This document shows, piece by piece, positions 1 through 64,000 of a DNA stretch of 64,000 nt. Below the pieces are notes generated by a model. That model was given only the letters and a program-made list of their open reading frames with translations, was not told the DNA's origin and made no database searches. The stretch lies in the NCBI RefSeq assembly GCF_021404305.1, contig NZ_JABFTX010000002.1:682001-746000 (forward strand), read 5' to 3'. Both the position numbers and the translations under genes were made by a program. The DNA comes from Billgrantia ethanolica (lineage in GTDB: Bacteria > Pseudomonadota > Gammaproteobacteria > Pseudomonadales > Halomonadaceae). Position 1 is the first letter of the stretch. Every line of letters begins with the position of its first letter.

Positions 1-38
1 GCTGAAAGCAACGAGGAAACCTGGCGGACCATGTGCTT

Positions 39-1448
39 ATGTCGACGTTGACGTTTCAAGGGGCAGTCGGTGAAGTCACCGGCTCCCGTTATCTCATCGA
101 GGTGGAGGGAGTGGATCGCCCTTACCGAGTGTTGCTGGAATGCGGCTTACACCAGGGGGGGAAGGGAGCCGATGAAGCCAACGCCAGACCTTTCGGCACC
201 TTGGCCAAGCAGCTCGATGCGGTGGTCATCTCCCATGGCCACCTGGATCATGCAGGACTATTGCCCAAACTGGTGCGGGAGGGCTACAGCGGCCCGATTC
301 ACTGCACCCGCGGTACCCGGGATCTGCTCGAGATCATGCTCGAGGACGCGGCCTTCATTCAGGTCAAGGACGTAGAATGGGAGAACAAGTGGCGCAAGCG
401 TCACGACAAGCCTTTGGTCGAGCCACTGTACGAGATGGCAGACGTGGAGCGCACATTGAAGCTGTGCAAGGCCCACGGCTACGGCCAGCCCGTCAAGCTT
501 CCCGGGGACGTGACACTGGTATTCCGCGATGCCGGCCATATCCTCGGTTCGGCAATCGTCGAACTGGCGGTACCGTCCGGCGGGCAGACGAAGCGGATCG
601 TCTTTTCCGGCGACCTGGGCAACCCGAGCTCGGTACTGATGAAGGAGCCGGAAAAGCTCTTCGAAGCCGACGTGGTGCTGATGGAGAGCACCTACGGTGA
701 TCGTGATCATCGTCCGCTGGACGAGACCTTGGATGAGTTTGCCCAGGTGCTGGAGGAAGCGCACGCCAGCGGTGGCAACGTGCTGATTCCCGCCTTCGCT
801 GTAGGCCGCACCCAGGAGATCCTTTATCACCTGAGCGTGCTCTATCACGAAGGAAGGCTGTCACAGCAGATGGTCTTTCTCGACAGTCCCATGGCGATCA
901 AGGTCACCGAGCTTTATCACCGTGCTCGCAAGAGCCTGGACGCCGAAGACCTGAAAGTTCTCAACATTGCCGCCAGCGGCGATACCGGCCGCTACCTGCC
1001 GATACTGCGCATGACGCGCACGGTGGAAGAGTCCATGGCGATCAATCGCATCCACGGCGGGGCGATCATCATTGCCGGGGCGGGCATGTGCACCGGTGGA
1101 CGTATCGTCCACCACTTCCGCTACAACCTCGAAAAACCCAATACCCGCCTGGTGATCGTCGGTTTCCAGGCGGCCGGCACGCTGGGCCGTCAGCTCGTCG
1201 ACGGCGCCGAGAAGGTGCGCGTGCTCGGCCAGGAGCTGGCGGTGAAGGCGAAGGTGCACACCATTGGCGGTTTCTCCGCCCATGCCGGGCAGAGCCAATT
1301 GATCGGCTGGGCCGGTGCTTTCCGCGACAAGCCGCGCTTTTACTTGGTGCATGGCGAACCGGAAACCCAGCAGGTACTCAAGCGGGTCCTGGCGGAAAGC
1401 GACATCGAGGTGGAGGTGCCGGGCTACGGCGACCGCATCGAGCTCTAG
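39..1448 (+). CDS. MBL-fold/beta-CASP RNA-processing metallo-hydrolase
   Basis: Predicted zinc-dependent ribonuclease-like hydrolase of the CPSF73/Ysh1-type metallo-beta-lactamase superfamily. The zinc motif HGHLDHAG lies near residue 67, a second histidine sits in DAGHILGS, and GDLGNP and ESTYGDR supply further metal ligands. A beta-CASP segment (GNVLIPAFAVGRTQE) and a C-terminal RMMBL-type region (GGFSAHAGQ) follow. The length of about 469 residues is usual for the bacterial family. I chose the ATG at 39 because homologues usually begin MSTLTF or similar; a GTG at 33 is an alternative, and an in-frame stop at 3-5 excludes anything longer. It ends at a clear intrinsic terminator, so it is probably the last gene of its transcript. 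The RNA substrate is not inferable here. Confidence 0.9.
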   Translation: MSTLTFQGAVGEVTGSRYLIEVEGVDRPYRVLLECGLHQGGKGADEANARPFGTLAKQLDAVVISHGHLDHAGLLPKLVREGYSGPIHCTRGTRDLLEIMLEDAAFIQVKDVEWENKWRKRHDKPLVEPLYEMADVERTLKLCKAHGYGQPVKLPGDVTLVFRDAGHILGSAIVELAVPSGGQTKRIVFSGDLGNPSSVLMKEPEKLFEADVVLMESTYGDRDHRPLDETLDEFAQVLEEAHASGGNVLIPAFAVGRTQEILYHLSVLYHEGRLSQQMVFLDSPMAIKVTELYHRARKSLDAEDLKVLNIAASGDTGRYLPILRMTRTVEESMAINRIHGGAIIIAGAGMCTGGRIVHHFRYNLEKPNTRLVIVGFQAAGTLGRQLVDGAEKVRVLGQELAVKAKVHTIGGFSAHAGQSQLIGWAGAFRDKPRFYLVHGEPETQQVLKRVLAESDIEVEVPGYGDRIEL

Positions 1449-1483
1449 CCTGCCTCTCCACTCCACCCACTGTAACGCTCCGC

Positions 1484-1507
1484 GGGCCGCTTTTTGCGGC
1501 CCTTTTT
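1484..1507 (+). terminator. Intrinsic terminator after the MBL/beta-CASP gene
   Basis: A 7-bp perfect GC stem (GGGCCGC/GCGGCCC) with a TTTTT loop is followed directly by a TTTTT tract. It lies 35 bases after the stop codon on the plus strand. Confidence 0.85.
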
Positions 1508-1689
1508 GCGCCCGGAGGTACATGCTCCTGCTGTGGGGCTGCGACAACTTGATGCAGGTCAATGTTCGATAGGGTTTCTTCTTTGCACCGGGGTGCTGGG
1601 CTATTCTTGCTATTGGGTTTTGTTATTAGCTTAGATCGTTATGTTATTTTCTATCTCGAGTTTCTGATCTCCAACCTCAAGGTGAAACC

Positions 1690-1881
1690 ATGAAGAGTAA
1701 CGTAGGCGGTATCGACAAAATTCTGCGGATCGTGGTCGGAGCGGTATTGATCGGTCTGGCCATCACCGGCGTCATCGGCGCCTGGGGCTGGATCGGGGTG
1801 CTGCCGCTGGCTACTGGGTTGATCAACTTCTGCCCGGCCTACAGCCTGCTGGGCATCAATACCTGCAAGCTGAATAAATAA
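1690..1881 (+). CDS. DUF2892 (YgaP-like) small inner-membrane protein
   Basis: 63-residue protein made almost wholly of two hydrophobic segments (about residues 9-29 and 31-47), ending in a conserved-looking CPAYSLLGINTCK tail with two cysteines. This is the DUF2892 fold, which also forms the membrane part of YgaP, where it is joined to a rhodanese. AAGGTG lies 5 bases before the ATG. The 180 bases upstream are markedly AT-rich compared with the rest of the window and probably hold its promoter. Genes of this family often sit beside sulfur-transfer genes, and the next genes here are a persulfide-dioxygenase-like enzyme and sulfur carriers, so a role in sulfane-sulfur handling is a fair inference, not a demonstrated one. 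Confidence 0.88.
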   Translation: MKSNVGGIDKILRIVVGAVLIGLAITGVIGAWGWIGVLPLATGLINFCPAYSLLGINTCKLNK

Positions 1882-1906
1882 CGCCCAGCCACTGCAGGCG
1901 CGAAGC

Positions 1907-1934
1907 GAGGCCCAACGCCATGGCGTTGGGCCTC
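1907..1934. repeat. 28-bp perfect palindrome after DUF2892 gene
   Basis: Fully self-complementary 28-bp sequence (14 bp each side, centre CCATGG) starting 26 bases after the stop codon. There is no T-tract on either side, so it could be a rho-independent-like 3' end stabiliser or a protein-binding site rather than a classical terminator. Confidence 0.6.
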
Positions 1935-1978
1935 TCGCGTCTCGGGGTGCACACATATCAGGGTGGTGTCCGTTTATT

Positions 1979-2011
1979 CCAAAAAGATCTATTCTTAGAA
2001 CTTGTTTTTGG
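1979..2011. promoter_or_regulatory. Candidate operator upstream of the MBL/SulP sulfur genes
   Basis: Inverted repeat CCAAAAA/TTTTTGG with a 19-base AT-rich centre that itself contains TTCTTAGAA, located 50 bases before the start of the persulfide-dioxygenase-like gene. Sulfane-sulfur operons of the bigR/sqrR type are often controlled from AT-rich dyads by ArsR-family repressors. No such regulator is encoded in this window, so the assignment is speculative. Confidence 0.3.
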
Positions 2012-2061
2012 CTATGCTGTCTCCATCTTGGCAGGCAGCGACAGTGAACGGAGGTTTTGAC

Positions 2062-2943
2062 ATGTCCCAGCCCACCACGGCTCGTCCCATCGTGACCCAT
2101 TTCTTCGACGAGCCCACCAACACCTTCAGCTACGTGGTGCAGGATCCTGACAGCAGGTCCTGTGCGATCCTCGATTCGGTGCTCGACTTCGACTACGCCG
2201 CCGGGCGCACCGACACCCGCTCGGCGGACGAGATCATTGCCTTCATCCGGCGTGAGGGGCTGACCGTAGAGTGGATCCTCGAGACCCACGTTCACGCCGA
2301 CCACCTCTCAGCGGCGCCCTATCTCCATGAAAAGCTGGGCGGCAAGACCGGTATCGGCGCCAGGATCACCGTGGTGCAGGAGGTCTTCGGCAAGGCCTTC
2401 AATGCGGGTACCGAGTTCGCCCGCGACGGCAGTCAGTTCGACCGCCTCTTTGAAGAAGGCGACACCTTCAACATTGGCAACCTGGAAGGTGGTGTGCTGC
2501 ATACGCCGGGCCATACGCCGGCCTGCCTGACCTACGTCGTCGGTGATGCCGCCTTCGTTGGCGACACCCTGTTCATGCCCGACTACGGCACCGCCCGTTG
2601 CGACTTCCCAGGCGGCGATGCCCGCACCCTCTTTCAATCGATCCAGAAGGTGCTGGCGCTACCGGGCGAAACCCGGCTCTTCCTATGCCATGACTACAAG
2701 GCGCCGGAGCGTGAGGAGTACCAGCACGAGACCACCGTGGCCGAGCAACGCGCCCATAACGTCCACGTGCACGAGGGCGTCAGCGAGGAGGAGTTCGTCA
2801 AGATGCGTACCGAGCGCGACTCGACCCTCGACATGCCGCGTCTGATCCTGCCGTCGGTACAGGTCAACATGCGCGCTGGCCACATGCCGCCGCCCGAGGA
2901 GAACGGCCAGGTTTACCTCAAGGTGCCGATCAACAAGTTCTGA
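2062..2943 (+). CDS. MBL-fold persulfide dioxygenase-like / Blh-type hydrolase
   Basis: 293-residue metallo-beta-lactamase-fold protein related to ETHE1/Blh persulfide dioxygenases, which oxidise glutathione persulfide to sulfite. The metal motif ETHVHADHLS is at residues 74-83 (H76, H78, D80, H81), with further ligands expected in HTPGHTPAC, GDTLFMPDYGTARCDFPGG and LCHDYKAP. The start was set at the ATG preceded by GGAGG (2050-2054), which drops about 20 weakly supported upstream residues. The downstream SulP permease starts 10 bases after its stop and the YeeE/YedE pair follows, giving a sulfane-sulfur oxidation/transport operon like the bigR-blh group. The substrate is inferred from family and neighbours. 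Confidence 0.85.
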   Translation: MSQPTTARPIVTHFFDEPTNTFSYVVQDPDSRSCAILDSVLDFDYAAGRTDTRSADEIIAFIRREGLTVEWILETHVHADHLSAAPYLHEKLGGKTGIGARITVVQEVFGKAFNAGTEFARDGSQFDRLFEEGDTFNIGNLEGGVLHTPGHTPACLTYVVGDAAFVGDTLFMPDYGTARCDFPGGDARTLFQSIQKVLALPGETRLFLCHDYKAPEREEYQHETTVAEQRAHNVHVHEGVSEEEFVKMRTERDSTLDMPRLILPSVQVNMRAGHMPPPEENGQVYLKVPINKF

Positions 2944-2953
2944 GGCGCGCTCC

Positions 2954-4738
2954 GTGAATCCCAAGCGCTATATTCCTATCCTGCAATGGCTGCCCGGCTA
3001 CGGTCGTGCGACCTTGTCCAGCGACCTGTTGGCGGCGGTCATCGTGACCATCATGCTGATACCGCAGTCGCTGGCTTACGCCATGTTGGCCGGACTGCCG
3101 GCGGAGGTGGGGCTCTATGCCAGCATCGCTCCGCTGGTGATCTACGCTCTCTTCGGCACCAGCCGCACCCTGGCGGTGGGGCCGGTGGCGGTGGTGTCGC
3201 TGATGACGGCAGCGGCGGTGGGGCAGGTGGCTCCCCAAGGAACACCGGAGTATCTCGGTGCGGCGCTGGTCCTGGCACTGATGTCAGGGCTCATCCTGAC
3301 CCTGATGGGCGTGGCCAGGCTGGGCTTTCTGGCCAATTTCCTGAGCCACCCGGTGATCTCGGGCTTTATCACCGCCTCGGGGCTGATCATCGCCACCAGT
3401 CAGCTCAAGCACGTACTGGGGGTGGAAGCCAGTGGACACAACCTGATCGACCAGTTGGCCAGCCTGGCCGCCGGTCTTGGCAGGGCGCATCTGGCCACCC
3501 TGGCCCTTGGGCTCTCCGTGCTGGCGTTCCTCTATGCCGCCAGGCGTTGGCTCAAGCCGCTCCTCGAGCGTGCAGGCGTGCCGTCGCGGCCGGCTGACAT
3601 GCTGACCAAGGCGGCACCGATCCTGGCTGTAGCAGCGACGACCCTGGTGACCTGGGGACTCGGGCTGGACGCCAAGGGCGTCGCCGTGGTGGGTGAAGTG
3701 CCGGCGGGCCTGCCGCCGCTGACCCTGCCCGGCTTCGACAGTGGGTTGTGGAGCCAGCTATTCGTGGCGGCGCTGTTGATCAGCATCATCGGCTTCGTCG
3801 AGTCGGTGTCGGTGGGCCAGACCCTTGCCGCAAGGCGACGGCAGCGCATCGACCCCGATCAGGAGCTGATCGGGCTGGGAACGTCGAACATCGCCGCTTC
3901 CTTCACCGGTGGCATGCCTGTCACTGGAGGGTTCGCCCGTTCGGTGGTGAACTTCGATGCCGGCGCCCAGACGCCTGCGGCAGGCGCTTTCACGGCGTTG
4001 GGCATTGCCGGAGCGGCGCTGCTGTTGACTCCGCTGATCGCCTATCTGCCCATTGCCACCCTGGCGGCCACCATCATCGTGGCGGTGCTGTCGCTGGTCG
4101 ACGTTGCTGCCATTCGCAGGACCTGGGCTTACTCCCGCTGCGATGCCATGGCCATGTTCGTCACCATCGGCGTGACCCTCGCCGTCGGAGTGGAGACGGG
4201 CATTCTGGCCGGCGTCGGGCTGTCGCTCGCACTGCATCTCTACTATACGAGCCGCCCTCACAGTGCCGTGGTGGGCCGCGTTCCGGGTACCGAGCACTTC
4301 CGCAACGTGGAGCGACACCAGGTCGAAACCGATCCGGAACTGGCCATCCTGCGGGTCGACGAGAGCCTCTATTTCGCCAACTCGCGCTACCTCGAGGATA
4401 CCGTCATGGCGCTGGCAGCACGTCATCCTGGTCTGCGCCATATCGTGCTGGCCTGCCAGGCAGTGAACGTCATCGACGCCTCGGCACTGGAAAGTCTCGA
4501 GGTGATCAATGCCCGCCTGCGCGATGCACAGGTCAAGCTGCATCTGGCGGAGGTCAAAGGGCCGGTAATGGATCGATTGCAGCATACCCGTTTCTGTCGC
4601 GAACTGACTGGGCAGGTGTATCTGAGCACCTACGACGCCTGGCGCTCTCTGCGCGGTGAGACTGCTGGACAGGGGCGCTCCTGCGGGGCCGGTGAGCCGG
4701 TCGGTGCAGGGCAACTCAAGCCATTGATCAACGACTGA
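2954..4738 (+). CDS. SulP-family anion permease with STAS domain
   Basis: 594-residue SLC26/SulP transporter. The first 420 residues are a multi-pass membrane domain opening with the typical [37 protein letters not shown] region, cited here by its key parts LPGY and IPQSLAY. The remainder is a STAS domain ([20 protein letters not shown] through [13 protein letters not shown] in pieces). It starts with GTG 10 bases after the MBL stop. In this setting sulfate or sulfite export/import is the likely job, since a persulfide dioxygenase would produce sulfite. Other SulP members move bicarbonate, so substrate is not certain. The extreme C-terminus (after about residue 575) is poorly conserved-looking, glycine-rich sequence. 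Confidence 0.88.
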
Positions 4739-4756
4739 CACACGAAGGAGCAAGAG

Positions 4757-5218
4757 ATGGATTGGACGGCAGGCCTGCAGGGGCTGGCAGGGGGTGTGCT
4801 GATCGGCCTATCGGCCGTATGGCTGATGGCGACGCTGGGCCGCATCGCCGGCATCAGCGGTATCGTCGGTAGCCTGGTGACGACGCTGCCGAAGGGCGAT
4901 AGCGCCTGGCGCGTGGCCTTCGTGCTGGGGCTGATCAGTGGCCCGCTGCTGCTCATGCTGTTGGGCGGTGGGCTGGGCAATGTGGCCGGTGCGCCGGGAG
5001 AAGTGGTCGGCCCGCCCGCTGGCGGGGTGGGGCTGATGCTGGTGGCGGGGCTGCTGGTGGGCGTGGGCACCGGTCTGGGTAGCGGCTGCACCAGCGGTCA
5101 CGGCGTGTGCGGCCTGGCACGGCTGTCGCCGCGCTCGCTGGTGGCCACCCTGACCTTCCTGCTCTGCGCCATCATGACCGTCTATGTCGTACGGCATCTG
5201 CTCGGAGGTGGCGCATGA
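4757..5218 (+). CDS. YeeE/YedE-family membrane protein, first half (thiosulfate/sulfane sulfur uptake)
   Basis: 153-residue integral membrane protein with about four hydrophobic segments and the YeeE signature [12 protein letters not shown] near residues 115-126, carrying the two cysteines that in the TsuA/YeeE family guide thiosulfate or sulfane sulfur through the membrane. AAGGAGC stands 7 bases before the ATG. It is half-size; its partner overlaps it by 4 bases (ATGA), so the pair is translationally coupled and probably forms one pseudo-symmetric carrier. Confidence 0.88.
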
Positions 5219-5628
5219 AAACCGTCATGGGTTATATCGCCGGCCTGCTGTTCGGCTTGGGCCTGGCACTTGCCGGCATGACCGACCCCGCCCGCGTGCT
5301 CGGTTTCCTCGACATCTTCGGTGCCTGGGATCCCACGCTGATGTTCGTGCTGGGTGGCGCCGTGGTGACGACGTTCATCGGCTACCGTCTGGTATTCCGC
5401 CGGGAGCGGCCGATGTTCGGCGAGACTTTCCAGTTGCCCACCCGCCGGGATCTGGATGCACGACTGATCGGCGGCGCCGCCCTGTTCGGCATCGGCTGGG
5501 GGCTCTCCGGCTACTGTCCCGGACCGGCAATCGCCTCCATTGCCGGGCTCAGTGCGCCGCTGTTCGCCATGCTCGTGGCCATGGTGGCGGGCTGGTTCCT
5601 GGCCCGGGCGATGCCCGCCCGGGGTTGA
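5215..5628 (+). CDS. YeeE/YedE-family membrane protein, second half
   Basis: 137-residue membrane protein, the second half of the split YeeE/YedE carrier (DUF6691-like). It has an N-terminal GLLFGLGLALAGMTDP repeat element and a central GYCPGPA motif near residue 101-107 holding the cysteine expected to relay sulfur. The ATG overlaps the preceding stop. The same pair follows Blh-type persulfide dioxygenases in other proteobacteria. Together with the MBL enzyme and SulP permease it suggests import of a reduced sulfur species followed by oxidation. The last gene of the operon converges with the DsbC/G-like gene. Confidence 0.87.
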   Translation: MKTVMGYIAGLLFGLGLALAGMTDPARVLGFLDIFGAWDPTLMFVLGGAVVTTFIGYRLVFRRERPMFGETFQLPTRRDLDARLIGGAALFGIGWGLSGYCPGPAIASIAGLSAPLFAMLVAMVAGWFLARAMPARG

Positions 5629-5685
5629 CCGACGGTGCGGCCCCACGCCTGGTCGGCGAGGGGACCACACGCTCGTCGAAGCGAC

Positions 5686-6441
5686 TCAGGGGGCCTCGCC
5701 GCCCATCATCTCGTGCAGCCTCGTCGCGTCCGGCATGCCGTCCACCCGCTGCAGCCGGCCGTCATGACGATAGACCGTGGTCGGGGTGGCGTAGAGGCCG
5801 AGCTCGTCGAAGAGCTGGTTGTTGCGGTAAACCTGATCCTCGATGTGGCGGGGCTGGGCCGAGGGGGCCACGCTGTCGCCACCGCTGTGATCGTGCAGGG
5901 CGGCTTCGGGATCCTCGGCACCCAGCAGGGCGGAGGCCTTGGCTGGGCTGTCCGGCTGCAGGATACCTACCATGATGTGGCGCAGTTGCACCTCGCCGGC
6001 CTCGATCCAGGGGCGTGCCTGCTCCCAGAACTGGCGGCAATAGGGGCAGTTGGGATCGGTGAAGGTGTAGAGCACGCGGGGAGCGTCGGCCTGGCCGTCC
6101 TGAATCCAGTGGCTCTGTTCCAGCTGCTGCCAGACCTGCTCCTCCTGAGGGGCTCTCACCAGCTCGTCCAGCGGCACCTCGGAGAGGTCGTTGCCCTCGG
6201 CATCGATCATGGTGCCGACGATGGCATGTTGGCCGTCGGCCGTGACGTAGACCGTCATCTCGCGACCCTGATGGCTAGCGGCGTAACCGACCAGCCCGCC
6301 GGGCGCCTCGAATTCGCCGTGAATCTCGAGTCCTTCCTCGACCAGGGCCTGAACCGGGCCCGGCCATTCGTCGGCCTGCGCCGCCGAAACGGCAGCGAGA
6401 GGGGCCAGGGCGGCCATGAGCAGCGTGAAGCGAAGAACCAT
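5686..6441 (-). CDS. Periplasmic thiol:disulfide interchange protein, DsbC/DsbG type
   Basis: 251-residue protein beginning with a Sec signal peptide (MVLRFTLLMAAL...AQADE). An N-terminal cystatin-like dimerisation region is followed by a thioredoxin fold with the redox motif CPYC in TDPNCPYCRQF near residues 124-127 and a cis-proline in YATPTTVY. This is the architecture of DsbG/DsbC, which reduce or protect periplasmic cysteines. The start was moved to the ATG preceded by AAGGAAA; the upstream 60 codons look non-coding. It is transcribed away from the PCu(A)C gene, and a role in keeping copper-site cysteines reduced during cytochrome oxidase assembly is possible. dsbB lies elsewhere in this window (34.9 kb). 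Confidence 0.88.
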   Translation of the reverse strand: MVLRFTLLMAALAPLAAVSAAQADEWPGPVQALVEEGLEIHGEFEAPGGLVGYAASHQGREMTVYVTADGQHAIVGTMIDAEGNDLSEVPLDELVRAPQEEQVWQQLEQSHWIQDGQADAPRVLYTFTDPNCPYCRQFWEQARPWIEAGEVQLRHIMVGILQPDSPAKASALLGAEDPEAALHDHSGGDSVAPSAQPRHIEDQVYRNNQLFDELGLYATPTTVYRHDGRLQRVDGMPDATRLHEMMGGEAP

Positions 6442-6639
6442 GTGGGGTTTCCTTGATTGAAATTGCCTTCCAGGGAGCGTCATCCCAGCGATGGACTCCC
6501 ACGGCGAGCGCAGGTTCAGCTTGCCGATGCAGGCCGAACGTGTCGGGTTGACGCATCCTGTCTCATGACGCACGACATCGTAGTAAGCTTTTCGCCTGTT
6601 TCCCTGGCTCATGCCAACCATACAACAAGGAGTTTCATC

Positions 6640-7176
6640 ATGGTGCTGGTCCGCTCACTCCTGCTCACTGCGGGGCTTTCGCTGGTGGCATCGACGGCGC
6701 TCGCCGAGCCGTTGCTCGTCGAAGAGGCTCAGGTACGCGCCGTGCCGCCTGGCTCGCAGACCTCGGCGGCCTTCATGACGCTACGCAATCCGGGGGAGCA
6801 GGACGTGACCCTGGTCGATGCAGACTCGCCCGCAGCCGAGGTCATAGAACTGCACAACCACGAAGACGTCGATGGTGTGATGCAGATGCGCAAGATTTCC
6901 GAAATCGTTGTGCCTGCCGGTGAGTCGGTCGCGCTGGCGCCCGGCGGCCTGCACATGATGCTGATCGGGCTGACCGCTCCGCTGGAGGAGGGGCAGCCCG
7001 TCGAGATCGAGCTGCGCTTCGATTCAGGCAAGTCCCAGCAGGTCACGGCGCCCGTCAAGCGCGTCGAGGTGAGTGCCGAGGGGCACCACGGCCACGCCGA
7101 TGCTCACGACCACGGACATGCTCACGACCACGGGCATGGCCAGGATCATGGTCATGGCGAAGGGCACCGTCACTGA
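6640..7176 (+). CDS. PCu(A)C periplasmic copper chaperone with histidine-rich tail
   Basis: 178-residue protein with a signal peptide (residues 1-22) and a single PCuAC domain. The copper(I) motif H-x10-M-x21-H-x-M is complete: H72, M83, H105, M107. Such chaperones deliver copper to the CuA/CuB sites of cytochrome oxidase. After residue 148 the chain becomes a 30-residue tail with 13 histidines in repeated AHDHGH-like units; similar tails in some family members bind extra copper. AAGGAG precedes the ATG by 7 bases; longer in-frame codons upstream lack a ribosome site and would bury the signal peptide. The divergent neighbour is a periplasmic thiol reductase, consistent with a small copper-site maturation module. 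Confidence 0.92.
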   Translation: MVLVRSLLLTAGLSLVASTALAEPLLVEEAQVRAVPPGSQTSAAFMTLRNPGEQDVTLVDADSPAAEVIELHNHEDVDGVMQMRKISEIVVPAGESVALAPGGLHMMLIGLTAPLEEGQPVEIELRFDSGKSQQVTAPVKRVEVSAEGHHGHADAHDHGHAHDHGHGQDHGHGEGHRH

Positions 7177-7320
7177 TGCCGAAGCGAGCGCCCGGCATGC
7201 CAGCTTGACCTGTGTGCTGGGCGATCAGCGGGGGAGTGGGTACAATATCGGGTCAATTGGCTCACATTTGTGACTCACGCGCGACCTCGTGTCGCCCCGC
7301 TTCACGTTCGGATCGATACC

Positions 7321-7803
7321 ATGCATTGCCCTTTCTGTGGCGCCCATGATACCCGCGTGACCGACTCCCGCCTGGTGGCGGACGGTGATCAGGTGCGCCG
7401 TCGCCGCCAGTGCACCGACTGTGGTGAGCGTTTCACCACCTATGAAACCGCCGAGCTGGTCATGCCCCGGGTGGTGAAATCCGACGGTTCCCGCGAGACC
7501 TTCGACGAGCACAAGCTGCGCGCCGGCATGCTGCGGGCGCTGGAGAAGCGTCCCGTCAGCGCCGAGGCCATCGAGGCCGCCGTCGAGCGCATTCGCCATC
7601 GGCTGAGAGCGAGCGGCGAGCGTGAAATCCAGGCTCGCGACATCGGCGAGGCCGTGATGCAGGCGCTCAAGCGCCTCGATCAGGTCGCCTACATTCGTTT
7701 CGCCTCGGTCTATCGCCGCTTCCAGGATATCGACGAGTTCCGCGCCGAGATCGATCGGCTGGCCCAGGAGCCGGGGTTTCCGCCGGGTACCGCCGAAGAA
7801 TAG
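7321..7803 (+). CDS. nrdR: Transcriptional repressor NrdR
   Basis: 160-residue repressor of ribonucleotide reductase genes. A zinc ribbon (C3, C6, C31, C34; CPFC and CTDC) is followed by an ATP-cone domain ([18 protein letters not shown] and onward, in pieces) that senses ATP/dATP. Length matches the family (about 150-160). The ATG at 7321 begins exactly at the conserved MHCPFCG; 17 further upstream codons are open but not conserved. It heads the riboflavin cluster, its usual position in gammaproteobacteria. Confidence 0.95.
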
Positions 7804-7865
7804 GCTTTATCTCCAAGCTGCCCGCCGCCGAGCATAGCCAACCTGCCCAGTTGAACGAGGAGAGC

Positions 7866-9002
7866 ATGGCCAAGCCGACCGATGCCGCATGGATGGCACG
7901 AGCGCTGCAACTCGCCCGCCGCGGCCGCTATACCACCCACCCCAACCCGCGGGTGGGCTGCGTGTTGGTCAAGAACAGAAAGATGGTCGGTGAGGGTTGG
8001 CACGTGCGTGCCGGAGAACCCCATGCCGAGGTGCACGCGCTGAACATGGCGCAGTCGGCCGCTCGCGGTGCCACCGCCTACGTGACCCTGGAGCCCTGCT
8101 CCCATCATGGCCGCACCGGTCCTTGCGCCGTGGCGCTGACCGAGGCCGGCGTCAAGCGGGTGGTGGTGGCCATGCAGGACCCCAATCCGGAAGTGGCGGG
8201 ACGGGGCATCGCCATGCTGCGCGAGGCGGGCATCGAGGTGACGGTGGGTCTGCTCGAAGCGGAAGCGCAAGCGCTCAATCCCGGCTTCATCTCGCGCATG
8301 ACTCGTCGGCGCCCCTTCGTGCGTCTGAAAATGGCCATGAGCCTGGATGGCCGTACCGCCATGCAGTCGGGGGAGTCCCAGTGGATCACCGGCCCCCACG
8401 CGCGTGCGGAAGTGCAGCGGCTGCGGGCCAGCGCCAGCGCGATCATGACCGGCGTCGACTCGATCATCTTCGACAATTCGCGGCTCACGGTGCGGGCGGC
8501 GCAGCTCGGTCTCGACGATGCGGACGCCATTGCCGAACGTCAGCCGCTGCGGGTGGTGGTTGATACCCAACTGCGGATGCCCCAGGCAGCCGCCTGCCTG
8601 CGTGAGTCGGGACGCACCCTGGTGGCTACCGTATCGGGATATGACCCCGAGCGTCGCGCGCGGCTCGAGGCGGCCGGTGCCGAAGTGCTGGTGCTGCCGA
8701 CCGGTGACGACGGTCGCGTCGATCTGGCTGCATTGTTGCGCTACCTGTCCGAGCAGGAGCTGGTCAACGAGCTGCTGCTGGAAACCGGGGCCACGCTCGC
8801 CGGCGCCATGCTGGACGCCGGCCTGGTCGATGAGATGCAGCTGTTCGTCGCGCCGACCCTGCTCGGCGGTGAGGCGCGTCCGCTGTTCGCCCTGCCGGGA
8901 TTGACGCGCATGGCCCAGCAGCGACCGCTGGAGATTCTCGACATGCGTGCGGTGGGCCGCGACTGGCGAATCACCGCGCGACCGAAGCGCAGGCAGGAGT
9001 GA
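7866..9002 (+). CDS. ribD: Bifunctional pyrimidine deaminase/reductase RibD
   Basis: 378-residue riboflavin pathway enzyme that deaminates and then reduces the pyrimidine product of GTP cyclohydrolase II. The N-terminal deaminase carries the zinc site HAE (H53, E55) and PCSHHGRTGPC (C78, C87). The C-terminal reductase domain starts near residue 150 (RPFVRLKMAMSLDGRTA). The ATG at 7866 has GAGGAG just upstream; a TTG five codons earlier is less likely. The gene lies 62 bases after nrdR. Riboflavin synthase (ribE) would often come next but is absent. Confidence 0.95.
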   Translation: MAKPTDAAWMARALQLARRGRYTTHPNPRVGCVLVKNRKMVGEGWHVRAGEPHAEVHALNMAQSAARGATAYVTLEPCSHHGRTGPCAVALTEAGVKRVVVAMQDPNPEVAGRGIAMLREAGIEVTVGLLEAEAQALNPGFISRMTRRRPFVRLKMAMSLDGRTAMQSGESQWITGPHARAEVQRLRASASAIMTGVDSIIFDNSRLTVRAAQLGLDDADAIAERQPLRVVVDTQLRMPQAAACLRESGRTLVATVSGYDPERRARLEAAGAEVLVLPTGDDGRVDLAALLRYLSEQELVNELLLETGATLAGAMLDAGLVDEMQLFVAPTLLGGEARPLFALPGLTRMAQQRPLEILDMRAVGRDWRITARPKRRQE

Positions 9003-9054
9003 GGAGCAACTTCCTGCTTGTGAGCTCTGGGGCAGGGCACAGGGGAGGTTTTTT

Positions 9055-9096
9055 TCCAGGGATGGAAAAATAGCGTCCAGGGAAGGATTCACAGCG
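9055..9096. repeat. Two imperfect 21-bp tandem units
   Basis: Units 9055-9075 and 9076-9096 match at 16 of 21 positions, both beginning TCCAGGGA and ending AGCG. The pattern resembles short intergenic elements with repeated CAGGGA cores that I associate with pseudomonad/halomonad genomes, but dispersal cannot be tested in one window. Confidence 0.6.
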
Positions 9097-9140
9097 CCTC
9101 CCCGACGGTCTCGTCCCGGAGCTGTCCACATGTGGGGGTG

Positions 9141-9220
9141 CGCCAATGTGCTCACTACTGGCGCCCAGAGCCGCGCCAATGTGCTCACTACTGGCGCCCA
9201 GAGCCGCGCCAATGTACTCT
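9141..9220. repeat. 33-bp tandem repeat, 2.4 copies, upstream of ribBA
   Basis: Two identical 33-bp units (9141-9173, 9174-9206) and a third partial unit (9207-9220) with one change. Each unit carries an internal GGCGCC site. It ends about 90 bases before the ribBA start. The perfect identity suggests recent slippage or recombination. Confidence 0.9.
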
Positions 9221-9312
9221 GACGCCCATTCAACGTGGTGCGATTTGGCGACATTGCCTTGCTGCAGTGCACTATCGCCCATGAAGTCGTTCGAACATTC
9301 GGAGATTCCAGC

Positions 9313-10467
9313 GTGCAATCTTCCCATACGGGCCTGGCTCCCATCGAAGACCTGATCGAGGACATCCGTCAGGGCAAGATGGTGATCCTCATGGATGATG
9401 AGGATCGCGAGAATGAAGGCGATATCATCATGGCCGCGGAGAAGGTCCAGGCCGAGCATATCAACTTCATGGCGCGCCATGCGCGCGGCCTGATCTGCAT
9501 GCCGATGACCCGCGAGCGCTGCGAGCGGCTCAAGCTGCCGCTGATGGTGAGCGACAACGGCTCCGGTTTCGGCACCAAGTTCACGCTCTCCATCGAGGCC
9601 GCGGAAGGCGTCACCACCGGCATCTCCGCCGCCGACCGCGCGCGCACCGTGCAAGTGGCCGCCGCGCGCAATGCCCGTGCCGAGGATATCGTGCAGCCCG
9701 GCCACATCTTCCCGCTGATGGCCGAGCCCGGTGGCGTGCTGCGCCGTGCCGGTCATACCGAGGCGGCCTGCGACCTCGCCGCCCTGGCCGGCTGTGACCC
9801 CAGCGGCGTGATCTGCGAGATCATGAGTGATGACGGCAGCATGGCGCGGCGCCCGGAACTCGAGCGCTTCGCCGCCGAACACGGCATCAAGATGGGCACC
9901 ATTGCCGATCTGATCCACTACCGTATACACAACGAACAGACCGTGGAGCCGGTGGAATCCACGCTGGTCGACACGGCGGTGGGCAAGCTGACGCTGCACG
10001 TCTTTCACGACCGCATCCAGAACGCCCACCACGTGGCGCTGGTGAAGGGCCATCCGACGCCGGATACCCTGACTACGGTGCGGGTGCACCTGGCCGATAC
10101 CATGCGTGACCTGCTGGGACTGCAGAAGAGCGAGAACCGCAACTGGACGACCCACAGTGCGCTGGAAGAGATCGCCCGAGTCGAGCATGGCGTGTTCGTG
10201 CTGCTCGACGATGGTCGCCCGCACCAGGACTTCCGCGATCAGTTCGACGTCTTCCTGGAGCGCCGTCGCCTGCCGCGCACCAGCGACTCTGATGGTGCCG
10301 GTAACTACCTCACCATTGGCACCGGCTCGCAGATTCTGCGCCATCTAGGCGTGGGGCGCATGCGTCTGCTCAGCTCACCGTGGAAGTTCTCGGCGCTCTC
10401 CGGCTTCGACCTGGAAGTGGTCGAGCTGATCGCGCCGGGCGAGCGGGAAATCGACGCCGAAGGCTGA
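9313..10467 (+). CDS. ribBA: 3,4-dihydroxy-2-butanone 4-phosphate synthase (RibBA-type, degenerate RibA domain)
   Basis: 384-residue protein. The N-terminal 200 residues are a complete DHBP synthase, with the acidic motif [10 protein letters not shown] at 28-37 and [13 protein letters not shown] later; this makes the four-carbon unit of riboflavin from ribulose 5-phosphate. The C-terminal half has the shape of GTP cyclohydrolase II but contains no cysteine at all, so the zinc-binding CxxGD...RCDC motif is missing and that activity is unlikely. The GTG at 9313 has GGAG 8 bases upstream. Proteins of this kind occur in other gammaproteobacteria that carry a separate ribA. A plain annotation as bifunctional would be misleading. 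Confidence 0.9.
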
Positions 10468-10578
10468 ACGGCGGGCCAAAGAGCAAAGGGCCGGTGGGGT
10501 GTTCGCTTTCACCGGCTCGCTCGGCTTCAGCGGGATTGATACCGTATCCAGCAGGACCATTTTCATCAGGAACTAGCA

Positions 10579-11079
10579 ATGCATACCCTGTCTCAACTGG
10601 AAGGCAACTTCGTCGACGTCGATGGTCGCTACGTGATCGTGGTGGGCCGCTTCAACCATCATGTGGTCGACAGCCTCGTCGAGGGCGCCGTGGACAGCCT
10701 GGTGCGCCATGGTGTGGACGCCGAGAACATCGATATCGTCCATGTGCCCGGCGCCTGGGAGCTGCCGCTGGCAGTCAAGCGTGCCCTGCAGGTGGCGCGC
10801 CCCGACGCGGTGATCGCGCTGGGCGCGGTGATTCGTGGCGGCACGCCCCACTTCGAATACGTGGCGGGTGGCTGCAATGCGGCGCTGGGCAATCTGCAGC
10901 TCGAGTTCGAGACCCCCATCGCCAACGGCGTGCTGACGGTCAACTCCATCGAGCAGGCCATCGAACGCTCCGGCACCAAGGCCGGCAACAAGGGTGCCGA
11001 AGCGGCCATGGCGGCCATGGAAATGGTCTCTCTGCTGCGCGGCTTCGGCGACAGCGGCGAGAACGGAGACGCTTCATGA
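10579..11079 (+). CDS. ribH: 6,7-dimethyl-8-ribityllumazine synthase
   Basis: 166-residue lumazine synthase, which condenses the RibBA product with the RibD product to form the riboflavin precursor. It shows the family landmarks [33 protein letters not shown] and [21 protein letters not shown] precedes the ATG. It overlaps nusB by 4 bases and follows ribBA after 111 bases. Family members form 60-mer or pentamer shells; which applies here cannot be told. Confidence 0.95.
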
Positions 11080-11582
11080 GTGGATCGCGCCCGCAACGCC
11101 CCCCATCCGCGGGCCAGCAAGCGCGGCGAGCGGCCCGTGAGTTGGCCGTCCAGGGGCTCTATCAGTGGCACATGACCGGCAAGTCGACCACCGCCATCGA
11201 AGCCGAGTTCCGCAGTCAGCAGCCCGACGACGATCTCGAGGATCACGAGAACTGGGCCAAGGTGATGCAGATCGCCGATCTGGCCCTGTTCCATGAACTG
11301 CTGCACAACGTGGTGCGCTTCCGCGAGGACCTGGATGCCGCCATCACACCGCTGCTCGACCGCCGTCTGGTGGACCTCGATCCCATCGAGCTGGCCATTC
11401 TGCGTCTGGGCGCCTACGAGCTGAGCCGTCGGATGGACGTGCCTTATCGCGTGGCGATCAACGAAGGCGTCGAGCTGGCCAAGTCCTTCGGCGCCACCGA
11501 TGGCCATAAGTACGTCAATGGCATCCTCGACAAGCTGGCCGCCCGGTTGCGTAGCGCCGAGGTCAGGGCCCGTCGCGGCTGA
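11076..11582 (+). CDS. nusB: Transcription antitermination factor NusB
   Basis: 168-residue NusB, which with NusE (S10) binds boxA RNA to keep RNA polymerase processive over rRNA operons. Landmarks: [13 protein letters not shown] near the N-terminus, the [22 protein letters not shown] central helices and [30 protein letters not shown] at the end (quoted in part). The ATG overlaps the ribH stop (ATGA), so translation is coupled. Position after ribH is the usual one. Confidence 0.95.
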
Positions 11583-11592
11583 AGGTGCCCCG

Positions 11593-12546
11593 GTGGCCAG
11601 TGAATTCGAACTGATCGCCCGCCATTTCACTCCCGCTGCACCCGGTCCCGATGCCGGCGTGCCGCTGGGTGTGGGTGACGACTGCGCGCTGCTCGCCCCG
11701 CGTCCGGGGCGGCAGCTGGCGGTCAGCGTCGATACATCGGTGGCGAACGTGCACTTTCCCGCCGCTGCCCCGGCCGATGCAATCGGCTATCGGGCGCTGG
11801 CAGTCAGTCTCAGCGATCTGGCGGCGATGGGGGCGGAGCCGCGTTGGTGTCTCATGGCACTGGCGCTCGAGCACAACGACGAAGCCTGGCTGGCGCAGTT
11901 CGCTCGAGGCTTTCATGCGCTATGCGAGGCCAGCAAGACCGCCCTCGTGGGCGGCGACGTGACGCGGGGTCAGCTGTCCATTGGCGTGACGGTGATGGGC
12001 GAAGTGGCGGCCGGCGAGGCGTTGACCCGCGCAGGTGCGCGCCCCGGCGACACTCTGGCCGTGACCGGCTCACTCGGCGGTGGGGCAGGGGGGCTGGCAC
12101 TGTGGCAGCGCGGCGAACGCGACCTCGGCCACCCGCTGCTGGCCCGCTATCTCAAGCCGACACCTCGGCTCGCGGCCGGTATGGCGCTGCGTGGCCTGGC
12201 GCATGCCGCCATCGACGTTTCCGACGGCTTGCTGGCCGACCTCGAGCACGTGCTGGCGGCTTCCGGCGTCGGAGCGCGACTCGAGCCCGAGGCGCTGCCC
12301 TTGGCGAACGGATTGCGCGAGGCGCTGGGTGAAGAGGCCGCCTATCGCGCCGCGCTGTGTGGCGGCGACGACTACGAGCTGCTGGTCAGCCTGCCCGGCG
12401 AGAGACTCGACGAGGCACGCCGACGTCTGGCAGAGCAGGGCCTGGCACTGACCCCGATCGGCACGGTCAGCGCCGAGCCGGGCGTGAAGGGCGTCGACAT
12501 CGGCGGTGCCCACGGCTGGCAGCACTTCCCTGGAGGCGAGCCATGA
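11593..12546 (+). CDS. thiL: Thiamine-monophosphate kinase
   Basis: 317-residue ThiL, phosphorylating thiamine monophosphate to the active diphosphate. The start is GTG at 11593 (MASEFELIARHF), with GAAGG overlapping the nusB stop. Family motifs VGDDCALL near residue 30, DLAAMGAEPRW, GGDVTRG and DVSDGLLAD with GGDDYELL are all present. It overlaps pgpA by 4 bases. Standard member of the nusB-thiL-pgpA string. Confidence 0.94.
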   Translation: MASEFELIARHFTPAAPGPDAGVPLGVGDDCALLAPRPGRQLAVSVDTSVANVHFPAAAPADAIGYRALAVSLSDLAAMGAEPRWCLMALALEHNDEAWLAQFARGFHALCEASKTALVGGDVTRGQLSIGVTVMGEVAAGEALTRAGARPGDTLAVTGSLGGGAGGLALWQRGERDLGHPLLARYLKPTPRLAAGMALRGLAHAAIDVSDGLLADLEHVLAASGVGARLEPEALPLANGLREALGEEAAYRAALCGGDDYELLVSLPGERLDEARRRLAEQGLALTPIGTVSAEPGVKGVDIGGAHGWQHFPGGEP

Positions 12547-13016
12547 ACCGCTGTCCACCGAGCGTCTGGCGGCGCCCCGTTCACTTCTTTGCCTTCGGCC
12601 TGGGCAGCGGCGGCGTGCCCTGGGCACCCGGCACTTTCGGTACCCTGGCGGCGATTCCCTTCTACTGGCTGCTCTCCGAACTGCCGCTGGGCTGGTACCT
12701 GACGCTGGTGGCGGTCGCCTTCGTGGTGGGCGTCTGGCTGTGCGACAAGACCTCGCGGGATCTCGGCGTTCACGACCATTCCGGCATCGTATGGGACGAG
12801 TTCGTCGGCTACTGGATCACCATGGCTGCTGTGCCGTTCTCCTGGGAGGCGGCACTATGGGGGTTCGTGCTGTTTCGTATCTTCGACGTCTTCAAACCAT
12901 GGCCGATCCGCTGGGCCGACAGGCGCGTGGCGGGCGGGTTCGGCATCATGATCGATGACGTTCTTGCCGGTATCTACGCCTGGAGTACCATGCACCTGTG
13001 GCTTTGGTTGCACTAG
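12543..13016 (+). CDS. pgpA: Phosphatidylglycerophosphatase A
   Basis: 157-residue inner-membrane phosphatase that dephosphorylates phosphatidylglycerol phosphate. It has the family features GSGGVPWAPGTFGTL near residue 21, HDHSGIVWDEFVGY, FRIFDVFKPWPI and IDDVLAG, with about four membrane helices. ATGA overlap with thiL shows coupling. The reading from 12543 removes in-frame sequence that belongs to thiL in another frame. Confidence 0.94.
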   Translation: MNRCPPSVWRRPVHFFAFGLGSGGVPWAPGTFGTLAAIPFYWLLSELPLGWYLTLVAVAFVVGVWLCDKTSRDLGVHDHSGIVWDEFVGYWITMAAVPFSWEAALWGFVLFRIFDVFKPWPIRWADRRVAGGFGIMIDDVLAGIYAWSTMHLWLWLH

Positions 13017-13076
13017 TTTACATCCAGTACACGGTTAATCGGTCTGGCGCAGGTATCACCACAGGGAGGCGAAACT

Positions 13077-14315
13077 ATGCGCAAGGAACGTCTCATCGTC
13101 CCGCTGCTGGTCGTGCTGCTGCTCGCCTGGTTGAGCGCGCAGGCGGTTTCGAGCTGGCTGTTCGAGCGTGAGATGGCGCGTACCCTCGCCGATCTCGAGG
13201 CGCGAGGGGAGATCGATATCGAACGGGTAGAGGTGGAGCAGGGGTGGTGGTCCTCTTCCGGGCGCATCTACCTGGCGCCGCTGTTCGGTCATCTGTGGCA
13301 GCTGGAGCTGACCTATCGCGCCCGCCATGGGGTGCTCAGCACTCACCTGGACGGCGAGGCCATGCTGCGTCATGGCCCCAATGCCGTGCACCTCTTCGGC
13401 GATTCCCTGTCCACCTCCCCACCCCTCTGGGAGGCCAGCTACCACTCCCTGACCGGCACCCTGGAAGGCGGGCTGCAGCTGGCTCCGCTGCGCATTACCC
13501 AGCAGGAGCGGGAGCTCGTGTTCGGCGGCGGCAGGCTGCGCTTCAGCGGCGAGCAGGGCAACTGGCGGATGCGCGCCCATCTCGACGCCTGGTCATTGAG
13601 TGACGGCGCGGCTCGCCTGGAGGTGGGGCCGGCCATTCTCAACAGCCAGTATGCCTATACCGAAGACGCGCACTCCTTCACTCAGGAGGACCGCCTGCAG
13701 ATCGAATCCCTCACCTGGCATCAGCCCCAGCTCAGGCTCGATGCGAATGGTATCCGTCTATCGAACCGCACCTCGCTGGACGAGCAGGAACTGAGGATGC
13801 AACTCGCGCTGGACCTAGGCGAGATCCATGCCGCGGAGCAGGTGCTGTTGACCGGCCAGGTGGACGTTGAGCTCTCGCGCTTCAACGCCGATGCGATACG
13901 CAGCAGCATGCTGCGCTTGCGCCAGCTGGCAGCCAGTGGGCACCACGGCATGAAGCAAAAGGCACTGCTGAGCGAGCTCGAGCCCTATCTGCTGGCGGTG
14001 CTGCAGGACTCGCCGCGTCTCGATCTGCAGCGCCTGGAGCTGGACAGTCCGATGCTGGGGCTGTCGGCTCGGGTCGACGGCTCGCTGTTCTTCGACGGAC
14101 GCCGGCTCGAAGAGCTGAGCCTGCTGGGTCTCGACGAGCCCACCGTCAAGGCGCGCTGGAGACGGCGCCTGGATGGCGACTTCACCTGGTACGAGCTGCC
14201 TACCGTGGTGGCCCTGTGGCTCGGTTTGCCGCTGGATACGCGAACGCTGGAAGTCGACGTCGGCCGCGGGCAGGTGCGGGTCAACAGCCGTCCGTTGCCC
14301 CCGCTCTGGCGCTGA
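13077..14315 (+). CDS. DUF945 (YdgA-like) family protein
   Basis: 412-residue protein with an N-terminal membrane anchor or uncleaved signal (residues 7-26) followed by a long beta-rich region typical of DUF945/YdgA, a family of unknown biochemical function exported to the periplasm. A strong GGGAGG lies 7 bases before the ATG. Lengths in the family run from about 400 to 500 residues. It follows pgpA after 60 bases and may be co-transcribed, but the next gene, lon, has its own promoter. No catalytic motif is visible. Confidence 0.85.
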   Translation: MRKERLIVPLLVVLLLAWLSAQAVSSWLFEREMARTLADLEARGEIDIERVEVEQGWWSSSGRIYLAPLFGHLWQLELTYRARHGVLSTHLDGEAMLRHGPNAVHLFGDSLSTSPPLWEASYHSLTGTLEGGLQLAPLRITQQERELVFGGGRLRFSGEQGNWRMRAHLDAWSLSDGAARLEVGPAILNSQYAYTEDAHSFTQEDRLQIESLTWHQPQLRLDANGIRLSNRTSLDEQELRMQLALDLGEIHAAEQVLLTGQVDVELSRFNADAIRSSMLRLRQLAASGHHGMKQKALLSELEPYLLAVLQDSPRLDLQRLELDSPMLGLSARVDGSLFFDGRRLEELSLLGLDEPTVKARWRRRLDGDFTWYELPTVVALWLGLPLDTRTLEVDVGRGQVRVNSRPLPPLWR

Positions 14316-14342
14316 CTCACGCTCCCTCGTTGCATGAGCCGA

Positions 14343-14370
14343 CTTGAAGTTCGACGCTGCTGCCCGCATT
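14343..14370 (+). promoter_or_regulatory. Probable sigma-32 heat-shock promoter of lon
   Basis: CTTGAA at 14343-14348, a 14-base spacer, then CCCGCATT at 14363-14370. This closely matches the RpoH consensus (CTTGAA, 13-17 bases, CCCCATNT), and it stands 50 bases upstream of the lon start, where heat-shock control is expected. Confidence 0.75.
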
Positions 14371-14420
14371 CCACAGGGCAGTGAACAACCCGGCTTCAAC
14401 AGCTTCAGGACGAGGTCTTC

Positions 14421-16856
<2,436 letters not shown>

Positions 16857-16862
16857 CGGTGG

Positions 16863-16898
16863 GGCGCCAGCGCAGCCTTACATGGATGCGTTGGCGCC
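16863..16898. terminator. Hairpin between convergent lon and SDR genes
   Basis: Arms 16863-16874 and 16887-16898 pair over 12 bp with one G-U, around a 12-base loop. It begins 6 bases after the lon stop and overlaps the 3' end of the SDR gene. No T-tract, so termination ability is uncertain. Confidence 0.4.
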
Positions 16899-17606
16899 GC
16901 CGTCCACTACCAGGGTTTCGCCGTTGACGAAGGTGTTCTCGGCCGAGGCCAGGAAGGCCACGGCCGCGGCCACCTCGTCGGCGGTGGCCACTCGGCCGAG
17001 CGGGGTGGCCGCCTGCCATCGCCGGCGTGACTCGGACTCGGCGTCCTGCATGCCGGCGCTCACCGGGCCGGGTGCCACGGCGTTGACCAGGATGCCGTGG
17101 GGGCCGAGTTCCACCGCCAGCGCCCGGGCGAGCGCCAGCATGGCGCCCTTGCACATGGCGTAGGTCGAGCGCTCGGTGGTGGTGCGCAAGCCATGGGCCG
17201 AGGCGAGGATGACCAGGCGTCCGCCGTTACCCTCCATCATCAGCCTGGCGGCGGCCTGCAGCGCCAGATAGGCGCCGCCGACGTTGACCTGCAGCATCTC
17301 CCCGAGCTCTTCCCTCGACACTTCGATGAAGCGCCCGCGGCGAATTACCCCGGCAGCATTGATACAGGCATCGAGACCCGTGCCATGGGCCGCGATACGG
17401 GAGAAGGCCGCCTCGATGCTGGCCGGTTCGGTCAGGTCGCAGGCTAGGAAGGCGCATTGCTCCGGCCATCTTTCCCGTAGAGCTCTGGCCCGGGCTTCTG
17501 CCCGTTCATGGTCGAGCATAAAGACGAAATCGCCAGCTTCCATCAGCTTCGTGACGACGGCGCTGCCGATGCCGCCGGTGGCGCCCAGTACGGCCGTGAT
17601 TCGCAT
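16878..17606 (-). CDS. Short-chain dehydrogenase/reductase
   Basis: 242-residue classical SDR. The NAD(P) motif GATGGIG is at residues 8-14, the structural NAG equivalent is NAAG, and the catalytic Tyr and Lys lie in STYAMCKG. The start at 17606 has AGGA 8 bases upstream; 18 more codons are open but end in AT-rich promoter-like sequence. A TATAAT-like hexamer for this strand lies at 17644-17649. It is divergent from the TAXI-TRAP transporter with 139 bases between starts, so it may act on the imported compound or be co-regulated. The substrate is unknown. Confidence 0.85.
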   Translation of the reverse strand: MRITAVLGATGGIGSAVVTKLMEAGDFVFMLDHERAEARARALRERWPEQCAFLACDLTEPASIEAAFSRIAAHGTGLDACINAAGVIRRGRFIEVSREELGEMLQVNVGGAYLALQAAARLMMEGNGGRLVILASAHGLRTTTERSTYAMCKGAMLALARALAVELGPHGILVNAVAPGPVSAGMQDAESESRRRWQAATPLGRVATADEVAAAVAFLASAENTFVNGETLVVDGGANASM

Positions 17607-17745
17607 GACATGTCCTAGGTATTCTTCGCTGGAAAAAATCGGCATTATAGACGTTTGCACGACATTTCTTTATAACGAATCGACCACTACAACAATACAC
17701 ACGAGCCATCGCGCCGCGATGCTGGACGCCATAAGGGAGAGACCG

Positions 17746-18723
17746 ATGTCAAACCGCAAGCTCGCCTTCACCCGCACCCTGCTGGCCACGGCCACGGCCG
17801 TACTGTTGGGTACCACTGCGCTTTCCGCCCAGGCCGAAACCCGGGTCACCTACAAGTCCGCCTCGGCGGGCACCGCTTACTATCAGATGGGGGTCGAACT
17901 CTCCGAAGCGATTCGTCGCGGTACCGGGGGCGAAGTCGTACTGACTCTGGAGGAGAGCCAAGGCTCGGTGCAGAACGTCATGGAAGTGATGGCGCGCCAG
18001 GGCAACTACGTGTTCACCACGCCGCCCGGTCTGGTCGATCAGGCCATGGCCGGCGAGGGGCCCTTCGCCGAACGTCAGAGCCCGCGCTTCCAGGAGATTC
18101 GCGGTCTGTTCCCGATTCCCTCCATTACCATGCACTTCGTGGCGGCAGGCAATGAAGGCGTGATCGGTCTCGAGGACCTGGAAGGCAAGCATGTCCTGAT
18201 CGGTCGCGGCACCTTCGGCGCGCGCGAGGCGGAGCGCTATCTGGAACTGTTCGACATGCTGGACAAGGTGCGTGTGGCCAACGCCGAGATAGGCAGCGGC
18301 CCCGATGCACTGAAGAACGGTCAGATCGATGCCTTCGTCACGGCCAGCTCCTTCCCCACGCCCAATGTGATCGAAACCGCCGCCAGCATGCCGATCAGCC
18401 TGGTCAGCCTCACCGACGAACAGATCGAGCAGACCGGCGCAGCGCGCCAGACCATCCCGGCCGGCACCTACTCCGGCGTCGACCAGGATGTGGAAACTAC
18501 CTCGCTGCCGGTAATCGCCTACACCACTACCGGCATGGACGATGACACTGCCTACACGCTGACCAAGACCTTCTGGGAGCGTCGTGACGCCATGGCGGAC
18601 GAGACCGCCTGGTGGGGCAGCATCACCCACGACATGATCGGCAACATTGCCGGTACCCTGCATCCCGGGGCCGTGCGCTACTACGACGAAGCCGGCATCG
18701 AGATTCCCGACGAACTGCGCTAA
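17746..18723 (+). CDS. TAXI-family TRAP transporter solute-binding protein
   Basis: 325-residue periplasmic receptor. A signal peptide (residues 1-29, ending LSAQA) is followed by the TAXI-type opening RVTYKSASAGTAYYQMGVEL in pieces, with typical ISLVSLTDEQ and TYTLTKTFWE-like regions. TAXI receptors serve secondary, ion-driven TRAP importers for carboxylates such as glutamate and 2-oxoglutarate, although most substrates are unknown. AGGGAG precedes the ATG. The fused permease follows after 24 bases. The 140-base upstream gap is AT-rich and shared with the divergent SDR. Confidence 0.9.
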   Translation: MSNRKLAFTRTLLATATAVLLGTTALSAQAETRVTYKSASAGTAYYQMGVELSEAIRRGTGGEVVLTLEESQGSVQNVMEVMARQGNYVFTTPPGLVDQAMAGEGPFAERQSPRFQEIRGLFPIPSITMHFVAAGNEGVIGLEDLEGKHVLIGRGTFGAREAERYLELFDMLDKVRVANAEIGSGPDALKNGQIDAFVTASSFPTPNVIETAASMPISLVSLTDEQIEQTGAARQTIPAGTYSGVDQDVETTSLPVIAYTTTGMDDDTAYTLTKTFWERRDAMADETAWWGSITHDMIGNIAGTLHPGAVRYYDEAGIEIPDELR

Positions 18724-18747
18724 CCAAGGCTGGCGGCGGGGGCAAGG

Positions 18748-20589
18748 ATGCTCCCGTTGCGGTCGCAAGGCATCCCCATTTTCATGTTATCGACACTCTC
18801 TTCTTCAACGCCGGGCAGCGCCGCCGAGGGCGTACCTCGCCTGCACCCCGCCTGGGTGGTGCTCGGTGCCGTCACGGTCTGCTTTCATCTCGGGCTGATC
18901 TTCTACGGCCTGACGCCGGCCCTGGTCAGCCGGCCCATCCACCTGGCGCTGGCGCTGCCGTGGATCCTGATCCTGGCCGCCCGCACTCCCTTCGAGCGCT
19001 GGAGCGGCTGGCTACTGACCGTACTCGGTATCGCCGCCTGCGGCTACATCGCCTTCAACGAGGAAGCGCTGGCCAATCAGTACGGCTTCATCGACAACAA
19101 TTTTCAGATGGCGCTGGGGGTCTTCCTGATCGTGCTGACCCTGGAGACCGCGCGTCGGGCGATCGGCTGGCCGCTACCGCTGGTGGCGGTGGCGGCACTG
19201 GCCTATGCGGTGTTCGGTGAGCACATCCCCGGCCAGTTCGGCCATCCGGGGCTGCCGATGCAGAGCTTCGTCGGCACGCTGACCATCGCCGAGAGTGGCC
19301 TGTGGGGCTCACTCACCGGGGTCAGCGTCGGCGTGGTGGCAATTTTCGTCATCTTCGGTGCGGTGCTCAACGCCGGCGAGGCAGGGCGCGGCTTCATGAA
19401 CATGGCCAGCGCCTTCGCCGGACGCCTGACCGGCGGCGCGGCCAAGGTCTCGGTGATCTCCTCGGCGCTGATGGGCTCCATCTCCGGCTCCGCCTCGGCC
19501 AACGTGGCTTCCACCGGCGCCATCACCATTCCCTCCATGGTGCGCCTGGGCTATCCGCGCACCCTGGCCGGCGGCGTCGAGGCGGTTGCCTCCTCGGGTG
19601 GACAGATCATGCCGCCGCTGATGGGGGCGGGCGCCTTCGTCATGGTGGAGCTCACCGGCACGCCCTATACCCAGATCATGGCGGCGGCGCTGCTGCCGGC
19701 AATCCTCTACTTTGCTACCGTATGGATGGGCATCAACGCCTACGCCACCCGCCACGACCTGCGCCCCATGGCGGCGGAGGACCGTGCCAGCGGCAAGGAG
19801 GTGGCAATCACCTCGCTGTTCTTCGCCGTGCCCTTCGTGCTGCTGCTCGAGCGCATCTTCCTCGGCGGCTACACACCGCAGTACGCCGCTAGCATCGCCA
19901 TCTTCGCCGGCATGCTACTGCTGTTCTTCGACGTGACGCTCACCTTCTCCCTGCGCGGCTTCGCCTCGCGAATGGCCGAGGCCATGGTCACTGCAGGACG
20001 TCAGGTGGCGGTGATCGGCGCCATCATCATCTGCGCTTCGCTGGTGATCGGCGTGCTGTCGCTCACCGGTCTCGGGGTCAAGATCACCTCGGGCATCCTG
20101 TCGCTGTCCAACGAGATGCTGTGGCCGGCGCTGCTGCTCACGGCACTGGCCTGCCTGGTGCTGGGCATGGAGGTGCCGACCACGGCGGCCTATGTGATCT
20201 GCGTCTCGGTGGCGGGGCCCGCACTCACGGCGTTGGGCCTCGAGCCGCTGCTGGCCCACCTGTTTGTGTTCTGGTTCGCACTGCTCTCGACCATCACGCC
20301 GCCGGTCTGCGGCGGGGTGTTCATCGCCGCCGGCATGGTCGGGGAGAACTGGCTCAAGGTGGCGCTGAAGGCCATGGCGCTGGGCATCGGGCTCTACATT
20401 ATCCCGCTGGCCATGGTTGCCAATCCCGACGTGATACGCCTGGCCTTCGACCCGCTGTGGGCAATCTTCGATGCGCTGAAGATCGCCCTGGGTCTGATGG
20501 CGATTTCCTACGGCGTGATCGCACGGCGCGCGGCCTGGCTGCGGGTGCTGCTGGTCATTGTCGGGGCATTGGTGATCTTCGCCTTTTGA
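18748..20589 (+). CDS. Fused 4TM/12TM TRAP transporter permease
   Basis: 613-residue membrane protein combining the small DctQ-like and large DctM-like subunits, the usual arrangement for TAXI systems. The DctQ-like part occupies about the first 150 residues; the DctM part has STGAITIPSMVRLGY, SSGGQIMPPLMGAGAF and STITPPVCGGVFIAAG. It moves the ligand caught by the preceding receptor, driven by a sodium or proton gradient. The start is uncertain: ATG at 18748 has AAGG only 2 bases upstream, and ATG at 18784 is an alternative with no clear ribosome site. Confidence 0.9.
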   Translation: MLPLRSQGIPIFMLSTLSSSTPGSAAEGVPRLHPAWVVLGAVTVCFHLGLIFYGLTPALVSRPIHLALALPWILILAARTPFERWSGWLLTVLGIAACGYIAFNEEALANQYGFIDNNFQMALGVFLIVLTLETARRAIGWPLPLVAVAALAYAVFGEHIPGQFGHPGLPMQSFVGTLTIAESGLWGSLTGVSVGVVAIFVIFGAVLNAGEAGRGFMNMASAFAGRLTGGAAKVSVISSALMGSISGSASANVASTGAITIPSMVRLGYPRTLAGGVEAVASSGGQIMPPLMGAGAFVMVELTGTPYTQIMAAALLPAILYFATVWMGINAYATRHDLRPMAAEDRASGKEVAITSLFFAVPFVLLLERIFLGGYTPQYAASIAIFAGMLLLFFDVTLTFSLRGFASRMAEAMVTAGRQVAVIGAIIICASLVIGVLSLTGLGVKITSGILSLSNEMLWPALLLTALACLVLGMEVPTTAAYVICVSVAGPALTALGLEPLLAHLFVFWFALLSTITPPVCGGVFIAAGMVGENWLKVALKAMALGIGLYIIPLAMVANPDVIRLAFDPLWAIFDALKIALGLMAISYGVIARRAAWLRVLLVIVGALVIFAF

Positions 20590-20613
20590 GATGGGTTCCT
20601 GGAGGAAAACAAG

Positions 20614-21165
20614 ATGATCGTTGCCACGCTGGGGCCCGAGGGGAACAACCATGTGCTGGTGCTGGGCCGCTACCTCGAGGCTCGCGGCCTGGCCGAGGCC
20701 GAGGCCGAGATGAAGTTCTACGACGATTTCCCGACGGCCTTCGCGGCGCTGGTGGCGGGCGAGGTGGACCGGGTACTGCAGTGCACGGCCCACTTCAGCC
20801 ATGCCGACTGTGTGGGGCGATACATGCACCGTGTCTTTCCGGTGGATGTCTTCGTTGCCGGCAGCCACCCGCTGGTGCTGCTGGCGCAACGCGACATCGC
20901 CACGCCGCGTCAGGTGGCGCGTCAGCCGGCCACCCGTTACTACACCGACCTATCGGGTTTCGCCGAAGAGATCGACGCACCCACCACCGTGGCGGTGGCC
21001 GAGGGGCTGCTCGAAGGACGCTACGAGGCGGGCATCTGCGCCCGCCAGACCCTGGAAGCCCACCCGGACAAGCTGCGCCTGGTCGAGGAGCTGGGCCCGG
21101 CGCTGGACGTCTGGGTGCTGTATGGCACCGAGCCGCTTTCAGACGCTCATCCCCTCGTGGTCTAG
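20614..21165 (+). CDS. Prephenate dehydratase-fold protein, BacA-like
   Basis: 183-residue cytosolic protein (no signal peptide) opening with VATLGPEGNN, the sequence signature of prephenate dehydratase catalytic domains and of the bacilysin enzyme BacA, a prephenate decarboxylase. A second family-like segment is ADCVGRYMHRVFPVDVFVAG, partly quoted. The Thr following GPEG in prephenate dehydratase is Asn here and no ACT domain follows, so it is not a standard PheA. GGAGG precedes the ATG, and the gene is 24 bases after the TRAP permease, implying one operon. Its reaction is unknown; it may process or sense the imported compound. Confidence 0.65.
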   Translation: MIVATLGPEGNNHVLVLGRYLEARGLAEAEAEMKFYDDFPTAFAALVAGEVDRVLQCTAHFSHADCVGRYMHRVFPVDVFVAGSHPLVLLAQRDIATPRQVARQPATRYYTDLSGFAEEIDAPTTVAVAEGLLEGRYEAGICARQTLEAHPDKLRLVEELGPALDVWVLYGTEPLSDAHPLVV

Positions 21166-21277
21166 CCGCCTCGGCTCGTGCATGACAGAATCAGGGCAGG
21201 CTCGATACCTAGACCGTCGCCCATGGGTGGCAAAGACGGCGTGAACCATATAGCGCAATGCGCACGAAGAGGACACC

Positions 21278-23122
21278 ATGCCCGAATATCGCTCCCGTAC
21301 CACCACCGCCGGCCGCAACATGGCCGGTGCCCGCGCCCTGTGGCGCGCCACCGGCATGAAGGACGAGGACTTCCACAAGCCGATCATCGCCGTGGCCAAC
21401 TCCTTTACCCAGTTCGTGCCCGGGCACGTGCACCTCAAGGACATGGGCCAGCTGGTGGCGCGGGAGATCGAGAAGGCCGGTGGAGTGGCCAAGGAGTTCA
21501 ACACCATCGCCGTGGACGACGGCATCGCCATGGGCCACGATGGCATGCTCTATTCGCTGCCGAGCCGTGACATCATCGCCGACAGCGTCGAGTACATGGT
21601 CAACGCCCACTGCGCCGACGCCCTGGTGTGCATCTCCAACTGCGACAAGATCACTCCTGGCATGCTGATGGCCGCCATGCGCCTCAACATTCCGGTGATC
21701 TTCGTCTCCGGCGGCCCCATGGAGGCCGGCAAGACCAAGCTGCTCGACCACGGCCTCGACCTGGTCGACGCCATGGTCATGGCCGCCGACGACTCGGTGG
21801 ACGACGAGACCCTGGCCGAGGTGGAGCGCAGCGCCTGTCCCACCTGCGGCAGCTGCTCCGGCATGTTCACCGCCAACTCGATGAACTGTCTGACCGAGGC
21901 GCTGGGCCTGGCGCTGCCGGGCAACGGCACGGTGTTGGCCACCCATGCCGACCGCCGCCGTCTGTTCGAGACCGCCGGTCACCGCATCGTCGAGCTGGCC
22001 AAGCGCTACTACGAGGGCGACGAGGCGCACCTGCTGCCCCGCGCCATCGGTTCCAAGGCGGCTTTCAAGAACGCCATGACCCTGGACATCGCCATGGGCG
22101 GTTCCACCAACACCATCCTGCACCTGCTAGCTGCTGCCCAAGAAGCAGAGATCGACTTCGGCATGGCCGACATCGACCGGCTGTCGCGTGAGGTGCCGCA
22201 GCTGTGCAAGGTGGCGCCCAACACCCAGAAGTATCACATCGAGGACGTGCACCGCGCCGGCGGCATCATGGCGATCCTCGGCGAGTTGGATCGTGCCGGG
22301 GTGCTCGATACCCGCGTACCCACCGTCTACGGCGACAGCCTCAAGCAGGCGCTGGACGAGTGGGACATCATGCGTAATCCGTCACCCGAGGTGGTGGAGT
22401 TCTTCAAGGCCGGCCCCGGCGGCGTGCCGACCCAGGTGGCCTTCTCCCAGAGCGCGCGTTGGCCGACCCTCGACGGTGACCGTGCCAACGGCTGTATTCG
22501 CGACCTCGAGCATGCCTTCTCCCGGGAGGGCGGTCTTGCGGTGCTCTCTGGCAACATCGCCGTGGACGGCTGCGTGGTGAAGACCGCCGGCGTCGACGAC
22601 TCCATCCTGGTGTTCGAAGGGCCGGCCCACGTGGTCGAGTCCCAGGACCAGGCCGTGGAGCACATCCTGGCCGGCAAGGTGAAGGAAGGCGAGGTCGTCG
22701 TCATTCGCTACGAGGGGCCGAAGGGCGGTCCGGGCATGCAGGAGATGCTCTATCCCACCTCGTATCTCAAGTCGAAGGGGCTGGGCAAGGCCTGTGCGCT
22801 GCTTACCGACGGTCGCTTCTCCGGCGGTACCTCGGGGCTCTCCATCGGTCACGTCTCGCCTGAGGCGGCCGCCGGCGGCGCCATCGGCCTGGTCCGCAGT
22901 GGCGACATCATCCGCATCGACATTCCCAACCGTCGTATCGATGTGCTGCTCTCCGACAGCGAGCTGGCGGCGCGGCGCGAGGCGGAAGAGGCGCGCGGTA
23001 GTCAGGCCTGGAAGCCCAGCATTCAGCGCGTGCGTAAGGTCTCGGCCGCGCTCAAGGCCTATGCGCTGCTGGCCACTTCCGCCGACAAGGGTGCGGTGCG
23101 CGACCTCAGCAAGCTCGACTGA
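21278..23122 (+). CDS. ilvD: Dihydroxy-acid dehydratase
   Basis: 614-residue IlvD, the iron-sulfur dehydratase of valine/isoleucine/leucine synthesis. Cluster-ligand regions [12 protein letters not shown] and [19 protein letters not shown] (shortened) and the [19 protein letters not shown] region are intact, and length equals the E. coli-type enzyme. AGAGGACACC precedes the ATG. The 112-base gap from the BacA-like gene may hold its own promoter. Close relatives also dehydrate sugar acids, but the residues and length favour IlvD proper. Confidence 0.94.
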
Positions 23123-23130
23123 CGTACGCG

Positions 23131-23156
23131 ACGAACCGGGCCCAGGCCCGGTTCGT
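23131..23156 (+). terminator. Hairpin after ilvD
   Basis: A 12-bp perfect stem (23131-23142 with 23145-23156) sits 8 bases past the ilvD stop. The following bases TCGGCTTTGGG give only a weak T-tract, so it may be a partial terminator before the oxidoreductase gene. Confidence 0.55.
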
Positions 23157-23194
23157 CGGCTTTGGGCTCTCCCTCAGCAAGAAGGAACGACGAG

Positions 23195-24283
23195 ATGCGC
23201 AAGCAGACCTTCGGTGTCGGCCTGATCGGCTTCGGCACCGCCGGCCGCTTCTTTCATGCCCCGCTGATCCAGGCCACGCCGGGCCTCGAGCTGATGGCCG
23301 TGGTCAGCAGTGCGCCCGAGCGAGTGCATGCCGTACTCCCTGACGTCGAAGTGCTGCCCAAGGCGGCGGCGTTGCTGAGCCGACCGGACATCGACCTGGT
23401 GGTGATTGCCAGCCCCAACGAGACCCACTTCGCCCTGGGCAAGTCGGCGCTTGCAGCCGGCAAACATGTAGTGATGGACAAGCCGTTCACGGTGTCGCTC
23501 TCCGAGGCGCGACTGCTCAAGGCCGAGGCCGATAAAATCGAGCGGCTGGTCAGCGTGTTTCACAATCGCCGCTGGGACAGTGACTTCCGTACGCTGCAGG
23601 CGCTGGTGAAGGAGGGGGACCTCGGCCGGCCGGTATCGCTGGAGCTGCGCTTCGATCGCTTTCGCCCGCAGGTCGCCGAGCGCTGGCGCGAGCAGCACAA
23701 ACCCGGCAGCGGTATCTGGTACGACCTCGGCTCGCACCTGCTCGATCAGGTTCGCACGCTGTTCGGTATGCCGCGGGCGATACTGCTCGATCTGATGGCA
23801 GCCCGAGACGGCGCCGAGGTGGACGACGACTTTCACGCCCTGCTCGATTACGACGGGCTACGGGTCACCCTGCGCGCGAGTTCGCTGGTGGCGGAGCCGA
23901 CCCCTCAGCTGGCGCTGCATGGCACCCGCGGCAGCTTCGTCAAGTATGGCCGCGACCCGCAGGAGAACTGGCTGCGCGAGGGGCGCACACCGACGCCGGC
24001 GTGGGGCGTGGACCCCCGCCCGGGCCAGCTCACGCTGGTCGACGCAAGCGGCGAGGGGGGCATGGTGCGTCGTGAGCACAGCGGCCTCCCGGGGGATTAT
24101 CTGGCTTACTACACCGGCATCGTCGACGCGCTCGACGGCGGTGCGAGGCCGCCGGTCAGCGTGGAAGAGGGGATCGAGGTCATGACTCTGCTGGAGGCAG
24201 GGCTCGACAGCTACCGTCAGAGTCGCTGGATACGCTTCAAGGAGAACGGCGCCACGCTACCTCACCTGCATCGCCACGGCTGA
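23195..24283 (+). CDS. Gfo/Idh/MocA-family oxidoreductase
   Basis: 362-residue NAD(P)-dependent dehydrogenase of the YdgJ/scyllo-inositol dehydrogenase-like type. The Rossmann motif GLIGFGTAGRFFHAP is at residues 8-22, the conserved MDKPFTVSLSEA (EKP-type) motif near residue 93, and HNRRWDSDF plus SGIWYDLGSHLLDQ in the second domain. AAGGAA lies 7 bases before the ATG. Such enzymes oxidise polyols or sugars; no substrate can be assigned. The gene follows ilvD but is separated by a hairpin. Confidence 0.88.
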   Translation: MRKQTFGVGLIGFGTAGRFFHAPLIQATPGLELMAVVSSAPERVHAVLPDVEVLPKAAALLSRPDIDLVVIASPNETHFALGKSALAAGKHVVMDKPFTVSLSEARLLKAEADKIERLVSVFHNRRWDSDFRTLQALVKEGDLGRPVSLELRFDRFRPQVAERWREQHKPGSGIWYDLGSHLLDQVRTLFGMPRAILLDLMAARDGAEVDDDFHALLDYDGLRVTLRASSLVAEPTPQLALHGTRGSFVKYGRDPQENWLREGRTPTPAWGVDPRPGQLTLVDASGEGGMVRREHSGLPGDYLAYYTGIVDALDGGARPPVSVEEGIEVMTLLEAGLDSYRQSRWIRFKENGATLPHLHRHG

Positions 24284-24329
24284 GTGCGCCGCTGAGCAGC
24301 GCCGCCACCGGCCCATTCGCCAGCAGGCG

Positions 24330-24917
24330 CTACCAGCCCAGGCGCGGCTCGTCATAGCGGCGCTGGCGCAAAGTGTCCCGGGCGATGTACAGCGCGGCGA
24401 TGGCCCTGGCTTCGTGGAAGTCGTCGCGCAGCAGCAGGGCCGGTAGCTCCTCCAGTGCGTGGGTTTCGACCACCAGCGGCTCCGGCTCGTCGCCCGGCAG
24501 GCGTTTGGGGTAGAGCTCGGTCGCCAGCAACACCTGCATGCGGTGACGCATGTAGTTGGGGGCCAGCGACAGTTCCACCAGCGGCTCGATGCGTCGGGCA
24601 CCGAAGCCGCACTCTTCCATCAGTTCGCGATTGGCGGCAGTAATGATGTCCTCGCCCGGGTCGACCAGTCCCTTGGGCAGCGTCAGCACGTAGTCCTCGA
24701 AGCCGGCGGCATACTCGCGAATCAGCAGCACGTGCTCGGGGTCGGGCATGGCGATGATCATCACCGCGCCCTGATCGCTGCCGGTCAGGCGCTCGAAGGT
24801 GCGCTCGGCACCGTTGGCGAAACGCAGCTCCAGCGACTCGATGTGGAACAGGCGGCTGCGTGCCACCGACTGGCGGGAGAGTACCTGGGGCTTGTGCAGG
24901 GGCAGCTTGTCTGACAT
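24330..24917 (-). CDS. nudE: ADP compounds hydrolase NudE (Nudix)
   Basis: 195-residue Nudix hydrolase acting on ADP-ribose, Ap3A and NADH. The Nudix box reads G(x5)E(x7)REL(x)EECGF within GLVDPGEDIITAANRELMEE, partly quoted. GGAGT precedes the ATG. It is divergent from yrfG with 117 bases between, the same nudE/yrfG-hslR-hslO arrangement seen in enterobacteria and pseudomonads, which supports the specific name. Confidence 0.92.
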   Translation of the reverse strand: MSDKLPLHKPQVLSRQSVARSRLFHIESLELRFANGAERTFERLTGSDQGAVMIIAMPDPEHVLLIREYAAGFEDYVLTLPKGLVDPGEDIITAANRELMEECGFGARRIEPLVELSLAPNYMRHRMQVLLATELYPKRLPGDEPEPLVVETHALEELPALLLRDDFHEARAIAALYIARDTLRQRRYDEPRLGW

Positions 24918-25034
24918 GAAGACTCCGTTTCGTGCGGGTGACCGTCGGCATGGCGTCCTGACGGGAATGCGCCGCCATTGTCCTTTGGGTACAATACCAC
25001 GCCTTCCACCGCTCAGATGCTACCGGGAGTCGCC

Positions 25035-25793
25035 ATGATCGACTGGCGCGCAATCGATACCGTTCTGCTGGACATGGACGGCACACTGCTCGACCTTCAC
25101 TTCGACAGCCACTTCTGGCTGGAGCATCTTCCCCGTCGCTACGTCGAGCTGCATCGCCTCGATGAGGCCACGCAGGAGCAGCTGCGCTCGCGGATCATTC
25201 GCGAGAAGGGCACCCTGAACTGGTACAGCCTGGCCTACTGGAGCCGGGAGCTGGGCGTGGACATCGTCGCGCTCAAGCGCGAGATACAGCACCTTATCGG
25301 CCTGCGCGGCGACGCACTGGACTTCCTCAAGTGGCTCAAGCAGGCGCACCCCAGGGTGGTGCTGGCCACCAATGCCGATCGCGAGAGCCTCGAGCTCAAG
25401 CTGCCTCTCACCGGCCTCGAAGAGTACCTGGACGCCATCGTCTCTTCGGCGGATCTCGGCGTGCCCAAGGAGGCCCAGGAGTTCTGGTTCGCGCTACAGG
25501 ACGTCGAGCCCTTCGACCCGGCCCGCACGCTGTTCATCGACGACAACCCCGAGGTGCTCGAGAGCGCCCGTGAGTTCGGCATCCGCCATCTCCTGGGTAT
25601 CAAGCAGCCCGACAGCACGCAGCCGGAAAAGGAACTCAAAGAGTTCATCGCCCTGGACCGCTTCGCCACGATCCTGCCCGAAGCGCTACCCTCCAAAGTA
25701 CATAGCGACAAGGTACGTGGCGACAAGGTACGTGGCGGCAAGGTACGTGGCGACATGGGCAAGCCTGACGAGACAGGAGGCGTCGGTGGATAA
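25035..25793 (+). CDS. yrfG: GMP/IMP nucleotidase YrfG (HAD family)
   Basis: 252-residue HAD phosphatase that dephosphorylates purine mononucleotides. Catalytic aspartates are in LLDMDGTLLDL (about residues 11-21), with motif III Lys and motif IV FIDDNPEVL later. The start at 25035 is preceded by GGGAGT. The conserved domain ends near residue 220 (FATILPEAL). The remaining tail is SKVHSDKVRGDKVRGGKV-like sequence produced by a 15-bp tandem repeat, not found in ordinary family members, and it runs 8 bases into hslR. Nucleotidase activity should not depend on the tail. Confidence 0.9.
   Translation: MIDWRAIDTVLLDMDGTLLDLHFDSHFWLEHLPRRYVELHRLDEATQEQLRSRIIREKGTLNWYSLAYWSRELGVDIVALKREIQHLIGLRGDALDFLKWLKQAHPRVVLATNADRESLELKLPLTGLEEYLDAIVSSADLGVPKEAQEFWFALQDVEPFDPARTLFIDDNPEVLESAREFGIRHLLGIKQPDSTQPEKELKEFIALDRFATILPEALPSKVHSDKVRGDKVRGGKVRGDMGKPDETGGVGG
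25695..25754 (+). repeat. 15-bp tandem repeat, 4 units, inside the yrfG 3' end
   Basis: Units start at 25695 (degenerate), 25710, 25725 and 25740. The last three differ by a single base (AAGGTACGTGGCGAC). Being a multiple of three, they add the peptide KVRGD repeatedly to YrfG without shifting frame. Confidence 0.95.
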
Positions 25794-26172
25794 CGTAAGA
25801 CTCGACAAGTGGCTGTGGGCCGCCCGCTTCTTCAAGACCCGGGCCCTGGCCAAGAAGGCCATCGAGGGTGGCAAGGTGCAATACAATGGCGGCCGCGCCA
25901 AGACCAGCAAGAACGTGGAGGTGGGGGCGCTGATTCGCGTACCCCAGGGCTGGGACGTCTGGGAGGTGGAAGTCCTGGCGCTCTCCGACCAGCGCCGCGG
26001 CGCCCCCGAGGCCCGCGAGCTCTACCGCGAGACCGACGAGAGCGTCGAGCGCCGGGCGCGCGAAGCCGAAGGTCGGCGTCTGACCAATCAGGCCATGCAG
26101 CATCCGCTCAAACGACCCGACAAGAAACAGCGTCGGGACATCCAGCGCTTCCAGCGCCAGCATGACGAATGA
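25786..26172 (+). CDS. hslR: Ribosome-associated heat shock protein Hsp15
   Basis: 128-residue S4-domain RNA-binding protein that recycles free 50S subunits carrying stalled nascent chains. The S4 domain spans about residues 4-65 ([23 protein letters not shown] in part, [14 protein letters not shown]), followed by a basic, charged tail. The GTG at 25786 has AGGAGG 5 bases upstream and lies within the 3' end of yrfG. It overlaps or abuts hslO, the usual order. Confidence 0.93.
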
Positions 26173-26189
26173 CTTTTCCGGAAACGACG

Positions 26190-27065
26190 ATGACCGACCA
26201 GATCCAGCGCTTTCTTTTCGAACGCACCAACGTCCGTGGCGAGATCGTCACGCTGGAGCGGGCCTACGGCGAAGTGCTCGAGCGGCACGGCTATCCGCCT
26301 GCCGTCAACCGCCTGCTGGGGGAGCTGCTGGCGGCAGTGGCGCTGCTCACCGACACCGTCAAGCTCGACGGTATTCTCAGCATCGAGGTGCGCGGGCAGG
26401 GGGCGCTTTCGTTGTTGATGGCGGAGTCCAACCCCGGCGGCGAGCTGCGTGCCATTGCCCGGCTGGCCGAAGACGCCAGCCTGCCGGAGGGGGATGCGGC
26501 CTTCCGCGAGCTGGTGGGTGAAGGTCATATCGTCATCACCCTCGACCCCCGTGAGGGCAATCGCTACCAGGGCATCGTGGCGCTCGACCACGACAGCCTG
26601 GCCGATTGTCTCGAGGCCTATTTCTCGCAGTCCGAGCAACTGCCCACCCAACTGTGGCTGCGCGCCGACGGCCAGCGGGCCGCCGGGCTGCTGCTGCAGC
26701 GCCTGCCGGACGAGTCGCAGAACCAGGATGAGGACGCCTGGGAGCGCACCGTGCAACTGGCCAAGACCCTCAAGACCGACGAACTACTGGGCCTCGAACA
26801 GCACGACCTACTGCACCGGCTCTACCACGAAGAGACGGTGAGGGTGTTCGAGCCCAAGGCGCTGCGTTTCGGCTGCACCTGCTCGCGGGAACGTATCGCG
26901 GAAGCGCTGCTGACCCTGGGAGGCGACGAGTTGCGCAACGTGCTGGCCGAGCAGGGCGAGATCGAGACCCAGTGCCACTTCTGTCATACCCACTATCGCT
27001 TCGGCGAGAGCGAAGTCGAAGCGTTGCTGCGCGATCAGGGCGGCGCTCCCCCCACCTTGCATTGA
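26190..27065 (+). CDS. hslO: Redox-regulated holdase Hsp33
   Basis: 291-residue chaperone activated by oxidation. The C-terminal zinc/redox site has the cysteines [10 protein letters not shown] and [11 protein letters not shown], i.e. CxC and CxxC. I chose ATG 26190 ([10 protein letters not shown]), preceded by GGAAA, which gives the usual length; an ATG at 26169 overlapping the hslR stop would add 7 residues. A strong hairpin follows the stop, so pckA is transcribed separately. Confidence 0.94.
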
Positions 27066-27379
27066 ACAGGCGCCAGGCAGTCACGAACGAGACGTCGAAC
27101 GGCGTCTCGTTCGTTCGTCGGACAATGCTGCAATGCACAAGTGCGAGCATTGTCAACCTGCGGCGATATGTCTCGATGTAGTAGTAAAACTACAAGAACT
27201 TCGGTCAAAGTTCTCGTTTCCCGATGGCTTCCTTTTTGCCATAATGGCGCCCGCTTAATGGCCGATCGCCTCATTACAAGACGGCATGCATCCGCACAGG
27301 GACGATCGGAAACGCAACGCAACGGCGTATCGACGCCTGGCACACGAGAGAGAACCGGCCGCAAGGCCCAGGAAACGAC
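27066..27379 (+). promoter_or_regulatory. 314-bp pckA upstream region with several inverted repeats
   Basis: No gene is seen. Besides the hslO hairpin it holds a 9-bp inverted repeat (27121-27129 with 27146-27154, GACAATGCT/AGCATTGTC), a 6-bp one (TGTAGT at 27177-27182, ACTACA at 27189-27194) and a CATAAT -10-like box at 27240-27245 within an AT-rich stretch. The rest up to the pckA ribosome site is a leader of about 130 bases. Which dyad binds a regulator is unknown. Confidence 0.45.
27083..27114 (+). terminator. Hairpin after hslO
   Basis: 12-bp perfect stem (27083-27094 with 27103-27114), 8-base loop, 17 bases past the hslO stop. It is followed by TCGTCGG rather than a T-run, so strength is uncertain. 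Confidence 0.6.
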
Positions 27380-28936
27380 ATGACCACATCCCAAGCCGCT
27401 CCTCAAGCACACGTCAATCTCAGCAGCGCCGAGCTCATCGAGCGTGCCGTGGCACGCGGAGAGGGCCACCTGGCCGCAAACGGCGCCTTGGTGGTGAACA
27501 CCGGCCTGCGCACCGGTCGTTCGCCCAAGGATCGCTTCATCGTCGACGAGCCCACTACCAGCGGCGACATCGACTGGGGCAGCGTCAACCGTCCCTTCGA
27601 TGCCGGCAAGTTCGATGCTCTCTGGGCGCGTGTCGAGGACTACCTGAACAGCGCCGACCGCTTCGTTTCCGAACTCCACGTGGGCAGCGACCCGACCCAC
27701 TACCTGCCGGTGCGGGTGACCACCGAGACGGCCTGGCACAACCTCTTCGGTCGCACCATGTTCGTGCGCCCCGAGGGCTACAATCCAGCGGCGAAAGAGG
27801 AGTGGACCATCCTCAATGCGCCCCACTTCGAGTGCGACCCGAATCGTGACGGCACCAACTCCGACGGCACCGTGATCATCAACTTCGCCCAGAAGAAGGT
27901 GCTGATCGCCGGCATGCGCTACGCCGGCGAGATGAAGAAGGCCATGTTCTCGGTACAGAACTTCCTGCTGCCGGCCTCCGACGTGCTGCCCATGCACTGC
28001 TCGGCCAACGTCGGCGAGGACGGCAATACGGCGCTGTTCTTCGGCCTTTCCGGCACCGGCAAGACCACGCTCTCCGCCGACCCGGCGCGTTACCTGATCG
28101 GCGACGACGAGCACGGCTGGGGCCCCGGCACCGTGTTCAACGTCGAGGGCGGCTGCTATGCCAAGTGCATCGACCTCTCCGAGAAGAACGAACCGGTGAT
28201 CTGGAGTGCCATCAAGTTCGGCACCGTGCTCGAGAACGTCGTGCTCGACGACCGTCGCGAGCCCGACTATACCGACGACAGCCTGACCCAGAACTCCCGC
28301 GCCGCCTATCCGCTGGAGCACGTGGACAAGCGCGTGCCGGAGAACCGTGCCGGCGAGCCCAATGCCATCATCTTCCTGACCTGCGACATGTCCGGCGTGC
28401 TGCCGCCGGTGTCGGTGCTCTCTAAAGAGGCGGCGGCCTACCACTTCCTCTCCGGCTACACCGCCAAGGTGGGTTCCACCGAGATGGGCTCTTCCGAAGG
28501 CCTCTCGGCGACCTTCTCCACCTGCTTCGGGGCGCCGTTCTTCCCGCGCCCGGCACGTGTCTACGCCGACCTGCTGATCAAGCGCGTCGAGGCCAAGGAC
28601 GCTCAGGTCTACCTGGTCAATACCGGCTGGACCGGCGGTTCGTACGGTGAAGGCGGTTCGCGCTTCTCCATCCCGACCACTCGCGCCATCATCAGCGCCA
28701 TCCAGTCCGGCGTGCTGCGCGAAGTCGAGACCAAGCGCATCGAGGGTCTCAATCTGGAGGTTCCGGTTGCGGTGCCTGGCGTCGACTCGAGCCTGCTCGA
28801 CCCGCGCGATACCTGGGAAGACCAGGCCGCCTATGACCGCAAGCTGCGCGACCTGGCCGCCAAGTTCGTCGACAATTTCAAGAAGTTCGACGGCGTCAGC
28901 GAAGCCATCGTCAAGGCCGGGCCCAGCCTGACCTGA
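27380..28936 (+). CDS. pckA: Phosphoenolpyruvate carboxykinase (ATP)
   Basis: 518-residue gluconeogenic enzyme converting oxaloacetate and ATP to phosphoenolpyruvate. The kinase-type P-loop GLSGTGKTT is at residues 222-230, with the metal/active-site segments [28 protein letters not shown] and [12 protein letters not shown]. Length fits the ATP-dependent family (about 510-540). AGGAAACGAC precedes the ATG. It has its own long regulatory region and a strong terminator, so it is monocistronic. The gene is consistent with growth on organic and aromatic acids. Confidence 0.95.
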
Positions 28937-28960
28937 ACCCGCGCTTCCTGCAGCGGTCTG

Positions 28961-28992
28961 AACGGGGAAGAGGCTTGTGCCTCTTCCCCGTT
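28961..28992 (+). terminator. Intrinsic terminator of pckA
   Basis: 14-bp perfect stem (28961-28974 with 28979-28992), TTGT loop, followed by TTCGTTTC. It lies 24 bases after the pckA stop. Confidence 0.85.
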
Positions 28993-29036
28993 TCGTTTCA
29001 TGGGCATGCTGTGGCAGGCGCAGGGGGGCAAATCAG

Positions 29037-29540
29037 ATGAAACGTCGTCACTTTCTTGGAGTTCTGGGCGCCGGCAGTGCCGCCTGGCTGCTGCCTGGAG
29101 TCGGCTGGGGGTTCCCGAGGCTCAGCCTCGAACCGGCGCCGGGCCTCGAGCGAATCGAGCTGTCACGAGACGAATGGCGCGAGCGTCTCACGTCCGAGCA
29201 GTTCGAGATCCTTCGCGATCACGGCACCGAGCCGCCGTTTTCGAGTCCGCTCGACAAGGAGTGGCGCGATGGGGAGTACCGCTGTGCCGGCTGCGATCTG
29301 CCGCTGTTCGAGAGCGCCATGAAGTACGACTCGGGCACCGGCTGGCCGAGCTTCTTCGATCACATCGAGGGGCATCTGCTCAGCCAGCTCGATTTCAGCC
29401 TGATCTGGCCGCGGCGCGAATACCACTGCGCCCGTTGCGGTGGCCATCAGGGCCATGTCTTCAGCGATGGCCCCGAGCCTACCGGCCTGCGCTGGTGCAA
29501 CAACGGCCTGGCGCTGACCTTCGTGCCGGCGGCTACCTGA
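29037..29540 (+). CDS. msrB: Peptide-methionine (R)-S-oxide reductase with Tat-like signal
   Basis: 167-residue MsrB. The catalytic Cys154 is in LRWCNNG; zinc cysteines are C83/C86 and C131/C134 (CAGC, CARC), with GGHQGHVF completing the site. The first 25 residues read MKRRHFLGVLGAG..., a twin-arginine motif (RRHFL) plus hydrophobic stretch, so this copy is probably exported to the periplasm to repair oxidised proteins. The downstream LysR gene converges and overlaps by 8 bases. The start is the ATG directly before the RR motif. The family's usual RxCxNS sequence is varied here. Confidence 0.9.
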   Translation: MKRRHFLGVLGAGSAAWLLPGVGWGFPRLSLEPAPGLERIELSRDEWRERLTSEQFEILRDHGTEPPFSSPLDKEWRDGEYRCAGCDLPLFESAMKYDSGTGWPSFFDHIEGHLLSQLDFSLIWPRREYHCARCGGHQGHVFSDGPEPTGLRWCNNGLALTFVPAAT

Positions 29541-30384
29541 AGCCCTCGACGATGTGCTGCGCCAGCCCATCCACCGCCGGTGAGCTGGCCTCGGGCGAGC
29601 GCAGCAGCACGATGGAGCCGTCCGGCAGCGGGGGCAGGCCGTCTGCCTCGTCGAGCACGCGCATTCCGGGGGTGACCAGGCTCTTCATCAGGGCGGAGAC
29701 GGCAAGCCCGGCGCCCACCACCGCCTGCAGCGTGGCCAGGCTGGGGCTGGAGTAGGCGATGCGATACTGACGTCCGGCGCGGGTCAGGGCGTTGCAGGCG
29801 TGCCTTCGGCAGAAGCAGGGCTCCTCGAACAGCGCCAGGGGCAGCGGCGACTGGCGATGCACCGGATGACTCTCCGCCACCACCCAGACCGTCTCCTCAC
29901 GGCGTAGGATGGTGCCGATCTCCTGACCCACCTCGCGGGTCACGATGCTCAGATCCAGACTGCCCTGCTGGCGCCCGAGCAGCTCCGAGGAGGGGGCGCA
30001 CTGCACCTCGACGTCAACCAGCGGCCAAGTCTGCGAGAACGATTTCAGAATGCCCGGCAGAAAGCGCATGACGAAGTCGTCGGGCACGCCGATACGCACC
30101 CGTCCCACCATGTCCGGCTCACGCAGCATGTTGAGCGCCTCGCCCTGCAGCGCGAGGATGCGGCGGGCGTAGCCGAGTAGCGTGGTGCCTTCGCTGGTCA
30201 GGTGCATCTGGCGCCCCTGGCGCTCGAACAGCGGCCGCTGGATGACGTCCTCCTCGAGCCGCTTGATCTGCATGCTGACGGCGGACTGTGTGCGGTTGAC
30301 CGCCTGGGCCGCGCGGGTGAAACCGCCGTGGTCGACGATGGCGACGAAGGTGCGCAGCAGTTCATGGTCGATGGTGTGGAGCAT
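29533..30384 (-). CDS. LysR-family transcriptional regulator
   Basis: 283-residue LysR regulator. The N-terminal winged helix-turn-helix covers about residues 7-65 (LLRTFVAIVDHGGFTRAAQAVNRTQSAVSMQIKRLEE in part). The effector-binding domain follows. The 5' end faces the DUF1127 gene 135 bases away, the standard LysR arrangement, so the DUF1127 gene is a candidate target. The 3' end overlaps msrB. Effector unknown. Confidence 0.9.
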   Translation of the reverse strand: MLHTIDHELLRTFVAIVDHGGFTRAAQAVNRTQSAVSMQIKRLEEDVIQRPLFERQGRQMHLTSEGTTLLGYARRILALQGEALNMLREPDMVGRVRIGVPDDFVMRFLPGILKSFSQTWPLVDVEVQCAPSSELLGRQQGSLDLSIVTREVGQEIGTILRREETVWVVAESHPVHRQSPLPLALFEEPCFCRRHACNALTRAGRQYRIAYSSPSLATLQAVVGAGLAVSALMKSLVTPGMRVLDEADGLPPLPDGSIVLLRSPEASSPAVDGLAQHIVEGFR

Positions 30385-30519
30385 GGCCGTTTTTCCCAGC
30401 GGTTGGGCAGATTATTCCATCAAGCAATGTGATGGTGGGCATAACAACTATTCGTTGGATTGATTTTAGCGCCTCGCCGAGACTTTCTCCATCGCATCAT
30501 CGGCAGGAGGAAGCAACGC

Positions 30520-30774
30520 ATGAATATGAAGGCAAGGATCAACCCTGAAGACGTCTTGCCCCACGGTGAGCCCAGCTTACGAAGCCGCTTACGTGCCATT
30601 CTCGAGGTTTGGCGCTGGGCGCGGCGCATGGATCGCCTGGTGCAGCTGCGCCACCAGCGCAGTCAACTGCTCGAGCTCAGCGACCACCAATTGCGTGACA
30701 TCGGCCTGACCCGGCACGAGGCGGCTCGCGAGGCCCGGCGTCACTTCTGGGACGACATCGGCTGGCGGCGCTGA
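30520..30774 (+). CDS. DUF1127 small basic protein
   Basis: 84-residue, strongly basic protein ending in the DUF1127 (YjiS-like) motif, [19 protein letters not shown] at about residues 51-69. In other proteobacteria short DUF1127 proteins act as RNA-binding or regulatory factors, for example in phosphate and small-RNA turnover. AGGAGG is 10 bases before the ATG. Divergent from the LysR gene, with tex 71 bases downstream. Function here is not determined. Confidence 0.85.
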
Positions 30775-30845
30775 TCCTGGCGGCGAGGGCGTGGCGTTTG
30801 TGGTACCTTGGCGCGATCTTTCGCTGTCGCAATATCAAGGAAGTC

Positions 30846-33200
30846 ATGGACGCCACGACCCGGATCATTTCGCGCCTCGCCGAGGAACTCGCCGTTCGCC
30901 CGCAGCAGGTCTCCGCTACCGTGGAACTGCTTGATAGCGGCGCTACCGTGCCCTTCATCGCCCGCTACCGCAAGGAGGTCACCGGCGGCCTCGACGACAC
31001 CCAGTTGCGCAACCTCGACGAACGCCTGCGCTACCTGCGTGAGCTGGAGGAGCGCCGGGTCGCCGTGCTTGCCGCCATCGACGAACAGGGCAAGCTGACA
31101 CCGGAGCTGGCGGGGCAGATCCAGGCCGCCGATACCAAGCAGCGTCTGGAAGATCTCTACCTGCCGTACAAGAAGAAGCGCCGCACCAAGGCCCAGATCG
31201 CCCGTGAGTCCGGCCTCGAGCCGCTGGCCGATGCGCTGCTGGCCGATCCTACCCTCGACCCCGAGAGCGAGGCCGCCAACTATCTGCGCCCCGCCGAGGG
31301 CGACATTCCGGCTATCGAGGACGCCAAGGCGGCGCTGGACGGCGCGCGCCAGATCCTCATGGAGCGTTTTGCCGAGGATCCCGAGCTGGTCGGTGCGCTG
31401 CGCGAGCGGCTGTGGAACGAAGGCGAGCTCAGCGCCCGGGTGATTGCCGGAAAGGAGCGCGAGGGCGCCAAGTTCTCCGACTACTTCGAGCACGACGAGG
31501 CGCTGGCCAAGACGCCGTCGCATCGCGCGTTGGCGATGTTCCGCGGGCGCAACGAGGGCGTGCTGACCCTGGCCATCCGCCTGCCCGGCGAGGACGAGGC
31601 GCTGGTCCATCCCGCCCAGGTGGCCATCGCCAGGCATTTCGACATCCGTGACGAGGGCCGTGCCGCCGATAAGTGGCTGGCCGACGTGGTGCGCTGGACC
31701 TGGCGGGTCAAGCTCTACACCCACCTCGAGACCGAGCTGATGGGGCGGTTGCGCGAACGCGCCGAGCTCGATGCCATCGAGGTCTTCGCCGCCAACCTCA
31801 AGGACCTGCTGCTGGCCGCTCCGGCGGGGCAGAAGGCGACGCTGGCCATCGACCCGGGCCTGCGTACCGGCTGCAAGGTGGCGGTGGTGGACGCCACCGG
31901 CCAGTTCCTCGAGCACGCCACGATCTTCCCCCATGCGCCTCGCAACGCCTGGAACGAGTCCCTGGCACTGCTGGCCAAGCTGGTGGACAAGCACGACGTG
32001 GCGCTGATCGCCGTGGGCAACGGCACGGCCAGCCGCGAGACCGACAAGCTGGCCGGCGATCTGCTCAAGCTGTTCGCTGGAAAAAAGTCACTCTCCAAGG
32101 TGATGGTCAGCGAGGCCGGCGCTTCGGTCTACTCGGCTTCGGAGTATGCCTCCCGCGAGCTGCCCGAACTCGACGTCACCATCCGCGGCGCGGTCTCCAT
32201 CGCCCGGCGCCTGCAGGATCCGCTAGCCGAGCTGGTCAAGATCGAACCGAAGTCCATCGGCGTGGGTCAGTATCAGCACGACGTTTCGCAGCTGCAGCTG
32301 TCGAAGAGCCTGGAAGCGGTGATCGAGGACTGCGTGAACGCCGTCGGCGTCGATCTCAACACCGCTTCCAGCGCGCTGCTCTCCAGGGTGGCCGGTCTCA
32401 ACCCGGCGCTGGCCGAGGCCATCGTCGCCCGGCGCAATGCCGAGGGCGCCTTCGCCAGCCGCAAGCAGCTGCTCGACGTCAGCCGCCTGGGGCCCAAGAC
32501 CTTCGAGCAGTGCGCCGGCTTCCTGCGCATCATGAACGGCGACAACCCGCTCGATGCCAGTGCCGTGCACCCCGAGGCGTACCCGGTGGTGGAGCGTATC
32601 GCCAGCCGCAGCGGTCGCCCGGTGGCCAGCCTGATCGGCGACAGCGCCACGCTGAAGACGGTCAAGCCTGCCGAGTTTGCCGACGAACGCTTCGGTGTGC
32701 CGACCATCAGCGACATTCTCAAGGAGCTCGACAAGCCGGGCCGCGACCCGCGCCCCGAGTTCAAGGCCGCCGAGTTCCGCGAGGGAGTGGAGACGCTCAA
32801 GGACCTGGAGCCGGGCATGATCCTCGAGGGCAGCGTGACCAACGTCACTCACTTCGGTGCCTTCGTCGACATCGGCGTGCATCAGGATGGCCTGGTGCAC
32901 ATCTCGGCGCTGTCGGACAAGTTCGTCGAGGATCCGCGCTCGGTGGTCAAGGCCGGCGACATCGTCAAGGTCAAGGTGATGAGCGTGGATCTCGAGCGCG
33001 CACGCATCGGACTCTCCATGCGGCTCGACGATCAGCCGGGCGAGACCGAGGGCGGCAGATCGTCGCGCGCCAGCCAGGGCGAACGGCGTGGCGGTCAGGG
33101 CAAGGCCCCGCGCAACAACGCGCCCCGCGAGCAGTCTCAGTCCAACCAGATGGGGGCGCTGGGAGCGGCGCTGCTCAAGGCCAGAAAGGGCAAATCTTGA
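30846..33200 (+). CDS. tex: RNA-binding transcription accessory protein Tex
   Basis: 784-residue Tex. Order: N-terminal helical region, YqgF/RuvX-like nuclease-fold domain ([17 protein letters not shown] near residue 333), helix-hairpin-helix region ([19 protein letters not shown], partly quoted) and a C-terminal S1 RNA-binding domain from about residue 654 ([19 protein letters not shown]). The tail of about 50 residues is rich in Arg, Gly and Gln. Tex affects transcription and stress tolerance in several bacteria. CAAGG precedes the ATG. Confidence 0.94.
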
Positions 33201-33317
33201 TCCTGGCGCCTGTGTCGCCATACTCTCGACATCATTGGCGTGTTAGGCCGTCGTAGGCGGCCGGCATGCTTCGACCGAGAGGCCCGTTGAAGGCCTCCTA
33301 GACACGGGGTCCACGCC

Positions 33318-34934
33318 TTGTCTGAAAATTACACTGCTACCGTTACACGCCTCACCGAGCTGGCGGCTCAGGGTCGCTTCGGGCGCCTGCGCCGCGGCCT
33401 GGAGAAGGAGGGGTTGCGGGTCGATGGCGCGGGGCGTATCGCCGCCACGCCGCACCCCTACGCGCTGGGCTCCAAGCTGACGCATCCGCACATCACCACG
33501 GATTATTCCGAGGCGCTGCTGGAGTACATCACGCCGGTGTACTGCCGCCCCGGCGATGCGGTCGACTTCCTCGCCGACCTGCACCGCTTCAGCTACCGCC
33601 ATCTGGGTGAGGAGCTGATCTGGCCGGCCAGCATGCCGGCTCGTCTCGATGGCAACGACAGCGTGATCATCGCCGACTACGGCAGCTCCAACGTGGGTAC
33701 CATGAAGCACGTCTACCGCAAGGGGCTCGACGTACGCTACGGTCGCATCATGCAGGCCATCGCTGGTATCCACTACAACGTTTCGCTGCCCGACGAGCTG
33801 TGGACGCTGCTGCGCGAGCGCGATGGGGCCCAAGACGTCGATCTCGACGATTACCGCTCCAGCCGCTATTTCGGCCTGATCCGCAATTTTCGCCGTCACA
33901 GCTGGCTGCTGCTCTACCTTTTCGGTGCCTCGCCGGCGCTCGACCGCAGTTTCCTGCCCGAGGGCAACATTCCCGACAAGCTGCACGCGCACGGGCGCGA
34001 TACCCTGGTGTCGCCCTATGCCACCAGCCTGCGCATGTCCGATCTCGGCTACCAGAATAAGGTGCAGGCGCAGCTGAAGATCTGCTTCAACTCGCTGGCC
34101 AACTATGTCGGTACCCTGCGCCATGCCATCCAGACGCCGTGGCCCGCCTACGAGGCGCTGGGCGTGCGCCGCGGCAGCGACTGGCAGCAGCTCAACGCCA
34201 ACATCCTGCAGATCGAGAACGAGTACTACAGCGACATCCGCCCCAAGCGCGTCACCCGTCACGACGAGACGCCGAGCCAGGCGCTGGAGGCGCGCGGCGT
34301 GGAGTACATCGAAGTACGCTGTCTCGATCTCGACCCCTTCCTGCCGCTGGGTATCGACGAGGCGCGGCTGCGCTTCATCGACGCCTTCCTGGTGTGGTGT
34401 CTGCTGGCCGAGAGCCCTTGGATTCCGGATGACGAATGCGACCGGCTTGACGACAACCGGCGTCTGGTCGTCGAGCGCGGCCGCGACCCCGAGCTCAGGC
34501 TGATGCAGAACGGGCGGCAGCGCAGCGTGGCCGATTGGGGCGGAGAGATTTTCGCCGAGATCGCTCAGTCCGCCGAGCTGCTCGATGCGCTGGAAGAAGG
34601 CACGCCCCACGCGGACGCCGTCGCCTCGCTGGTCCCCTGGCTCGAGGACCCATCGCTGACGCCCTCCGGCCGGCTGCTGGCGCGGCTGGAGTCGACCGGG
34701 GAGGAGTTCATCGAGGCCATCCTCGCCCTCGCCGGTGAGCATGCCGAGCGGTTTCGCCGGGAGCCCATCGGTCCGGCACGAGCGGCCAACTTCGAACAGC
34801 TGGTCGGCACTTCGCATCAGCAGCAGCGCGATATCGAAGACGCCGATGCGCTGCACTTCGACGCATTTCTCGATGATTACTTCGCCAACGCCCGTGAGCC
34901 GCGGGTGGCCATGGCGAGTCAGGGAGGCAGATGA
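33318..34934 (+). CDS. gshA: Glutamate-cysteine ligase (type 1)
   Basis: 538-residue enzyme catalysing the first step of glutathione synthesis. The proteobacterial GshA hallmarks RRGLEKEGLRV, ALGSKLTHPHITTDYSEALLE (in part) and YGSSNVG followed by PDELW are present. The only start that keeps the conserved N-terminus is TTG at 33318 (MSENYTATV), with only a GGGG-like ribosome site, so low or regulated translation is possible. It overlaps dsbB by one base. Length is about 20 residues more than the E. coli enzyme. Confidence 0.93.
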   Translation: MSENYTATVTRLTELAAQGRFGRLRRGLEKEGLRVDGAGRIAATPHPYALGSKLTHPHITTDYSEALLEYITPVYCRPGDAVDFLADLHRFSYRHLGEELIWPASMPARLDGNDSVIIADYGSSNVGTMKHVYRKGLDVRYGRIMQAIAGIHYNVSLPDELWTLLRERDGAQDVDLDDYRSSRYFGLIRNFRRHSWLLLYLFGASPALDRSFLPEGNIPDKLHAHGRDTLVSPYATSLRMSDLGYQNKVQAQLKICFNSLANYVGTLRHAIQTPWPAYEALGVRRGSDWQQLNANILQIENEYYSDIRPKRVTRHDETPSQALEARGVEYIEVRCLDLDPFLPLGIDEARLRFIDAFLVWCLLAESPWIPDDECDRLDDNRRLVVERGRDPELRLMQNGRQRSVADWGGEIFAEIAQSAELLDALEEGTPHADAVASLVPWLEDPSLTPSGRLLARLESTGEEFIEAILALAGEHAERFRREPIGPARAANFEQLVGTSHQQQRDIEDADALHFDAFLDDYFANAREPRVAMASQGGR

Positions 34935-35482
34935 TGCCCGAAACATTGCGGCGCCTCTCCGTGCGCCAGTGGAGCCTGGCCGGACTGGCCTTCTGCACCT
35001 TGATGATGGGCGTCGCTCTGGGCCTGGAGCACATCGGCGGCCTCGAGCCCTGTCCGCTGTGCATCTTCCAGCGGGTCGCCGTGCTGGCGGCGGCTGCGGT
35101 ATTCCTCGTGGCCGCCATCCACAACCCCCGCGGACGAGTCGGGGCCGCGATCTACGGCGGTCTGTCGCTGGCCGCGGTGCTGGGCGGTATCGGCGTGGCC
35201 TGGCGCCACCTGTGGTTGCAGTCGCTGCCGCCGGACCAGGTGCCGAGCTGCGGTCCCGGTCTCGACTACATGATGGACATCCTGCCCATGCGTGACGTGG
35301 TGAGCATGGTGCTCTCCGGCTCCGGCGAGTGCGCCGAGATCGACTTCCTGCTACTGGGCATCTCGCTGCCGGGCTGGACGCTGATCGGCTTCGTGATCCT
35401 GGCCGTGGCGCCGCTGGGCATCCTGCTGGGCGCCTTTCGCCAGCGCCGCCCGAGCCTGAACGGTCGCCATCGCCCGGCGTGA
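34934..35482 (+). CDS. dsbB: Disulfide bond formation protein DsbB
   Basis: 182-residue inner-membrane protein that reoxidises DsbA by passing electrons to quinone. The first periplasmic loop carries C40 and C43 (EPCPLCIFQR) and the second carries C106 and C133, the complete redox set. Four hydrophobic helices are visible. GGGAGG is 6 bases before the ATG at 34934, whose A is also the last base of the gshA stop. Pairing of gshA and dsbB joins cytosolic thiol synthesis with periplasmic disulfide formation, though linkage may be only positional. Confidence 0.93.
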   Translation: MPETLRRLSVRQWSLAGLAFCTLMMGVALGLEHIGGLEPCPLCIFQRVAVLAAAAVFLVAAIHNPRGRVGAAIYGGLSLAAVLGGIGVAWRHLWLQSLPPDQVPSCGPGLDYMMDILPMRDVVSMVLSGSGECAEIDFLLLGISLPGWTLIGFVILAVAPLGILLGAFRQRRPSLNGRHRPA

Positions 35483-35518
35483 CCGAAGTGAAATGACACA
35501 ACAAGAATAAGGAAACAC

Positions 35519-36370
35519 ATGCTCTATCGTGACTTCGTCTCTCAGGAAGCCATCGACCGGGAATACGATCCCATGCGCGGCCGCGACCCGGCCGCACTGC
35601 TTGGCGACTGGCAGGCACGCAGCGACGCGCTGCGTGAGCGCTGTCGCGTCACCGAGAACGTTGCCTTCGGGCCGACCCTGGCCGAACGCATGGACGTCTA
35701 CCACGCCGGGACCGAGAACGCGCCGCTGCACCTGTTTCTGCACGGTGGCTACTGGCGCTCGCTGGGCCATCGGGAGTTCGGCTTCGTGGCCGAGGGGTTG
35801 GTGGAGGCGGGCATCAACGTGGCGGTGGTCAACTATGCGCTGTGCCCGACGGTGGCGTTCGGCGAAGTGGTGAGGCAAGCGCGCGCCGCGGTGGCCTGGG
35901 CGTATCGACATGGCGCATCGCTGGGTGTCGATCCGTCACGGCTCAGCGTCTCCGGCCACTCCGCCGGGGGCCACCTGACCGCCATGCTGCTGGCCACCGA
36001 CTGGCAGGGTGAGTACGGCCTGCCCGACGATCTGCTCGAAGGTACCCTGTGCATCAGCGGACTTTATGACCTGCGGCCCTTCCCCTGGTCGTGGCTGCAG
36101 CCCAAGCTGCAGCTCACCGGCCGCGACGTGCAGGCCTATAGCCCGCTGTTTCTGCCCTGTCGGGTAGCCGCGCCGGTGCATCTGGTCGCGGGAGGCGAGG
36201 AGTCCATGGAGTTCGCCCGTCAGATGCATGCCCATGCCGAGCATCTCGAGGCCCAGGGCATGGCGGTGAGCGCCGAGCTGTCACCCGGCGACGATCATTT
36301 CTCCATTCTCGACCACTACGCATCGGGCGGACGGTTCGTTCAGCGTATCGCGGCCTTTCACGGCGGCTGA
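35519..36370 (+). CDS. Alpha/beta hydrolase, kynurenine formamidase-like
   Basis: 283-residue alpha/beta hydrolase. It has the HGGYW oxyanion motif (about residue 73), nucleophile Ser in GHSAGG (about residue 143-148) and a C-terminal catalytic His in GDDHFSILDHY. HGGYW plus GHSAGG is typical of the arylformamidase/AFMID group, which hydrolyses N-formylkynurenine to kynurenine in tryptophan breakdown. AAGGAAA precedes the ATG. Its stop codon abuts the stop of the RidA gene on the other strand (TGATCA at 36368-36373). The anthranilate-CoA gene cluster beyond it makes the kynurenine role attractive, but carboxylesterases share these motifs. Confidence 0.75.
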   Translation: MLYRDFVSQEAIDREYDPMRGRDPAALLGDWQARSDALRERCRVTENVAFGPTLAERMDVYHAGTENAPLHLFLHGGYWRSLGHREFGFVAEGLVEAGINVAVVNYALCPTVAFGEVVRQARAAVAWAYRHGASLGVDPSRLSVSGHSAGGHLTAMLLATDWQGEYGLPDDLLEGTLCISGLYDLRPFPWSWLQPKLQLTGRDVQAYSPLFLPCRVAAPVHLVAGGEESMEFARQMHAHAEHLEAQGMAVSAELSPGDDHFSILDHYASGGRFVQRIAAFHGG

Positions 36371-36784
36371 TCAAGCCTCGGGAACGACGGCGGTCGCTTC
36401 GATCTCCACCTTGGCCCGGTCCTCGATCAGATCGGCTACCTGGACCATGGTCATGGCCGGGAAGTGCTTGCCTATCACCTCGCGATAGGCGGCACCCACC
36501 TCCTTGAGCCGGGCCAGATACTCCTGCTTGTCGGTGACGTACCAGGTCAGCCGCACCAGGTGTTCGGGGCCGGCACCGGCGACCTGGAGCACCTCGACGA
36601 TATTGGCCAGGGCCTGGTGTACCTGGGCGACGAAATCGTCGCTTTCGAAGACCTGATCGCCGTTCCAGCCGATCTGGCCGCCGACGAAGATCGTGCGGCC
36701 GCTGGCGAGCACGCCGTTGGCATAGCCCACGGCGGCCTTCCAGTGAGAAGGGTGAAGCAGCTGGTGGGAGATGGCGTCATTCAT
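36371..36784 (-). CDS. RidA-family (YjgF/YER057c/UK114) protein lacking the canonical Arg
   Basis: 137-residue RidA-superfamily member with the family core (GQIGWNGD, HQALANIVEVLQVAGAG in part, KVEIEATAV). RidA enzymes hydrolyse reactive enamines and imines to keto compounds and ammonia, holding the substrate carboxylate with an arginine in an FPARS-type motif. Here that motif is FPAMT (Met111), so a free carboxylate substrate is unlikely. The gene overlaps the thioesterase by 8 bases and is last in the anthranilate-CoA run. A role in deaminating a CoA-bound enamine is inference. AAGGA precedes the chosen ATG at 36784. Confidence 0.85.
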   Translation of the reverse strand: MNDAISHQLLHPSHWKAAVGYANGVLASGRTIFVGGQIGWNGDQVFESDDFVAQVHQALANIVEVLQVAGAGPEHLVRLTWYVTDKQEYLARLKEVGAAYREVIGKHFPAMTMVQVADLIEDRAKVEIEATAVVPEA

Positions 36785-37202
36785 CTTGATATCCTTGTTG
36801 GCAGTCCTGGGCGAAGTGCCGGCGCATATCGTCGGGCCAGGGCAGGGGGCGGCCACTGTCCAGACCGACGAACACCAGGGTGGAATGGCAGGTCAGGCGC
36901 GGTTCGCCGTTGCAGTGGGCCAGGGTGCACAGGGTCAGGCTGGTACGTCCGACGTCACGCAGCGTGAGTTCGAAGGTGAGCGTCTCGCCCAGCCGGCTGG
37001 GGGCATGGAAGTCGGTCTCGATGTGCGCCGTGGGCACGCCGGTGCGGCTCTCCACGTGGAGCCGGTTGAAGTCGTGGCCTACCCGTTCGGCGAAATAGTC
37101 TTCCACCACCGAGTTGAGCATCTCGTAGTAGCGCGGGTAGAACACGATGCCCGCCGGGTCGCAGTGCTGGAAGCGCACCTTGCGCTGGGTGACGAATGGC
37201 AT
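36777..37202 (-). CDS. 4-hydroxybenzoyl-CoA-type thioesterase
   Basis: 141-residue hotdog-fold acyl-CoA thioesterase. The catalytic motif FQHCDPAGIVFYPRYYEML is at residues 11-29, with Asp15 the likely catalytic base. Such enzymes release aryl or acyl groups from CoA. Placed in a CoA-dependent aromatic operon, it could rescue CoA from dead-end thioesters, as proposed for other aromatic-CoA pathways. It overlaps the RidA gene by 8 bases and starts 12 bases after livF. Confidence 0.88.
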   Translation of the reverse strand: MPFVTQRKVRFQHCDPAGIVFYPRYYEMLNSVVEDYFAERVGHDFNRLHVESRTGVPTAHIETDFHAPSRLGETLTFELTLRDVGRTSLTLCTLAHCNGEPRLTCHSTLVFVGLDSGRPLPWPDDMRRHFAQDCQQGYQDE

Positions 37203-37214
37203 GGCGGCTTCCTC

Positions 37215-37895
37215 TCAAACGCCCAGGTAGCGGTCGCGCAGACCGTCGTCGAGTGCCGCTGGCTGCCCCGTCCATACCGTGCGCCCTTTCTCCAGAATGG
37301 TGCAGCGGTCGGCCACCGGCAGCAGCTCGGCCAGCGACTTGTCGACGATCAGGGTCGACTGGCCCTGAGTCTTGAGCTCGCGAATGGCGGCCCAGATCTC
37401 GTGACGGATCACCGGGGCGAGCCCCTCGGTAGCCTCGTCGAGGACCAGCAGCCTGGGGTTGGTCATCAGCGCGCGACCGATGGCGAGCATCTGCTGCTCG
37501 CCGCCGGAGAGGGTGCGCGCCATCTGGGTACGCCGCTCGGCCAGACGCGGAAAGAGCTTCTCCACCCGTGCCTGGCTCCAGTAGCCGGGGCGCGCCGTGA
37601 CCACCAGGTTCTCGCGCACCGAGAGGTTGGGGAAGCAGCGCCGCCCCTCGGGCACCAGGCCGAGGCCGGCCTGGGCGATGCGGTACGACGGCAGGCGGCG
37701 CAGATCGTGGGATTCGAATGTGATGCTGCCGCTGCGCGCCGGGGTGAGGCCGAAGATGGAGCGGATGGTGGTGGTCTTGCCCATGCCGTTGCGCCCCATC
37801 AGCGCCACCATCTCGCCGGCCTGGACGCTCAGGTCGACGCCGAACAGCGCCTGGGAGGGGCCGTAGAAGGTCTCGATCGCGGTGACGTTCAGCAT
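37215..37895 (-). CDS. livF: Branched-chain-type ABC transporter ATPase (LivF)
   Basis: 226-residue ATPase of the HAAT/branched-chain amino acid import class. Walker A GRNGMGKTT (about residue 34-42), signature LSGGEQQ and Walker B LLVLDEATEGLAP are complete. LivF-type proteins lack the C-terminal extension of LivG. It overlaps livG by 7 bases. In aromatic catabolic operons such importers take up benzoate-like or amino-acid-like substrates, and anthranilate is the natural candidate here. Confidence 0.92.
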   Translation of the reverse strand: MLNVTAIETFYGPSQALFGVDLSVQAGEMVALMGRNGMGKTTTIRSIFGLTPARSGSITFESHDLRRLPSYRIAQAGLGLVPEGRRCFPNLSVRENLVVTARPGYWSQARVEKLFPRLAERRTQMARTLSGGEQQMLAIGRALMTNPRLLVLDEATEGLAPVIRHEIWAAIRELKTQGQSTLIVDKSLAELLPVADRCTILEKGRTVWTGQPAALDDGLRDRYLGV

Positions 37896-38641
37896 GTCGC
37901 CTCTCCCAGGTAGGCTTCGCGGACTTGCGGGTTGGCACGGATCGCGGCGCTGTCGCCCTGGGCGATCACGCCGCCGGCCACCAGCACCGAAATGCGGTCG
38001 GCCAGGCGAAACACGGCGTCCATATCGTGTTCGATCAGCAGGATTGGTACCTCGTGCTTGAGCGCCTCGAGCAGCTCGGTGAGATGCGCCGTGCCCTCCG
38101 GACCCAGTCCGGCCATGGGTTCGTCGAGCAGCAGTACCCGGGGCTTGAGCGCCAGCGCGCAGGCCACTTCCACCTGACGGCGTTCGCCGTGGGAGAGTTC
38201 GGCCACCTGGGTGTCGGCGCGGTGGGTGAGTGCCATGCGTTCCAGCGCCTCCAGCGCCGGGACCAGCAGGCTTTCGTCGCGCTGCACCGGCTTCCAGAAG
38301 CGGAAGCTATGACCCTGCAGCGCCTGTACGGCGATCATCACGTTGCGTTTCACCGATAGCGGCTCGGCCAGCGACGAGACCTGGAAACTGCGCCCCAGCC
38401 CCAGCCGGGCCCGCTGGGCCACGCTGAGTGAGGTGATCTCCTGGCCGGCCAGCACGATACGGCCGGAGTCGGGTTTCAGGCTGCCGGCGATCTGGCCGAT
38501 CAGGGTCGACTTGCCGGCGCCGTTGGGGCCGATCAGGGCATGGATCTCGCCGGGGTACAGGTTCAGCGAGACGTCGCGGGTCGCCTGCAGCGCACCGAAG
38601 CGCTTGTTGAGATCGATGAGCTCGAGCACGGTATCACTCAT
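37889..38641 (-). CDS. livG: Branched-chain-type ABC transporter ATPase (LivG)
   Basis: 250-residue ATPase with Walker A GPNGAGKST (about residue 38-46), Walker B LLLDEPMAGLGPE and the H-loop LIEHDMD. The signature is LSHGERRQVE, and the C-terminal NPQVREAYLG extension marks the LivG class. It overlaps livM by 8 bases and livF by 7, so all four membrane-complex genes are translated together. Confidence 0.92.
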   Translation of the reverse strand: MSDTVLELIDLNKRFGALQATRDVSLNLYPGEIHALIGPNGAGKSTLIGQIAGSLKPDSGRIVLAGQEITSLSVAQRARLGLGRSFQVSSLAEPLSVKRNVMIAVQALQGHSFRFWKPVQRDESLLVPALEALERMALTHRADTQVAELSHGERRQVEVACALALKPRVLLLDEPMAGLGPEGTAHLTELLEALKHEVPILLIEHDMDAVFRLADRISVLVAGGVIAQGDSAAIRANPQVREAYLGEATC

Positions 38642-39680
38642 GACGCTCCCTCCCGGCCAGCCAGCCCATCACGCCATGCTTGGCGAACAGCACCACGAAC
38701 AGCAGCACCAGGCCGAGGAAAAGCTGCCAGTACTCGGTCATGCCGCCAAGCAGCGTCTCCATCATCACGAACAGCAGCGCGCCGGCCAGCGGCCCGTAGA
38801 GTCGGCCCACGCCGCCGAGTATCACGATCACCATCAGTTCGCCGGACATGTGCCAGCTGAGCATGGTGGGGCTGACGAAGCCGTTGAGGTCGGCATACAG
38901 CGCTCCCGCCAGTCCGGTGATCATTGCCGAGATGACGAAGGCGACCAGGCGAATGGGATAGGGCGAGATGCCGGCGGTGGCCAGGCGCGTGTCGTTGAGT
39001 CGCGCCATGGTCAGCGCGGCGCCGAAGCGCGACTTCATGATCCGCGAGGTGAGGGCGAGCGAGAGCACGAGCCCGCCGAAGCAGATCAGGAAGAAGGTCA
39101 GGGCGTCGTTGGTGTCTACCCACGGCAGGCCGTTGCGCAGGAAGATCGGTAGGCCGTCCTCACCGCCGTAGGTGGGCCAGGAGTTGGCGAAGTAGTACAT
39201 CATCTGGGCGAAGGCCAGGGTGATCATGATGAAGTAGACCCCGGTGGTGCGCAGCGAGATGGCACCGATGGCCAGCGCCAGCAGGCCGCACAGCAGGATC
39301 GCTGCGAGCCAGATCACCAGCATGCTGTCGCTGCCGGGAATGGCGATTGGCCAGCCGATCACCGGGGTGAAATCGAAGGCGTGATAGGCGCTGATGCCGG
39401 CCACGTAGCCGCCCAGACCGAAGTAGGCGGCGTGGCCGAAGCTGACCATGCCGCCGTAGCCGATGGCCAGGTTGAGGCCCACTGCGGCCATGGCGATCAG
39501 GGTGATGCGCGAGGCCAGATTGACGTAGTAGATGTGCCCCAGGAAATAGAGCGCCAGGGGTGCCAGCAGCAGGAAGGCCAGCAGGCCGATCTGCACCAGT
39601 CCCTTGCGGTCGTACCAGCTGGCCGCCGGTGTCGGCAGCCCCGGCTGGGGTGCGAGCGTCGAGGTGTTGGACTTATTCAT
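38634..39680 (-). CDS. livM: Branched-chain-type ABC transporter permease (LivM)
   Basis: 348-residue permease with about ten membrane helices and the LivM landmark AVGLNLAIGYGGMVSFGHAAYFGLG (cited in part). I start it at ATG 39680; a TTG three codons upstream is open but lacks a ribosome site. The start lies inside the livH 3' end (8-base overlap). The product pairs with LivH to form the channel. Confidence 0.92.
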   Translation of the reverse strand: MNKSNTSTLAPQPGLPTPAASWYDRKGLVQIGLLAFLLLAPLALYFLGHIYYVNLASRITLIAMAAVGLNLAIGYGGMVSFGHAAYFGLGGYVAGISAYHAFDFTPVIGWPIAIPGSDSMLVIWLAAILLCGLLALAIGAISLRTTGVYFIMITLAFAQMMYYFANSWPTYGGEDGLPIFLRNGLPWVDTNDALTFFLICFGGLVLSLALTSRIMKSRFGAALTMARLNDTRLATAGISPYPIRLVAFVISAMITGLAGALYADLNGFVSPTMLSWHMSGELMVIVILGGVGRLYGPLAGALLFVMMETLLGGMTEYWQLFLGLVLLFVVLFAKHGVMGWLAGRERHE

Positions 39681-40587
39681 TGGCGGCAAACAGTCCCTTG
39701 GGTTTGAAGGCGAGAATGGCGGCCATCATGATGTAGATCAGCATGGCGGCGATGGCCGAACCGACGCCGGCGGCCTCCGAGGGGCTCATGAACTGGCGGA
39801 AGAAGGCGGGCAGGAACACTCGCCCCAGGGTATCCACCACGCCGACCAGGATGGCGCCGTACAGCGCCCCCTTGATCGAGCCGATGCCGCCGATCACGAT
39901 CACCACGAAGGCCAGGATCAGCACCGGTTCGCCCATGCCCACTTGCACCGACTGCAGCGCACCGACCATGGCGCCGGCAAGGCCGGCCAGCGCCGCGCCC
40001 ATGGCGAACACCAGGGTGTAGAGACGGGCGATGTTGACGCCCAGCGCACCGATCATCTCCCGGTCGCTCTCGCCAGCACGGATGCGCATGCCGAGTCGGG
40101 TACGGGTGATCAGGAAATACATGCCTACCGCCACGGCCACCCCCACGGCGATGATCACCAGCCGGTAGATGGGGTAGCGCAGCCCGCCGGGCAGCGTGAC
40201 CGAGCCCGACAGCATGGCCGGCGGGTTGAGCCACAGCGGCGAGGAGCCGAACACCCAGCGCGTGCCCTCGGAGAAGATCAGGATCAGGGCGAAGGTGGCC
40301 AGCACCTGGTCCAGGTGCGGACGGTGATAGAGCCGGCGGATCACGATCAGCTCCACTAGAGCGCCGACCGCGGCGGCCACGGCGATGCCCGCGACCAGGC
40401 CGACGAAGAAGGAGCCGGTGGCGGCGGTCACCAGCGCCGTGGCGTAGGCGCCGACCATGTAGAAGGAGCCATGGGCCAGGTTGATCAGGCCCATGACCCC
40501 GAACACCAGAGTCAGGCCGCTGGCCATCAGGAACAGCATGGTACCGAGCTGTAGGCCGTTGATGAGCTGTTCGATGAATAATGTCAT
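39673..40587 (-). CDS. livH: Branched-chain-type ABC transporter permease (LivH)
   Basis: 304-residue permease with the LivH opening LINGLQLGTMLFLMASGLTLVFGVMGLINLAHGSFYM (partly quoted) and the cytoplasmic coupling loop RTRLGMRIRAGESDREMIGALG in pieces. About eight membrane helices. It is the first channel gene, 67 bases after the binding-protein gene, in the usual order for this importer type. Confidence 0.92.
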   Translation of the reverse strand: MTLFIEQLINGLQLGTMLFLMASGLTLVFGVMGLINLAHGSFYMVGAYATALVTAATGSFFVGLVAGIAVAAAVGALVELIVIRRLYHRPHLDQVLATFALILIFSEGTRWVFGSSPLWLNPPAMLSGSVTLPGGLRYPIYRLVIIAVGVAVAVGMYFLITRTRLGMRIRAGESDREMIGALGVNIARLYTLVFAMGAALAGLAGAMVGALQSVQVGMGEPVLILAFVVIVIGGIGSIKGALYGAILVGVVDTLGRVFLPAFFRQFMSPSEAAGVGSAIAAMLIYIMMAAILAFKPKGLFAANE

Positions 40588-40654
40588 GAAGCGTCAACCG
40601 TGAAAGGCAAGGAAGGCGCCGCCGAACCCTTGGCCCGGCGGCACTGGCGTTGCG

Positions 40655-41797
40655 TCACATCTGGCACTGCTCGTGATAGATGTCCTGGATGTCCTCCACG
40701 GCGATGCCGACCAGACGGTTGGTGGGCTGGCCGTCGTCACCCTCGACCACTTCACGCACGTGGATGTCCTGGATCGGATGGTGGTTGGGGCCGAACCGGA
40801 ACTTGCCGCGCACCGTGTCGAAATCGGCTTCGCGCAGGGCTTCGCGGAAGGCGTCCTGATCGCTCGGGTGGGCCTTCTCCAGCGCACTCAGGATCAGGTT
40901 GGCGGTGTCGTAGCCCTGGGCGGCATACAGCGTCGGCATGCGACCGTAGGCCTCGCGGAACGCCTCGACGAAGGTGTGGTTGGCCTCGTTGTCGAGATCG
41001 TAAGCCCACAGCGAGGTGTTCATGGCGCCGATGGCGGCGCTGCCTACCGCCTTGATGATGGTCTCGTCGAAGGAGAAGGCGGCACCGAACACCGGCAGGT
41101 CGACGCCGGAGTTCTCCCACTGCTTCATGAACGAGATGCCCATGCCGCCGGGCAGGAAGAAGAACAGGCTGTCGGCGTCGCTGGCGCGGATACGGGCGAT
41201 CTCGGCGGCGTAGTCGGTCTGCCCCATCTGGGTGTAGATCTCGTCGACGACCTCGCCTTCGTAGAGATGCTTGAAGCCGGCCAGGGCGTCGGTGCCGGCG
41301 GGGTAGTTGGGCGCCAGCAGGATGGGCCGCTCGAAGCCCTGTTCGCGCATGTAGGCGCCCATGGCCCCGTGCAGGTTGTCGTTCTGATAGGCGACGTTGA
41401 AGTAGTTCTCGTGACACATGCGCCCGGCCAGGTCGGAGGGCCCGGCGTTGGGAGAAATGTAGAAGGTACCCTGGCGGACGGCCGCCGGCACCACCGCCAT
41501 GGCCAGATTGGACCAGATGATGCCGGTGAGGATGTCGACGTTGTCGCGCTGCATGAACTCGTTGGAGAGGCTGCGTGCCAGATCGGGACGGTTGGCATCG
41601 TCCTGGATCAGCACCCTCACATCGTTGCGTCCCGAGCGCTCCATGGCCAGCATGAAACCGTCGCGTACGTCCACGCCCAGGTGCGAACCGCCGCCGGAGA
41701 GCGTGGTGATCATGCCGATTCTGACCTCATCGGCCTGAACCGCCGTCATGCTGGCGGTCATCAGCAGGCCGAGGCCAAGGCTAGCTAGTCTCTTCAT
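40655..41797 (-). CDS. Periplasmic substrate-binding protein of the ABC importer
   Basis: 380-residue binding protein of the leucine/isoleucine/valine-binding (type I, Peripla_BP_6) class with a signal peptide (residues 1-23). The mature part opens with EVRIGMITTLSGGGSHLGVDVRDG, here shortened. The start is the ATG at 41797 preceded by GAGGG; upstream codons look non-coding. Relatives in aromatic clusters bind benzoate-like acids, so anthranilate or a related aryl acid is a reasonable guess. The C-terminus has two cysteines close to the end (HEQCQM and an earlier CHEN). Confidence 0.88.
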   Translation of the reverse strand: MKRLASLGLGLLMTASMTAVQADEVRIGMITTLSGGGSHLGVDVRDGFMLAMERSGRNDVRVLIQDDANRPDLARSLSNEFMQRDNVDILTGIIWSNLAMAVVPAAVRQGTFYISPNAGPSDLAGRMCHENYFNVAYQNDNLHGAMGAYMREQGFERPILLAPNYPAGTDALAGFKHLYEGEVVDEIYTQMGQTDYAAEIARIRASDADSLFFFLPGGMGISFMKQWENSGVDLPVFGAAFSFDETIIKAVGSAAIGAMNTSLWAYDLDNEANHTFVEAFREAYGRMPTLYAAQGYDTANLILSALEKAHPSDQDAFREALREADFDTVRGKFRFGPNHHPIQDIHVREVVEGDDGQPTNRLVGIAVEDIQDIYHEQCQM

Positions 41798-41946
41798 GGG
41801 GATACCCTCTTCGTTCTCGTTTTTGTTTCCTTGGCGCAACGTGTCCAGCGCCTCGTTAGGTTGGCCTGTCAGCCATGGCTGTCGGGCCGATTTCGCCGTC
41901 AGTCTGATCCACCGCCGGGCCTTCCGATGTCCGGCCATCGAACGCC

Positions 41947-42026
41947 CGGTCATCACTCGCCTGGCTCCGGCATCAATTGCCTGGCTCGGTCATCAATTGC
42001 CTGGCTCGGTCATCAATTGCCTGGAT
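41947..42026 (-). repeat. 20-bp tandem repeat, 4 units, spanning the CoA-ligase stop codon
   Basis: Units at 41947-41966, 41967-41986, 41987-42006 and 42007-42026. The last two differ only at their final positions (GCT/GAT), the first is more diverged. The unit nearest the gene contains its last codons and the TGA (42013-42015), so the gene end has been copied three times downstream. Confidence 0.95.
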
Positions 42027-43644
42027 AGTGCTCCTGACGCAGCCGGAAGCGCTGCACCTTGCCGGTGGCCGTCTTCGGCAGCGCCTCGACGAAGCGCACC
42101 GAACGCGGATACTTGTAGGGGGCGATGCGCTGCTTGACGAACGTCTGCAAGCGCTCGACGCACTCGGCATCCGGCTCGACCCCGGGAGACAGTACCACGA
42201 AGGCCTCGACGATCTGCCCACGCTCTCCATTCGGTGCGCCGATTACGGCACACTCCGCCACCGCCTCGTGGGCCAGCAGGGCGGCTTCCACCTCGGGACC
42301 GGCAATGTTGTAACCCGCCGAGACGATCATGTCGTCGTTGCGGGCGGCGAAGTGGAAGTAGCCCTCCTCGTCCTGAACGAAGGCATCACCGGTGATGTTC
42401 CAACCGTTGATCACGTACTTGCGTTGACGTGCATCGTCCAGATAGCGACAGCCCGTGGGGCCGCGCACCGCCAGACGTCCCACCTCCCCGCGGGGCAGCT
42501 CGTTCATCTCGGCATCGACGACCTTGGCCTCGTAGCCGGCTACCGGCTTGCCGGTGCAGGCCGGGCGATGGTCGTCCAGATGGTTGGAGATGAAGATGTG
42601 CAGCATCTCCGTGGCCCCGATGCCGTCGAGGATCGGCTTGCCGGTCTTCTCGATCCATTCATGGTAGATCGGTGCCGGCAACGTTTCGCCGGCCGAGACC
42701 GCCAGGCGCAGGCTGTCGAGTTCCTCGCCGCTTTCGAGCGAGGCGAGCATGGTGCGATAGGCGGTGGGGGCAGTAAATACGACGGTGGCACGATGCTCGC
42801 GGATGATCTCCATCATGTTGGGCGGCGTGGCCTTCTCCAGCAGTACTGCGCTGGCGCCGAAGCGCAGCGGGAAGATGGCCAGCCCGCCGAGGCCGAAGGT
42901 GAAGGCCAGCGGCGGCGAGCCGACGAAGACGTCGTCCGCACTCACTTGCAGCACCTCGCGGGCGTAGCCGTCGGCGATGATCAGCAGGTCGCGATGGAAA
43001 TGCATGGTGGCCTTGGGCTGGCCGGTGGTGCCGGAGGTGAAGCCGAGCAGGGCGACATCGTCGGCGGCGGTGGCGACCGCCTCGAACTCGGTGGGCTTGT
43101 CCAGCGCCAGGCGGTCGAGTTCGGCGTCATGGTTGGCGGTGCCGTCGAAGCCGACGACCCGTTCGAGGAAGGCACTCTCGGCGGCGCAGGCCTCGAGTTC
43201 CTCGAGCAGACGGGTGTCGCACAGGGCCAGAGCGATCTCGGCCTTGTCGACGATCTGGGCCAGTTCGCCCGCACGCAGCATCGGCATGCTGTTGACCACC
43301 ACCGCCCCGGCCTTGGTCGCGGCCAGCCAGCAGGCGACCATGGCCGGGTTGTTGGCCGAGCGGATCAGCACCCGGTTGCCGGGGCGCACGCCGAGCTCTT
43401 CTACCAGCGCATGGGCCAGGCGGTTGCTCCACTCGGCAAGTTCGCGGTAGCTGCGTCGTCGGCCGTTGCCGATCAGCGCCACGCGCTCGCCGTGGCCGCG
43501 CTCGAGCCAGCGGTCGCAGAGCTCCACCGCGGCGTTGAGCCGCTCGGGATAGTCGAAGCCGTCGAGCCTGAGCTCGGGCCATTCATGCACGGGAGGCAGG
43601 TTGTCCCGGGCAAAGGTATCGGCATGAGCCGACGGTGTGTTCAT
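42013..43644 (-). CDS. Benzoate/2-aminobenzoate-type CoA ligase
   Basis: 543-residue AMP-forming ligase. The ATP motif GFTSGTTGQPKAT is at residues 201-213, with GATEMLHIF (A5-like), NGWNITGDAF and NDDMIVSAGYNIAGPEVE plus the catalytic Lys in KTATGKVQRFRLR. The opening SAHADTFARDNLPP and the overall pattern match the benzoate-CoA ligase family, particularly 2-aminobenzoate (anthranilate)-CoA ligases. Its place between the acyl-CoA dehydrogenase and the importer, with a 2-aminobenzoyl-CoA monooxygenase in the operon, supports anthranilate as substrate. GGAG is 7 bases before the ATG at 43644. Its 3' end is embedded in a tandem repeat. Confidence 0.85.
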   Translation of the reverse strand: MNTPSAHADTFARDNLPPVHEWPELRLDGFDYPERLNAAVELCDRWLERGHGERVALIGNGRRRSYRELAEWSNRLAHALVEELGVRPGNRVLIRSANNPAMVACWLAATKAGAVVVNSMPMLRAGELAQIVDKAEIALALCDTRLLEELEACAAESAFLERVVGFDGTANHDAELDRLALDKPTEFEAVATAADDVALLGFTSGTTGQPKATMHFHRDLLIIADGYAREVLQVSADDVFVGSPPLAFTFGLGGLAIFPLRFGASAVLLEKATPPNMMEIIREHRATVVFTAPTAYRTMLASLESGEELDSLRLAVSAGETLPAPIYHEWIEKTGKPILDGIGATEMLHIFISNHLDDHRPACTGKPVAGYEAKVVDAEMNELPRGEVGRLAVRGPTGCRYLDDARQRKYVINGWNITGDAFVQDEEGYFHFAARNDDMIVSAGYNIAGPEVEAALLAHEAVAECAVIGAPNGERGQIVEAFVVLSPGVEPDAECVERLQTFVKQRIAPYKYPRSVRFVEALPKTATGKVQRFRLRQEHYPGN

Positions 43645-43745
43645 GACCATTCTCCGTACGTCGTTGTTGTTGTTCGGCGCGGAAGCGTCGACAGGGGATA
43701 CGGGTCTGGCTGGTGTCTCGTCGCTTTGGTTATTGGTCTTGTTGC

Positions 43746-44893
<1,148 letters not shown>

Positions 44894-44894
<1 letters not shown>

Positions 44895-45703
44895 CAATCC
44901 CCCTCGAAGACCGGCTTCTGTTTGGCGGCGAAGGCGCGGTAGGCGCGCTCGAAGTCGCGGGTCTGCATGCAGATCGCCTGGGCCTGTGCCTCGGCCTCGA
45001 TGGCCTGCTCCAGGCTCATCGACCACTCCTGGTTGAGCTGGGTCTTGGTGATGCCGTGGGCGAAGGTGGGCCCCTGGGCCAGACGGGTGGCGTAGGCGAT
45101 AGCTTCTGCTTCCAGCGCATCGGGCTCGACCAGGCGATTGTAGAAGCCCCATTGATGGCCCTCTTCCGCGCTCATGCTGCGTCCGCTGTAGAGCAGGTCG
45201 GCGGCGCGGCCCTGACCGATGATGCGCGGCAACATGGCGCAAGCGCCCATGTCGCAGCCGGCCAGGCCCACCCGGGTGAAGAGAAAGGCGGTGCTGGCCC
45301 GGGGCGTGGCGAAGCGGATGTCCGAGGCCATGGCGATGATCGCGCCGGCACCGACGCAGACGCCGTCCACCGCGCTGATCACCGGTTTTCCGCAGTTGAT
45401 CATCGCCTTGACCAGATCACCGGTCATGCGGGTGAATTCGAGCAGGCCCTTCATGTCGCGACCCACCAGCGGGGCGATGATCTCGTGGACGTCGCCGCCG
45501 GAGCAGAAGTTGCCGCCGTTGGCGGCGAACACCACGGCTTTCACGTCCTCGGCGTAGACCAGATGGCGAAAGGTATCGCGCAGCTCGGCGTAGCTGTCGA
45601 AGGTGAGCGGATTCTTGCGTTCGGGGCGGTCGAGGCGGATCACCGCCACTTCGCCCTCCATGCGCCACAGGAAATGCCTGGGCGTCAGGTCGGCCAGTTT
45701 CAT
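44894..45703 (-). CDS. Enoyl-CoA hydratase/isomerase family protein
   Basis: 269-residue crotonase-fold protein. The oxyanion-hole strand is [16 protein letters not shown], and the second is [18 protein letters not shown], partly quoted. The region where classical hydratases carry a catalytic Glu reads [15 protein letters not shown], i.e. without that Glu, so it may be a ring hydrolase or isomerase rather than a plain hydratase. Start ATG overlaps the marR stop. Crotonases are used in ring opening in CoA-dependent aromatic pathways. Confidence 0.85.
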
Positions 45704-46167
45704 GGTCGTGCTCCCGTGTCGGCCGGCAAGCGGTGCAGCAGCTCGCCGATGTGGTGGGCATCCTCGGCATCGACGCCATCCAGTAGTTCGTTGACCCAAC
45801 CCTCGTGGGCCTCGGCCATGACGGTGAAGGCGTCGCAGCCGGAGGAGGTGAGGCGTACCCGGGTGGCGCGGCGGTCCCCTTCGATGGCGATGCGCTCCAC
45901 CAGGCCGTCCTCGGCCAGGCGGTCGACGATGCCGGTGACGTTGCCGTTGGAGACGCGCAGCCGCTTGGAGAGCTCGTTCATCTTCAGCCCCTCGCGGTCG
46001 CGATAGAGCGCGGCCATGACGTCAAAGCGCGGCAGGGTGGAGTCGAACTCCAGGCGCAGCTTCTCGCGCAGCGCCGCTTCCACCTGGCGGGTCACTCTGA
46101 GCATGCGCAGCCACAGGCGCAGGCGCTCCTTGCTCAGGGCGTCGGATTTTGCCGTTGGTGCGCTCAT
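45700..46167 (-). CDS. MarR-family transcriptional regulator
   Basis: 155-residue winged-helix regulator with the MarR recognition region [30 protein letters not shown] (partly quoted) and the wing [11 protein letters not shown]. It is embedded within the aromatic-CoA operon, overlapping genes on both sides by 4 bases. MarR proteins of such operons usually repress until an aryl-CoA thioester binds. The inverted repeat at 49263-49294 ahead of the operon is the likely operator, so autoregulation is expected. Confidence 0.9.
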
Positions 46168-46919
46168 GTCTCGCCTCCCGAAATGGAGATCGCCTGGCCG
46201 TGGATGGCGCTACTGTGCGGACCGCACAGCCACAGCGCGGTGGCGGTGACCTCGGCGGGCTGGATCAGCCTGCCGCTGGGATTGGTCGACTGCAGGTGGG
46301 CGCGGGCCTGCTCCACCGTCTGCCCGGTCTTGGCCACGATGGTGGCGATGCTTTCATCCAGCAGCGGGGTCTCGGTAAAGCCGGGGCACAGTGCGTTGAC
46401 GGTGATGTCGCGTCCCGCCACTTCCTGGGCCAGGGCGCGTACCAGGCCCACCACGCCATGCTTGGCGGCGCAGTAGGGTGCCACGTAGGGGTAGCCCTTG
46501 AGCCCGGCGGTGGAGGCCACGGCGATCAGCCGGCCGCCCTCGCGCACGTGCTTGAGGCCCTCGCGCAGGGTCAGGAACACGCCGGTCAGGTTGACGTCGA
46601 GCATGCGCTGCCACAGGTCGAGCCCGGTTCTGGCCAGCGGCGCGCTCTCGGCGGCCCCGGCATTGGCGATCACGATATCGACCTCGCCCAGGCGCTCGAA
46701 CAGGGCGACCATATCGGCCTCGCGGGTTACGTCGGCGACGGCGGTAGCGATGTTGGGATGGCGATCGGCCAAGGCGTCGAGCGCAGCGATGCGCCGTCCG
46801 GTGATGGTGACCTCGGCGCCGGCCTCGGCGAAGGCCAGCGCCATGTCGGCACCGATGCCGCTGCCGCCGCCGGTGATCACCGCGCGTTTGCCTGCGAGGG
46901 GAGGCAGGGTCGTGTTCAT
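46164..46919 (-). CDS. Short-chain dehydrogenase/reductase (aromatic-CoA operon)
   Basis: 251-residue classical SDR. GGGSGIG at residues 15-21 binds NAD(P), NAG is at about 89-91, and catalytic Ser/Tyr/Lys lie in [20 protein letters not shown] (partly quoted). The pattern resembles 3-hydroxybutyrate or 3-hydroxyacyl-CoA dehydrogenases. It starts 2 bases after the monooxygenase/reductase gene and overlaps marR by 4. A role in beta-oxidation-like steps after ring reduction is inferred. Confidence 0.88.
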
Positions 46920-46921
46920 GG

Positions 46922-49207
46922 TCACACCCACCCCTCGCCGCGCTCGGCCAGGCGCTGTAGCTGATCGCGCCCGGCCCGATAGGGGGCCGGCCACTCGCAT
47001 TCGCCGTCCTGGATGCCGGCGGCGGCGTGCAGCGTCCAGTAGGGGTCGGCCAGGTGGGGGCGAGCCAGGCACACCAGGTCGGCGCGACCGGCCATCAGGA
47101 TCGAGTTGACGTGGTCGGCCTGGTAGATGTTGCCCACCGCCATGGTCGCCATGCCGGTCTCGTTGCGGATGCGATCCGAGAAGGGTGTCTGGAACATGCG
47201 CCCGTACTGCGGCTTGGCCTGGGTCGAGGTCTGCCCGGCGGAGACGTCGACGATGTCGACCTCGACGGCCTGGAGCAGGCGGGCGATCTCGACTGCCTCA
47301 TCGGGGGTGACGCCCTCGTCGCCGACCCAGTCGTTGGCCGAGATGCGCACCGAGAGCGGCTTGTGGGCCGGCCAGGCGGCGCGCACGGCGCGGATCACCT
47401 CCAGCGGATAGCGCATGCGGTTCTCGAGCGAACCGCCGTAGTCGTCGTCGCGGCGGTTGGTTAGCGGCGTGATGAAGGAGGAGAGCAGGTAACCGTGGGC
47501 GGCATGCACCTCGAGCATGTCGAAGCCGGCACGCTCTGCCATCCGGGCGGCGGCGACGAACTCGTCGCGCACCCGCTCCATGTCGGCGCGATCCATGGCC
47601 CTGGGCACCTGATTGCGCGCCGACCAGGGCACGGCGGAAGCCGCCATGATCGGCCAGTTGCCTTCGGGCAGCGGCGCGTCCATCTCCTGCCAGCCGAGCT
47701 GGGTCGAGCCCTTGGGTCCGGAGTGGCCGATCTGGGCGCACAGCTTGGCCGGCGTCTCGGCGTGGACGAAGTCGCACAACCGCTGCCATGCCGCCTCGTG
47801 TTCGGGGGCGTAGAAGCCGGGGCAGCCGGGGGTGATACGGCCCGCCGGCGAGACACAGGTCATCTCGGTGTAGACCAGCCCGGCGCCGCCCTTGGCGCGC
47901 TCGGCGTAGTGCACGAAGTGCCAGTCGCTGGGGCAACCGTCCACTGCCTTGTACTGGGCCATGGGCGAAACCACCACCCGATTGATCAGCTGCATGTCGC
48001 GTAGCCGGTAGGGGGCGAACATCGGCGCCCGCGCGCTGCCCTCATTGCCGGCCTGGGCCTGGAACCAGCGCTCAGCGCTCTCGAGCCAGGCCGGGTCGCG
48101 CAGGCGCAGGTTCTCGTGGCTGATGCGCTGGGAGCGGGTCAGCAGCGAGTAGTTGAACTGCACCGGGTCGAGGTCCAGGTAGCGCTCCACCTGCTCGAAC
48201 CACTCGGTGGAGTTGCGCGCCGCCGACTGCAGGCGCAGTACCTCCAGGCGGCGCTCCTCCTCGTAGCGGTCGAAGGCGCTGGCCATGTCGGGCTCGCTGT
48301 GCAGGTAGTCGGCCAGCGCGATGGCGCTCTCCAGCGCCAGCTTGGTGCCCGAACCGATGGAAAAGTGCGCGGTGGCGGCGGCGTCGCCCATCAGCACCAC
48401 GTTGTCGAAGCTCCAGCGCGCGCACAGCACCCGGGGGAAGTTGATCCACGCCGAGCCGCGAATGTGGTTGGCATTGCTCATCAGCGCGTGGCCGTCGAGG
48501 TGCCTGGCGAAGATGCGCTCGCATACCGCGATCGACGCCTGTTGGCTCATCTCGCCGAAGCCGAAGGCGCGCCAGGTGGCTTCGCTGCACTCGACGATGA
48601 AGGTCGCGGTATCGGCGTCGAACTGGTAGGCGTGAGCCCACACCCAGCCGTGCTCGGTCTTCTCGAAGATGAAGGTGAAGGCGTCGTTGAAGGTCTGGTG
48701 AGTGCTGAGCCAGACGAACTTGCAGGCACGCACGTCGATGTCGGGCTGGAAATGCTCGGCATAGCGCTGCCGGGTACGTGAATTGAGGCCGTCGGCGGCC
48801 AGCACCAGATCGAACTCGCGGCGCAGCTCGTCGATGGCGGCTTCGGGGATATCGCTCTCGAAGCGCAGCTCGATGTCGAGCTCCCGGGCGCGCGCCTGCA
48901 GCAGCAACAGCAGCTGGCGGCGGCCGATACCGCAGAAGCCGTGACCGGTGGAGACGGTCTTGACGCCGTCGTGGATCACGGCGATGTCGTCCCAGTAGGC
49001 GAAGTGCTCGCGAATGCGTGCCGCGCTCACGGCATCGTTGGCGGCCAGATTGTCCAGCGTCTCGTCGGAGAGCACCACGCCCCAGCCGAAGGTGTCGTCG
49101 GGGCGGTTGCGCTCTATCACCACGATCTCGTGCGCCGGGTCGTGCAGCTTCATGCTGATGGCGAAGTAGAGGCCGGCGGGGCCACCGCCCAGGCAGGCGA
49201 TTCTCAT
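46922..49207 (-). CDS. Bifunctional 2-aminobenzoyl-CoA monooxygenase/reductase-type flavoprotein
   Basis: 761-residue fusion. The N-terminal half is a flavin monooxygenase ([15 protein letters not shown] at residues 7-21, the GD motif in [18 protein letters not shown]). From about residue 390 the C-terminal half is an Old Yellow Enzyme-type reductase ([27 protein letters not shown] in part, [11 protein letters not shown]). This two-domain build matches the Azoarcus evansii enzyme that hydroxylates and reduces 2-aminobenzoyl-CoA to 2-amino-5-oxocyclohex-1-ene-carbonyl-CoA; salicylyl-CoA 5-hydroxylases are close relatives. The adjacent 2-aminobenzoate-type ligase favours the former. First gene of the operon, start at 49207. 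Confidence 0.88.
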
Positions 49208-49241
49208 GAGGCGGAACCGTTTGGTTGTTGTAGTTGATGTC

Positions 49242-49270
49242 AGGCTAGACTCGCCGAAGAAATACTTCAA
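49242..49270 (-). promoter_or_regulatory. Candidate promoter of the aromatic-CoA operon
   Basis: On the minus strand TTGAAG (49265-49270) and TAGCCT (49242-49247) are separated by 17 bases, 35 bases upstream of the monooxygenase/reductase ATG. The -10 is poor, in keeping with regulated expression. The -35 lies inside one arm of the inverted repeat. Confidence 0.5.
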
Positions 49271-49294
49271 GCTTAAAATTTCATGCTTGAAGTA
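49263..49294. promoter_or_regulatory. Inverted repeat, probable MarR operator
   Basis: Perfect 10-bp arms TACTTCAAGC (49263-49272) and GCTTGAAGTA (49285-49294), 12-base AT-rich spacer. It overlaps the candidate -35 and stands in the 211-bp gap between the operon and rsd. The encoded MarR protein is the obvious ligand. Confidence 0.65.
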
Positions 49295-49418
49295 AATCGT
49301 TGAAGAACGTTTTTCCCTCGGCCAAGGATTGACAGTCAGGCTGGCAAGGGCGAGTCTGGGGTTTCGGGTTCGGCAGGGTCCGGGCTGCAACCGGCTTCGA
49401 AGGGGAAGGAGGCTCACC

Positions 49419-49907
49419 ATGCTGGAACAGTGCAAGACTGCCAGGGAACGCTGGGGTGGTGTGCATCAGCTGATCGATCGCTGGCTCGACGAGCGCCGTG
49501 AGCTGCTGGTCAGCTTCATCGAGCTCAAGGAGGCCTGCGATACTGAGCTCGAGGCTGTGTGCAAGCCCCAGATCGATCGCTTCAGCGAACTACTGATGGA
49601 TTACATCAGTGCCGGCCACTTCGAGATCTATCCGCAGCTGCGTGAGGAGGCCAACGCCTTTGAAGATCACGAAGCGCTGGAAATCGCCGCCAAGCTTTTG
49701 GAGCGCCTCGAGCTCTCCACCGAGCTGGTGCTGGCCTTCGACGCCGACTTCTCGACCCCGGTGCGCTGTCAGCATTTCCTGCCGCGCCTGCCCGCTTGGC
49801 TCGATCGTCTGGCCAAGGGGCTGACCGAACGCTTCGCCCTGGAAGACCAGTTGATCGCCAGGCTGCACGCAGCGCATACGCCGCGTGCGGAAACCGAAAC
49901 CGAATAG
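49419..49907 (+). CDS. rsd: Rsd/AlgQ anti-sigma-70 factor
   Basis: 162-residue helical protein of the Rsd/AlgQ family, which binds sigma-70 and favours alternative sigma factors in stationary phase. The opening [22 protein letters not shown] in pieces and FCELKE-like FIELKEACD are family features; length matches AlgQ (about 160). AAGGAGG lies 6 bases before the ATG. A perfect -35 TTGACA occurs at 49329-49334 but its -10 is weak. A strong terminator follows. Confidence 0.93.
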
Positions 49908-49972
49908 CGCTACCGAATGGTTCTGGTTCTACGAACCGCTCTCTAGCAGGCCCGCGGACCGCTCCATTTCGG

Positions 49973-50005
49973 CGCCGCCCCGGTTCAGACCCGGGGCGGC
50001 GTTTT
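49973..50005 (+). terminator. Intrinsic terminator after rsd
   Basis: 11-bp GC-rich stem (49973-49983 with 49991-50001), 7-base loop, then TTTT. It also lies just past the convergent RND gene end at 50039, so it serves mainly rsd. Confidence 0.85.
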
Positions 50006-50038
50006 CGTGTGCGCGCTTTCTATGCGCCACGATGTGGT

Positions 50039-53000
50039 TTAGGCCTTGGCGGGCTCTGCCGCTTCCTGCTTCGAGCGACGCTGCCACAGTACCAGCATGC
50101 ACGGCGTCAGCAGTAGCGTCAGTCCGGTGGCGAACACCAGGCCGCCGGCGATAGCGCTGGAGAGCTGGGTCCACCATTGGGTGGAGGGAGCACCGAATCC
50201 CAGGCTCGGGGCGAACAGGTTGACGTTGATCTCCAGCACCATCGGCATCAGCCCGAGCACGGTGGTGATGGCGGTGAGCAGCACCGGGCGCAGGCGCAGG
50301 CCGCCGGCCTCCAGGGCGGCGTCGTAGGGCGCCAGCCCCGCGCGCCGCAACTCGTTGTAGGTGTCGATCAGCACGATGTTGTTGTTCACCACGATACCCG
50401 CCAGGGCAATGATGCCCATGCCCACCATGACGATGCCGAACGGCTGGCCGTTGATCAGCAGGCCCATCAGCACGCCGGCGGTGGAGAAGACGATGGCCGA
50501 GAGCACCAGCAGGGCCTGATAGAGGCTGTTGAACTGAGTAACGAGGATCAGCAGCATCAACCCGATCGCAACGAGGAAGGCGGTGATCAGGAAGCGGCTG
50601 GCTTCCTCCTGGTCCTCCTGTTCGCCGGCCACGTTGACGCGCACGCCCTCCGGCGGTGGGCCCAGCGCCGCCAGCAGGGCGCGCAGCCGCTCGTCGGGCT
50701 GGTAGCCTTCGGCCACGTCCGCCTCCAGGGTGATGGCACGCTGACCGTCGATGCGGTGCAGGGTGCCGACCCGTGGTGCAGGCTCGAGGCTGGCGAAGTG
50801 GGAGATCGGCACCTGGCCGCGGGAGGTGTTGAGAGTCAGACGATCCAACTGATCGATGCTGCGCCAGTCATGGGGGAAGCGCACGCTGATGTCGACTTCG
50901 TCGGGGGCGTGAGCGGGGCGGTAGCTTGCCACCTGCAGGCCGTTGGTGACCAGCTGCACGGCGCTGCCCACCGCGGCCACATCGGCGCCGAGCCTGGCGG
51001 CGGCGGCGCGATCCACGTTGAGCCGCCACTCGATACCGGGCAGGCTGCGGTTGTCCTCGATGTCGCGGAAACCGCCCAGACGCTCCATTTCACGCCGGAT
51101 GGCTTCCACCGCTGCCTCGCTGTCGGCCTCCTGCTGGGCGCTCACCTCCAGCACGATCGGCTTGCCGGCACCGGGGCCCATGTCCTGCTCGCGGAACTCC
51201 AGTACCACGCCGGGCAGGTCGGCGGTGCGTTCGGCCATCTCGTTCATGATCACCCGGGCCGGGCGGCGTTCCTGCCAGTCGATCAATTGGAACTGCACCG
51301 TACCGATCACGTCGCTACCGAGCTGCTCGTTGGGGATGGCGTAGGAGCGGGCATAGAGCGCCTGCACCTCGCTCATGCCGGCCAGGCGCGCTTCCACTCG
51401 GCGCACGATGGCGTCCTTCTCCAGCGCGGAGAAGTCGCCACGGGCGCGTACCATCACCTGGGCATTTTCCGGCTCGACGGCGGGAAAGAACTCGACGCCG
51501 TGGTTGAAGCGGCCGTAGCCGACGAAGATCAGCGCCATCAGCAGCAGGGCGATCGTCAGCGTCATGCCCGGCCAGGCCAGCAGTCGCGCCAGGGTGGTGC
51601 GATACAGGCGCCCGCCGGCGGTGATCATCTCCTCGCCGTGCACGGTCCGGCTGGCGCGCACGCTGAACACGCCGCCCAGGGTGGGCAGGAAGATCAGCGC
51701 CATGGCCAGCGAGGCGAGCAGGCAGAGGATCACCGTGGCCGGCAGGTACTTCATGAACTCGCCCACCACGCCGGGCCAGAACAGCAGCGGGAAGAACACC
51801 GCCAGGGTGGTGGCGGTGGCGGCGATTACCGGCCAACTCATGCGTGAGGCGGCGTTGACCCAGGCCTGCCGCGGCGGCTGACCCTCGCGCAGGTGGCGGT
51901 CGGCCAGCTCGCTGACCACGATGGCGCCATCCACCAGCATGCCGGCAACCAAGATGAGGGCGAACAGCACCACGATGTTGAGGGTATATCCAATGGCCCA
52001 GATCAGCAGGATACCGGTGAGGAAGGCGCCGGGGATGGTCAGCCCCACCATCAGCGCCGAGCGTACGCCCATGGCGGCCAGGATCACGATCAGCACCAGC
52101 ACCACGGCGGTGAGCACGTTGTTGAGCAGCTCCGAGAGCATCTGATCGACGGTCACCGACTGGTCCATGATGGTGGTGATCGAGAGCTCCTCGGGCAGCA
52201 GCGGTGCGGCCTGGGCGAGGATCTCGCGCACCCCCTCGATGGTGGCGATCAGGTTGGCGCCGGCACGCTTGGAGATCTCCAGCACCAGGGCCGGCTCGTC
52301 GTCGATGCGGGCGAAACCGGTCGGGTCCTTGAAGGTGGGGTGGATCCAGCCCACGTCGGAGAAGGTGACCACCCGGTCGCCGTCGACCTTCACCGGCATG
52401 CCGAGCACGTCGTCCAGCGACTCGATGATGCCGGGAACCTTGACCGGGCTGCGGCCGGCGCCGGTGTCCAGGCTGCCGGCGGCGACCAGGCGGTTGTTGC
52501 GGGTGATCAGGTTGAACAGGGTGTCGAAGTCGACGCCGTAGCTGTCGAGCACCAGCGGGTCGATGACGATCTCCATCAGCTCTTCGCGCTCGCCGCCGAT
52601 CTCCACTTCGAGCACTTCGGGCACGCCCTCGAAGGCATCCTGCAGTTGGCGGGCGATGGCCAGCCGCCGGGTCTCCTCGATGGGGCCCGAGAGCCCCAGG
52701 GTCAGCACCGGGAAGAGGCCGACGTTGACCTCGAAGACCCGCGGCTCCTCGGCCTCGTCGGGCAGCGAGGCGTTGGCGATATCGACCCGCTCGCGCACGT
52801 CGGCCAGCGCCTGGCGCGGGTCGAAGCCGGCGTCGAATTCCAGGGTCACCGCAGCGTGACCTTCGCTGGCCTGGGAGGTCATCTTGCGCACGCCCTCGAT
52901 GGTGCGCAGTTCCTGTTCCATGGGCCGCACCAGCAGCCGTTCGCCATCCTCGGGGCTCACCCCTTCCAGGGCCAGCGAGACGTAGATGATGGGGATGGGA

Positions 53001-53122
53001 ACGTCCGGATTGGCTTCCTTGGGCACCGCCTGCCAGGCGGCAAGGCCCGCCAGCAGCAGCGCCAGCAGCAACAGCAGGGTGGTGCGCGACCGGTCCAGTG
53101 CGGCCTCGATCAGGGTGCGCAT
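50039..53122 (-). CDS. RND-family efflux transporter (HAE1-type inner-membrane pump)
   Basis: 1027-residue proton-driven pump with the RND plan: helix 1 near residues 15-33, large periplasmic loop, helices 2-6, second loop, helices 8-12. The fourth-helix proton-relay acidic residue is in AGMLVDGAIVV, and QASEGHAAVTLEF and GIIALAGIVVNNNIVLID are family markers. It starts 2 bases after the adaptor gene. No outer-membrane channel gene is adjacent, so a TolC-like partner must be elsewhere. The drug or solute exported is not inferable. Confidence 0.93.
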   Translation of the reverse strand: MRTLIEAALDRSRTTLLLLLALLLAGLAAWQAVPKEANPDVPIPIIYVSLALEGVSPEDGERLLVRPMEQELRTIEGVRKMTSQASEGHAAVTLEFDAGFDPRQALADVRERVDIANASLPDEAEEPRVFEVNVGLFPVLTLGLSGPIEETRRLAIARQLQDAFEGVPEVLEVEIGGEREELMEIVIDPLVLDSYGVDFDTLFNLITRNNRLVAAGSLDTGAGRSPVKVPGIIESLDDVLGMPVKVDGDRVVTFSDVGWIHPTFKDPTGFARIDDEPALVLEISKRAGANLIATIEGVREILAQAAPLLPEELSITTIMDQSVTVDQMLSELLNNVLTAVVLVLIVILAAMGVRSALMVGLTIPGAFLTGILLIWAIGYTLNIVVLFALILVAGMLVDGAIVVSELADRHLREGQPPRQAWVNAASRMSWPVIAATATTLAVFFPLLFWPGVVGEFMKYLPATVILCLLASLAMALIFLPTLGGVFSVRASRTVHGEEMITAGGRLYRTTLARLLAWPGMTLTIALLLMALIFVGYGRFNHGVEFFPAVEPENAQVMVRARGDFSALEKDAIVRRVEARLAGMSEVQALYARSYAIPNEQLGSDVIGTVQFQLIDWQERRPARVIMNEMAERTADLPGVVLEFREQDMGPGAGKPIVLEVSAQQEADSEAAVEAIRREMERLGGFRDIEDNRSLPGIEWRLNVDRAAAARLGADVAAVGSAVQLVTNGLQVASYRPAHAPDEVDISVRFPHDWRSIDQLDRLTLNTSRGQVPISHFASLEPAPRVGTLHRIDGQRAITLEADVAEGYQPDERLRALLAALGPPPEGVRVNVAGEQEDQEEASRFLITAFLVAIGLMLLILVTQFNSLYQALLVLSAIVFSTAGVLMGLLINGQPFGIVMVGMGIIALAGIVVNNNIVLIDTYNELRRAGLAPYDAALEAGGLRLRPVLLTAITTVLGLMPMVLEINVNLFAPSLGFGAPSTQWWTQLSSAIAGGLVFATGLTLLLTPCMLVLWQRRSKQEAAEPAKA

Positions 53123-53124
53123 GG

Positions 53125-54291
53125 TCAGGGGGTCTCCTGCTCTGCGCGTTCGCTGGTCGTGTCGTCTTCGCTGCTACTGTCTGTGGCGGCATCCTCGTCG
53201 AGAGTGCCGTTGTCGCTTTCGCTTGGCGTCGGTACGGCGATGACCTCATCGCCTTGGGCGACGAAGCCGCTGCCCAGGGTGATCAGGCGAATGGTCTCGG
53301 GCAGTCCGGCAACCCGGGCTTGGGTGGCGTCGGCGGCGACCAGGCTGACCGGGGTGCTCACCACCCGGTCCTCCTCGTCGAGATGCTTGACCCGCAGCCG
53401 GCCCTCATCGTTCAGCTCGAGCAGGGCGGGTGAGAGCTGGTGTACCTCGCGCTCAGGCAGGGTGATCGCCAGTGTCGCGCTGGCGCCTGCCAGCCGGCGG
53501 CGGTCCGCGTTGTCGAATTCGGCTTCGATATAGAAGGAGCGGGTGGACTCGTCGGCGCGGCTGGCGACGTGGGTCAGCTCGCCGGTAAGGCGGCTGCCGT
53601 CCAGCAGTCGCGCCTCGACGGGCAGCCCGGGGGCAAGGTCGGGGGCATCGCGTTGGGCTGCCCAGGCGCTGGCCTTGAGGCGGCGGTCGTCGATCAGGCG
53701 GGCATAGGGATCGCCGATCTGCAGCACTTCACCCAGTTCCACATGAAGACGGTCCACGACGCCGTCGAAGGGGGCCGTGGGACGCGTCTCCTCCAGCGTC
53801 TGGCGCAGCTCGGCCAGCTCGGCCGCTGCCACGCTGACGCTGCTCTGCAGGCCCAGCAGTTCGGGCTGAGAGATCAGGTTGCGCTGACGTAAGCTGTCGG
53901 CCCCGGCCAGCTCGGCCCTGGCCAGTTCGAGCCGATCCTCGGCGCGCTGCAGCTGTGCTTCCAGGGCATCGCGCGACAGCGCCAGCAGAGGCGAGCCGGC
54001 TTCCACTCCGCTGCCCTGGGTGACCGGCAATTCGACGACCCGGCCGGCATGGCGAGTGCGCAGCTCGACCTCGCGAAAGGCCACCAGCTGGCCCTGCACC
54101 ACCCGCTGTGGCTGGTAGGCGACGGCGCTGCTGTGACGGTATTCGACCCGGGGCAGGGTGTCGGCGGGCGGTGCTTCCGCGGTGGGCGCCTGCTGCTGGA
54201 AGCGCTGCACGTCGCCGAGTGCCAGCCACAGCAGCAGAGCCAGCAGCACCAGAGCGGCCAGCAGCGCGGAAATAGGGGGACGTCTCAGCAT
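53125..54291 (-). CDS. RND efflux periplasmic adaptor (membrane fusion protein)
   Basis: 388-residue HlyD-like adaptor with an N-terminal membrane anchor (residues 8-27). The lipoyl halves are VVQGQLVAFREVELRTRHAGRV in pieces and FDGVVDRLHVELGEVLQIGDP; a coiled-coil hairpin lies between (LEAQLQRAEDRLELARAEL, LRQTLEE). The last 38 residues are an acidic, Ser/Thr/Asp/Glu-rich tail (SESDNGTLDEDAATDSSSEDD) unlike the family norm. GGGAAGG precedes the ATG at 54291. It is the first gene of the pump pair. Confidence 0.9.
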   Translation of the reverse strand: MLRRPPISALLAALVLLALLLWLALGDVQRFQQQAPTAEAPPADTLPRVEYRHSSAVAYQPQRVVQGQLVAFREVELRTRHAGRVVELPVTQGSGVEAGSPLLALSRDALEAQLQRAEDRLELARAELAGADSLRQRNLISQPELLGLQSSVSVAAAELAELRQTLEETRPTAPFDGVVDRLHVELGEVLQIGDPYARLIDDRRLKASAWAAQRDAPDLAPGLPVEARLLDGSRLTGELTHVASRADESTRSFYIEAEFDNADRRRLAGASATLAITLPEREVHQLSPALLELNDEGRLRVKHLDEEDRVVSTPVSLVAADATQARVAGLPETIRLITLGSGFVAQGDEVIAVPTPSESDNGTLDEDAATDSSSEDDTTSERAEQETP

Positions 54292-54649
54292 GCGGCCTTC
54301 CCTGGTTCGATAGCAGGAATACGGTAGACGAGCCTGTGCAGCGAGTGCTGCGTCGCGCGGAGCCAAGCTGGCTGAATCGTGCCGCCTACTCGGCTAATCA
54401 AGCATTGCATGATAGCGCAAAAGCCGAAAAAGGTGGCAGTCGCGCCGAGGGGTATCGAATGTGCCGGGTTTTCCCTAGTCGGAGGTCGGATTGAGTTTTG
54501 TGCAATGCAAGCATACCATCTTGCGGTCCGAATCCCGGCCAGGGTGGGCAGACGCCCGCACGGCTCATCCTCAGGAAATGCTGAACGATTCGCTCGCGTA
54601 GACATTTGTACAGCGTTTCCTTCATGGCGGCTCAACCGAAGGAGCAACA
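54292..54649. other. 358-bp divergent intergenic region (efflux adaptor / mdh)
   Basis: No gene is supported; short open frames on both strands lack ribosome sites. It contains the probable mdh promoter (listed) and must also hold the efflux promoter, which I could not pin down. No riboswitch or RNA gene recognised. Confidence 0.5.
54491..54519 (+). promoter_or_regulatory. Candidate mdh promoter
   Basis: TTGAGT (54491-54496), 17-base spacer, TACCAT (54514-54519): four of six matches to each consensus hexamer with ideal spacing, giving a leader of about 125 bases before mdh. Confidence 0.4.
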
Positions 54650-55624
54650 ATGAAAGATCCCGTACGTATTGCCATTACCGGCGGTGCCGGCCAGATCAGC
54701 TACTCCCTTATCTTCCGTATTGCCGCGGGCGACATGCTGGGCCCGGATCAGCCCGTCATTCTCCAGCTGCTCGAGATTCCCCAGGCCATGGACGCGCTCA
54801 ACGGCGTGGTCATGGAAGTGAACGACTGCGCCTTCCCGTTGGTGCAGGACATCGTCGCCACCGACGACCCGAACGTCGCCTTCAAGGATGCCGATTTCGC
54901 TCTGCTGGTCGGCGCCCGTCCGCGCGGACCGGGCATGGAGCGCAAGGACCTGCTGGAAGCCAATGCGGCGATCTTCTCCGTGCAAGGCAAGGCGCTGAAC
55001 GACAACGCCAGCCGCAACGTGCGCGTGCTGGTGGTGGGCAACCCGGCTAACACCAATGCCCTGATCGCCTCCTGCAACGCGCCCGACCTGAGCCCGCGTC
55101 AGTTCACCGCGATGACCCGTCTGGATCACAACCGCGCCCTGACCCAGCTGGCTCAGAAGACCGGCAAGCGCGTCACCGACGTGGACAGCATGATCATCTG
55201 GGGCAACCACAGCGCCACCCAGTACCCGGATCTGGCCCACACCAAGGTGGCCGGCAAGCCGGCTTTCGATCTGGTCGAGCGCGACTGGTACGAGAATGAC
55301 TTCATCCCCACCGTGCAGCAGCGCGGCGCGGCAATCATCAAGGCGCGCGGTGCCTCTTCCGCCGCTTCCGCCGCCTCTTCCGCCATCGACCACATGCGCG
55401 ACTGGGCGCTGGGTACCGATGGCGTGGTGAGCATGGCGATCCCGTCCGACGGCAGCTACGGCATTGCCGAAGGCATCATCTACTCCTACCCGGTGCGCTG
55501 CCAGAACGGCGACTACGAGATCGTCCAGGGTCTGGAGATCGACGAGTTCAGCCGCGCCAAGATGAAGGCCACCGAAGATGAGCTGCGGGAAGAGCGCGCC
55601 GCAGTTGAACACCTGCTTGGCTGA
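54650..55624 (+). CDS. mdh: Malate dehydrogenase
   Basis: 324-residue NAD-dependent malate dehydrogenase of the type 2 (cytosolic-like, about 325-residue) group. The NAD motif [17 protein letters not shown] is at residues 9-25, substrate-loop arginines are in [15 protein letters not shown], and the catalytic Asp/His pair lies in RLDHNRAL and [20 protein letters not shown] precedes the ATG. Bidirectional terminator follows, so it is monocistronic. It converts malate to oxaloacetate, feeding PckA among others. Confidence 0.95.
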
Positions 55625-55689
55625 CAAATGCTTGTGCGAGTGAATCGCCGAGCAGTGTAGTTGGTAGGTGAGTTGACAGGCAGTAAAGA

Positions 55690-55721
55690 AAAACCCCGAA
55701 AGCCTAGGCTTTCGGGGTTTT
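55690..55721. terminator. Bidirectional terminator between mdh and HAD phosphatase genes
   Basis: 15-bp perfect stem (55690-55704 with 55707-55721) flanked by A-run on the left and T-run on the right, so it can work for both convergent genes. Confidence 0.9.
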
Positions 55722-55744
55722 GTGTATGGCGGGCGGGCCAGGGG

Positions 55745-56401
55745 TCAGTCGCGCAGGCTCATGATGCGCCAGCCGCGGCGTTCGGCCACCTCGCGCAGGG
55801 TGGCGTCGGGGTCCACCGCCACGGGGTGCTCCACCAGCTCCAGCAGCGCCAGGTCGTTGTGGGAGTCGCTGTAGAACCAGGCGTCGTCCAGGGTGTAGTC
55901 CTTGTCAGCCAGCCACTCCTCCAGGCGCTTGACCTTGCCTTCACGATAGCTAGGCGTGCCGCTGACCTGGCCGGTGTAGCGACCGTCGCGCACCTCCGGC
56001 TCCACCGCGATGAGATGATCCACGCCCAGCCGCTCGGCGATGGGGCCGGTGATGAAGCGGTTGGTGGCGGTGATGATCAGCAGGGTGTCGCCACGGCTGC
56101 GGTGGCGTGCCAGCAGCTCCTCACCCTTGGCCAGGATGTTGGGCTCGATCTTGCTGGCCATGAACTGCTGATGCCAGGCGGCCAGCTGCTCGGGGCTGTT
56201 GTCGGCGAGCGGCTTGAGCGCCACGGTGAGAAAGGCATGAATGTCCAGCGTTCCCGCCTCATAGTCGGCCATGAAGCGGTCGTTGGCTTCACGGTAGGCC
56301 TTGGCATCCACTGCTCCCTGTTCGAGCAGAAACTCGCCCCAGGCGTGGTCGCTGTCGATGGCGAGCAGGGTATTGTCCAGGTCGAAAATGGCCAGACTCA
56401 C
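55745..56401 (-). CDS. HAD-IB family phosphatase (possible histidinol-phosphatase)
   Basis: 218-residue SerB-like HAD hydrolase. The nucleophile motif FDLDNTL is at residues 6-12, motif II Thr in IITATNRF, and motif III/IV Lys and Asp in GKVKRLEEW and [11 protein letters not shown]. It starts with GTG, AAGGGG upstream. The order HAD phosphatase, rppH, ptsP, lgt, thyA matches pseudomonads, where the protein at this position has been linked to histidinol phosphate dephosphorylation; that is family knowledge from memory and should be treated as tentative. Confidence 0.85.
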
Positions 56402-56598
56402 GGCTTACCCCTTGCGATTTGGTGAGTAATGACTTGCTGCATTTCGTGAAAGCTGGCGATTATGTCAGACAACGTCCTCGCTGCTAAGCCTGCCGGAGCT
56501 TTTTCTCCTGTCGCCGGTTCGGCCCCAACGTTGTATTGATGCGCTTCGCGCCCTTGTGGAAGAATGCAAGCAACGATGAATTTCACAAGGTGACGTCC

Positions 56599-57090
56599 GT
56601 GATCGACGCTGACGGCTTTCGCCCCAACGTTGGCATCATCATCGCCAACGCCAGAGGGCAGCTGCTTTGGGCGCGTCGGGTAGGACAGAATGCGTGGCAG
56701 TTTCCCCAGGGAGGCATCAAGTCAACCGAAACACCGCAACAGGCGCTCTATCGAGAGCTGGAAGAGGAAATTGGCCTGACCGCCGATGACGTCGAACTGC
56801 TCGCCTGTACCCGGGGATGGCTGCGCTATCGTTTGCCGCGACGCATGGTGCGCATGAATTCGAGGCCGGTGTGTATCGGCCAGAAGCAGAAGTGGTTCCT
56901 GCTGCGGATTCGCTGTCAGGAGAGCCGTATCTGCATGGACGGCTCGGAGAAGCCCGAGTTCGATAACTGGCGCTGGGTCAGCTACTGGTATCCGCTGGGG
57001 CAGGTGGTGCCGTTCAAGCGCGAGGTGTATCGCCGCGCGCTGAGCGAGCTGTCGCCTCGGGCGCAGCGGCTGGCGCTGGAAGGGCGCTGA
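56599..57090 (+). CDS. rppH: RNA pyrophosphohydrolase RppH
   Basis: 163-residue Nudix enzyme that removes pyrophosphate from mRNA 5' ends and so starts decay. The Nudix box is [20 protein letters not shown] plus IGL, and the N-terminus [15 protein letters not shown] aligns with E. coli RppH. I chose GTG at 56599 with AAGGTGA upstream, since conservation begins there; 21 further codons to a TTG are open. Tandem repeats begin at its stop codon. It precedes ptsP by 128 bases. Confidence 0.94.
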
Positions 57091-57134
57091 GCGGTAAGAC
57101 CGCTGTTCGGTACGACCGCTGTTCGGTACGAGAG
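57087..57134 (+). repeat. 16-bp tandem repeat, 3 units, starting at the rppH stop codon
   Basis: Units 57087-57102, 57103-57118 and 57119-57134. The last two agree at 14 of 16 positions, the first at 13 of 16 with the second. The first unit includes the TGA stop (57088-57090). Confidence 0.85.
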
Positions 57135-57218
57135 GGGCAACGCAGGGCCCCGTTAGTAAGTGCTGCCACCACTGGCGGTGCTTGGCCTTGACTCCTGAGC
57201 AGGCGAGGGACGACAACG

Positions 57219-59498
57219 ATGGAAAGCAAGACGCCGATGCTCGAGGTGCTGCGCCGGGTCATTCAGGAGGTCAACGGGGCACGCAATCTCGATGCGGCGC
57301 TGGCGACCATGGTTCGCCGTATCCGCAAGGCCATGCGCACCGACGTGTGCTCCTTCTATCTCTTCGATGCCGAGGTAGAAGCGCTGGTACTGATGGAAAC
57401 CATTGGCCTGCACAGTCAGGCGGTGGGTCAGGTGACCCTGCGGGTGGGCGAGGGGCTGGTCGGCCTGGTGGCCGAGCGCGAGGAACCGCTCAACCTGGAA
57501 GATGCACCCTCGCACCCACGCTTCCGTTACTTCGAGGCTACCGGCGAGGAGCGCTACTCCAGTTTTCTCGGCGTGCCGATCATTCACCAGCGGCGCATGC
57601 TCGGCGTGCTCGTCGTACAGCAGAGTGAGAAACGCCGTTACGATGAGGAGGATGAAGCCTTCCTCATCACCATGGGCGCGCAACTGGCCGGCGTGCTGGC
57701 TCACGCTCTAGCCACGGGTAGTCTCAGCAAGCCTACGCTGCCTGGTGGGCAGGCCATGTTCACCGGCGTTGCCGCCTCGCCCGGCATGGCCATCGGCGAG
57801 GTGGTGGTGGTGGCGCCTCTGGCCGATCTGGACAGCGTTCCCGACCTGATCCCTACCGACGTCGAGCACGAGATCGCGCGCCTCAAGGAGGCCATCGAGT
57901 GCGTGCGCGAGGAGATTCGCGCGGCGGGCGAGCGCCTGGCCAACCGTATCTCGGCCCAGGAACTGGCGCTGTTCGAGGTCTATCAGCAGATGCTCAGCGA
58001 AGCGGCGCTCTCCCAGGAAGTGGAGAAGCGCATTCGCGAAGGGCAGTGGGCCCCGGGTGCACTGGCCGACGTGGTGCGACGCCACGTGCAGTACCTGGAG
58101 CGGGTCGACGACGACTACCTGCGCGAGCGGGCCGCCGATGTGCGCGACCTGGGCCGCCGGGTGCTGGCGCATCTGCAGGAGGAGACTCCCCAGACTCCTG
58201 CCAATTTCCCCGAAAGCACCATCCTGGTGGGCGACGAGATCAGCGTCGCCACGCTGGGCGAAGTGCCGCGGGAGCGTCTGGCCGGGCTGGTCTCGATGCG
58301 TGGTTCGAGTACCTCTCACGTGGCGATCGTGGCGCGGGCCATGGGCATTCCCACGGTGTCGGGCATGGTCGACCTGCCGCTGCCGCGGCTCTCCGGTGCC
58401 GAGGTGGTCCTCGACGGGCACCGGGGGCGGCTCTTCGTGCGGCCTACCGATGAGCTGAAAGCCCGCTACAGCAGCCTGATCGCCGAAGAGGTGGCGCTGA
58501 CGGAAGTACTGGAGCATGAGCAGGACCTGCCCAGCGAGACGCCCGACGGCTACGAGATGCCGCTGATGGTCAACACCGGGCTGGCTTTCGACACCGCGGT
58601 ATCATTGAAGAAGCGCATCAGCGGCGTGGGTCTGTACCGCACCGAAGTACCGTTCATGATTGCCGAGCGCTTTCCGGGGGAGCAGGAGCAGGCGCGCCTC
58701 TACCGCGATCAATTGGAGAGCTTTGCGCCGCTGCCGGTGGTCATGCGTACCCTCGACATCGGCGGCGACAAGGACCTGCCCTATTTCCCCATCGAGGAAG
58801 CCAACCCCTTCCTCGGCTGGCGCGGCATTCGGGTCACGCTCGATCACCCCGAAGTGCTGATGGTGCAGCTGCGCGCCATGCTGCGTGCCGCTCAGGGGCT
58901 CGACAATCTGCAGATTCTGCTGCCCATGGTGACCAACGTCGACGAAGTCGACGATGCGCTGCGCCTGTTGGACCGTGCCATTCGTGAGCTGGGCGAAGAG
59001 GGCGTGGTCTCGCCGCGGCCACGGGTAGGCGTGATGCTGGAGGTTCCCGCTACGCTCTATCAACTGGATGCACTGGCTGAACGGGTCGACTTCTTCTCCG
59101 TCGGCAGCAACGACCTGACCCAGTACCTGCTGGCGGTGGATCGCAACAACCCTCGGGTGGCGAGTCTCTATGACTCCTGCCATCCCGCCGTGCTGTGTGC
59201 CATGGCGCGGCTGGCCGAGGAGTCCAGGCGGTTGAAGAAGCCGATCTCGGTGTGCGGCGAACTGGCCGGCGATCCGGCCGGCGCGCTGCTGCTGATGGGG
59301 ATGGGCTTCAACTCCCTTTCCATGAACGCCCCCAGCCTGCCCCGGGTCAGAGCGGCCATTCGTCGGGTATCGATCGATGCCGCCAAGGCGCTGGTTCGGG
59401 AAACCCTGGCGCTAAATTCACCGGTGGCGGTTCGCAGCCATCTGTTCGGGCGTCTCAGCGAATGGCAGCTGGCGCACCTGTTGCCGCCACGGGACTGA
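57219..59498 (+). CDS. ptsP: Phosphoenolpyruvate-protein phosphotransferase PtsP (EI-Ntr)
   Basis: 759-residue first enzyme of the nitrogen phosphotransferase system. A GAF domain (about residues 17-160) is followed by the EI region with phospho-His367 in GSSTSHVAIVARAMG and the PEP-binding barrel (GLYRTEVPFM, GSNDLTQYLLAVDRNN). It passes phosphate from PEP to NPr and then EIIA-Ntr, linking nitrogen and potassium status. GAGGGACGACAAC precedes the ATG. The next gene is 9 bases downstream. Confidence 0.95.
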   Translation: MESKTPMLEVLRRVIQEVNGARNLDAALATMVRRIRKAMRTDVCSFYLFDAEVEALVLMETIGLHSQAVGQVTLRVGEGLVGLVAEREEPLNLEDAPSHPRFRYFEATGEERYSSFLGVPIIHQRRMLGVLVVQQSEKRRYDEEDEAFLITMGAQLAGVLAHALATGSLSKPTLPGGQAMFTGVAASPGMAIGEVVVVAPLADLDSVPDLIPTDVEHEIARLKEAIECVREEIRAAGERLANRISAQELALFEVYQQMLSEAALSQEVEKRIREGQWAPGALADVVRRHVQYLERVDDDYLRERAADVRDLGRRVLAHLQEETPQTPANFPESTILVGDEISVATLGEVPRERLAGLVSMRGSSTSHVAIVARAMGIPTVSGMVDLPLPRLSGAEVVLDGHRGRLFVRPTDELKARYSSLIAEEVALTEVLEHEQDLPSETPDGYEMPLMVNTGLAFDTAVSLKKRISGVGLYRTEVPFMIAERFPGEQEQARLYRDQLESFAPLPVVMRTLDIGGDKDLPYFPIEEANPFLGWRGIRVTLDHPEVLMVQLRAMLRAAQGLDNLQILLPMVTNVDEVDDALRLLDRAIRELGEEGVVSPRPRVGVMLEVPATLYQLDALAERVDFFSVGSNDLTQYLLAVDRNNPRVASLYDSCHPAVLCAMARLAEESRRLKKPISVCGELAGDPAGALLLMGMGFNSLSMNAPSLPRVRAAIRRVSIDAAKALVRETLALNSPVAVRSHLFGRLSEWQLAHLLPPRD

Positions 59499-59507
59499 GC
59501 GCGACTC

Positions 59508-60302
59508 ATGTGTCTCATCGCTTTCGATTTTCGACCGCAGGCGCCGATATCGCTGCGCCTGGTGGCCAACCGCGACGAGTTCCATCAACGGCCGACGGCT
59601 GCACTGGCGGCGTGGCAGGATGCCCCCGACATCGTCGGCGGCCGCGATCTCGAGGCCGGTGGCAGCTGGCTGGCGGTGCATCGTCGCGGGCGATTCGCGG
59701 CGGTGACCAACGTGCGCGATCCTGCCCTCGCCGTGGCGCCCGGTGCGCCGAGCCGGGGACAGCTCGTGCGCGACGCACTGGAGTGCCCCGACCTCGCTGC
59801 CTGGCTGCACAGACTGGCCGCGGGCGAGGGCTGGCGTTATGCCGGCTTCAACCTGCTGGCGGGCGATGGTGAGCGCCTCTGGCATCTGCACCGCGGTCGG
59901 GACGAACTGCTGCTCACCCAGGTTCCGGCCGGTCTTCACGGGCTCTCCAATGCCACTCTCGATACGCCCTGGCCCAAGCTGATCGCCGCTCGGCAGGGGC
60001 TGGCGACCGCGCAGCGTCGTCGCTGGCCGGAGGACGCGCTGGAGGCGTTTGGCCAGACGCTGCCGGCCGACGATGGCCATCTGCCCGATACCGGCGTGGG
60101 GCTGGAGCTGGAGCGCCGGCTGTCGCCGCCTTTCATCGTCGGCGAGCAGTACGGTACCCGTGCCACTACCTGGCTGGAGTGGGACGCCGGTGCGGGCATC
60201 GCAGTGCTGGAAGAGCGTCGCTTCGGCCCGGGTGGGCAGCCCCAGGGGATGACGCGGGAGAAAATTGCCTTGCATCTCAACTCGTTCCTGGCGTCGCCAT
60301 GA
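59508..60302 (+). CDS. NRDE/TANGO2-family protein
   Basis: 264-residue protein opening MCLIAFDF...LVANRDEFHQRPT, the signature of the TANGO2/NRDE family, whose exposed Cys2 resembles an N-terminal nucleophile hydrolase. Eukaryotic TANGO2 has been linked to heme or lipid handling; the bacterial function is not settled. The motif NRDE is at about residues 22-25, GGSWLAV at about 51-57. It lies 9 bases after ptsP and is probably co-transcribed. Confidence 0.88.
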   Translation: MCLIAFDFRPQAPISLRLVANRDEFHQRPTAALAAWQDAPDIVGGRDLEAGGSWLAVHRRGRFAAVTNVRDPALAVAPGAPSRGQLVRDALECPDLAAWLHRLAAGEGWRYAGFNLLAGDGERLWHLHRGRDELLLTQVPAGLHGLSNATLDTPWPKLIAARQGLATAQRRRWPEDALEAFGQTLPADDGHLPDTGVGLELERRLSPPFIVGEQYGTRATTWLEWDAGAGIAVLEERRFGPGGQPQGMTREKIALHLNSFLASP

Positions 60303-60361
60303 CAGCCAGGACGTAGCGGCGTAAACTCACCCCTCAGGATCTGGCACAGGGACGCACGCCC

Positions 60362-61732
60362 GTGGTAGTACACAAGGACCGCTTATGGTCTTACCTGATA
60401 TGGCCCCTGCTGTGGCCGCTGCTGCTGGCCCAGGCGGCTCTGGTGCTGCTGTGTCTGCTGGCAGGCGCCGTGCTGTGGTTGGCCACTCCCGATCCTGCCG
60501 CCTGGACGGGCCCCGCCTGGCTGCTGCTGGCGCTGCTGGTCGGCACGACCCTCACCACTTCGGCCTTTCTCCTGCAATTGCGCCACCGCATTCGCGAATG
60601 TGAGGCTCAAGCCGAGAGCCGCCTCGAGCGTATCGAGCGTCTGCTGTTGGAAGCCGATCAGATGCTGCCGGGCTGGCTGGGCAAGCCGGGACGACTCGAG
60701 ACCCATGACGACTCGATGATGGGACGCATGGAGCGCCTGCATGACGGTATGATCGAGCTGCAGTCGCGACTCGAGCTGGTACCGAGCCCCGATGCGCTGC
60801 TGGCCGGCAGTCAGCGGCCGGCGCTGCTGCTCTACCAGGGGCGGATCGTCGGTGCCAATCTGGCCATGGAGCAGCTGCTGGGCGAAAGCCTGGCCACGCT
60901 GAGGGGGCAGGACCCCGCGACTCGACTGATCGAGCGAGGCGATGCGGGGGACAGGCTGGTCGAGGTGCAGGTGCTCGATGGAGAGGGGCGCTGGCGCTCC
61001 TTCCGGGCGGAGTGGCTTCACGCCTCACCCTATCAGCTGCTGCTCTTCGAGCGCGCCGGCATGCACGAATTCGGCAATCTGCTGGCGGCCCGCGAGCGGG
61101 CGAGGGAGGATTCGCGGCTCAAGTCGCACTACCTGACGCTGTTGCAGCGCGAGCTGGAGCCGCTGCTGAGTGAGCTGGCCGTGGGCATGCAACGTGAAGC
61201 AGGCGCCGGGGATTCGTCGCGATACGCCCACCTGCGCGAGCGTATCGCCGACATCATGCTGCTGATCAACAGTCTGGCCGGGGAGCGGGGCGAGCTGCTA
61301 CCGCCGACCAGCGTAGGCCAGGCAGCGGAGCCGCTGCGGGTGCTGGTGGTCGATGACGGTCCGGTCAACCGCATGCTGGCAAGCCAACTGCTGGAGGCCC
61401 AGGGGCTCAGGGTCGACAGCGTCGCCAGTGGCCCGGAAGCCCTGGAGCAGCAGCAGCGTCTGTTCTATGACCTGGTGCTGATGGATATCTTCATGCCCGA
61501 TATGGACGGCATCGAGGCAGCTCGGCGCTGGCGCGAACAGGAAGCGCTCGGCCCCGAGGCCGGCCGCAGCATCCTGGTGGCGCTCACCGCCAATGCCACC
61601 GACAGCGACCGCCAGCGCTTCGTCGAGGCCGGCATGGACGACTACCTTGCCAAACCCTATGGTCCGCGTGAGCTCATCGACATGCTGCGACAGTGGCGGC
61701 CGGATGCCTTCCAGGATGTCGCACCGACATGA
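60362..61732 (+). CDS. Membrane-anchored receiver-domain protein with degenerate kinase region
   Basis: 456-residue protein. Two membrane helices (about 14-41 and 52-71), a coiled coil (75-100), a PAS-like segment (about 150-230), a region resembling a histidine-kinase dimerisation helix (KSHYLTLLQRELEPL at 254-268) in which the phospho-His position is Arg263, and no ATPase domain. A complete receiver domain follows (DD331-332, phospho-acceptor D375 in LMDIFMPD, T409, K431). It looks like a hybrid kinase that has lost kinase function but can still accept phosphate. Start GTG, AGGGA 11 bases upstream. Partner unknown. Confidence 0.82.
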   Translation: MVVHKDRLWSYLIWPLLWPLLLAQAALVLLCLLAGAVLWLATPDPAAWTGPAWLLLALLVGTTLTTSAFLLQLRHRIRECEAQAESRLERIERLLLEADQMLPGWLGKPGRLETHDDSMMGRMERLHDGMIELQSRLELVPSPDALLAGSQRPALLLYQGRIVGANLAMEQLLGESLATLRGQDPATRLIERGDAGDRLVEVQVLDGEGRWRSFRAEWLHASPYQLLLFERAGMHEFGNLLAARERAREDSRLKSHYLTLLQRELEPLLSELAVGMQREAGAGDSSRYAHLRERIADIMLLINSLAGERGELLPPTSVGQAAEPLRVLVVDDGPVNRMLASQLLEAQGLRVDSVASGPEALEQQQRLFYDLVLMDIFMPDMDGIEAARRWREQEALGPEAGRSILVALTANATDSDRQRFVEAGMDDYLAKPYGPRELIDMLRQWRPDAFQDVAPT

Positions 61733-61773
61733 CCCTGCTTCTCACATCGTCATGACTCTGTTTCTTTCATCGA
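61728..61773 (+). repeat. 23-bp imperfect tandem duplication at the receiver-protein stop codon
   Basis: Units 61728-61750 and 61751-61773 agree at 18 of 23 positions. The first contains the TGA stop at 61730-61732; the second also reads CATGAC at the same place. Confidence 0.75.
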
Positions 61774-61858
61774 CGGCGGACCTCTCCTCATGCCGCCCCG
61801 GTCTGCGCCTCCGGTCTGCAGGCCGGGGCAAGGCTCCGTTTTCTGTTCCGAGGTGCAC

Positions 61859-62653
61859 ATGAACTATCCCGATATCGATCCTGTCGCCATCTCGCTCGGC
61901 CCCTTCCAGGTGCACTGGTATGGCCTGATGTACGTGATCGGCTTTGTCGGGGCCTGGTGGCTGGGACGCCGGCGGGCCCATCGCTTCGGCCTCACCCATG
62001 ACGACGTCGGCGACCTGCTGTTCTATCTCGCCATCGGGGTGGTGGTCGGCGGTCGCCTCGGCTATGCGCTGTTCTACGGCATGGGCCAGTGGGCCGCCGA
62101 CCCGCTGTGGGTGTTCCGTGTCTGGGACGGCGGTATGAGCTTTCACGGCGGGCTGATCGGTGTGCTGCTGGCCGCCCTCTGGTTCGCCCGCAAGAAGCGC
62201 ATGGCCTTCTTCAGCCTGACCGATTTCTTCGCGCCCATGGTGCCGATCGGTCTGGGGGCCGGGCGCATCGGCAACTTCATCAACCGCGAACTGCCCGGGC
62301 GGGTCACCGAGATGCCCTGGGGCATGCCGTTTCCCGGTATGGGGCCGGAGCCGCGGCATCCCACCGCGCTCTACGAGGCCTTTCTCGAAGGCCTGGTGAT
62401 GTTCGTCATCCTGTGGTGGGTGTCGGCACAGCCGCGTCGGCGCGGGCTGGTTTCCGGTCTGTTCCTGCTGCTCTACGGGGTATTCCGCTTCGGCGTGGAG
62501 TTCTACCGCCTGCCGGACGCCCACATCGGCTACCTGGCTTTCGGCTGGTTCACCATGGGCATGCTGCTGACATTGCCGATGATCCTCTCCGGTATCCTGC
62601 TCATCGCCTGGTCGCGGCGTCAGCCGCTGGTGGGCGACAAGGCGATGCAGTGA
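61859..62653 (+). CDS. lgt: Prolipoprotein diacylglyceryl transferase
   Basis: 264-residue inner-membrane enzyme attaching diacylglycerol to lipobox cysteines. The Lgt signature appears as [21 protein letters not shown], partly quoted; [11 protein letters not shown] is the N-terminal landmark. About seven helices. GAGGTG precedes the ATG. Placed between the receiver protein and thyA, as in pseudomonads for lgt-thyA. Tandem repeats begin at its stop codon. Confidence 0.95.
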
Positions 62654-62718
62654 AACTCGACGACAGCGGGGCAGCGAAACTCGACGAAAGCTACGCAGTG
62701 ATACTCGCAGAGAGTAGG
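62647..62718 (+). repeat. 24-bp imperfect tandem repeat, 3 units, starting at the lgt stop codon
   Basis: Units 62647-62670, 62671-62694 and 62695-62718, all beginning GCAGYGAWACTCG. Unit 1 carries the lgt TGA (62651-62653); in unit 2 that codon is CGA and in unit 3 TGA again. Confidence 0.85.
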
Positions 62719-62798
62719 AGTGCGTGAGCGGAGGCGGTAGACTCTCGGGTCAATCGATCGACTGCCAATCGACCATCTATATATAGAGCCTTGCCAAG

Positions 62799-63674
62799 AT
62801 GCCTGACCACAACGCCCAGCTCGGGCGGCCCGCTACCGAACGGACCGCTCTCCAATCGCCGCCCGAACAGTCAGCTCTCGAACAGCCCTATCTGGACCTG
62901 ATGCGCCTGGTGCTGGAGCAGGGCGTGGAGCGCGGCGACCGCACCGGGGTCGGCACGCGCTCGCTGTTCGGCCACCAGATGCGCTTCGACCTGTCCCGCG
63001 GCTTCCCGCTGGTGACCACCAAGAAGCTGCACCTGCGCTCGATCGTCTACGAGCTGCTGTGGTTCCTGCGCGGCGATACCAACATCGCCTATCTCAAGGA
63101 GAACGGGGTCAGCATCTGGGACGAGTGGGCCGACGCCAACGGTGATCTCGGCCCCGTCTACGGCTATCAGTGGCGCAGCTGGCCCGACCCCCGCGGCGGC
63201 CACGTGGATCAGATCGCCAAGCTGCTCGAGCAGCTGCGCACCAACCCCGACTCGCGGCGGCTGATCGTCTCGGCCTGGAACCCGGCGCTGGTCGACGAGA
63301 TGGCGCTGCCTCCGTGCCACTGCCTGTTCCAGTTCTACGTGGCGGAAGGGCGGCTCTCCTGCCAGCTCTATCAGCGCAGCGCCGACATCTTTCTCGGGGT
63401 GCCGTTCAACATCGCCAGCTATGCGCTGCTGACCATGATGATCGCCCAGGTCGCCGGCCTCGAGCCCGGCGACTTCGTCCACACTCTGGGCGACGCGCAC
63501 CTGTACCTTAACCACCTGGAGCAGGCCGAGCTGCAGCTCTCGCGTACTCCGCGTTCGGCGCCCCGGCTGGTGCTCGATCCCGACGTCGACGACCTGTTCG
63601 CCTTCCGCTTCGAGCATATCGCCATCGAAGGCTACGATCCCCATCCTCATATCAAGGCCGAGGTAGCGGTATGA
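62799..63674 (+). CDS. thyA: Thymidylate synthase
   Basis: 291-residue ThyA converting dUMP to dTMP with methylene-tetrahydrofolate. The catalytic Cys is in [30 protein letters not shown] and [19 protein letters not shown] are family blocks, cited in part. The chain has about 27 extra N-terminal residues compared with E. coli; no ATG, GTG or TTG lies closer to the conserved YLDLMRLV, so they appear real. An AT-rich TATATATA stretch (62778-62785) just upstream may be the -10 region. It overlaps folA by 4 bases. Confidence 0.95.
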
Positions 63675-64000
63675 CCGACGAGACTCTGGTGCCGGTGGCG
63701 ATGATCGCCGCGGTGTCGCGCAACGGCGTGATCGGCGTCGACAACAAGCTGCCCTGGCATCTGCCCGAGGATCTCAAGTTTTTCAAGCGCATGACCCTGG
63801 CCAAGCCACTGATCATGGGGCGCAAGACCTTCGCTTCCATCGGCCGCCCGTTGCCGGGCCGCCTCAACATCGTGGTGACCCGGGATGAGAGCTTCCACCA
63901 CGACGGCGTGCGGGTCTGCCACGATCTCGAATCGGCGCTGTTCCTGGCCGACCAGCAGGCCACCATCGACGCCAGCGAGGAGATCATGGTGATGGGCGGC
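63671..64000 (+). CDS. folA: Dihydrofolate reductase (5' part, cut by window end)
   Basis: 110 codons of FolA are present before the window ends. [29 protein letters not shown], cited in pieces, [22 protein letters not shown] and the incipient MVMGG nucleotide loop are diagnostic. The ATG overlaps the thyA stop (ATGA), coupling thymidylate synthesis with regeneration of tetrahydrofolate. Confidence 0.95.

Follow-up and report, generated by a model that had tools for sequence, protein, structure and literature searches.

The window (the whole stretch of 64,000 nucleotides of Billgrantia ethanolica that was analysed) carries on its minus strand an operon spanning about 49207 to 36371. In the order of transcription it encodes a homologue of 2-aminobenzoyl-CoA monooxygenase/reductase (ACMR), a short-chain dehydrogenase/reductase (SDR), a MarR-family regulator, an enoyl-CoA hydratase (ECH), an acyl-CoA dehydrogenase (ACAD), a ligase, a five-gene ABC transporter of the Liv/Urt type, a 4HBT thioesterase and, as its last gene, a RidA-like protein. 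The features are given below by increasing coordinate.

36371-36784, minus strand: RidA-like protein, 137 aa, final gene of the operon (ORF, Pfam, AlphaFold2 model)
36452-36454, minus strand: codon of Met111, equivalent of RidA Arg105 (profile alignment; Met in 84/84)
36777-37202, minus strand: 4HBT-type thioesterase (4HBT_2, 56 bits; adjoins RidA in relatives)
37215-37895, minus strand: ABC transporter ATPase, LivF/UrtE type (profile matches)
37889-38641, minus strand: ABC transporter ATPase, LivG/UrtD type (profile matches)
38634-39689, minus strand: ABC permease, LivM/UrtC type (profile matches)
39673-40587, minus strand: ABC permease, LivH/UrtB type (profile matches)
40655-41956, minus strand: periplasmic substrate-binding protein (Peripla_BP_6 profile match)
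42013-43644, minus strand: benzoate-CoA-ligase family protein (TIGR02262, 389 bits against a cut-off of 375)
43746-44894, minus strand: acyl-CoA dehydrogenase (via the homologue L122:4869-6020, 71% identical, with Acyl-CoA_dh domains)
44894-45703, minus strand: enoyl-CoA hydratase family protein (PRK08258, 482 bits, above cut-off)
45700-46167, minus strand: MarR-family regulator (several MarR models, all below their own cut-off)
46164-46919, minus strand: SDR
46922-49207, minus strand: ACMR homologue (NF006101, 1286 bits against a cut-off of 1078)

The ACMR homologue combines an FAD monooxygenase domain with an OYE domain. Its listed open reading frame extends to 49435, but the start at 49207 is the likelier one: residue 77, a Met, is where the match to the family sets in, and a frame extended to 49435 would run into the divergent Rsd/AlgQ gene (49329-49907). 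The NCBIfam name of NF006101 is salicylyl-CoA 5-hydroxylase/oxidoreductase; the RidA-linked members are probably 2-aminobenzoyl-CoA monooxygenase/reductases. The ligase was scanned within the frame 42013-44577, its start at 43644 being chosen by comparison with the sequence of relatives, and its product is likely a 2-aminobenzoate-CoA ligase. A 20-base tandem repeat (3.9 copies, 41946-42024) covers the stop codon of the ligase gene and the spacer to the gene for the substrate-binding protein.

The last gene encodes a Rid-family protein (P0002) that fills 36371-36784 exactly, and its start overlaps the 3' end of the thioesterase gene by 8 bases. The plus strand is also open in one frame here; a filter on codon-phase GC retains the minus frame only. 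The protein matches Pfam Ribonuc_L-PSP (PF01042) with 84.6 bits (cut-off 27.3) and stays below the cut-off of the RidA subfamily TIGR00004 (62.7 against 106.25 bits). An AlphaFold2 monomer built with 47 sequences (mean pLDDT 95) has as its top Foldseek match 5v4f, YyfB of Y. pestis (TM 0.84/0.86, 32% identity), followed by many RidA proteins; all 50 matches listed are Rid-family entries, which places the model in the Rid fold. When solved structures were compared to the subfamily profile, none appeared inside the Met-type subfamily, the best being 5v4f with 66 bits. Long open frames upstream of RidA were considered as possible fusions of RidA to a partner protein. Nearly all of them look like shadow frames, since their codon-phase GC is unlike that of coding sequence, and no RidA fusion protein was recognised among them.

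The earlier note had described a RidA-like protein without the substrate arginine in an aromatic-CoA operon. Both parts were confirmed: the coordinates of the reading frame are exact, the FPAMT motif is present (residues 108-112) with Met111 opposite Arg105, and the ACMR homologue and the ligase both score above their family cut-offs (1286 and 389 bits). In the profile alignment to solved RidA-type structures, Met111 stands opposite the Arg of FPARS/YPARS, and the active-site Glu of the EIEA motif (Glu127, which we take to be Glu120 in RidA numbering) is retained, as is the active-site Tyr. Met111 is found in 84 of the 84 sequences compared (the window and 83 relatives more than 40% identical, obtained by tblastn without a motif filter from 102 fetched regions, less similar relatives being excluded). 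Equally invariant are Glu127, Tyr21, Trp15, Asn23 and Trp40. In a further set of 80 named loci the Met count (79 plus the window) is not independent, as the patterns used to find these loci include the PAM motif.

For comparison, 51 Rid places were located in 17 genomes, nine of them in the host's own genome. Forty of the 42 places outside this genome were fetched and 38 aligned; one is the ACMR-linked gene of G433 (a Met), and the remaining 37 served as control with R at the site in 27, S in 6, W in 2, N in 1 and A in 1. Six paralogs of the host itself (the ninth Rid gene, L141, was left out of this alignment) have R (4), S (1) and W (1), so the host keeps Arg-bearing Rid proteins, presumably for ordinary imine detoxification. 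Met in all 84 relatives against none of these 43 other Rid proteins indicates that Met at the Arg105 position is the mark of a subfamily and no random loss.

The protein can be set against the known Rid groups (literature statements refer to the parts of the cited papers that were covered). It shares with archetypal RidA (TIGR00004; E. coli YjgF and TdcF) the fold, the family, the active-site Tyr and Glu and the place of the PAxx motif, but differs in having Met for Arg105, in scoring below the subfamily cut-off and in its linkage to ACMR. The Arg is described as essential in RidA and absent from Rid4-Rid7, groups whose role is called unknown ('mysterious'), although about 10% of RidA proteins have Ser in its place (PMC4433059); the same Arg criterion is restated elsewhere (PMC5619798, PMC7221256). 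By the criteria of PMC4433059 the window protein resembles Rid4-Rid7 (no Arg, Glu kept, Tyr/Phe kept), but Rid4 and Rid7 have Trp at the site where it has Met, and Rid5 and Rid6 are variable there. YyfB, the closest solved structure, likewise lacks the Arg; its site reads PAANS, with Asn where the window protein has Met. YyfB is probably the Rid5/6-like Y3550 (we infer that the two names denote one protein), an Arg-less Rid reported to be without Rid deaminase function and located within an aromatic aminotransferase island (PMC7221256). The 2-aminomuconate deaminase AmnE of the 2-aminophenol pathway is also a Rid-family deaminase dedicated to aromatic catabolism; its Arg (Arg117) is retained and its substrate is a free acid (PMC6742747). 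The window protein has neither this Arg nor an aminophenol gene cluster around it, lying instead in an ACMR cluster, and the structure 6izh reaches only 27 bits against the profile.

We further examined the linkage of the gene to ACMR. Among 58 relatives, 12 places in 10 genomes score above the ACMR cut-off, and the window as well as 10 of the 11 other places carry RidA (81-93% identical) within the ACMR cluster. At the eleventh (G039) a partial RidA match, about 17 kb from ACMR, falls at the border of the fetched DNA, and in G044 a sub-cut-off ACMR lies near a contig end with no RidA seen. ACMR (E<=1e-200) occurs in 17 of 369 genomes of the class and in 71 of 398 genomes of the phylum. A protein search for RidA in 80 ACMR-positive genomes (omitting G000, G039, G044, G267 and G300, of which the last two have ACMR at a contig edge) gave a match at E<=1e-18 in 78, with RidA within 13 kb of ACMR at 69 of the 82 ACMR places. 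Three of the other 13 places are of the gentisate type discussed below (G698, G751 and G628:C29), seven lie on contigs that end within about 2 kb of ACMR, and in three RidA is far away. In two of these three (G794, 38 kb; G494, 1.8 Mb) RidA sits within an SDR-MarR-ECH-ACAD-ligase operon and ACMR is elsewhere; in the third, G521, it lies 984 kb from the ACMR-SDR-MarR-ECH-ACAD-ligase cluster (L090).

Across the 398 Pseudomonadota genomes RidA was found at E<=1e-30 (a threshold picked after the spread of the 80-genome search was known) in 69, all of them among the 71 with ACMR, against 0 of the 327 ACMR-negative genomes (Fisher's test, 9e-76, kinship uncorrected). The only two of these 71 without RidA are G698 and G751, both of the gentisate type. 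Gene order differs between loci while RidA is retained.

When GTDB genomes were scanned with the alignment, at least 80 loci were found, by title all from Pseudomonadota except one Acidobacteriota MAG among the matches listed. The best 80 named loci include ACAD in 72, ECH in 69, the ligase in 69, MarR in 68, ACMR in 50 (it can sit just past the 10 kb flank in this operon), SDR in 48 and the thioesterase in 38. Of the plasmid records, 94 carry ACMR at E<=1e-100 and 84 carry RidA at E<=1e-20. Linked pairs extend to Arthrobacter sp. Rue61a (plasmid pAL1, RidA 4 kb from ACMR), Arthrobacter ERGS1:01, two Rhodococcus and Deinococcus psychrotolerans, as well as to the haloarchaea Haladaptatus and Natronosalvus. 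The linked RidA proteins of these seven are 27-58% identical to the window protein and have Met at the site in six (PAM or PTM) and Leu (PAL) in Haladaptatus; two Pseudomonadota reference strains aligned alongside read PAM, as does the Streptantibioticus RidA. Both genes are also present in Paracoccus denitrificans PD1222 (ACMR PDEN_RS25280, RidA PDEN_RS25310) and in Ruegeria pomeroyi DSS-3 (ACMR SPO_RS21895, RidA SPO_RS21860). In the incomplete gene tables of four annotated actinobacterial regions no enoyl-CoA hydratase is listed, and SDR and ACAD appear only in L235. On the haloarchaeal plasmids an ACMR-like FAD monooxygenase, an LLM flavin enzyme, ACAD and RidA (PAL or PTM; L224 16590-17009 and L234 5824-6231) occur together, a set that appears to be an archaeal version of the cluster.

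Clustering with ACMR and the ligase is thus conserved across genomes and into other phyla. The earlier note had proposed conservation beside ACMR as a check, and the counts (present in 69 of the 71 genomes with ACMR and in none of the 327 without it; 69 of 82 places within 13 kb) bear it out. As well as genomics can show it, the RidA-like protein belongs to the 2-aminobenzoyl-CoA pathway. Tryptophan 2,3-dioxygenase was detected in 20 and kynureninase in 14 of the 128 regions with ACMR and RidA together (a number that includes some places fetched twice). In several regions these genes belong to the operon itself, and the host genome carries a kynureninase-domain gene. Identity for such neighbour counts was above 38% by default and above 28% in one tally; these two counts are equal under both. 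Tryptophan dioxygenase and kynureninase are a source of anthranilate. Auxin is also broken down to anthranilate (PMC9613470).

A second copy in the host's own genome is part of a short cassette IorA-IorB-ACMR-thioesterase-RidA (L034/L032, C29, about 662632-669590), present in two genomes of the genus (also L045/L046, G005), with no close ECH or ACAD in view in the own-genome copy. Its gene content suggests that an aryl-glyoxylate, perhaps isatinate, may enter as anthraniloyl-CoA.

Some loci depart from the general pattern. In six ACMR regions (L106, L126, L130, L228 from a plasmid of Cupriavidus taiwanensis STM 8555, L230 and L231 of Novosphingobium) gentisate dioxygenase and FAH lie near ACMR and the thioesterase; ECH and ACAD above 38% identity are absent there, and so is a Met-type RidA (in L230 the Rid gene 6 kb from ACMR is Asn-type, PAPNT). 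We assume, judging by the name of the NCBI family and by the neighbouring genes, that these are nitrogen-free salicylyl-CoA/gentisyl-CoA routes. A quickly built ACMR tree puts them in two places among the RidA-linked loci, the second of which is uncertain as L106 forms a long branch. ACMR regions with neither RidA nor gentisate dioxygenase also exist (L121, L127, L031, L090, L051 of G039 and L132, which stops at a contig end).

Twenty further RidA places consist of nine Ser-type ones, all without pathway genes in view, and 11 Met-type ones, of which five have pathway fragments, two the gentisate set and four (L280, L281, L282 and L290) no close pathway genes. The Ser-type gene is a separate paralog with an FPPST motif, whose identity to the window protein is 44-46%; it is found at L277, L279, L285, L287-L289 and L291-L293 (genomes G451, G620, G604, G518, G737, G689, G563, G786 and G767).

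A strict rule that gentisate dioxygenase excludes RidA had to be discarded. Two regions (L085 and L194) contain ACMR, RidA and gentisate dioxygenase together. In two others (L278 and L284) a second RidA of the Met type is accompanied by gentisate dioxygenase, FAH, ACAD and IorAB, with no ACMR in the fetched region. RidA is missing from the narrower class alone, in which ACMR comes with gentisate dioxygenase and FAH but without ECH or ACAD above 38%. L278 and L284 may possibly represent a gentisyl-CoA branch, and we speculate that at loci with both gentisate genes and RidA a deaminated dione could be oxidised to gentisyl-CoA. The ACAD of L278 is similar to cyclohexanecarboxyl-CoA dehydrogenase, and a Rieske oxygenase is encoded nearby. 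A second strict rule, that Met-type RidA occurs only beside ACMR, was given up because of L280-L282 and L290. Near the Met-type gene of L282 are genes for an aldehyde ferredoxin oxidoreductase, POR and an AMP-binding ligase, and near that of L280 xanthine-dehydrogenase-type and POR genes, which raises the question of whether these copies might serve another CoA pathway.

A Rid protein is not new to such clusters. As Schuhle and colleagues reportedly described in 2001, the 2-aminobenzoate gene cluster of Azoarcus evansii, the first described, lists a 'putative translation inhibitor protein', for which they are said to have proposed no catalytic role; we take it to be probably the orthologous gene. 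Its presence in these clusters has therefore probably been recorded already, and what would be new is its proposed function.

In the openly licensed PMC papers, as far as covered, we found no statement on the role of a Met-type RidA in anthranilate-CoA breakdown, which is weak evidence of novelty. The covered parts give the ACMR product with later steps of beta-oxidation (PMC4539516), mention the abm genes (PMC2842291) and note that pathway curators omitted the anthranilate-CoA route for lack of knowledge (PMC9007349). General roles in aromatic regulons have been suggested for COG251 enamine deaminases, where the part covered names 2-aminomuconate-type substrates and not the ACMR product (PMC6449761).

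We propose, with a probability of roughly 0.7, that the RidA-like protein acts as an enamine/imine deaminase dedicated to the aerobic degradation of 2-aminobenzoyl-CoA. The ligase would make 2-aminobenzoyl-CoA, which ACMR would hydroxylate and reduce to the beta-enamino thioester 2-amino-5-oxocyclohex-1-ene-1-carbonyl-CoA. The imine tautomer of this product would then be hydrolysed by the RidA-like protein, releasing ammonia and leaving the beta-keto thioester 2,5-dioxocyclohexanecarbonyl-CoA, which could be opened or oxidised by the crotonase and dehydrogenases of the operon. Glu127 would still activate water, but a carboxylate-gripping Arg would be unneeded and could be replaced by Met, since the carboxyl group of the substrate is a thioester. 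The earlier note had argued that an Arg-less RidA suits such a masked carboxyl; the invariant Met (84/84) fits a substrate without a free carboxylate, and the note's interpretation is partly supported, the reaction itself being put forward here as a proposal. The linkage persists in other phyla, and in the four annotated actinobacterial regions ECH is unlisted and SDR and ACAD are listed in one only (the gene tables being incomplete), so the shared substrate would most simply be the ACMR product. Given the family, the missing step, the Met at the carboxylate site and the persistence amid changing downstream genes, deamination of this product appears to be the simplest chemistry that fits.

Published observations bear on this proposal from both sides. 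We count in its favour a C7H8O4 CoA ester, possibly cyclohexanedione-carboxyl-CoA, that is described only for anthranilate-grown Arthrobacter Rue61a, in the same source as a C7H7NO3 ester interpreted as hydroxyanthraniloyl-CoA (PMC3534580). On the other side, the Rid field deems the Arg necessary for imine hydrolysis, and the Arg-less Y3550 is reported to be without Rid deaminase function (PMC4433059, PMC7221256). It might also be argued that the enzyme is dispensable, since below pH 5 the ACMR product is not stable, and its deamination by hydrolysis has been seen to proceed chemically (PMC3534580). Against an exclusive role are the Met-type copies away from ACMR (two beside gentisate dioxygenase, and the G521 gene at 984 kb). 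The separated genes of G494 and G794 and the ACMR regions L121, L127 and L031, with neither RidA nor gentisate dioxygenase, also count against the proposal; moreover, the gentisate class is small and its salicylyl-CoA substrate assumed.

It is unlikely, though worth weighing, that the protein acts on a later enamine of the same pathway, a ring-opened or dehydrogenated CoA compound, instead of directly on the ACMR product. Such a step would be available at most loci (ECH in 121 and ACAD in 113 of the 128 regions), and the Met-type RidA of L278 and L284 stands beside ACAD and gentisate dioxygenase without ACMR in the region. Nonetheless, the second cassette of the host combines ACMR, thioesterase and RidA with no close ECH or ACAD in view, and ECH is unlisted in the four annotated actinobacterial regions.

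We consider it very unlikely that the protein is no deaminase at all and instead serves ACMR or the thioesterase as a binding or allosteric partner, for instance as a CoA-ester sensor or scaffold. This would agree with the Arg-less Rid groups described without an assigned activity (PMC4433059) and with the 8-base overlap of the two genes. Yet the deaminase-site residues Glu127 and Tyr21 are invariant in 84/84 and no fusion was recognised, and RidA stays while a thioesterase is detected in just 58 of the 128 regions and in 38 of the best 80 named loci.

A function like that of archetypal RidA, namely a guard that clears stray 2-aminoacrylate-type enamines or imines and shields PLP enzymes such as kynureninase, is highly improbable. 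The family membership, the kynureninase genes in 14 of the 128 regions and the tolerance of the site implied by the Ser-bearing RidA proteins (about 10%; PMC4433059) speak for it. Against this, Arg is found in 0 of 84 sequences while four other Rid proteins of the host carry it, kynureninase is unseen in 114 of the 128 regions, and RidA at E<=1e-30 is found in none of the 327 ACMR-negative genomes. Finally, we give hardly any credit to a generic Rid gene hitchhiking without function in a mobile catabolic cluster: the clusters do occur on plasmids (94 ACMR records), but RidA is kept despite varying gene order, many sites are invariant and the Met is mostly kept down to about 30% identity.

Extending the deaminase reading from this operon to the whole subfamily is less secure. 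That Rid proteins with Met for Arg105 act as ammonia-freeing enamine-CoA deaminases throughout Pseudomonadota, Actinomycetota, Deinococcota and haloarchaea seems to us somewhat better than an even bet.

If correct, the proposal would give, in the literature covered, the first function for an Arg-less branch of the Rid family. The Arg has been taken as the mark of imine-hydrolase activity (PMC4433059); it would then serve to clamp the carboxylate and would not be needed for imine hydrolysis as such. This rule becomes directly testable, since an Arg-less Rid group now comes with a single-substrate hypothesis and a near-perfect genomic linkage. Met-type copies near IorAB and gentisate genes or near an aldehyde ferredoxin oxidoreductase would mark further enamine-CoA deaminations, and many entries named 'RidA family protein' and 'salicylyl-CoA 5-hydroxylase' could receive better names. 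Overall, the nitrogen-release step would be filled in for a route that degrades anthranilate, a product of tryptophan and auxin breakdown.
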